DNA of 24,264 bases from IMG/VR virus record IMGVR_UViG_3300031973_001234, positions 1 through 24,264 of that record. One strand, 5' to 3'. Below the pieces are notes generated by a model. It was not told the origin of the DNA. It saw only the letters and a list, made by a program, of their open reading frames with translations, and did not search any database. Within the stretch, counting starts at the first letter, position 1. Each line of letters opens with the position of its first letter. A program made the position numbers and the translations under genes. Below, in pieces: positions 1 to 24,264 of this stretch. The stretch is from a virus.

Positions 1-195
1 AAAAAAGTAATAGCGGCTGTCAAAAAAGTAGCCAAGAAAGCTGTAAAAAAGGCTCCAGAAGCTGTTTTAGAACAGAAAGTGGAGAGTGATGCTAAAAAGG
101 AATATAGAGCTGTCCTAGAGGCGTATAAACAGTCAAATCCTATTAAATACGCTCAGAAAGAAAGTGAACTATTAGCAAAGTTACAATCTCTATAA
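1..195 (+). CDS. C-terminal end of a Lys/Ala-rich phage protein (5' truncated)
   Basis: The first reading frame is open from base 1 and closes at TAA 193-195, giving 64 residues of a protein whose start lies outside the window. The visible part begins with a Lys/Ala/Val-rich basic stretch and continues into a charged helical tail (ending KLQSL). It lies 4 nt upstream of the next small gene, so it belongs to the same head-gene operon. In such phages the portal or terminase gene is usually found here, but nothing in this tail identifies either. Function unknown. Confidence 0.6.
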   Translation, partial: KKVIAAVKKVAKKAVKKAPEAVLEQKVESDAKKEYRAVLEAYKQSNPIKYAQKESELLAKLQSL

Positions 196-199
196 AAAT

Positions 200-337
200 A
201 TGCCCCTAACAAAAAAAGGAAAAAAGATCGCAAAAGCGATGGAAAAGGAATACGGAAAAAAGAAAGGTAAAAAAGTATTCTACGCATCTACTAACAAAGG
301 AGTAATTAAAGGTATTGCTAAAAAAGGCAAGAAATAA
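200..337 (+). CDS. small basic phage protein of the MPLTKKGKK type
   Basis: ATG 200 to TAA 335-337 encodes 45 residues, very basic, beginning MPLTKKGKKIAKAMEKEYG and carrying a VFYAS-x-NKG motif near residues 27-34. Short proteins with this pattern (T-x-x-GKK ... YG-x-KKG ... VFYAS-x-NKG) are frequent in phage head modules close to portal and terminase genes; that is recalled family knowledge, not a search. No function is established. It sits between the preceding gene (4-nt gap) and the next gene (TAA-T-ATG, 1-nt gap). There is no Shine-Dalgarno sequence; the start has an A/T-rich context. Confidence 0.75.
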   Translation: MPLTKKGKKIAKAMEKEYGKKKGKKVFYASTNKGVIKGIAKKGKK

Positions 338-338
338 T

Positions 339-914
339 ATGGAAAAGAAAAAACAAGTATTCAGATTCGATGATGTAGAACTATCACTCATGAAGAATAC
401 ATTTGCAGAAAATGACGAGTTGCTCAAAGCTATTCGTAAAGTATTCTTGCAAACAGAACTTAGTGAGGTAGATAAAAGTCTACTCTCTACGCTAAAGGGG
501 AATGAACAGCTATTCAAATTGATTAGTAAGACATTTAACCCGCAAATTGACCCAGAAGCTCCATTTCATCAACTTATTGACCTTTGGATGACTATTGATC
601 TCAAGGATAAGCCAATCAGTGAACTTCTCCCAGTATTCAATGCTCGGAAGTTACTCATTGATCTTATCGAACAGGGACTAGAAAATCTGAAAGTAGTTGT
701 ATTTGGTGGAGTATCAAGTAATAAAATCAAGCTATCTGACTTTGTTATCTTAAAAGGAAAATCAGCAGAAGAATTCTATTCAGAACTCACTGCTAGAAAC
801 AGTCTTATCTCTCATGTAGAGGCACAACTGAGTCAAATCAGTATCCTCGCAGGACAGAAAGAGGAAAGTGTAGAGCAAACGAAAGAAAAACTGTTGAAAA
901 ACAGTAATAAATAA
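339..914 (+). CDS. hypothetical head-module protein, 191 aa
   Basis: I chose ATG 339 (MEKKKQVFRF...) rather than the in-frame ATG at 315, because 315 overlaps the preceding gene by 23 nt and 339 follows its stop by 1 nt (TAATATG), the same junction used repeatedly downstream. The 191-residue product looks largely alpha-helical, with no cysteine and no membrane segment. The C-terminal 40 residues are a charged helix ending KEKLLKNSNK. It precedes the scaffold-like gene and may take part in head assembly, but no domain is recognised. A promoter follows in the gap after its stop codon. Confidence 0.7.
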   Translation: MEKKKQVFRFDDVELSLMKNTFAENDELLKAIRKVFLQTELSEVDKSLLSTLKGNEQLFKLISKTFNPQIDPEAPFHQLIDLWMTIDLKDKPISELLPVFNARKLLIDLIEQGLENLKVVVFGGVSSNKIKLSDFVILKGKSAEEFYSELTARNSLISHVEAQLSQISILAGQKEESVEQTKEKLLKNSNK

Positions 915-915
915 T

Positions 916-945
916 TTGCATTGCATTTATTAAAAGTGGTATAAT
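916..945 (+). promoter_or_regulatory. promoter for scaffold/capsid genes (TTGCAT-N18-TATAAT)
   Basis: A -35 TTGCAT at 916-921 is followed by an 18-nt spacer and a perfect TATAAT at 940-945 with an extended TGG just before it. Transcription would start near 952. It is the only intergenic promoter between the upstream head genes and the capsid genes. The -35 hexamer TTGCAT recurs at four other promoters in this window. Confidence 0.7.
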
Positions 946-955
946 AAAATCATAC

Positions 956-974
956 AGGACTTGCTTTAGGTCCT
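956..974 (+). promoter_or_regulatory. 5' leader hairpin of capsid transcript
   Basis: AGGAC (956-960) pairs with GTCCT (970-974) around a 9-nt loop, only about 4 nt downstream of the predicted transcription start and 12 nt upstream of ATG 987. A 5'-terminal stem-loop of this kind can slow mRNA decay. The stem is short, so it is a modest call. Confidence 0.4.
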
Positions 975-986
975 AAAACTAATTCT

Positions 987-1532
987 ATGAGTATCGAACA
1001 CGATGAAGAGAACATCTTAAACTCTCAAGAGGAAGCTGACCTTGATACAGCAAACGAAGAGGAATCTGAGGAATCAGAGGAAAGTGTAGAAGAAATCAAA
1101 GCTCGACTTGCGAAAGCAGAAGAACTTGTAAACAACTACAAAATTCGTGCCGAAAAAGCTGAACGAGCTGCTAAAGGTTCTAAAGAATCACAGCCAGTAA
1201 AGCAAGCATCAAAGGCTGATGCAATATCTACTCAGGATCTATACGCTCTCATGGAGAACAAGGTAGCACAGGAAGATATCCAGGAAGTGCAAGAATATGC
1301 ACAACTAAAAGGAATATCTATCTCAGAAGCCTTGAAATCTAGTGTAGTAAAGACAATCCTAAGTGAGAAAGCTGAAATGCGAAACGTAGCAAGTGCCTCA
1401 AATGTAGGTTCTGTGAAACGAGGGTCATCTAAATTATCTGATGAAGCTCTTATCCAGAATGTTAAAAAGGGTATTGTACCTGAATCAGATGAGGACATCA
1501 TGCGTTACGTTCAAGCACGACAGAAAAAATAA
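987..1532 (+). CDS. scaffold-like capsid assembly protein
   Basis: The 181-residue product has an extremely acidic N-terminus (residues about 5-36, runs of EEESEESEES), then a coiled-coil stretch (about 36-66, EEIKARLAKAEELVNNYKI), a linker rich in Ser/Lys, and a basic C-terminus ending RYVQARQKK. This acidic/coiled-coil/basic-tail build and its place directly upstream of the major capsid gene are typical of phage scaffolding proteins, which organise coat subunits in the procapsid and leave or are cleaved before packaging. No protease motif is seen, so cleavage by a self-encoded protease is not supported. Start at ATG 987 lies 35 nt after the predicted transcription start, without a Shine-Dalgarno sequence. 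Confidence 0.7.
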   Translation: MSIEHDEENILNSQEEADLDTANEEESEESEESVEEIKARLAKAEELVNNYKIRAEKAERAAKGSKESQPVKQASKADAISTQDLYALMENKVAQEDIQEVQEYAQLKGISISEALKSSVVKTILSEKAEMRNVASASNVGSVKRGSSKLSDEALIQNVKKGIVPESDEDIMRYVQARQKK

Positions 1533-1564
1533 TCGGTGGGCTTAATAAATAATTAAACCCTAAA

Positions 1565-2419
1565 ATGGCAAACACAATTGGTTCTCAGGTATGGCGTGAG
1601 AAGTATGCGAAAGCAACTCTCGAAAACGCTCTCCGAAACAATCTCGTTGCAGAGGCAATCTGTAAAGTAGATCGTTCAGACGTTAAAGTTATCAAGTCTC
1701 CTTACATGACAGCACCTACAGTAACTGTTCAGGCAGTTGCAGGTACTTACTCTCCAGCAGACTTTGTTACTACTAACGATACTCTCACAGTTACAGACGA
1801 ATTCATCGTATCTGAGCACATCATGGACTTCCAGAGTGCACTTTCAGACTTTGATCTCTTTGCAGCTCGAATGGATGACATGATGGCTAACGTAGCTATC
1901 CAGATCGATCGTTTCGTTCTCAACAACCTAACAGAAGACGGTACTGGTTCATACACAACTCCAGCAGGAGGATTCACTACAGCAGCTAACATCAATCAGA
2001 TCTTCGGTGATCTCGTTGCTAAAGTTGCTGGTTACTCAGACGCTTACAACAATCTTTTCGTTGTTATTGAAAACACAGACCTCCCAGGTTTGATGGTAGC
2101 AGGTGCAACTAATGGATTCATGGTAGCTGACCAGGTTATCAAGAATGGAAAAGTTGGTTCATGGATGGGCGTAGATATCTACGTTGTACGTTCTGGAACA
2201 TTCGCTTCAGAAACTCTTGGAACAACTACTTACACAAACTCAGGACACCGTGTCTTCGGAGTTAAAGGAGTTGCAACATATGCAGCACCTCGTGGAGTAC
2301 AGTACGAAGAAAAGGCAGTTTCAGGTAAAACAGGAAAAGAAATCGCAGTATACGGATACTGTGGCTTCAAACTCTGGACACCTAAAGCAGGTCTCATTGT
2401 TGATATTACACTCGCGTAA
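1565..2419 (+). CDS. major capsid protein, HK97-fold type
   Basis: The 284-residue product starts MANTIGSQVWREKYAKAT and has the features of a phage coat protein: an N-terminal helical arm, a central stretch rich in Thr/Val (APTVTVQAVAGTYS), a long helix with paired acidic residues (FAARMDDMMANVAIQIDRFVL, about 99-119), and a C-terminal beta-rich part including FGVKGVATYAAPRGVQYEE. Codon use is visibly more biased than in its neighbours (many CTC, GTT, ATC, GCA), as expected for the most abundant virion protein. It follows the scaffold-like gene by 32 nt and is followed by a strong hairpin pair. P22-type or other HK97-like subfamilies cannot be separated by eye. Confidence 0.85.
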   Translation: MANTIGSQVWREKYAKATLENALRNNLVAEAICKVDRSDVKVIKSPYMTAPTVTVQAVAGTYSPADFVTTNDTLTVTDEFIVSEHIMDFQSALSDFDLFAARMDDMMANVAIQIDRFVLNNLTEDGTGSYTTPAGGFTTAANINQIFGDLVAKVAGYSDAYNNLFVVIENTDLPGLMVAGATNGFMVADQVIKNGKVGSWMGVDIYVVRSGTFASETLGTTTYTNSGHRVFGVKGVATYAAPRGVQYEEKAVSGKTGKEIAVYGYCGFKLWTPKAGLIVDITLA

Positions 2420-2426
2420 TACAACT

Positions 2427-2488
2427 CCCCCTTTGCTGGGGGAATAGAGGGTAGATTTTCCCACCGATTCTCTACCTTCTATCCCCCC
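2427..2488 (+). promoter_or_regulatory. two mutually exclusive strong hairpins after the capsid gene
   Basis: Hairpin A pairs CCCCC 2427-2431 with GGGGG 2438-2442 (6-nt loop). Hairpin B pairs 2438-2455 with 2471-2488 (16 Watson-Crick pairs, one G-U, one A-C mismatch, 15-nt loop). Both need the same GGGGG, so they cannot coexist. Neither is followed by a U-tract, so this is not a standard intrinsic terminator. A role in protecting the capsid mRNA 3' end, or in partial termination, is inference. Confidence 0.6.
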
Positions 2489-2523
2489 TGTAAAGACTTA
2501 TTAAATAAACACAGAATAAATAT

Positions 2524-2997
2524 ATGCAATTAAGAGGAACAGACATCGTAGTAGATAAGATCCGAGCAAAACGCAATATCATTTCTGGAAGCGGAGCAAC
2601 TGCCTCTTTGAGTGAATCTGATTCAGGTTCAATGGTCTTATTTGACCGAGCAGCAGGTATTGTCTTTACACTTCCAGCAGCATGTGCGGTAGGTACATGG
2701 TATGAGTTTGCGGTTTCAGTAACAGTTACTTCAAACGCAGCCAAAGTTATTACAGGAGCAGGAACAGAACTTCTTGTAGGTAATATCTTGAACTGCGATA
2801 CAGATACATCTGACGCAGTAGCAATTTGGAACGCTCTTGTTGGTGACAGTTACATTGCAGTTTCAATGAACGGATCAACAACGGGTGGCATTAAAGGAGA
2901 CCGAGTACGTTTCACAAAAGTAAATTCAACAACATGGATTGTTGAAGGTATGACAAGTGGTACAGGTACAGTGGCTACTCCATTCTCAGCTTCGTAA
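2524..2997 (+). CDS. capsid decoration / head-fibre-like protein
   Basis: The 157-residue product is rich in Thr, Ser, Val, Ala and Gly, with alternating hydrophobic residues that suggest a beta-sandwich and no long helix. It starts MQLRGTDIVVDKIRAKRN and contains the stretch MVLFDRAAGIVFTLPAA (about 37-53), a pattern I associate with small phage surface proteins encoded just after the coat gene. Its location between the major capsid gene and the head-tail adaptor supports a decoration or head-fibre role; no defining motif is visible. It is separated from the capsid gene by 104 nt that hold the hairpin pair, and its ATG is in an AAATATATG context. Confidence 0.5.
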   Translation: MQLRGTDIVVDKIRAKRNIISGSGATASLSESDSGSMVLFDRAAGIVFTLPAACAVGTWYEFAVSVTVTSNAAKVITGAGTELLVGNILNCDTDTSDAVAIWNALVGDSYIAVSMNGSTTGGIKGDRVRFTKVNSTTWIVEGMTSGTGTVATPFSAS

Positions 2998-3040
2998 TGT
3001 TATCCCTCAGACCCTTTATGGGGTTTGGGATGGTAACATT
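2996..3040 (+). promoter_or_regulatory. long intercistronic hairpin ending 6 nt before the next start
   Basis: AATGTTA (2996-3002) pairs perfectly with TAACATT (3034-3040); inside it TCCC pairs with GGGA and ACCC with GGGT, giving a 15-bp interrupted stem. It begins inside the TAA stop of the decoration-like gene and ends just ahead of ATG 3047. There is no U-tract, so it is more likely an mRNA processing, stability or translation element than a terminator. Confidence 0.55.
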
Positions 3041-3046
3041 AAATAT

Positions 3047-3763
3047 ATGCAATTTTCAGACACAACATACAACTCAGGTATCTTGCAACAATCACGAGAC
3101 ATGATGCGTGTTGATTCTACGCAGTGGTCTACACAAAAAGTAGTCAACTCAGTGAATAACTGGCTTGATAAGATCACGGGTTACGCTGTAGGAGCAGATA
3201 AACGCTTCCAGTGGGATGATAGTAACCATACCAAGCTCCCTATTGGTACAACGAACCTCATTTCAGGTCAGGCAATGTACTCATTCCTAGAGGATGAACA
3301 AGGAAACTCTATCCTTACACTCACACGCATAGATATTAAAGATTCCAATGGAAATTGGACACAGTTGAAGTCAAAGGATCAGGCGGAAATAGACATGGCT
3401 CTTGATGAATTTGAATCTACTTCTGGTCAGCCTATCTATTACGACAAAATCGCAGACAATATCATCAAGCTATATCCAACACCTAACGCAAGTGTAACTG
3501 CTGGATTGAAATTCTACTTCCAGCGTACGCCTTCATATTTTGTGGCTACAGATACAACAAAAGAGCCAGGCGTATCACCACTTCTCCATCGAGGATTTGT
3601 TATAGCTTCGGCATACGACGGAGCACTGACGCTTGGACTCAATAACCTATCCGCACTTTCAGTTGAATTACAGAAAGAGGAACAGAAAATGATCCAGTAT
3701 TTCGCGGACAGGAACAATGATGAAAAGCGTCGGATCTCACCATCAAGGGAAAATAACCGATAA
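3047..3763 (+). CDS. head-tail adaptor / connector-like protein
   Basis: The 238-residue product starts at ATG 3047 (MQFSDTTYNSGILQQSRDMM), which lies after the intercistronic hairpin; an open extension upstream to 2957 overlaps the previous gene and is not used here. The sequence mixes helices with a central beta part, including GQAMYSFLEDEQGNSILTLT and YYDKIADNIIKLYPTP, followed by a C-terminal helix rich in Glu/Gln/Arg. This resembles the adaptor (gp4-like or tail-tubular-A-like) proteins of podoviruses that bridge portal and tail, and it occupies the usual position after the capsid genes. The assignment rests on overall pattern and order, so it is moderate. The next gene starts 3 nt after its stop (TAATATATG). 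Confidence 0.55.
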   Translation: MQFSDTTYNSGILQQSRDMMRVDSTQWSTQKVVNSVNNWLDKITGYAVGADKRFQWDDSNHTKLPIGTTNLISGQAMYSFLEDEQGNSILTLTRIDIKDSNGNWTQLKSKDQAEIDMALDEFESTSGQPIYYDKIADNIIKLYPTPNASVTAGLKFYFQRTPSYFVATDTTKEPGVSPLLHRGFVIASAYDGALTLGLNNLSALSVELQKEEQKMIQYFADRNNDEKRRISPSRENNR

Positions 3764-3766
3764 TAT

Positions 3767-4096
3767 ATGGCAATTACCAACCTATCAAAAACTCGTAGCT
3801 TAACTTGGGATGAATGGCTCGCAACATGGAACGAGGAGACTTACACATGGGATGGGTTGGCTGGATATGGTTCTCCTTTCATCAATGTATCTAAAATCTC
3901 TACAGGAGAGACATGGTCATCAATCTCTACTACATGGGCTAATGAAACTCGCACATGGAACGACACATCATTTTTCACAAATGTTTCAAAGGTAGCAACA
4001 ATGACATGGGAAGATCTAACGTCAGCATGGTCTACTTATGACTCAGCATGGGACACACTAGGAGGATCAAATATGAGTAACGTATCAAAACCATAA
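3767..4096 (+). CDS. Trp-rich triple-repeat tail-module protein
   Basis: The 109-residue product contains ten tryptophans and is built from three tandem repeats of about 32 residues, each ending NVSK: roughly residues 8-39, 40-71 and 72-104. Within a repeat, TW recurs every 6-10 residues (for example LTWDEWLATWNEE, TTWANETRTWND, LTSAWSTYDSAW). There is no signal peptide or membrane segment. Position between the adaptor and the fibre cluster suggests a small structural tail part, perhaps a linker or fibre-docking protein. I do not recognise an established family. Junctions on both sides are 1-3 nt (TAATATATG before, TAATATG after), so it is translated with its neighbours. Confidence 0.65.
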   Translation: MAITNLSKTRSLTWDEWLATWNEETYTWDGLAGYGSPFINVSKISTGETWSSISTTWANETRTWNDTSFFTNVSKVATMTWEDLTSAWSTYDSAWDTLGGSNMSNVSKP

Positions 4097-4097
4097 T

Positions 4098-5168
4098 ATG
4101 AGCACAATCACCACAATTTTAGGAACAGATCAGGCAACAAACTCAAGAAGTGTTATAAACACTAACTTTAGTAATTTAAATACGGATAAGTATCAGTCTG
4201 GTGATTCACCTACTTTCGCAACTACTTATTCTCCTATTTTAATTGGGGGAACCAGTACAACGTCTAGTCTAACCTATAAAACAACAACTGGCGTAGGCAC
4301 AACTGGTGCAGACCATATATTCCTCGTAGGAAATAACGGTGCTACAGAGGCAATGCGTATATTAAATAACGCAAATGTCGGTATTGGGATTAGTCCATCA
4401 TATCGACTCCATGTTAGTGGAGGACCTATTGTTCAAACCACTAGTAGTAGTTTTGCTGGATGGTTTTCTTCTACAGAAGATACAGCATCTACAATTACAT
4501 TCTACCTAGATAAGATTCGAGCAACACCGACAAACGGAGACTCGAACTACATGGCATTCAGACTCGCCAACTCTGCTGGGGCAAGAGTTAGTACTGGATA
4601 TATTGGGTCACAGATAGATGATATTACCGCAGGTTCTGTTGATTCACGATTTATTATTGGTGCATATGTAAACAGTGCAGCTCAGGAAATTATATATAAC
4701 GGTTTATCATTCAGAACAACCACTAATGACCAATGCGCCCTTGGTTCAGCTACCCTTTCGTTCTCAGATCTTTTCCTTGCTTCTGGTGGAGTGATTAACT
4801 GGGCTAATGGTGACTTCACTGCTACACATAGTACAGGTCAACTATCGCTAAGCGGTAAGTTACTCGTTACTGGTGCAACTACTCATCAAGGTGCCGTGAA
4901 CTATGCGGCAGATGGTCAAGCGAGTGACACCTATGTAATCACACTTGATCCAGCACCAGCAGCATATACAACTGGTATGCAGATTATTTTCAAAGCTAAT
5001 ACTGCCAATACTGGTGCAGCGACTTTGAACGTAAACGGACTTGGAGCAAAGACAATCGTTAAGGCAGTGAGTACAACACTCGCTAACAACGATATTTTAG
5101 CAAGTATGCTCTGTCTATGTGTCTACGATGGAACAAACTTTGTACTTATGAACCCTAGAGCCCTATAG
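4098..5168 (+). CDS. tail fibre protein 1, 356 aa (MSTITTI module)
   Basis: Residues 1-33 (MSTITTILGTDQATNSRSV and INTNFSNLNTDK) are shared almost word for word with the next two genes, and are likely the virion-attachment module. The middle carries the VGIGISPSYRLHVSG motif (about 96-110), a repeat unit typical of trimeric beta-structured fibres; the long fibre at 12637 has several copies. The C-terminal 90 residues (GAVNYAADGQASDTYVITL ... KTIVKA ... DGTNFVLMNPRAL) resemble C-terminal domains of other phage tail fibres. No chaperone or depolymerase motif is seen. Probable role: receptor binding on the host surface. Confidence 0.75.
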   Translation: MSTITTILGTDQATNSRSVINTNFSNLNTDKYQSGDSPTFATTYSPILIGGTSTTSSLTYKTTTGVGTTGADHIFLVGNNGATEAMRILNNANVGIGISPSYRLHVSGGPIVQTTSSSFAGWFSSTEDTASTITFYLDKIRATPTNGDSNYMAFRLANSAGARVSTGYIGSQIDDITAGSVDSRFIIGAYVNSAAQEIIYNGLSFRTTTNDQCALGSATLSFSDLFLASGGVINWANGDFTATHSTGQLSLSGKLLVTGATTHQGAVNYAADGQASDTYVITLDPAPAAYTTGMQIIFKANTANTGAATLNVNGLGAKTIVKAVSTTLANNDILASMLCLCVYDGTNFVLMNPRAL

Positions 5169-5171
5169 TAT

Positions 5172-5915
5172 ATGTCTACAATCACCACAATCAACGCATC
5201 TGATGCACCAAAAGACTCACGAGCTGTTATCAATACTAACTTCTCGAACCTAAACACTGATAAGATGGAGACTTCGGTACTTTCAACGAGTGGAACTCTC
5301 GCAGAAAATAGTGATTCTCGTGTTGCTACCCAAAAAGCTACTAAGACATATGTGGACACACAGGTGGCAGCAAACGCAGTTCCAACGTGTCTAACATATA
5401 TTCCACGACCATCATTTACTGGAGGTACTGCTGATATTACTCAGATAATCTGTTCAGGAAACACAACTGGATTTATCTCTCAAATTTCAATTCCATTCAA
5501 GATAACGGTAAATAAAATTAGTATACGAACAGGATCAACTGTTTCCGTAGCTGGTACATATAAGATCTCTCTGTATTCTGAGAGTGGGCAGACACAGCTT
5601 TTCTCTGTTACTACAGCAAGTATTTCAGCCATAAACACAATCTATACAACAAGTGTGAGTGCTGTTGTTGTATCTCCTGGTAATTATTATCTTATGATCC
5701 AACCTGTATCTACAGCTAGTGCATACATATATGGGTGGATAACTTACTCAACACCATTTGCAACGACTGAGGGGTTGCTTTCTGATGTTACTAGTGAGCC
5801 AGTGTTAGGTGGAACTTATACTGTTACAGCGGATACAGCTCCGAGTACAATTACACCTACATCATTACTAGAGTCGGCAAATGCGTACGCCTTAATAGCA
5901 AGACTAGACAACTAA
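5172..5915 (+). CDS. tail fibre protein 2, 247 aa (MSTITTI module)
   Basis: The first 67 residues align without gaps to fibre 3: both have the MSTITTI start, INTNFSNLNTDK, and then TSVL-x-T-x-GTLA-x-NSDS-x-VATQKA-x-KTYVDT. From about residue 75 the protein diverges into a beta-rich domain of its own (LTYIPRPSFTGGTADITQI ... GNYYLMIQPVSTASAYIYG) that looks like a carbohydrate-binding-type jelly roll, although that fold is inferred only from hydrophobic patterning. A conserved attachment module joined to unrelated distal domains fits alternative or composite receptor-binding fibres. Start ATG 5172 follows the previous TAG by 3 nt. Confidence 0.75.
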   Translation: MSTITTINASDAPKDSRAVINTNFSNLNTDKMETSVLSTSGTLAENSDSRVATQKATKTYVDTQVAANAVPTCLTYIPRPSFTGGTADITQIICSGNTTGFISQISIPFKITVNKISIRTGSTVSVAGTYKISLYSESGQTQLFSVTTASISAINTIYTTSVSAVVVSPGNYYLMIQPVSTASAYIYGWITYSTPFATTEGLLSDVTSEPVLGGTYTVTADTAPSTITPTSLLESANAYALIARLDN

Positions 5916-5916
5916 T

Positions 5917-7422
5917 ATGAGTACAATCACTACAATCAATGATTCAGACCTAATATCAGCAAGTAATGAAGTAATCAATACGAACTTCAGCAACTTGAAC
6001 ACGGATAAAATTGAAACATCTGTACTTGATACTGATGGTACTCTTGCTGCGAATTCAGACTCTAAGGTCGCTACCCAAAAAGCTGTTAAAACGTATGTAG
6101 ATACAAACATTGATACTCGCACAACAGGCACTACAACAAGTGCTGTAAGTCCTACGATCAACACAGATACATATAAACGATACACACTTACGGCTCAGAA
6201 AACAGACATTTCATCTTTTACGACAAACCTTACGGGATCTCCGTCAGATGGAGATGAGCTTGGTCTAAGAATTACAAACGGTCTTAGTGCAATGTTGTTT
6301 ATATCTTCATCTGTGTATGATAACGCAGCATCCGATACAGCGATTGTTACAAAACCATCTGGAACAGCTAACGACGATATTATGTTTGCTGTTATTCAGA
6401 GTACAACAGCATATTCAAACTCCCTTCCAAGTGGGTGGACATCTATTGCACAAACAACAGCAGTAAGTGGATACTATGAGCTTTTGTATCGAGTAGCTTC
6501 TAGTGAGGGTGCGAACTATACATTTGGGTTTGCTGGTTCTTATAAGATAAAGGTAACTATTGCGACATATCGTGGAGGATTCAACATATCTGATCCAATC
6601 GATGTATTTTCAGATACTTCATATATAACAAGTAATACAACAAACAGAGCTGCATCAATGAATGTTACCTATAGAAATTCACCACTGCTTTTCTTTGGAT
6701 GTGTGTTAGAAAGTTCATCATTCACTCAAACAAAACCATCACTTCCAACTACAGGATGGGTAGAGGATTATGATGGTGGTTCAACAAACTCTGACTTCTG
6801 GCTTGAAATCTGCTCGATGACTTGGGCTGGAGTTGGTGCTACTGGCGATATGGATTCTACTATTTCGAGTGCAACAACAGAAAAACACGCTTTTGCAGTA
6901 GCTCTCAAGCCAGTGATTGAAGTTACTTACGGATCAAAATTCACATCATATGACGAAACACTCCCAACAGTAATTCCTTTTGGTGAAACAAAAGATATTG
7001 ATCTCGAATATAACTCAGCAGTTTCTAAGTGGGTAACAACAGGAAATATTCCAATTGATCCAAGATTTACAGTTGGTCAGACTACTTATGACATATCTAC
7101 AGCATCTGGTACACAGACAATTGCTCATGGATTGGGGCGACTCCCAAACCTTATTGATATCTCTGTTACTTATGGAGCATCAGGTGTTGGTCTTACAAGA
7201 TCACTCTACAACGCGGTAAGTGGATTTCAGTATAGTTACTACAATTATATTGACGATAGCACTGGTACAGATTCATCAAGTGGATCTACGTTTAGAATTT
7301 CAATGTCAGCATCTCAATACCAAGAGGGTGTCATCACTGTAGATTCTACAAATATCTACATTGCATGGACAAAGACAAGTACACCAACGGGAACAGCAGT
7401 AATCCTTTGGAAAGCAGAATAA
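5917..7422 (+). CDS. tail fibre / receptor-binding protein 3, 501 aa (MSTITTI module)
   Basis: The third member of the tandem family: residues 1-68 match the N-terminus of fibre 2, while the rest is unique. The central region (about 130-330) contains YTFGFAGSYKIKVTIATYRGG and ALKPVIEV-like stretches that resemble concanavalin-like or Ig-like surface modules. The C-terminal part (about 385-501) contains GTQTIAHGLGRLPNLIDISV, a motif often seen in phage tail-fibre C-termini (T-x-x-HGLGR-x-P). Likely a receptor-binding fibre. It starts 1 nt after the previous stop (TAATATG) and the next gene follows after 3 nt. Confidence 0.75.
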   Translation: MSTITTINDSDLISASNEVINTNFSNLNTDKIETSVLDTDGTLAANSDSKVATQKAVKTYVDTNIDTRTTGTTTSAVSPTINTDTYKRYTLTAQKTDISSFTTNLTGSPSDGDELGLRITNGLSAMLFISSSVYDNAASDTAIVTKPSGTANDDIMFAVIQSTTAYSNSLPSGWTSIAQTTAVSGYYELLYRVASSEGANYTFGFAGSYKIKVTIATYRGGFNISDPIDVFSDTSYITSNTTNRAASMNVTYRNSPLLFFGCVLESSSFTQTKPSLPTTGWVEDYDGGSTNSDFWLEICSMTWAGVGATGDMDSTISSATTEKHAFAVALKPVIEVTYGSKFTSYDETLPTVIPFGETKDIDLEYNSAVSKWVTTGNIPIDPRFTVGQTTYDISTASGTQTIAHGLGRLPNLIDISVTYGASGVGLTRSLYNAVSGFQYSYYNYIDDSTGTDSSSGSTFRISMSASQYQEGVITVDSTNIYIAWTKTSTPTGTAVILWKAE

Positions 7423-7425
7423 TAT

Positions 7426-8922
7426 ATGGCAAAACAAGTTGAACTAAAAATCAATAACTTTTCAGGAGGGGTATCAGACGACCCGCGAGCATCTTCTGCT
7501 AGTCAATTCATTATCGCAAAGCATTTCGATATATTCTCGAATCCGAACAAGCTGACCCCATATCGTTCATTTGAAACAGATACAAACGATGGATCAAGCT
7601 CTACAGGAATGAAACAGTATTTCCTAAAAGATTTTCTCTACGCGTCAGCTTCACCGAAACTATATGCACTAGGTCAAAACTCCTCTGGTTATACACAGAT
7701 TTTCTATAAAAATGATGCAACTACAGGAAACTGGATTGCACCAGGATCATCTCAAGGTAATGGAATCGTTCAGAATGGTTGTCTAGTAGAATACAAAGAT
7801 TATATCTGGGGGTTCCAGGGTACAACACAGGTATTTAAGTGGGGAACCCTATCTGGAACGCCATCGATTACAAACACAGCTGGAACAGTAGGTACTATTT
7901 CATCGGTAGCACAGGGTGTTATCGCAAAAGATGACAACTTATATCTCCCATACAATAACAAACTTGCTCGCGTAACTTCTGGTGGAACTGTAAACGATGC
8001 TGTACTAACTTTACCTACAAACCTAAAGATAACTTCAATCTGTAACTTTGGGAATTACCTAGCGATCGGATGTGCCCCTGTAGCCTCATATAACGGCTCT
8101 AGTAAGGTTTATTTATGGAATTTGACCTCTGACGACGTTCAGGAATCTATTGACTGGGGTGAGGGGGATTTGCGTGTACTAGAAAACATTGAAGGTATGC
8201 TCGTTGGTGTAACAGATCGCTACCTAAACAACACTGCTGGAGCTGGTCGTGGGTCTATGATTATTCAGGGTTATACAGGTGGTTATCCACAGGTTCTCAA
8301 GGAGGTATTCACTACGGCACTCACAGGGATTACAATGCCAATTTCTAAGGCAGTAAAAAACAATCGTGTATTTTTCGCTGCTAAAATAATGACGAACGAT
8401 GCTGGTACAGAATACAACGAAGGTATCTGGTCTTTTGGTCGCAAGAATGCAAACTATCCCTATGCACTATCTCTTGATTATATTGATGAGAATGTATCTA
8501 CGTCAGGTATTCAGTCTTTTGGTTCGGCTGCCAATTATTTCTTTATTGCACATTCAGCTGATGGCTCGGTGGATAAGATAAACGATTCTGCAGTCTATAC
8601 ATTCTCGTCTATCTACGAAACACAAATCTTTAACTTTGGTGACATTGATAATGATAAACGTCTTGATGCGGTAAAAGTCTCATTCCGCAAAATGGCGAGC
8701 GGTGAGAGTATTACAGTGAAATACAAAGTAGACGGAGCTACATCTTGGACAACAATCGGTACATTCGATACTGATGATGCTCTGTCTCATACATTTCTAC
8801 GAGAAGAAACTGCTGGCGTAGACTTCAAGTCTGGTCGTGAGTTTAGATTCCAGGTAACAAGTACGGGTGGGGCAGAAATTACAGGATTTTCAGCAAAAGC
8901 CACATTTTATAATGTTCCTTAA
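7426..8922 (+). CDS. beta-propeller-like tail protein (tail-tubular-B/stabilisation type)
   Basis: The 498-residue product begins MAKQVELKINNFSGGVSDDPR, a start pattern (N-x-FSGG-x-x-DDPR) typical of large podovirus tail proteins that form the tail nozzle or stabilise the packaged head. Repeated blade-like strands follow (KLYALGQN, GYTQIFYKN, YIWGFQGT, LYLPYNNKL, GNYLAIGCA, SKVYLWNL), which suggests a beta-propeller, and a C-terminal beta domain ends with VTSTGGAEITGFSAKATFYN. Its place between fibres and ejection proteins is consistent with the T7 gp12 or P22 gp10 position. Assignment to one of these families would need a structure-based comparison. Confidence 0.6.
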   Translation: MAKQVELKINNFSGGVSDDPRASSASQFIIAKHFDIFSNPNKLTPYRSFETDTNDGSSSTGMKQYFLKDFLYASASPKLYALGQNSSGYTQIFYKNDATTGNWIAPGSSQGNGIVQNGCLVEYKDYIWGFQGTTQVFKWGTLSGTPSITNTAGTVGTISSVAQGVIAKDDNLYLPYNNKLARVTSGGTVNDAVLTLPTNLKITSICNFGNYLAIGCAPVASYNGSSKVYLWNLTSDDVQESIDWGEGDLRVLENIEGMLVGVTDRYLNNTAGAGRGSMIIQGYTGGYPQVLKEVFTTALTGITMPISKAVKNNRVFFAAKIMTNDAGTEYNEGIWSFGRKNANYPYALSLDYIDENVSTSGIQSFGSAANYFFIAHSADGSVDKINDSAVYTFSSIYETQIFNFGDIDNDKRLDAVKVSFRKMASGESITVKYKVDGATSWTTIGTFDTDDALSHTFLREETAGVDFKSGREFRFQVTSTGGAEITGFSAKATFYNVP

Positions 8923-8927
8923 ACTAT

Positions 8928-9185
8928 ATGGATAACACTAGCCTAAAATTAGAAATAGATAAGCTGAAAGCGGATTTAAAAGCATTGAATGATGAAGTTT
9001 ATCGAAACAATTTCTCAGCTCATCAAGACTTTAATAAATCATCAAACTTCTCAACAAAACTAAAAATCCCGAGTTACTCAGTTGCTCCAACAACGTGTGA
9101 AGTAGGTGAAATTATTGAAGTGAGTGGTGTGATGAAAATTTGTTCAGCTACAAACACTTGGACCACTGTCGGAACTCAAACGTAA
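8928..9185 (+). CDS. small tail protein with coiled-coil N-terminus, 85 aa
   Basis: Residues 1-27 form a predicted coiled coil (LKLEIDKLKADLKALNDEVY). The C-terminal half (about 50-85) contains APTTCEVGEIIEVSGVMKI then CSATNTWTTVGTQT, a short beta module often found at fibre ends in other phages. Such small proteins may be fibre caps or connectors; this is inference from pattern. The start is in an ACTATATGG context, 5 nt after the upstream stop. A promoter overlaps the gap downstream. Confidence 0.6.
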   Translation: MDNTSLKLEIDKLKADLKALNDEVYRNNFSAHQDFNKSSNFSTKLKIPSYSVAPTTCEVGEIIEVSGVMKICSATNTWTTVGTQT

Positions 9186-9187
9186 TG

Positions 9188-9196
9188 TGTTATAAT
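9188..9196 (+). promoter_or_regulatory. extended -10 promoter (TGTTATAAT) before the ejection genes
   Basis: TGTTATAAT is a perfect extended -10; no good -35 lies 16-18 nt upstream. It starts 3 nt after a stop codon and 17 nt before ATG 9213, so the predicted leader is about 10 nt. The same TGTTATAAT occurs before the long fibre gene at 12599-12607. Confidence 0.55.
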
Positions 9197-9212
9197 ATAT
9201 AAGATAAATTCT

Positions 9213-10802
9213 ATGGGAAAATTCAAAAGTAAAACAGGAAAATCAAGAGTCGGAACTGCACTATCTAAAATAGGTGGTGCTGTTAAAAAGGCGTCACAAT
9301 TCGGAGCACAAGGTGGATTAGTTGGAAAAGCTGTAGCATCTGCTAAGGGCTCTTACGGATCACAAGCAGGAAGCTCTGTAGGTTTTGGTTCAAAGCCACA
9401 AACAACACAGACAAAAGCTGTAGGTGTTTCTTATGGGCCTACTCCGAATACTCCAGAAGGACCTCAGCGATCTAGTGGAGGTGGATCATCTATATCTCAG
9501 GGAGGTGGATCATCACAAATCGTCTCTCGTGAACGTACACAGCCTGTAGTACCTGCGACTATAGGAGAAAAACCTGTTGTGGATATTCCAACAGTTCCAG
9601 TAGATCAGACAGACTATTTATCAATGATTCCACAAGCTCCGCAGACTCCATTAGATCAGTTTCAGGCACAGCAAAAGACAGATTTTGAAACAATGATGGA
9701 TAAGTTAGTAGCTCCTCCAAGTACAGAATCTATTTATGCACAAGCACAAAAAGAATCAGGTATCTTGAAAAAACAAGAAGAAGTAAACCGTCTTTCTGAA
9801 CAACTAAATATGATCCAGTCTACCGCACAGGCTAATCAGTTGAAGACTATTGGTCAGGGTCGCGGTATTCCCGAAGCTATTTTAGGTGGACAACAGGCTC
9901 AAATTGGTCGTGAGGCAGCTATTGCAGCACTTCCTGTATCTGCACAGCTCCAAGCTGCTCAAGGAAACCTAGAAATGGCAGAACAGAATCTCAATACACT
10001 ATTTTCTATCCGAAGTGCAGACGCTCGGGCTAAATATGAATATAAAAACAACCTTATAAAGTCAGTGTATGACTTCGCCAGTGGGCAACAGAAGCAAAAA
10101 CTTGATTACGCTATGAAGTTAGAGGATAGAAAGTATCAGGAAGAGCAAGCTCGAATTCAGTTTCAGAATGATCTATACAGAGATGGTCTAAAATCTGGTC
10201 TAACAAACATGAAACAGTTGAAAGAAATCTCAAACAATAAGAATGCTCAAGATGCTACTACTGCGATTCAGGCAAAAAATCTTCTCGATGAATACAACAC
10301 TATGGTTAAAAGTTTTGGTAGATCACCATCTATTTCACAACGAAAACAAGCTAATTCATTCCTAGTGAATGTGCTAGCCCCAAAACTATCTGTCGCTCTC
10401 GGTCAGGGTGGTATGACAGGTGATGAAGCTCAAGCAAAGATCGAATCTCTAGGACTAAAGGGTCTATGGAAACGAGAAAAGATCACAAAAAACAATATTG
10501 AGTCAACGCTTATGGGTATGAAGTCGCTTGCTAATACAAGTCTTCAGGCCTTAGATTCAGCATATCCAGGAGCATCAGATACGTTAGATATTTTCAAGAA
10601 TTATAAGATGGGCGATCTTCCAAAAGATCAACAGATTGGTCTCAAAAAAGCTGATGCTGTAAAAACTTTTGTTTCTAGTGGATATGATGATGGTACAATA
10701 TTGGAATACCTAAAAGTACAGAGTCCAAATAACTCAAACTACATACAATCACTTTATAATGAAGGTTATTCTTTAGAAGAAATAGCACAATATCTAAATT
10801 AA
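9213..10802 (+). CDS. internal virion / ejection protein candidate, 529 aa
   Basis: The product has a basic, Gly/Ser/Lys-rich N-terminus (residues 1-60), a low-complexity Pro/Gly/Ser/Gln linker (about 60-150, with two GGGSS units), and then a long mostly helical region (about 150-345) rich in Gln, Ala, Glu and Lys, followed by a helical C-terminus ending SLEEIAQYLN. There is no membrane segment or catalytic motif. Large helical Gln/Ala-rich proteins placed after the tail proteins are characteristic of podovirus internal proteins that are ejected with the DNA. The next gene starts 4 nt downstream in the same AAATATATGGCA context, so the two probably act together. Confidence 0.5.
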   Translation: MGKFKSKTGKSRVGTALSKIGGAVKKASQFGAQGGLVGKAVASAKGSYGSQAGSSVGFGSKPQTTQTKAVGVSYGPTPNTPEGPQRSSGGGSSISQGGGSSQIVSRERTQPVVPATIGEKPVVDIPTVPVDQTDYLSMIPQAPQTPLDQFQAQQKTDFETMMDKLVAPPSTESIYAQAQKESGILKKQEEVNRLSEQLNMIQSTAQANQLKTIGQGRGIPEAILGGQQAQIGREAAIAALPVSAQLQAAQGNLEMAEQNLNTLFSIRSADARAKYEYKNNLIKSVYDFASGQQKQKLDYAMKLEDRKYQEEQARIQFQNDLYRDGLKSGLTNMKQLKEISNNKNAQDATTAIQAKNLLDEYNTMVKSFGRSPSISQRKQANSFLVNVLAPKLSVALGQGGMTGDEAQAKIESLGLKGLWKREKITKNNIESTLMGMKSLANTSLQALDSAYPGASDTLDIFKNYKMGDLPKDQQIGLKKADAVKTFVSSGYDDGTILEYLKVQSPNNSNYIQSLYNEGYSLEEIAQYLN

Positions 10803-10806
10803 ATAT

Positions 10807-12483
10807 ATGGCACTAGACGCAAAAACAAAACTAGAAATGGATGCAATCTTTGAAAAAACTACTGGCGTGAAGCCTAGTGGAGGTCTTCCACCTATTCAAG
10901 AGAGAATTGCCCAATTAAAGGGCGTTGAGACTAAAGGCTCTGATCTAAAATCAGACATCAAACAAACAGGTCAAGGAATTAAAGGTGTATTTGAAAAACG
11001 ATCTGGAAAAATACAGGAATCAATCGAGGCAGCTAAAAAGGGTGAACAGACCGTAGGTGAAGCTGTTGCACAATCAGCGGTACAGTTTGTACGAACACCT
11101 TTCGATATTGCAGGTGAGCTCATCAAGGGTGGAGTGAAAGGACTACTTTCACAAGAACAAGAGGAAAAACTAAAAGTTGGTGTTGGTGAAGTCGCAGGAA
11201 AAGCGATCGAAACAGTTAGTGATCTCACTTCTAAATACGAAAACCTAAAAGAAAAGAATCCTACTCTTGCTGGAGGTATAAACATTATTCTCGGCTATGC
11301 ACCAGAGGCAGCAGTTGGAGGAAAAGACTTATATGAAAAATACCAGGAGTTAAAAGAAACAAATCCTCGTGCAGCTAGAAACATGGAGGCGGTGTTCGGT
11401 GTTGCAGAAACAGCTCTTGATCTAGCTACTCTAGGGACAGGGAAAGTTGCTACAACAGCTCTAAAGGAGACTGGTGAACAGGCTATTAAAGCTGGAGTAA
11501 AAGCTGGAGGTAGAGCTGTGGAAACAGTTGTTGGTGGTGCTTCTAAAGTTAAGAAACTTGCCGTAGAAGGTGTTGATTTGGCTAAAAAGAAGATTGCTCC
11601 AAAAGAATTGACTCCAGAACAGGCTGTTGGTCAAGTTATTCAAGGTAAAAGTACAGATATTATAAAGGCACAAAAGGCAATAGAATCTATTGATACAAAA
11701 GGAGTGGAAACATACAAAGATCTTGCAGGCAAATTACAAGAAAAAAAGAAGGATCTAATATCAACAGTAGATAATGAGCTTAGTAAAGATGCTACAGTAT
11801 ATCCGATTGACCAACTTGTAACAAAATCAACTACAAAATCAGGTAAAGATATTACTGTAAATTATGTTGAAAAATCTCTCAATGATCTAAAGGAATTTTA
11901 TAAAACAGTTGGTGATGCTGTTAAGGAATCAGAAATAGATGACTTGATTAGTAAAAAAGCGTTTACACGAAAAGAGGTTAATGATATATCTCGAATATAC
12001 AATGAAGAATTTGGTTCTAAGGCATTCAGCAAGCTTGGTGATCCACTAACTAGTGTAAATGCGCAGGCATATGAAAACACAAGAAAGGGACTGAAAGATG
12101 TTGCTCGACAGGGTATAGGTGGATCAGAAGCTAAATTAGCAGACAGCACATTGTCAGCAATATATAATACCGAAAAACTCGTAAAGCGTAATATAGAGGC
12201 CGTAAATAAACTAAAGCAAAGAATAAATGAACGTGGTCTTCTAGAAAAGGCTGGTCATTTTGTGTCAAAATATGGAGACATATTGACTGGTGGCACAATC
12301 AGGGGATTGATTGGGGGACTTCTACCAAGAGGTGCTGGATATAAGATTCTAAACGCATTAGATTTAGAGGATCAGTTAAAGAAAAATCTTGAGATAATAA
12401 ATAAGTCACTAAATGCTAAGAATGACGATATGATGATTAAAAACCTCAAGAAATTAAAGGTTTCTTCCAATAATAAAGATTAG
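10807..12483 (+). CDS. internal virion / ejection protein candidate, 558 aa
   Basis: The product is dominated by charged and amphipathic helices. Around residues 75-240 it has repeated helical segments with small residues (AVAQSAVQFVRTPFDIAGELI, GVGEVAGKAIETVSDLTSKY, GVAETALDLATLGTGKVATT), which could insert into or line a membrane channel. Around 300-470 it is Lys/Glu-rich and helical, and residues about 490-505 (TGGTIRGLIGGLLPRGAG) form a Gly-rich hydrophobic patch. This resembles ejection proteins that build a conduit through the envelope. No lysozyme or protease motif is visible. Its 3' end is overlapped by a leftward small membrane-protein gene. Confidence 0.5.
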   Translation: MALDAKTKLEMDAIFEKTTGVKPSGGLPPIQERIAQLKGVETKGSDLKSDIKQTGQGIKGVFEKRSGKIQESIEAAKKGEQTVGEAVAQSAVQFVRTPFDIAGELIKGGVKGLLSQEQEEKLKVGVGEVAGKAIETVSDLTSKYENLKEKNPTLAGGINIILGYAPEAAVGGKDLYEKYQELKETNPRAARNMEAVFGVAETALDLATLGTGKVATTALKETGEQAIKAGVKAGGRAVETVVGGASKVKKLAVEGVDLAKKKIAPKELTPEQAVGQVIQGKSTDIIKAQKAIESIDTKGVETYKDLAGKLQEKKKDLISTVDNELSKDATVYPIDQLVTKSTTKSGKDITVNYVEKSLNDLKEFYKTVGDAVKESEIDDLISKKAFTRKEVNDISRIYNEEFGSKAFSKLGDPLTSVNAQAYENTRKGLKDVARQGIGGSEAKLADSTLSAIYNTEKLVKRNIEAVNKLKQRINERGLLEKAGHFVSKYGDILTGGTIRGLIGGLLPRGAGYKILNALDLEDQLKKNLEIINKSLNAKNDDMMIKNLKKLKVSSNNKD

Positions 12484-12588
12484 GGAAAGAACCCCAAGAG
12501 TCCAGTGAACTGAGAATAAAAAACCAACAAAACTAATGATTAGAACGATCAAACCTATTAAAAGTAACCCACCGATTATTTTTTCCAT
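12454..12588 (-). CDS. small two-segment membrane protein, 44 aa (leftward)
   Basis: On the minus strand ATG 12588 to TAA 12454-12456 encodes 44 residues: MEKIIGGLLLIGLIVLIISF followed by a second hydrophobic stretch and IIGRNL. Residues about 4-27 and 30-41 are strongly hydrophobic, so two membrane passes or one long hairpin are likely. A good promoter (TTGACT-N17-CATATT) lies upstream, with the A of ATG exactly 7 nt after the -10, predicting a leaderless mRNA. It overlaps the end of the rightward ejection gene by 30 nt. It is the only leftward gene in the structural half. It could be a holin-like or superinfection-related peptide, but nothing beyond membrane location can be shown. Confidence 0.55.
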   Translation of the reverse strand: MEKIIGGLLLIGLIVLIISFVGFLFSVHWTLGVLSLIFIIGRNL

Positions 12589-12594
12589 AAGTTA

Positions 12595-12623
12595 AATATG
12601 TTATAATGGAAGAATAAAGTCAA
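12595..12623 (-). promoter_or_regulatory. leftward promoter TTGACT-N17-CATATT
   Basis: Read on the minus strand, TTGACT (12623-12618) and CATATT (12600-12595) are separated by 17 nt. The start codon at 12588 is 7 nt from the end of the -10. It overlaps the rightward extended -10 at 12599-12607, so the two polymerases would compete. Confidence 0.6.
12599..12607 (+). promoter_or_regulatory. extended -10 promoter (TGTTATAAT) for the long fibre
   Basis: TGTTATAAT is identical to the box at 9188-9196. Transcription would start near 12614, giving a leader of about 23 nt that consists largely of a DnaA-box-like sequence running into ATG 12637. Confidence 0.6.
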
Positions 12624-12628
12624 ATCAC

Positions 12629-12637
12629 TTATCCACA
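12629..12637 (+). promoter_or_regulatory. DnaA-box-like nonamer TTATCCACA abutting the start codon
   Basis: TTATCCACA is an exact match to the strongest Escherichia coli DnaA box. Its last base is the A of the ATG of the long fibre gene. It is one of about ten such sites, nearly all in regulatory gaps. Confidence 0.45.
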
Positions 12638-15042
12638 TGGACAAAAAACTAGAAAAACTAAACAAAATGCTCGAACTCATGAATAATGAGACACTTACAC
12701 CTAAAGATGTGGAGAAGTTTTTGACGTTTGTACTAAGTTTCGTTCAAAAATCAAAGGAAAGTATTGAATCAATGTCGTCTGAACACATAAATCAGATGAA
12801 AGATATTCTTGTGTATGTAGAAGAAGAACATGCAAAGTTTCTAACCAAGGTAGACGAAAAAGACGAAGAAAAAGAAGAACGATTCAACGCTAAACTATCA
12901 GAAGTAAAATCACTCCTTGAAGAAATAAAGAAAATCGAAGTCAAAGACGGAAAAGATGCAGACGAAGAAGTAATCGTTGAAAAAGTCCTCTCGCAAATCA
13001 AGCTTCCAGAATATAAAGAAACTGTCCTTGATACTGGTGCTGAAATCGTAGCTAAAATAAACGACCTCGATACAGACGATGAAGACTTATTGATTGACGC
13101 TATCCATATTAAAAACCTACCTAAATTCGTTCAAAATCAAGTAGGTGGTGTTGTTGCCCGTAATATCTATCAAATGGGAGACGTTGCACTCTCATCTCTT
13201 TCTAATGGTCAAATATTAAAATGGAACTCAACAAATAATCGCTGGGAAAATGGCACTGATTCAGGTGGTGCATCAACACTTGCACAAATTTCAGCTGGTT
13301 CCCTAACTACACCAGATTCTCTCTACACAATGACCTCTACTATCCCTGTAGAGTTTAGAAGTTCAGATGGGAATCCAATACTTTATTTAGATGAAACGAA
13401 TGAGAGAATAGGTATAGGTACGAATACCCCATCAGATTTACTATCACTTTCGGGTAATAGTGCTACTCGTATCGGTACAACTTGGGTAAATACAAATAGT
13501 TCACCATCTACTTCTGCTTTCTTGGGTGCATATTCAGGAAATATGCAAATGGGTACAGTATCAAACCATCCTTTTTATCTTGAAACAAACAATACTGTTA
13601 GAATTTCTATTGCAGCGGCAGGTAACATTGGAATCGGTCTAAACTCTGGTTCTGCTAAACTCCATGTACTTGCAACCACCGAACAACTCCGTCTAGGCTA
13701 TGATGCTTCAAACTACGCTTCATTTACAGTAACAAGTGGTGGACTTCTCAACATCGCTCCAACAGGTACTAATGTCGGTATTAATGTGGCATCTCCATCG
13801 TCACCACTCCATGTAAATGGTGCTATCCGTTCACAAAGAACAGGCACGGCAACACAGAACATAGTTCTCGATGGTGGTGATTCAGGTGCTATCTACCTCA
13901 CAGCTTCATCGACAACAGGCGGTCAAAAGATTTTACGTTTTAGAAACCTCGTAACAGGTGGTGCGGCAACTGATGCAACAAACCAATTCGCATGGGACTT
14001 GAATACAGATTCATCAATCCTACAAATCGCAACACTTTCTTTCGGTTCAGGATTCAAAGTAAACCGCTCAAACACAACAACACAATTTCTTTCTGTAAAC
14101 GGGGGTGATTCAAGTGGTATATATCTCACAGGTCAATCAAACACAGGTGGTGCAGAAAAATTCCTATATATTTCTAATTTCACAAACGGAACAGCAACAT
14201 CTGCTAATGGTATGCGTTTCCGTGTTGGAGATGTTGGAACGCCTGTAACGGCAGCGACAATAGATTATTTGGGAAATGTTGGTATCGGAGTATCACCAAA
14301 TCATAGACTAGATACTTACTTGTCTTCTTCTTCAACAGGCGTATCTACAATTTACGGTCTGCGTGATATACCATCAGGTACAATTTCATCAGGTTCTTCT
14401 ATAAATGGAATATTCGGACAAGTCACTGTTTCAGGCTCATCAACAATATCAAATGTAATCCCAACAGCAGGACGATTTATTGCAGAGCATGATGGTTCGT
14501 CAACAGTAGGCGGAGTATACGGTGTATATGCTCATGCTCGAACAAACGCAGCTTCAACTGGCGTACTTGCAAACGCATACTCTATATATGCCGTAGCCCC
14601 AAACAACAACCAAGCAGGAAATACAATCACAAATGCGTATTCACTCTATATTGAAAGCCCAACAGCAGGAGCGACATTGAATTACGGTTTGTATCAAACA
14701 GGAAGTGCAAATAACTATTTCGGAGGAAAAGTTGGTATAGGTCTAACTGCTCCAACAGCGGTTCTACATCTCAAAGCAGGTACAGCAACAGCCTCAACAG
14801 CCCCTCTTAAATTCACATCAGGAACGAATCTAACAACAGCCGAGGCAGGGGCTATGGAATATAACGGAACAAACCTATTCTTTACACGAACAGGCACAAC
14901 ACGAGAAACTGTAAACACAACAGTTACTAAAACCGATACTGGTGATGGTACTGGTGCAGAGGGTCTTTTCCAAATCAACACTTTCGATAACACTTTCAAA
15001 GTGTACGCGGAGGGAGCTTGGAGAACATTAGCAACATGGTAA
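12637..15042 (+). CDS. long tail fibre protein, 801 aa
   Basis: Residues 1-110 form an acidic coiled coil (KLEKLNKMLELMNNE, VDEKDEEKEERFNAKLSEVK), likely a trimeric stalk. From about 215 the protein is beta-rich with repeats of the form [IV]GIG-x(2-4)-P-x-x-x-L, e.g. ERIGIGTNTPSDLLSL, GNIGIGLNSGSAKLHV, TNVGINVASPSSPLHVNG, GNVGIGVSPNHRLD and GKVGIGLTAPTAVLHLKAG. These repeats are typical of phage fibres and of some bacterial surface proteins. The C-terminal 90 residues (AGAMEYNGTNLFFTRTGTTRE ... WRTLATW) are a common fibre tip. There is no peptidase-S74 chaperone. It has its own promoter and is separated from the other fibres by the ejection genes. Confidence 0.8.
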   Translation: MDKKLEKLNKMLELMNNETLTPKDVEKFLTFVLSFVQKSKESIESMSSEHINQMKDILVYVEEEHAKFLTKVDEKDEEKEERFNAKLSEVKSLLEEIKKIEVKDGKDADEEVIVEKVLSQIKLPEYKETVLDTGAEIVAKINDLDTDDEDLLIDAIHIKNLPKFVQNQVGGVVARNIYQMGDVALSSLSNGQILKWNSTNNRWENGTDSGGASTLAQISAGSLTTPDSLYTMTSTIPVEFRSSDGNPILYLDETNERIGIGTNTPSDLLSLSGNSATRIGTTWVNTNSSPSTSAFLGAYSGNMQMGTVSNHPFYLETNNTVRISIAAAGNIGIGLNSGSAKLHVLATTEQLRLGYDASNYASFTVTSGGLLNIAPTGTNVGINVASPSSPLHVNGAIRSQRTGTATQNIVLDGGDSGAIYLTASSTTGGQKILRFRNLVTGGAATDATNQFAWDLNTDSSILQIATLSFGSGFKVNRSNTTTQFLSVNGGDSSGIYLTGQSNTGGAEKFLYISNFTNGTATSANGMRFRVGDVGTPVTAATIDYLGNVGIGVSPNHRLDTYLSSSSTGVSTIYGLRDIPSGTISSGSSINGIFGQVTVSGSSTISNVIPTAGRFIAEHDGSSTVGGVYGVYAHARTNAASTGVLANAYSIYAVAPNNNQAGNTITNAYSLYIESPTAGATLNYGLYQTGSANNYFGGKVGIGLTAPTAVLHLKAGTATASTAPLKFTSGTNLTTAEAGAMEYNGTNLFFTRTGTTRETVNTTVTKTDTGDGTGAEGLFQINTFDNTFKVYAEGAWRTLATW

Positions 15043-15064
15043 TTATTATTTAATCATAAATTAT

Positions 15065-15346
15065 ATGAAAGAAAACAAACCACAAAAATATATGATAGTG
15101 AAAGAAATGGTCGAAGTAGACAACATTATTGAAAATGAACTTGGCGAACAAGTAGTAGAAAAAGTAATGGAGGAACAAGATTTTGTTTTGGAAAAAAAGC
15201 AAATTAAGCATAAAAAAGAAGACCTCATTGCCAACCTACAACAAGGAATCGCCGATGACGAAGCTGAAATTGCACGAAGACAAGCTAATAAGGCTCAATT
15301 GCAAGCAGAATTACTAGAATTAAATACGCCGAATGTGGTGAAGTAA
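15065..15346 (+). CDS. small coiled-coil protein upstream of the holin, 93 aa
   Basis: The 93-residue product is highly charged. The C-terminal half (about 48-85, KHKKEDLIANLQQGIADDE and following) is a predicted coiled coil; the N-terminal half has alternating Glu/Val/Met strands. It resembles the small helical proteins many phages encode between the fibre and lysis genes, some of which are fibre-associated, but no family is recognised. Its stop precedes the holin ATG by 4 nt, so it is co-translated with the lysis cassette. Confidence 0.65.
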   Translation: MKENKPQKYMIVKEMVEVDNIIENELGEQVVEKVMEEQDFVLEKKQIKHKKEDLIANLQQGIADDEAEIARRQANKAQLQAELLELNTPNVVK

Positions 15347-15350
15347 TTTT

Positions 15351-15794
15351 ATGGCCCTCGATAAAATATCCAACACAGCAGATTACCTATATGCCATGTG
15401 TAGCCATTTTGGTATGAAGTGTGTCGTTACCATTATGGGAATCCTTATGAATTTTCATTTTGGTGACATTTCACGACCTCTCTTATCTGCACTATTCATG
15501 CTCATAATCTTTGACTTTCTTACTGGTGTTGGAGCTGCACATATTACAGGTGAGTCTATAAAATCTGCAAAGATATTCCGCACAGCATGGAAGTTCGTTC
15601 TTTATTTTGTTGTAGTTTCTGCTGGATATTTTACTGAAGTAGTTATAGGTTATGATTTATTCATTTCCAAAACAATTCTCATATTCCTGGCCCTAACAGA
15701 GCTCATCTCTATCTTTGAAAATGTACAAAAGGGTGGCTATGATATGCCAACTTCGCTTATTGCTAAATTAAAAGACTTAGTGAAAAAGAAATAA
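15351..15794 (+). CDS. phage holin (phi29-like holin / toxin-secretion family)
   Basis: The 147-residue product has three to four hydrophobic segments: about 22-36, 42-60 (LLSALFMLIIFDFLTGVGAA), 79-97 (FVLYFVVVSAGYFTEVVIG) and 100-119. The LIIFDFLTGVGAA block followed by KSAKIFRTAWKFVLYF and LTELISIFENVQKGGYDMPT is the signature of the phage holin_4 family, with D-x-LTG after the second segment and the E-x-x-SI-x-EN motif near the C-terminus. It ends with a basic tail (KDLVKKK). Holins oligomerise in the cytoplasmic membrane to time release of the endolysin, which is the next gene, 2 nt downstream. Confidence 0.88.
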   Translation: MALDKISNTADYLYAMCSHFGMKCVVTIMGILMNFHFGDISRPLLSALFMLIIFDFLTGVGAAHITGESIKSAKIFRTAWKFVLYFVVVSAGYFTEVVIGYDLFISKTILIFLALTELISIFENVQKGGYDMPTSLIAKLKDLVKKK

Positions 15795-15796
15795 AT

Positions 15797-16699
15797 ATGT
15801 CATACAAACTTCTTATCATAAAGAATAACGTCAAAGTAAATATTGAAGATGATCTGGAAAAAGTAAGGGAGTTTTTCAAAGCTAAATTACCATTTGATGT
15901 TGATATCTCATTTCTCGAAACAGATATAACGGTATCATATAAATTATTCCCATCTGCTAGTGGCGAATACTGCGGAACAACTGGTACAAAAGATGCACTT
16001 AAGGAATACGTCCCACGTAATACCTACGATGCCGTATTATTCATGTATGGTAATAAGACACTCAAACACGAGGATGGAACTATAACAGCGTGGACTTTCT
16101 GGGAGGGTCTCTACCCAGAAACGGTATATATGGAAATACCAACGAATAGATCAGTGGACAGGGTTGGTTGGATTTGGAAGTCTATATTACACGAAATGAT
16201 GCACGCTCTGTGCAAGTCTGAAAAATACAAGGGAGTAATAGTCCATGATGCTATGGATTCCATGATGGTGAATGGTGTTATGACACCGTACTACAAAAAT
16301 GATGATCCATATGCTAAAGATGGAAATTTCGCAAAAACATTAGAAAACCTATCACTCGTCTGGAATAAAAAGAAATATAAATACTTTAAAGACAGTGAAG
16401 TAGTTGGATTGAAACCAAGACTAGTAGAAATGCTAGATATGGCACGCGAAAAAGCAGGTATTCCGTTCGTTATTAATTCAGGGTATCGAACAGAGGATCA
16501 TAATGAATCAGTTGGAGGTGTAAAAGATTCTAGTCATACAAAAGGTGAAGCTGTAGATTTGCGAGCGCTAAACAGCACAGAACATTTTAAGATTACAAAA
16601 GCTCTTATGGATGTTGGATTCACTAGGATAAGTCGAAGCTACCCTAAACATATTCACGTGGATATCTCAGAAGATAAACCTCAGAATGTGTTATTTTAA
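15797..16699 (+). CDS. endolysin with HExxH domain and M15 D,D/L,D-peptidase domain
   Basis: The C-terminal domain (about 200-300) is a clear M15 peptidase of the VanY/Ply type: SGYRT (228-232), SSHTKGEAVDLR with zinc ligands H247 and D254, and HIHVD with H287 as third ligand. It would cut peptidoglycan stem-peptide cross-links. The N-terminal domain (about 1-195) carries ILHEMMHALC, an HExxH zinc motif at 132-136, so it looks like a second metallopeptidase domain of the zincin type; it matches no endolysin domain I know. No signal peptide is present, consistent with holin-dependent release. It follows the holin by 2 nt. Confidence 0.85.
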   Translation: MSYKLLIIKNNVKVNIEDDLEKVREFFKAKLPFDVDISFLETDITVSYKLFPSASGEYCGTTGTKDALKEYVPRNTYDAVLFMYGNKTLKHEDGTITAWTFWEGLYPETVYMEIPTNRSVDRVGWIWKSILHEMMHALCKSEKYKGVIVHDAMDSMMVNGVMTPYYKNDDPYAKDGNFAKTLENLSLVWNKKKYKYFKDSEVVGLKPRLVEMLDMAREKAGIPFVINSGYRTEDHNESVGGVKDSSHTKGEAVDLRALNSTEHFKITKALMDVGFTRISRSYPKHIHVDISEDKPQNVLF

Positions 16700-16705
16700 T
16701 CAACT

Positions 16706-16858
16706 ATGAACGATATTCTGCAAATCGAAGAACGGATGGAAAACAGGGAAAGACTAATCAGAATGCTAGAAAATAGGAGATTGCAAGTGATCGAGAACTT
16801 AGTTGAACGCTACCAGAAAAAAGAGAAAAGAAAATCCTGGCACAAGATATTACAATAA
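16706..16858 (+). CDS. small charged coiled-coil protein, 50 aa
   Basis: ATG 16706 (6 nt after the endolysin stop) to TAA 16856-16858 encodes 50 residues, almost all in one charged amphipathic helix (IEERMENRERLIRMLENRRL, then a basic tail QKKEKRKSWHKILQ). It has no signal peptide or Cys pair. Position within the lysis cassette suggests a lysis accessory or regulator, but this is only context. The downstream -10 box begins 2 nt after its stop codon. Confidence 0.6.
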   Translation: MNDILQIEERMENRERLIRMLENRRLQVIENLVERYQKKEKRKSWHKILQ

Positions 16859-16860
16859 GT

Positions 16861-16866
16861 TATAAT
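16861..16866 (+). promoter_or_regulatory. -10 box TATAAT directly before a start codon
   Basis: TATAAT at 16861-16866 has a weak -35 (CTGGCA, 16837-16842, 18-nt spacer). ATG 16874 is 8 nt downstream, so the transcript would start at or next to the start codon. Confidence 0.5.
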
Positions 16867-16873
16867 AATACAT

Positions 16874-17059
16874 ATGAAAACACTAGAAAAATTAGTTAAA
16901 GGCAAGAAGACATATATCGGTATCATCGTTCTCGCTCTTGGAGCATTTGGATTTGGAGATATCATCTCACAGTCAGACGTTTCATTAATCATAGACGCTG
17001 TACTCAAAATTGCAGGTATCATTGTTGCGGTCTACGGGCGATATAATGCAAAAAAATAG
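16874..17059 (+). CDS. small membrane protein, second holin-like protein, 61 aa
   Basis: The product MKTLEKLVKGKKTYIGIIVL... has two hydrophobic segments (about 14-30, YIGIIVLALGAFGFGDI, and about 38-55, LIIDAVLKIAGIIVAVYGR) and basic ends. Short proteins with the pattern KKTYIG ... GFGD ... AGIIVAVYGR are common in phage lysis regions and are often annotated as holins or as membrane proteins of unknown role. It lies after the endolysin and may act as a second holin or antiholin. A -10 box 8 nt upstream predicts a leaderless mRNA. No Shine-Dalgarno sequence precedes it. Confidence 0.7.
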   Translation: MKTLEKLVKGKKTYIGIIVLALGAFGFGDIISQSDVSLIIDAVLKIAGIIVAVYGRYNAKK

Positions 17060-17220
17060 TTATCAACAGTTGTAAAGGTTTTTGTACCTGTTACAATTTG
17101 TATATTTAATACATGGTATTTAGATAAAAGAATGCTAACTTGCACGACGCTTCCATCTAAAAACCTAAGATTAAGTAGATTCGATAATCTTGGCAGTTTA
17201 CCCTCGATTACGCGATCCAG
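17060..17220. other. non-coding gap with hairpins and a DnaA-like box
   Basis: TTATCAACA (17060-17068, a relaxed DnaA-like box) directly follows the stop of the small membrane protein. A hairpin follows: TTGTAAAGGT (17070-17079) pairs with ACCT and TTACAA (17086-17096, one bulged G), then TTTGTATATTT. Farther on AAGATT (17167-17172) pairs with AATCTT (17186-17191). No tRNA could be fitted on either strand. A 57-residue open frame (17132-17305) crosses the terminator below and is not called. Confidence 0.4.
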
Positions 17221-17244
17221 AATAGCCTTCGGGCTATTTTGTTT
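17221..17244 (+). terminator. intrinsic terminator with UUCG tetraloop
   Basis: AATAGCC (17221-17227), loop TTCG, GGCTATT (17232-17238), then TTGTTT. A perfect 7-bp stem with the very stable UUCG loop and a T-rich tail. It ends rightward transcription of the lysis cassette. Confidence 0.85.
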
Positions 17245-17261
17245 CCTGTTGATAACTTTCC

Positions 17262-17290
17262 TTGCATGTATTTTTTGTTCTTGCCATACT
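17262..17290 (+). promoter_or_regulatory. promoter TTGCAT-N17-CATACT for the lysozyme-like gene
   Basis: TTGCAT at 17262-17267, 17-nt spacer, CATACT at 17285-17290, then TATAAG. The leftward promoter at 20757-20729 has the same two hexamers, the same spacer length and the same following TATA. Transcription should begin near 17297, the first base of the hairpin below. Confidence 0.65.
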
Positions 17291-17296
17291 TATAAG

Positions 17297-17379
17297 GTCA
17301 CTTGATAAAGGGATAGTGTGAAAAATATATCACGAAAGTGGTGCTCAAGCGATTCCGCAGTATCCCCCTATCAGGTGAC
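17297..17379 (+). promoter_or_regulatory. structured 5' leader, hairpin sequestering an SD-like site
   Basis: The arm 17297-17315 pairs with 17361-17379: 16 Watson-Crick pairs, one U-G and an AA/CC mismatch in a 19-position stem. Inside are two smaller hairpins, ATCAC-GAAA-GTGGT (17329-17342) and GCG-ATTC-CGC (17349-17358), so the whole resembles a three-way junction. The right arm contains AGGTGA (17373-17378), a Shine-Dalgarno-like sequence 5 nt before ATG 17384. Folding would hide it. I could not match it to a known riboswitch or ribozyme class. Confidence 0.6.
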
Positions 17380-17383
17380 AATT

Positions 17384-17908
17384 ATGTCATCACTCATAAA
17401 ACTATTCGTAATAGCCCTAGTTGTCCTGGCTGGCATTGCGATAGGTCATAGGGTATCATCCGAGGCTTTATACGCCCCTATTTCGCTTCAAAACGACGAG
17501 GGTGGTACATTACTCGTTCCAGGACAATATAAGGCTCCTGAGTGGCAAATTTCGCGTCAAGGAACGTCTTTAGAGTCAGGAAAGGTATTCAAAGTAGAGG
17601 CGTTAGAACTGTGCGACAGTTTTCATGGAATAAAGAACTATGCTTGCCAAAAAGTAGTCCTAGAATGGGGCTATGAACAATTTTTATATTTCGATAAGAT
17701 CATACAAAAAGAAAGTAGTTGGAATCATTTAGCTATCAATAAAGAATCAGGAGCGTGTGGATTAGTTCAGTCACTTCCCTGCTCTAAAATTGGAAATAAT
17801 TGGCAAGACCCACAAGTTCAGATTGATTGGGGAATTGAATACATAAGGGATAGATATGGTAACCCTAAAAAGGGTTGGGAGTTTCATATAAAAAATAACT
17901 ATTACTAA
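17384..17908 (+). CDS. membrane-anchored lysozyme/transglycosylase-like protein
   Basis: I start at ATG 17384 (174 aa) because an SD-like AGGTGA precedes it and because the longer frame from GTG 17318 would begin inside the leader hairpin. Residues 5-21 (IKLFVIALVVLAGIAIG) are a signal-anchor. The C-terminal domain (about 100-174) reads FDKIIQKESSWNHLAINKES, GACGLVQSLPCSKIG, then WGIEYIRDRYGNPKKGWEF, the pattern of lysozyme-like transglycosylases with catalytic Glu110 in KESSWN and the GLVQ strand. Such proteins cleave glycan strands of peptidoglycan. It lies downstream of the lysis cassette with its own promoter, so it may act at another time, for example as a virion-associated or anchored lysin. 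Confidence 0.75.
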   Translation: MSSLIKLFVIALVVLAGIAIGHRVSSEALYAPISLQNDEGGTLLVPGQYKAPEWQISRQGTSLESGKVFKVEALELCDSFHGIKNYACQKVVLEWGYEQFLYFDKIIQKESSWNHLAINKESGACGLVQSLPCSKIGNNWQDPQVQIDWGIEYIRDRYGNPKKGWEFHIKNNYY

Positions 17909-17912
17909 ACTA

Positions 17913-17937
17913 AAAGCCTCACATCTCGTGGGGCTTT
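17913..17937. terminator. bidirectional terminator between convergent genes
   Basis: AAAGCCTCAC (17913-17922) pairs with GTGGGGCTTT (17928-17937), 10 bp with one T-G pair and a 5-nt loop. A T-rich tail follows on the minus strand (TTTTAGTTT), a weaker one on the plus strand. It lies between the converging lysozyme-like gene and the leftward gene, whose TAA overlaps its right arm. Confidence 0.75.
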
Positions 17938-18328
17938 ATAGTTCGTAGCCTGAATCATTCCATCGGTTTAAAAGAGCTTGCCAGTCTTTTACAGATAAGA
18001 TTCTTGTCGTAACGTCATTGAAATCAATGCTGTACTTCGTACCATTTTCTATGAGTTTGATTTGGATTCCACAGCCATGGATCGAGCAGTTCACAAGAAC
18101 TACTACGTCACCATTTTTGTTTAACCCTGTAGCCTGGATAAGATGTGGAGTAAATCCTATCTTATCTTTTTTTGCATCATTTTTAACTTCAAAGATTTTA
18201 TACTTTCCAGATCTTCCTCCAACAACAACAAAAAAATCCTCTTTCTGTGGCCTGTTCTTTTTTGCACATTGTTCACAGAACATAGTGCGACTGATTAGAA
18301 TACTGAGATATTGTGCATCATTTCCCAT
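17936..18328 (-). CDS. hypothetical protein with Cys/His pairs, 130 aa (leftward)
   Basis: On the minus strand ATG 18328 to TAA 17936-17938. The product has a CxxC near the N-terminus (FCEQC, residues 18-22) and a later NCSIHGCG (about 80-87), so a zinc site of type C-x2-C ... C-x2-H-x-C is possible. The rest alternates beta strands (FFVVVGGRSGKYKIFEVKN, GDVVVLVNCS, IQIKLIENGTKYSIDF) and ends with a helix, WQALLNRWNDSGYEL. No family recognised. The bidirectional terminator at its end and the promoter at 18457-18429 support this strand over the 119-residue plus-strand frame opposite. It overlaps a 25-residue membrane-peptide gene at its start. Confidence 0.55.
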   Translation of the reverse strand: MGNDAQYLSILISRTMFCEQCAKKNRPQKEDFFVVVGGRSGKYKIFEVKNDAKKDKIGFTPHLIQATGLNKNGDVVVLVNCSIHGCGIQIKLIENGTKYSIDFNDVTTRILSVKDWQALLNRWNDSGYEL

Positions 18329-18395
18329 CTCTTCGTTTGTTTATGGTAACGACAACAATACTCATAATAGCTACTAGGGCTAATGTTATTAACAT
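18318..18395 (-). CDS. 25-residue single-pass membrane peptide (leftward)
   Basis: On the minus strand ATG 18395 to TGA 18318-18320 encodes MLITLALVAIMSIVVVTINK then RRDGK: one hydrophobic segment of about 17 residues and a basic cytoplasmic end. It overlaps the start of the 130-aa gene by 11 nt, as expected for a translationally linked pair. A similar tiny leftward membrane peptide occurs at 20478-20555. It is short, so chance cannot be excluded; an alternative frame from 18423 (MSQNTLITKH...) overlaps it. Confidence 0.4.
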   Translation of the reverse strand: MLITLALVAIMSIVVVTINKRRDGK

Positions 18396-18412
18396 GTTTT
18401 GTTATTAAAGTG

Positions 18413-18546
18413 TTTTGACTCATATATAATTATATTCCTGTCAAGAGTTACGCACAAGAAAAGTTATGCACAGATTTTATACAGTTGCTATATATTTTCA
18501 TATGCGTCAAGTGGTACAATAGTAGTATAATTAACATGAGTCAAAA
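18413..18546. promoter_or_regulatory. divergent promoters with mirrored ATGAGTCAAAA elements and DnaA-like boxes
   Basis: The leftward promoter is TTGTGC (18457-18452), 17-nt spacer, TATAAT (18434-18429). The rightward side has TACAAT with extended TGG (18515-18520) and TATAAT (18526-18531). Each TATAAT is followed after 4-5 nt by ATGAGTCAAAA and, 1-2 nt later, CTTT: minus strand 18423-18413, plus strand 18536-18546. Between them lie TTACGCACA (18448-18456) and TTATGCACA (18464-18472), which fit the DnaA-box consensus closely. The mirrored copies could be operators or duplicated leaderless start sites. Confidence 0.55.
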
Positions 18547-18568
18547 TCTTTTAAAATTAAAAAAATGA
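18536..18568 (+). CDS. possible 10-residue leader peptide MSQNLLKLKK
   Basis: ATG 18536 to TGA 18566-18568; the stop overlaps the next start as ATGA. The start lies 5 nt after TATAAT, so the mRNA may be leaderless here and translation of the next gene may depend on reinitiation. The opposite strand has a comparable start, MSQNTLITKH, at 18423. Confidence 0.3.
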   Translation: MSQNLLKLKK

Positions 18569-19890
18569 AAACAAAGGAAAAATCATTTGTGACTCAAAGA
18601 TACATAATCACATCCGTTCAATACGGAGCTACGGTAAACAAGAACTTCCTAAACAATCTGCTAGCATTTGCGAAAAAACACAACGTAGAACAACTCTACA
18701 CATTTGTAATGAATGGGCGTTTCAAGGATGATGACTTCCTTGATCCACTTATAGGACTCAATTTCTCGATTATAGATAGTGAAAAACTGAACCTGAATCT
18801 AAGGTGTAAGGATATGAAAATCCTGGCACAACAGATCAATCCCTTTACAGGGCTGGCTCAGAAACTATCGAGGGATTATTCCTACATTCTACCTTCACCA
18901 AAGATACGCTATATGTCCCTCGCTAACACTTCTAATAGCCCACGAGCGATTATGAGCACAGGCTCACTCACGAATGGAAGTTATAAGATGCACACAGCAC
19001 AGGGTCGGAAAGCGGATCAACAGCATCAATTTGGGTTTGTATATGTGGAAATAGAAAGTAATAAGATATTTCACGCATACCAAGTTGAGGCAACAAAGAA
19101 GGGAGACTTTCACTACATGACGGAGAAGTTCTATGGAGGCAAGAAATCCTATTCACAACCGCAAGCATTAGTTCTTGGAGATTGGCACACTGGAGACACC
19201 GATAAGAAAGTGAGAGATCGTGCTCTAGGTTTGATAAAGAAAATAAAACCAAAGCATGTCGTATTTCACGACTTATTTAATGGACTCGCAGTCAATCCCC
19301 ATGAAAAAGGACACCTGATTTCAGAACTGAGAAATTTTCAGCAAAGACGTAATTCCCTAGATAAAGAACTAAAAGATGTTTACAAGGAGATTTGTTTTTT
19401 TGCTAAAGAGTTCCCAGGAGTAAGGTTTCTAGTACCAGAAAGCAACCATGATTTATTCTTGGAGCGTTACATAGACTCGAAAGATTTTATGTATCACCCG
19501 CAGAATTTCTTGTTTGCGATGCAGATGCTACCGCATATGCTAAAGGGAAAGAGACCAACTCTTGAAATTGGATTATCGTTGTGTGGAGAAATACCTAGCA
19601 ACTTTAAATTCTTGAAAGAGGATGAGGAGTACCGAGTGCATGGCGTAGAGCTGGGCTATCATGGTCACCGTGGGTCAAATGGATCAAGAGGAACGTCTGC
19701 CCAATTCGACAGACTAAACCTGAAAATGATCACTGGCCACGAACACAGCCCTAAGTTGTATCAGAATGGAATGGTAGTTGGAACATCAACACTACTAAAA
19801 CTTCCCTACACTAAAGGAGCTGGATCATGGATGCACGCTCACGGAATCTTGTATGATGATGGAAAGTATGGTTTGATTATTGTAATTTGA
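18565..19890 (+). CDS. metallophosphoesterase, similar to the T5 A1 DNA-degradation protein
   Basis: The 441-residue product has the motifs of calcineurin-like phosphoesterases in order: GDWH (205-208), HDLFNG (235-240), SNHD (293-296, the GNHD box with Ser), YHGHRG (365-370) and GHEHS (391-395). These residues bind two metal ions. Large metallophosphoesterases of this kind are found in T5-like phages as A1, needed for host DNA degradation early after infection; the similarity is judged from motif spacing and flanks such as KMITGHEHSPKLY and WMHAHGILYDDG. The N-terminal 195 residues form a separate domain I do not recognise. It could instead be a repair-type nuclease. Strong promoters precede it and a terminator follows. 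Confidence 0.7.
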   Translation: MKTKEKSFVTQRYIITSVQYGATVNKNFLNNLLAFAKKHNVEQLYTFVMNGRFKDDDFLDPLIGLNFSIIDSEKLNLNLRCKDMKILAQQINPFTGLAQKLSRDYSYILPSPKIRYMSLANTSNSPRAIMSTGSLTNGSYKMHTAQGRKADQQHQFGFVYVEIESNKIFHAYQVEATKKGDFHYMTEKFYGGKKSYSQPQALVLGDWHTGDTDKKVRDRALGLIKKIKPKHVVFHDLFNGLAVNPHEKGHLISELRNFQQRRNSLDKELKDVYKEICFFAKEFPGVRFLVPESNHDLFLERYIDSKDFMYHPQNFLFAMQMLPHMLKGKRPTLEIGLSLCGEIPSNFKFLKEDEEYRVHGVELGYHGHRGSNGSRGTSAQFDRLNLKMITGHEHSPKLYQNGMVVGTSTLLKLPYTKGAGSWMHAHGILYDDGKYGLIIVI

Positions 19891-19892
19891 GT

Positions 19893-19925
19893 AAAAGCCC
19901 CTATCTATGAAGACGGGGGCTTTTT
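19893..19925. terminator. bidirectional intrinsic terminator
   Basis: AAAAGCCCC (19893-19901) pairs with GGGGCTTTT (19916-19924); T-runs follow on both strands. It ends the rightward phosphoesterase gene and, read leftward, the HNH gene. The TGA stop of the phosphoesterase gene lies just before the stem, which supports TGA as a true stop. Confidence 0.85.
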
Positions 19926-20373
19926 ACTTCCGCTTATTAGTATTCTGTTCCTGATATGTAGCCCATCTGCAATTTTCCTTGCAATAATTTCCATCATTAT
20001 CTATTCTATCCAATGTTGTTTGCCTATGTCCAAATATGTTTTTATGATCTATAAAACTATCAAACATGTCATTTTTGAACTCTAAGTAAGACTTCCATAA
20101 ACACCTTATCCCTCTTTGAGCATAATTTTTGTAGTGTTTACCTTTTACTGAATTACATCTACTGATCATTTTTTGGTACTTCAAATAAAGGCCATTATCC
20201 TTACTCATTATATAATCTACTGTTCTTTTGATTATTTTCTCTCTATTCTCTTTATAATATTGCTTTCTTATTTCTCTTATTTTTTCTACATTATTTAAAT
20301 AATACTCGTGCCTCTCTTTACTGTAACGGTTTCTGTAATAACTATTTCTAGTCTCCCTATCTTTATATGGCAT
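19924..20373 (-). CDS. HNH homing-endonuclease-like protein, 149 aa (leftward)
   Basis: On the minus strand ATG 20373 to TAA 19924-19926. The N-terminal 55 residues are a very basic helical region rich in Tyr, Arg and Lys (YYRNRYSKERHEYYLNN). The central and C-terminal part has the pattern of phage HNH proteins: YQKMISRCNS, NYAQRGIRCLW (about 83-93), and TLDRIDNDGNYCKENCRWAT (120-139) with conserved Asp, Asn and Cys. These are DNA-binding nucleases that spread as free-standing homing genes. The gene is clearly more AT-rich than its neighbours and is oriented against them, signs of recent acquisition. A perfect 15-bp inverted repeat precedes it. Confidence 0.75.
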   Translation of the reverse strand: MPYKDRETRNSYYRNRYSKERHEYYLNNVEKIREIRKQYYKENREKIIKRTVDYIMSKDNGLYLKYQKMISRCNSVKGKHYKNYAQRGIRCLWKSYLEFKNDMFDSFIDHKNIFGHRQTTLDRIDNDGNYCKENCRWATYQEQNTNKRK

Positions 20374-20382
20374 AAATTAACA

Positions 20383-20425
20383 ACATAGATGACGATACGC
20401 TTTGCAAGTATATCGTCATCTATGT
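20383..20425. repeat. perfect 15-bp inverted repeat, 13-nt loop
   Basis: ACATAGATGACGATA (20383-20397) is the exact reverse complement of 20411-20425. It lies 9 nt upstream of the HNH start codon (20373, leftward), so it would form a 5' leader hairpin. TTTGCAA occurs in its loop and again just outside (20425-20431). No T-run follows on either strand, so it is not a terminator. Confidence 0.75.
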
Positions 20426-20465
20426 TTGCAAAGCTGATAACAATATAATTGTAATATATAGAAAT

Positions 20466-20494
20466 AAAAAAGCCTAATCACTTAGGCTTTTTTT
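20466..20494. terminator. bidirectional intrinsic terminator
   Basis: AAAAAAGCCTAA (20466-20477), loop TCAC, TTAGGCTTTTTT (20482-20493), one more T. Perfect 12-bp stem with T-runs on both strands. The stop codon of the leftward 25-residue peptide lies in the loop. Confidence 0.85.
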
Positions 20495-20555
20495 CTTTGT
20501 ACCAGACTTTGAGTCCGACAAGAAAAAGATAGGCGACAATAATGATGTATTTCAT
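20478..20555 (-). CDS. 25-residue membrane peptide (leftward)
   Basis: On the minus strand ATG 20555 to TGA 20478-20480 encodes MKYIIIVAYLFLVGLKVWYK and EKKPK: one hydrophobic segment (3-18) and a basic C-terminus. It starts in an ATGA overlap with the stop of the zinc-ribbon gene upstream and stops in the loop of a terminator, a tight arrangement that supports a real two-gene unit. Function unknown. Confidence 0.5.
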   Translation of the reverse strand: MKYIIIVAYLFLVGLKVWYKEKKPK

Positions 20556-20698
20556 CTTGTTTCAAAGTGTCGTATATCTTCTCTCTGGCAGTGCGGACAA
20601 AGAATGTGGATCTTGATTTCATCTACACCAAGCATAAACTTCACGATCTCATGAAGATGCTCTTTTTTACAGGTGTAGCAGTAGGCTTGTGCTTTCAT
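20552..20698 (-). CDS. small zinc-ribbon protein, 48 aa (leftward)
   Basis: On the minus strand ATG 20698 to TGA 20552-20554. The product has two Cys pairs, CYTC (7-10) and CPHC (34-37), separated by 23 residues, a typical zinc-ribbon spacing, with extra His residues (KKEHLHE, HFETR). Such small proteins often bind nucleic acid or a partner protein such as RNA polymerase; neither is shown here. The promoter TTGCAT-N17-CATACT lies 30 nt upstream. It is the first gene of a two-gene leftward unit closed by the terminator at 20466-20494. Confidence 0.7.
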   Translation of the reverse strand: MKAQAYCYTCKKEHLHEIVKFMLGVDEIKIHILCPHCQREDIRHFETR

Positions 20699-20728
20699 GC
20701 TTTATTTTTAAGGTGAGGGGTCTCTATA

Positions 20729-20757
20729 AGTATGAACTTATCAACAGTTTGATGCAA
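20729..20757 (-). promoter_or_regulatory. leftward promoter TTGCAT-N17-CATACT
   Basis: On the minus strand TTGCAT (20757-20752), 17 nt, CATACT (20734-20729), then TATA. Hexamers and spacer equal those of the promoter at 17262-17290. It serves the leftward zinc-ribbon gene. A TTATCAACA box overlaps the spacer. Confidence 0.65.
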
Positions 20758-20770
20758 TTAGTTATACACA
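20738..20770 (+). promoter_or_regulatory. two DnaA-box-like nonamers between divergent promoters
   Basis: TTATCAACA (20738-20746, relaxed) and TTATACACA (20762-20770, exact TTATNCACA) lie in the same orientation 24 nt apart, between the leftward promoter and the rightward -10 at 20788. Confidence 0.45.
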
Positions 20771-20787
20771 TAGTCAAGGAATAATTG

Positions 20788-20793
20788 TATAAT
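20788..20793 (+). promoter_or_regulatory. -10 box TATAAT for a possible leaderless mini-gene
   Basis: A perfect TATAAT 8 nt upstream of ATG 20801. No good -35 is seen at the normal distance. The predicted start lies at or beside the A of ATG. Confidence 0.45.
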
Positions 20794-20800
20794 AATATCA

Positions 20801-20908
20801 ATGGCTGGAGTGCAAATCGATCACCCTCTGGCAAAATTGTTCTTTAGCGGAAAAACCGCACTCTTCATTGATAGGGCAAACCTACGAGCAAACATGATGT
20901 TTTTATAG
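20801..20908 (+). CDS. 35-residue ORF resembling the N-terminal strand of a NYN/LabA-like domain
   Basis: ATG 20801 to TAG 20906-20908 encodes MAGVQIDHPLAKLFFSGKTA and then LFIDRANLRANMMFL. The LFID-x-ANL part resembles the first strand and catalytic Asp of NYN (LabA/DUF88) nucleases, usually written FIDG-x-N. Nothing that continues such a domain follows in any frame before the terminator at 20933-20964. It may be a truncated remnant, a true micropeptide, or a chance frame inside a small RNA. It contains the hairpin GCGG-AAAAA-CCGC. Confidence 0.35.
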   Translation: MAGVQIDHPLAKLFFSGKTALFIDRANLRANMMFL

Positions 20909-20932
20909 AATGAAACCAACTCTCGTGATCAG

Positions 20933-20964
20933 AAAAAGGCACTTCCAGCGTGGAGTGCCTTTTT
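20933..20964. terminator. bidirectional intrinsic terminator
   Basis: The arm 20933-20947 (AAAAAGGCACTTCCA, one bulged T) pairs with TGGAGTGCCTTTTT (20951-20964) around loop GCG. T-runs occur on both strands. It closes the rightward 35-residue unit and a leftward non-coding unit starting near 21063. Confidence 0.85.
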
Positions 20965-21063
20965 CGTTCTAGATTTATTGCAATTCAGTTGTTCTTCGCT
21001 ACTGAAAAACGGTGAGTTTGTACAATGACAGCATGTTCACAAGTACCGCGAGATACCTGTGTA
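20933..21063 (-). ncRNA. candidate small RNA, about 130 nt (leftward)
   Basis: A complete promoter on the minus strand (21098-21070) would start transcription near 21063, and the terminator at 20964-20933 would end it. The interval holds no frame longer than 11 codons from an ATG on that strand. Local pairing includes TTCAG/CTGAA (rightward positions 20988-21006). A TGTGTATAA box (21058-21066) covers the start site. A small RNA is the simplest reading; it could also be the leader of a gene terminated early. Confidence 0.4.
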
Positions 21064-21066
21064 TAA
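21058..21066 (-). promoter_or_regulatory. DnaA-box-like TTATACACA at the leftward start site
   Basis: The minus strand reads TTATACACA, an exact TTATNCACA, at the predicted start of the leftward non-coding unit. It is oriented toward the box at 20762. Confidence 0.4.
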
Positions 21067-21069
21067 CTA

Positions 21070-21098
21070 ACTATACCATGGTTTGATTTTTTATGCAA
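21070..21098 (-). promoter_or_regulatory. leftward promoter TTGCAT-N17-TATAGT, extended -10
   Basis: On the minus strand TTGCAT (21098-21093), 17-nt spacer ending TGG, TATAGT (21075-21070). It overlaps the -35 of the rightward promoter at 21083-21111. No gene follows leftward before the terminator. Confidence 0.55.
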
Positions 21099-21111
21099 GC
21101 GGTGGGATAAT
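21083..21111 (+). promoter_or_regulatory. rightward promoter TTGATT-N17-GATAAT, extended -10
   Basis: TTGATT at 21083-21088, 17-nt spacer ending TGG, GATAAT at 21106-21111. ATG 21118 begins 7 nt after the -10, so the predicted transcription start is the A of the start codon. Confidence 0.6.
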
Positions 21112-21117
21112 ATACCT

Positions 21118-21231
21118 ATGATTCACAACTGTAAAAAGTGTTCCAAAGAATTATCACTCATTTATGTAGATTTTTGTAAAGAAAAAGGTAAAGAAATTAT
21201 ATGCCAAAAGTGCCTAAGAAAAAGAAAGTAG
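21118..21231 (+). CDS. small zinc-ribbon protein, 37 aa
   Basis: ATG 21118 to TAG 21229-21231 encodes MIHNCKKCSKELSLIYVDFC followed by KEKGKEIICQKCLRKRK. Two Cys pairs, CKKC (5-8) and CQKC (29-32), form a probable zinc ribbon, with an additional Cys at 20 and a basic tail. It is the first gene of a three-gene unit (zinc ribbon, HNH, RusA) with a promoter placed for leaderless translation. It may bind DNA or RNA; no family is recognised. Its stop is 1 nt from the HNH start. Confidence 0.65.
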   Translation: MIHNCKKCSKELSLIYVDFCKEKGKEIICQKCLRKRK

Positions 21232-21232
21232 T

Positions 21233-21580
21233 ATGGTTCCAATAGCACCTAAAGATAAAGAAATAATTTCCACTGATCCATACTACAAAAAGTGTGCTCG
21301 CGCAGAAGATGGTGGCTGTGCTGGTAGAATCACCATTGAACATGCCTGTACCTATGCAGGAAAACAAATAGCAGAGCTATGGAATTATGTTCCTATATGT
21401 GAGTATCATCATGGCGTTCTATCATTTCAGGATAGAGGAGATCTAATAAAAGAAAAGAATGTATGGATCGCACTAAACCAGGCTACTGACGAGGAGTTAA
21501 ACAAATTTTACAAATCAGATTTTAAACAGAGAAAACAATACCTAAATTCAAAGTATGGGACATATAATCATTCAAGGTAG
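21233..21580 (+). CDS. HNH-type nuclease-like protein, 115 aa
   Basis: The product has a zinc/HNH core: C21 and C29 (CARAEDGGC), ITIEHAC with H37 as probable first HNH histidine, then WNYVPICEYHH (50-60) with N51, C56, H59 and H60. This H-N-H-like order with Cys metal ligands fits small phage HNH proteins. The remainder is a basic helical tail (FKQRKQYLNSKYGTYNHSR). Placed directly before RusA and overlapping it by 26 nt, it may process recombination or packaging intermediates, or replace a nin-region protein; that is inference. It is not similar to the leftward HNH gene at 19924. Confidence 0.6.
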   Translation: MVPIAPKDKEIISTDPYYKKCARAEDGGCAGRITIEHACTYAGKQIAELWNYVPICEYHHGVLSFQDRGDLIKEKNVWIALNQATDEELNKFYKSDFKQRKQYLNSKYGTYNHSR

Positions 21581-21908
21581 AATCCCGAGCAAAAAGAATA
21601 GTACTTGGACAGTCATGGTTCGTGGTAGAGCCATACGTTTACCTTCTCAAAAATATAAAGAATGGAATAATGATGCTAAGCAACAATTAATCGGTCAAGA
21701 CAAAATTCCAAATGGAAGCCATCTTGTTCTCCATTTCTACATGCCAGACAAACGAAGGGCTGATCTCACTAATAAAGCAGAAAGTATTATGGATACGTTA
21801 GTGGATTCTGGACTCCTAGAAGATGATTCATATCAAATCATTCCAAACCTCATGCTTGAATTTATGGGAATTGATAAAGAAAATCCAAGGTGCGAAGTTT
21901 TTTGGTAG
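21555..21908 (+). CDS. rusA: RusA-family Holliday junction resolvase
   Basis: The 117-residue product has the RusA signature: IPSKKNS (10-16, near the N-terminal strand), then RRADLTNKAESIMDTLVDSG (68-87) and LLEDDSYQI (88-96). Asp70, Asp80 and Asp90/91 are candidates for the metal-binding acidic residues. The usual DxDN box reads DLTN here, a variant I recall from many phage RusA-like proteins. Length (about 120 aa) fits the family. RusA dimers cut four-way junctions to resolve branched DNA before packaging. The gene overlaps the HNH gene by 26 nt and is followed at once by a DnaA-like box. Confidence 0.88.
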   Translation: MGHIIIQGRIPSKKNSTWTVMVRGRAIRLPSQKYKEWNNDAKQQLIGQDKIPNGSHLVLHFYMPDKRRADLTNKAESIMDTLVDSGLLEDDSYQIIPNLMLEFMGIDKENPRCEVFW

Positions 21909-21909
21909 T

Positions 21910-21918
21910 TTATCCACA
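21910..21918 (+). promoter_or_regulatory. DnaA-box-like nonamer TTATCCACA
   Basis: An exact match to the strong DnaA box, 1 nt after the rusA stop codon and 18 nt before the -35 of the next promoter. Confidence 0.45.
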
Positions 21919-21936
21919 CCTTGTACCTATTTCAGG

Positions 21937-21966
21937 TTGCGCGCTTGACTTTATTTTTGGTATGAT
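21937..21966 (+). promoter_or_regulatory. promoter TTGCGC-N18-TATGAT, extended -10
   Basis: TTGCGC at 21937-21942, 18-nt spacer ending TGG, TATGAT at 21961-21966. Transcription would start near 21973, just ahead of the two-hairpin RNA. Confidence 0.55.
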
Positions 21967-21972
21967 TAGAGT

Positions 21973-22056
21973 ACAAGCAAATATACATGATTCTGTGGAA
22001 GGAATCGTGAACAGCAATGCCCGCCTTTCCTTCCACAAGGACGGGCATTTTTGTTT
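21973..22056 (+). ncRNA. candidate kissing-loop RNA ending in an intrinsic terminator
   Basis: Hairpin 1: CATGATTC (21986-21993) pairs with GAATCGTG (22002-22009), one T-G pair, loop TGTGGAAG (21994-22001). Hairpin 2: AATGCCCGCCTT (22016-22027) pairs with 22037-22049 (12 bp, bulged A 22041), loop TCCTTCCAC (22028-22036), followed by TTTGTTT. GTGGAAG of loop 1 is the exact complement of CTTCCAC in loop 2 (7 bp). Hairpin 2 is an intrinsic terminator. The unit has a promoter and no sizeable frame. It may be a small RNA, a self-dimerising RNA or an attenuator for what follows. Confidence 0.6.
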
Positions 22057-22291
22057 ATCCTAACCAAGTCTAATGCTGAAGACATCCTCTGGGATTAAAA
22101 AGAGAGGAGGCAAGCGTACAATCGACACAATGGCTCCATAAACGAAGTTCTGCTCTTTATTATCTCAATAGCTCATCAATCATTTGCAAGGACTGATTGA
22201 ACGCACTAAATACTAAGTAAAATATAACTTCGTTTTGGTGAATTGGAGAGATTGGGGGTTGGTGGTTTTGTATATACCATAGTACATACAC
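22057..22291. other. gap between the structured RNA and the early operon
   Basis: This stretch follows the terminator hairpin. It holds a 22-codon frame (22073-22141, MLKTSSGIKKRGGKRTIDTM then AP), basic and unsupported, an AGAGAGGAGG sequence (22101-22110) that looks like a Shine-Dalgarno site but has no suitable start after it, and the nested inverted repeat described separately. Toward its end TATATACC (22271-22278) may be a -10 for the operon beginning at 22292. No tRNA was found. Confidence 0.35.
22136..22238. repeat. nested inverted repeats, about 103 nt
   Basis: AAACGAAGTT (22140-22149) is the exact reverse complement of 22226-22235; with one bulged T, CCA/TGG extends it to 13 bp (22136-22238). 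Inside, TCAATCA (22176-22182) pairs with TGATTGA (22194-22200). This could fold as a structured RNA or as a cruciform/protein-binding site. No gene lies within it. Confidence 0.5.
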
Positions 22292-22429
22292 ATGAAAGAC
22301 TTAAAATACAAAATAAAATGTATAAGAATGCACGAAGAAACGTGGAAGAAACTTAAAGACGCAAGAAAGAAATCAGGAGATTCATGGAACATATTTCTGC
22401 TAAAATGTATGGATAAGAAAAGAGTATGA
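22292..22429 (+). CDS. ribbon-helix-helix-type DNA-binding protein, 45 aa
   Basis: ATG 22292 to TGA 22427-22429 encodes 45 residues: a basic strand KYKIKCIRMHEET followed by two helices (WKKLKDARKKSGDSWN, IFLLKCMDKKR). This strand-helix-helix layout, with alternating polar residues in the strand and WK-x-LK-x-x-x-x-x-SG between helices, matches small Arc/MetJ-like repressors that bind DNA as dimers. It is first in a rightward operon and overlaps the next gene in ATGA, so self-regulation of this operon is plausible. Length is close to the minimum of the family. The TGA stop here again supports the standard code. Confidence 0.55.
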   Translation: MKDLKYKIKCIRMHEETWKKLKDARKKSGDSWNIFLLKCMDKKRV

Positions 22430-22824
22430 ATAATCTATCTTTGTTTCTAAAGTTGCCAGAAAAGAAAAAGAAGACGTCAAAGCGAGCAGAAGTTATTTCA
22501 GAAATATATGCTATTTATTCATCACAACAACAAAAGAATTTCAGAAAGAAAACGAACTGGAAAAGGTATATCGAATGGTTGAAGGCACAAAGGATTCCAG
22601 ATTCAAAAGAAAACCAAGTGAAGTTTAAGAGATCAAAATCTTTTATAAAGGAACACGGTGTAGAGACAATATGTTACCTCATTTCTGGTATACCAACTGC
22701 TGACCTGTATTACATCGCATCCGTGGCAAAGGATATGGAGAACAGAAAAATGAATTTTTCAGGATATCTCATGGCACACTTGACAAATAAGGTAAAACCT
22801 TTTGTTTCTAATAACTGTGGATAA
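22426..22824 (+). CDS. hypothetical basic protein, 132 aa
   Basis: The start overlaps the preceding stop (ATGA), so it is translated with the ribbon-helix-helix gene. The N-terminal 60 residues are very basic (LPEKKKKTSKRAEVISEIY, NFRKKTNWKRYIEWLKAQR) and helical; the C-terminal half contains KSFIKEHGVETICYLISGIP and LYYIASVAKDMENRKMNFSGY, which resemble a small helical DNA-binding or replication accessory domain. I do not recognise the family. Location at the front of an operon with an SSB-like gene points to DNA metabolism. A TGTGGATAA box (DnaA-like, reverse) covers its last codons. Confidence 0.6.
   Translation: MNNLSLFLKLPEKKKKTSKRAEVISEIYAIYSSQQQKNFRKKTNWKRYIEWLKAQRIPDSKENQVKFKRSKSFIKEHGVETICYLISGIPTADLYYIASVAKDMENRKMNFSGYLMAHLTNKVKPFVSNNCG
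22816..22824 (-). promoter_or_regulatory. DnaA-box-like TTATCCACA (reverse)
   Basis: The minus strand reads TTATCCACA, an exact strong-box match, over the stop of the 132-aa gene and 5 nt before the next promoter's -35. Confidence 0.4.
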
Positions 22825-22828
22825 GTTG

Positions 22829-22857
22829 TTGCATATAATTATATAATTATATATACT
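22829..22857 (+). promoter_or_regulatory. promoter TTGCAT-N17-TATACT
   Basis: TTGCAT at 22829-22834, a 17-nt spacer made of A/T only (ATAATTATA repeats), TATACT at 22852-22857. The fifth promoter here with a TTGCAT -35. It would drive the small genes and the SSB-like gene. Confidence 0.65.
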
Positions 22858-22864
22858 CATAATG

Positions 22865-22879
22865 TTACTAGATTAGTAA
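22865..22879 (+). promoter_or_regulatory. 5'-terminal hairpin TTACTA-GAT-TAGTAA
   Basis: A perfect 6-bp stem with a 3-nt loop right at the predicted transcript start (near 22864) and 10 nt before ATG 22890. It resembles the 5' hairpins at 956-974 and 17297-17379. Confidence 0.4.
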
Positions 22880-22889
22880 TAAACATTCT

Positions 22890-23015
22890 ATGGATAACAT
22901 ACCAGAAGATAAAAAAGCACTATTGCTCGCATTAGAAGAAGAATCAGTACCCCTAGAGGAAGTCGAAACTACTTGGGAAGATCGCTTAGACGAAGATGAA
23001 GAAGAATCAGAATAA
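22890..23015 (+). CDS. small acidic protein, 41 aa
   Basis: ATG 22890 to TAA 23013-23015 encodes MDNIPEDKKALLLALEEESV, followed by a region of which about half is Asp/Glu, ending DEDEEESE. Strongly acidic small proteins of phages can mimic DNA or bind host enzymes; nothing specific is visible. It is 1 nt from the next gene (TAATATG) and shares its promoter. Confidence 0.6.
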   Translation: MDNIPEDKKALLLALEEESVPLEEVETTWEDRLDEDEEESE

Positions 23016-23016
23016 T

Positions 23017-23157
23017 ATGACAATCAATCAGAAAGAAATTGTGCGAGAGATACGAATAAAGCTCGCAGAAAAGGAAAACGAAGGACTCATCATTAGTAAA
23101 GAAATAGTCGAAGAAATCCTAAAAGAAATTGAAGACCTATATGAAGAAACACACTAA
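23017..23157 (+). CDS. small helical protein, 46 aa
   Basis: ATG 23017 to TAA 23155-23157 encodes MTINQKEIVREIRIKLAEKE and then a second helix (LIISKEIVEEILKEIEDLYEE). Two amphipathic helices with regular Ile/Leu spacing suggest a helical hairpin or a dimer. No family recognised. Its 3' end overlaps the next start by 17 nt in another frame. Confidence 0.6.
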   Translation: MTINQKEIVREIRIKLAEKENEGLIISKEIVEEILKEIEDLYEETH

Positions 23158-23275
23158 CCTACCAGACGAAATAGAAAGCTATGAAAGTGGTGATTGGTCA
23201 GAGGTAGCTATCATCATCCTCATAGGAACAGTCGTAGGTTATCTCATTTATCACATCATCAGAGCAATAATCTAA
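23141..23275 (+). CDS. small membrane protein, 44 aa
   Basis: ATG 23141 (inside the previous gene) to TAA 23273-23275 encodes MKKHTNLPDEIESYESGDWS followed by a hydrophobic segment EVAIIILIGTVVGYLIYHII (about 21-40) and RAII. One transmembrane helix with an acidic N-terminal part. Its place in a DNA-metabolism operon is unusual for a membrane protein. The following gene starts 4 nt after its stop. Confidence 0.6.
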   Translation: MKKHTNLPDEIESYESGDWSEVAIIILIGTVVGYLIYHIIRAII

Positions 23276-23279
23276 ACAT

Positions 23280-23792
23280 ATGAAATACAAAATAAGTAAT
23301 TGGCAAGAAAAAAGTTGGAACGACAAGAAATTCTGCGAATTTAATGCAGTATCAGAAACAGGCGAAGCATTCGATAAGGTATCAGACTGGACAGGGCTAG
23401 TTACCGCAGAAACAGCGGAAGTGGAAGGCGAGATCGTAAAGAACCAGAAAGGGTATTGGACATATAAAGGCTCTAACACTAAGAAGGGTGGTGCAAACAT
23501 GGATCGTCTCATGGATAAGAAGGCAACCTACATCAATGAAGTTATAGGTAAAAAAGAAACGTCTATAAGCCACGCACAGACACGAAATGAGATCATGTGG
23601 GCAAAGTATGGTGCATGCGAGATAATCGCTCACCACGAGGCGTATAAGAGCCTACAAGCGAAGGATATGGTACAAGCTATTTCTAAATTAGCGAATAGTA
23701 TCTATCACGATCAGTTACAGCCATTTGCAGACACAGTAAGTCCAGCAGGATCAGATTATGAAGAAATGAATCCTGATGACATTCCTTGGTAA
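23280..23792 (+). CDS. SSB-like single-stranded DNA-binding protein candidate
   Basis: The 170-residue product has an N-terminal beta-rich part (about 1-65) with strands such as FCEFNAVSETGEAFDKVSDW, GEIVKNQKGYWTYKG, which fit an OB fold, a middle helical part (about 95-145), and a linker leading to an acidic C-terminal tip, EEMNPDDIPW (161-170). That tip closely resembles the DDDIPF end of bacterial SSB, which recruits replication and repair proteins; Trp replaces Phe. The tip is the main evidence; the OB fold is inferred from strand pattern. Location in a replication-type operon agrees. The next gene begins 2 nt downstream. Confidence 0.6.
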   Translation: MKYKISNWQEKSWNDKKFCEFNAVSETGEAFDKVSDWTGLVTAETAEVEGEIVKNQKGYWTYKGSNTKKGGANMDRLMDKKATYINEVIGKKETSISHAQTRNEIMWAKYGACEIIAHHEAYKSLQAKDMVQAISKLANSIYHDQLQPFADTVSPAGSDYEEMNPDDIPW

Positions 23793-23794
23793 TT

Positions 23795-24142
23795 ATGAAA
23801 ATAACACTGCCATCAGTTATAAATCCTCCAAGGTTGCGTAAAGATGGATCGGCTGCTATTTCGTTCGATACCAGAGAGCTAACAGCAGAGGAGATATTTA
23901 CCATCATGTCTTTACGTCATGCCGAAGGGTGGCTCGTATTCGCTCCTAATGAAAATGAACTAGATGTTCCTGAAGAGAAGGCGGAGGTGGACGAAAAGAG
24001 TGCAAGCGAAAGACTACGGGCAATACTATACGTCTGGTACAAGCAGGAAACAGAAAAAGGATTGTTTACGGGGCTATTTGATACGTTCAAGAAGGAAAAG
24101 ATGGAGAGAATTATTGAAACCATTAAGAAAAAACTTGATTAG
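23795..24142 (+). CDS. conserved phage protein of unknown function, 115 aa
   Basis: I start at ATG 23795 (MKITLPSVINPPRLRKDGSA), 2 nt after the SSB-like stop; an upstream TTG in frame overlaps that gene. The product contains SFDTRELTAEEIFTIMSLRH then AEGWLVFAPNE (about 23-53), an acidic Glu/Val linker, and SERLRAILYVWYKQETEKG near 72-90. Proteins with this order (NPPR-x-RKDGS, SFDTREL, EGWL, LR-x-x-LYV) occur next to SSB and recombination genes in other phages as far as I recall, without a known activity. It probably acts in DNA metabolism. Confidence 0.6.
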   Translation: MKITLPSVINPPRLRKDGSAAISFDTRELTAEEIFTIMSLRHAEGWLVFAPNENELDVPEEKAEVDEKSASERLRAILYVWYKQETEKGLFTGLFDTFKKEKMERIIETIKKKLD

Positions 24143-24143
24143 T

Positions 24144-24264
24144 ATGAAAAAGAAAACAGCTAAACAACGCATCCTAGAACACCTCAGAGACATGCAGACC
24201 TACGTTTCAGGTAAGTACCTCGAAGAATTGGCAACATCATGGGGCTATAAACCAAGCTACGTTT
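24144..24264 (+). CDS. N-terminal part of a helix-turn-helix-like protein (3' truncated)
   Basis: ATG 24144 begins 1 nt after the previous stop (TAGTATG) and the frame stays open to the end of the window (40 complete codons). The start, MKKKTAKQRILEHLRDMQTY, then VSGKYLEELATSWGYKPSYV, has the look of a winged-helix or HTH N-terminus (helix, helix, SW-G-Y-x-x-SYV turn), as in small phage proteins acting on DNA. The remainder is outside the window, so the product cannot be named. Confidence 0.6.
   Translation, partial: MKKKTAKQRILEHLRDMQTYVSGKYLEELATSWGYKPSYV

Follow-up and report, generated by a model that had tools for sequence, protein, structure and literature searches.

The phage sequence analysed here probably encodes a new small non-coding RNA of tailed phages, which would be transcribed from its own promoter, in which kissing between two hairpin loops has been selected, and whose most likely form is a closed homodimer. 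An earlier, sequence-only reading of this DNA had pointed to a small autonomous RNA with loop complementarity that is no accident, a suggestion that now appears supported by a copy in a related phage, G040, that keeps the loop complementarity, stems, promoter and terminator.

The element and its surroundings

The window, meaning the whole stretch of DNA that was analysed, is an entire IMG/VR virus record of 24,264 bases classed as linear. To judge from its sequence, the source is a tailed phage. The proteins that serve as landmarks here are the following.

1565-2419: major head protein
18565-19890: T5 A1-like DNA transfer protein
19924-20373, minus strand: HNH endonuclease
21555-21908: RusA

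Other products include tail-fibre-like proteins, an M15 peptidase and a lytic transglycosylase. No tRNA gene was found in the whole window, and a search against Rfam 15 families returned no match in it at the gathering cut-off. The free-standing HNH gene is flanked by strong inverted repeats (19893-19924, 20382-20434 and 20466-20493), and gene and repeats together (19893-20493) look like a mobile insertion between two phage genes.

The two-hairpin element lies 3' of the RusA gene, inside a 383-nt intergenic stretch, and is followed by 240 nt of non-coding DNA, with small ORFs after 22060. Farther 3', at 22140-22235, a 10-nt perfect inverted repeat (AAACGAAGTT/AACTTCGTTT) surrounds a smaller hairpin whose fold is weakly significant (z -1.5). 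The parts of the element, all on the plus strand, are as follows.

21910..21918, +: TTATCCACA box (DnaA-box consensus), upstream promoter element, 42 nt before the -10
21958..21966, +: extended -10 TGGTATGAT, TGNTATRAT motif
21973..22053, +: predicted transcript of ~81 nt with no credible ORF; predicted start set 7 nt past the -10, predicted end at the U tract
21986..22009, +: hairpin 1, 8-bp stem and 8-nt loop UGUGGAAG, from the fold
21994..22004, +: segment UGUGGAAGGAA, complementary to the terminator loop; 8 nt of loop 1 plus 3 nt of stem
22010..22015, +: linker of 6 nt, AACAGC (GUCAGA, of equal length, in G040), from the alignment
22016..22049, +: hairpin 2, the intrinsic terminator, 12-bp stem with one bulge, loop UCCUUCCAC
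22027..22037, +: segment UUCCUUCCACA, partner of 21994-22004
22048..22056, +: terminator U tract TTTTTGTTT

The minimum-energy fold consists of exactly these two hairpins (-27.8 kcal/mol, z = -4.2; 0/200 shuffles as stable), which confirms the pair, 6 nt apart, that the sequence-only reading had described. Hairpin 1 reads CATGATTC, loop TGTGGAAG, GAATCGTG. Hairpin 2 reads AATGCCCGCCTT, loop TCCTTCCAC, AAGG-A-CGGGCATT, then TTTTTGTTT; its inner stem, CCUU/AAGG, is kept in G040, and with its G+C-rich hairpin and U run it is the intrinsic terminator it had been taken for. The 7-nt loop complementarity already noticed (GTGGAAG/CTTCCAC) was correct and understated: pairing between the loops reaches 8 nt if the base beside loop 2 is included, and uninterrupted complementarity, between TGTGGAAGGAA (21994-22004) and TTCCTTCCACA (22027-22037), extends to 11 nt.

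Such complementarity had been called unlikely by chance, and the controls agree. In 1500 dinucleotide shuffles of the window, adjacent hairpins with at least 8 nt of loop complementarity never arose, and those with 7 nt arose 4 times. Among 718 distinct viral terminators the window element alone, with its 11 nt, had a loop complementary over more than 8 nt to upstream sequence; the maximum in shuffled-upstream controls (n=2154) was 9 nt. Because the element was chosen by eye, these figures by themselves are suggestive and short of proof.

A homolog with compensatory changes

Relatives of the phage were gathered by the A1-like protein (n=5, 50-60% identity) and by the major head protein (n=37, 59-70%). 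BLAST of the element-region DNA against them gave nothing. We also built a covariance model, R1, from the window element alone, with both hairpins as its structure; this model is blind to the loop pairing. Direct cmsearch of the relatives with R1 recovered one full-length match (26.1 bits, E 1.6e-4 in 443 kb) at L201 9026-8954 (-), a locus that is also L136 3223-3295 (+), in phage G040 (IMGVR_UViG_3300035670_000433). G040 is the closest A1 relative, its A1-like protein being 60% identical to that of the window. All 20 modelled pairs are kept in the match, which reads CAUAAACU, loop AUUCAGG, AGUUUGUG; GUCAGA; AAAACCUACCUU, loop CCUGAAU, AAGG-UGGGUUUU. Its minimum-energy fold (-26.1 kcal/mol, z -4.4) is again two hairpins, with exactly both 7-nt loops, and these loops, though scored by R1 as mismatches, are perfect reverse complements (7/7).

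The sequence-only reading had proposed a covariance search for compensatory changes in the loops, and had named homologs that keep the hairpins and lose the loop complementarity as the result that would speak against it. The single homolog found retains the complementarity in full. Counted by hand by position in the kissing helix, 4/7 loop-loop pairs differ from the window on both sides (G-C to A-U, G-C to U-A, G-C to C-G and A-U to G-C) and 3/7 are unchanged; an automatic count, confined to the 4 column-aligned loop-loop pairs, finds 2/4 changed on both sides. The stems show the same pattern. Hairpin 1 keeps 8/8 stem pairs, 4 of which have both bases replaced; the terminator stem keeps 12/12, with both bases replaced in 3 pairs and a single base in 1. 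Over the whole structure the two-sequence alignment has 24 pairs, 100% paired, of which 9 are changed on both sides; 0/500 shuffles did as well, and slid alignments were 36-52% paired. Also conserved are the lengths of the stems (8 and 12) and of the linker (6), together with the basal CAU/GUG. The U-G wobble kept in stem 1 and the change from C-G to U-G in stem 2 indicate that the plus-strand RNA is the folded form. We rejected a role at the level of DNA, as a cruciform for RusA, since the G040 copy has no known adjacent RusA and the G-U pairs fit only plus-strand RNA. A leader peptide (ATG ATT CTG TGG AAG GAA TCG TGA at 21987) was likewise discarded, as no such peptide is evident in G040.

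An architecture scan that uses no window sequence, looking for a hairpin, a gap and a terminator-like hairpin with complementary loops, covered 0.89 Mb of relatives and found only the window and G040 elements at 9 nt, the next two being at 7 nt. As a first form of the scan did not recover the G040 copy, we loosened its pairing filter, so that the thresholds are not blind; the shuffles passed through the same loosened filter, and in 5.3 Mb of them none exceeded 7. Among unrelated loci, 0.31 Mb in all, one element reached 8 (L131).

A model built from both elements, R2, matched nothing in 47 unrelated virus records and two distant A1-bearing phages. With R2, generic terminators of a Chloroflexi genome also score 25-32 bits, and we set these matches aside as they are without hairpin 1. 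Because score alone is thus not diagnostic, the claim of homology rests jointly on stem and loop covariation, lengths and promoter. We saw no copy in some forty further related records, many of which are fragmentary. The family is known from two members, so that the covariation is one comparison. Negatives from a fast genome search with R1 carry little weight, since it failed to detect the G040 copy that direct cmsearch finds. Searches for relatives by RusA, HNH and two downstream proteins returned none in viral contigs or the phage collection, with only distant relatives for RusA.

Several further candidates were rejected. Weak R1/R2 matches in L139/L206 (inside the A1 gene), L182, L192, L199, L200 and L201:3754 have no kissing loops, and loop-pair candidates of 6-7 nt in other relatives look like coding-sequence coincidences. 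Scans of viral contigs and bacterial genomes with loop-sequence patterns gave, among the matches listed, ordinary long inverted repeats, coding sequence or chance matches and no homologs. That the loops are not conserved as sequence fits their covariation.

Another phage offers a different arrangement on two related contigs, at L131 3285-3390 (+) and on the minus strand of L093 at ~6090-6190, where TATAAT and TGTGGAAGGC are followed by a very long terminator hairpin. The apical loop of that hairpin holds GCCTTCCACA, a 10-nt complement, and might form a pseudoknot with the RNA's own 5' end. It is probably an independent analogue.

The second copy also bears on the simplest alternative, an ordinary promoter-proximal hairpin and terminator whose loops happen to be complementary in both phages. 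Terminator-containing hairpins are common, a single-sequence observation chosen post hoc is weak, and one unrelated control contig (L131) does have an 8-nt loop pair. Yet the chance is at most ~0.005 per window in the first case and ~6e-5, the figure for 7/7 complementarity between random 7-mers, in the second, while stems, lengths and promoter are homologous independently of the loops. Coincidence is nearly refuted, and we hold it to be very improbable.

Since the two loops changed together yet stayed complementary, it is their pairing within one RNA species, and not pairing with a third RNA, that would have been kept by selection, and we regard loop 1-loop 2 pairing as the likely selected feature. 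The loops could in principle target another host or phage RNA and match each other only incidentally. Antisense RNAs typically carry such loops, and 7-mers matching those seen here occur elsewhere in both genomes; these occur, however, at about chance frequency, and self-pairing explains the concerted change with no third partner. A trans-acting antisense RNA therefore seems to us highly unlikely.

Predicted promoter and transcription unit

The promoter that the sequence-only reading proposed, TTGCGC-N18-TATGAT, is present as described, but its -35 is poor and probably not the real upstream element; the convincing parts are the extended -10 and the TTATCCACA box. On this strand of the window TGNTATRAT occurs at 937, 9188, 12599 and 21958, all intergenic, the first three just 5' of a gene start. 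A composite promoter is common to the phage group, in which TTATCCACA is followed after 31-33 or 41-42 nt by TANAAT and, shortly after, by a start codon. We find it in the window at 21910, 20738 and 18464, in L201 (-) at 10106, 9078, 8729, 6929 and 6339, and further at L200 (-) 17380 and L199 (-) 7743. Of the 8 transcribed-strand boxes in G040, 6 are followed by a -10 after exactly 31 or 41 nt. The TTATCCACA box resembles a binding site for an activator, which could be DnaA itself or a phage protein reading the same box. G039 carries TTATCCACA-N33-TGGTATGAT; this match (L199 7743) was rejected as a copy of the RNA, as it precedes a protein gene.

The two RNA promoters are TTATCCACA-N42-TATGAT in the window and TTATCCACA-N31-TATAAT in G040, with spacings that differ by about one helical turn. 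From the placement of the composite promoter, the predicted units begin at most 13 nt 5' of hairpin 1 and finish at hairpin 2. Both copies are thus predicted autonomous RNA units of ~70-85 nt with a strong terminator and no credible ORF. Shine-Dalgarno sequences are nearly absent from the window genes, where an AT-rich ...TAT-ATG precedes the starts, and some -10 elements in G040 lie so near the ATG that the mRNAs would have little or no leader.

A second candidate non-coding RNA of ~170 nt lies at 20738-20967 (+) in the window, with the promoter TTATCAACA-N41-TATAAT, a closing stem ATCAATG...CATTGAT and a strong terminator at 20932-20965 (fold z ~ -2.1); it has no Rfam match at cut-off.

The contexts of the two copies differ, the one following RusA in the window and the other preceding a tRNA-Met in G040 that begins 8 nt past the element's U tract. 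The tRNA beside the G040 copy suggests a role for the RNA in or near the phage translation or tRNA module. That stretch of G040 (L136 3302-5200) holds the tRNA-Met, an apparent RNA ligase gene, which from its sequence we take to be RtcB, and tRNA-Gln, -Pro, -Phe and -Leu. A tRNA module with its own RNA ligase perhaps counters a tRNA-cutting defence.

Proposed mechanism of loop pairing

It is possible that loop 1 kisses the terminator loop, on the same nascent RNA or in trans, and so tunes read-through into downstream genes in the manner of a leader or attenuator. The G040 tRNA-Met would need read-through or an upstream transcript, there being no promoter room in the 8 nt, and kissing in one chain could occur with some fraying. 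The two copies, however, have no downstream gene in common, the window continuing instead into its non-coding DNA; each copy has a strong terminator, neither a ligand domain nor a leader peptide is conserved, and the kissing pairs leave the terminator arms unsequestered. We consider attenuation unlikely.

Alternatively, the 9-11-nt complementarity might be used in full, as a helix that displaces hairpin 1 and disrupts the terminator in the manner of a classical antiterminator. In the window this helix is the most stable structure at transcript lengths of 63-72 (up to -22.5 kcal/mol), and even at full length the gap is only 4 kcal/mol. In G040, on the other hand, it loses by 9.5 kcal/mol in the full-length RNA and wins only at about 52-56 nt, and the complementarity there extends beyond the 7-nt loops by a single closing pair on each side. 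Compensatory changes in both stems, moreover, argue that the two-hairpin state is itself selected. We give this switch little credence. Kissing of intact hairpins is preferred to one long helix because the long helix is poor in G040 and both stems are kept by compensatory changes.

Under the kissing model, transcription from the composite promoter (the TTATCCACA box and the -10) would stop at the RNA's own terminator and yield ~70-85 nt. Seven consecutive Watson-Crick pairs between the loops would then stack the stems into a near-coaxial rod of 27-28 bp, with 8 pairs giving the longer end. By a crude A-form estimate the ends of a coaxial rod lie 75 A apart, or 58 A with a 60-degree bend, while the 6-nt linker reaches ~44 A. 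Kissing in cis is disfavoured because the linker hardly spans the rod ends without fraying or a bend of ~85-90 degrees; fraying of ~3 bp of stem 1 together with moderate bending makes it feasible in the same geometric estimate. In trans, loop 1 of molecule A would kiss loop 2 of molecule B, and loop 1 of B loop 2 of A, closing a two-fold symmetric dimer of two parallel rods of equal length, or larger rings. Each linker of the dimer would cross only between neighbouring rod ends. This modelled geometry makes us lean towards intermolecular over cis kissing, a choice that the sequence-only reading had not made. Such a dimer, produced in infected cells, would form a compact RNA particle that probably resists nucleases. 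We therefore offer, as a tentative and somewhat less than even proposition, a minimal self-assembling phage RNA of ~75 nt, in which the terminator loop and loop 1 kiss between molecules to give closed homodimers or rings. If this reading is true, it would be, to our knowledge, the smallest natural homo-oligomeric phage RNA.

Comparison with known systems

In phi29 pRNA (Rfam phage_pRNA), the precedent that the sequence-only reading had named, two loops associate between molecules to give dimers and rings. The window and G040 elements share with it two mutually complementary loops on one phage RNA. The pRNA is larger, however, with a three-way junction, a 5'/3' helix and a motor-binding helix, and its kissing partner is not a terminator hairpin; the window and G040 folds are two simple hairpins, with no three-way junction and no Rfam match. 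Nothing in the type of phage or in the genes around the element points to a role in packaging.

The ColE1 RNAs RNAI and RNAII pair through fully complementary 7-nt kissing loops, with their stems stacked on the loop-loop helix. The G040 loops are also 7 nt and fully complementary, but the ColE1 loops sit on two antisense RNAs and those described here on one RNA, as though the ColE1 kissing pair had been put into a single molecule. Yfr10 (RF02362) resembles the element in its 8-bp 5' hairpin, short linker and terminator hairpin; its model gives 25.4 bits against a cut-off of 43 for the G040 copy only, the best weak G040 match, and none for the window element, whose own best weak Rfam match is a microRNA family (20.3 of 88 bits). 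At the Rfam cut-off neither element has a match, and the one hit is the tRNA neighbouring the G040 copy. The cyanobacterial Yfr1 and Yfr2 are described in one account as having nearly complementary motifs (PMC6778093). Those motifs sit on different RNAs.

RNA-only complexes of the phage RNAs GOLLD and ROOL have been seen in structures only recently. If an ~80-nt RNA of two hairpins self-associates, it would provide an easy handle on why phages make such RNAs, often beside tRNA genes. The element suggests that a terminator loop can be selected for tertiary or quaternary pairing, the terminator being an assembly interface if the RNA does self-assemble, and that a kissing-aware scan can find such elements where covariance models limited to secondary structure would miss them. 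A natural self-complementary unit of two hairpins may also be of interest to RNA nanotechnology.

GOLLD, ROOL and OLE form homo-oligomers, and covariation conserves their intermolecular contacts, kissing loops among them; GOLLD and ROOL are phage or prophage RNAs often near tRNA islands (PMC12286853). The G040 copy similarly stands beside a tRNA-Met, and its loop-loop covariation is seen here, while geometry suggests that the contact is intermolecular. Those RNAs have hundreds of nucleotides and elaborate folds, in contrast to an element of two hairpins and 70-85 nt that matches no family model. By analogy, the element would be a functional counterpart in miniature to phi29 pRNA, GOLLD and ROOL, without belonging to any of these families.
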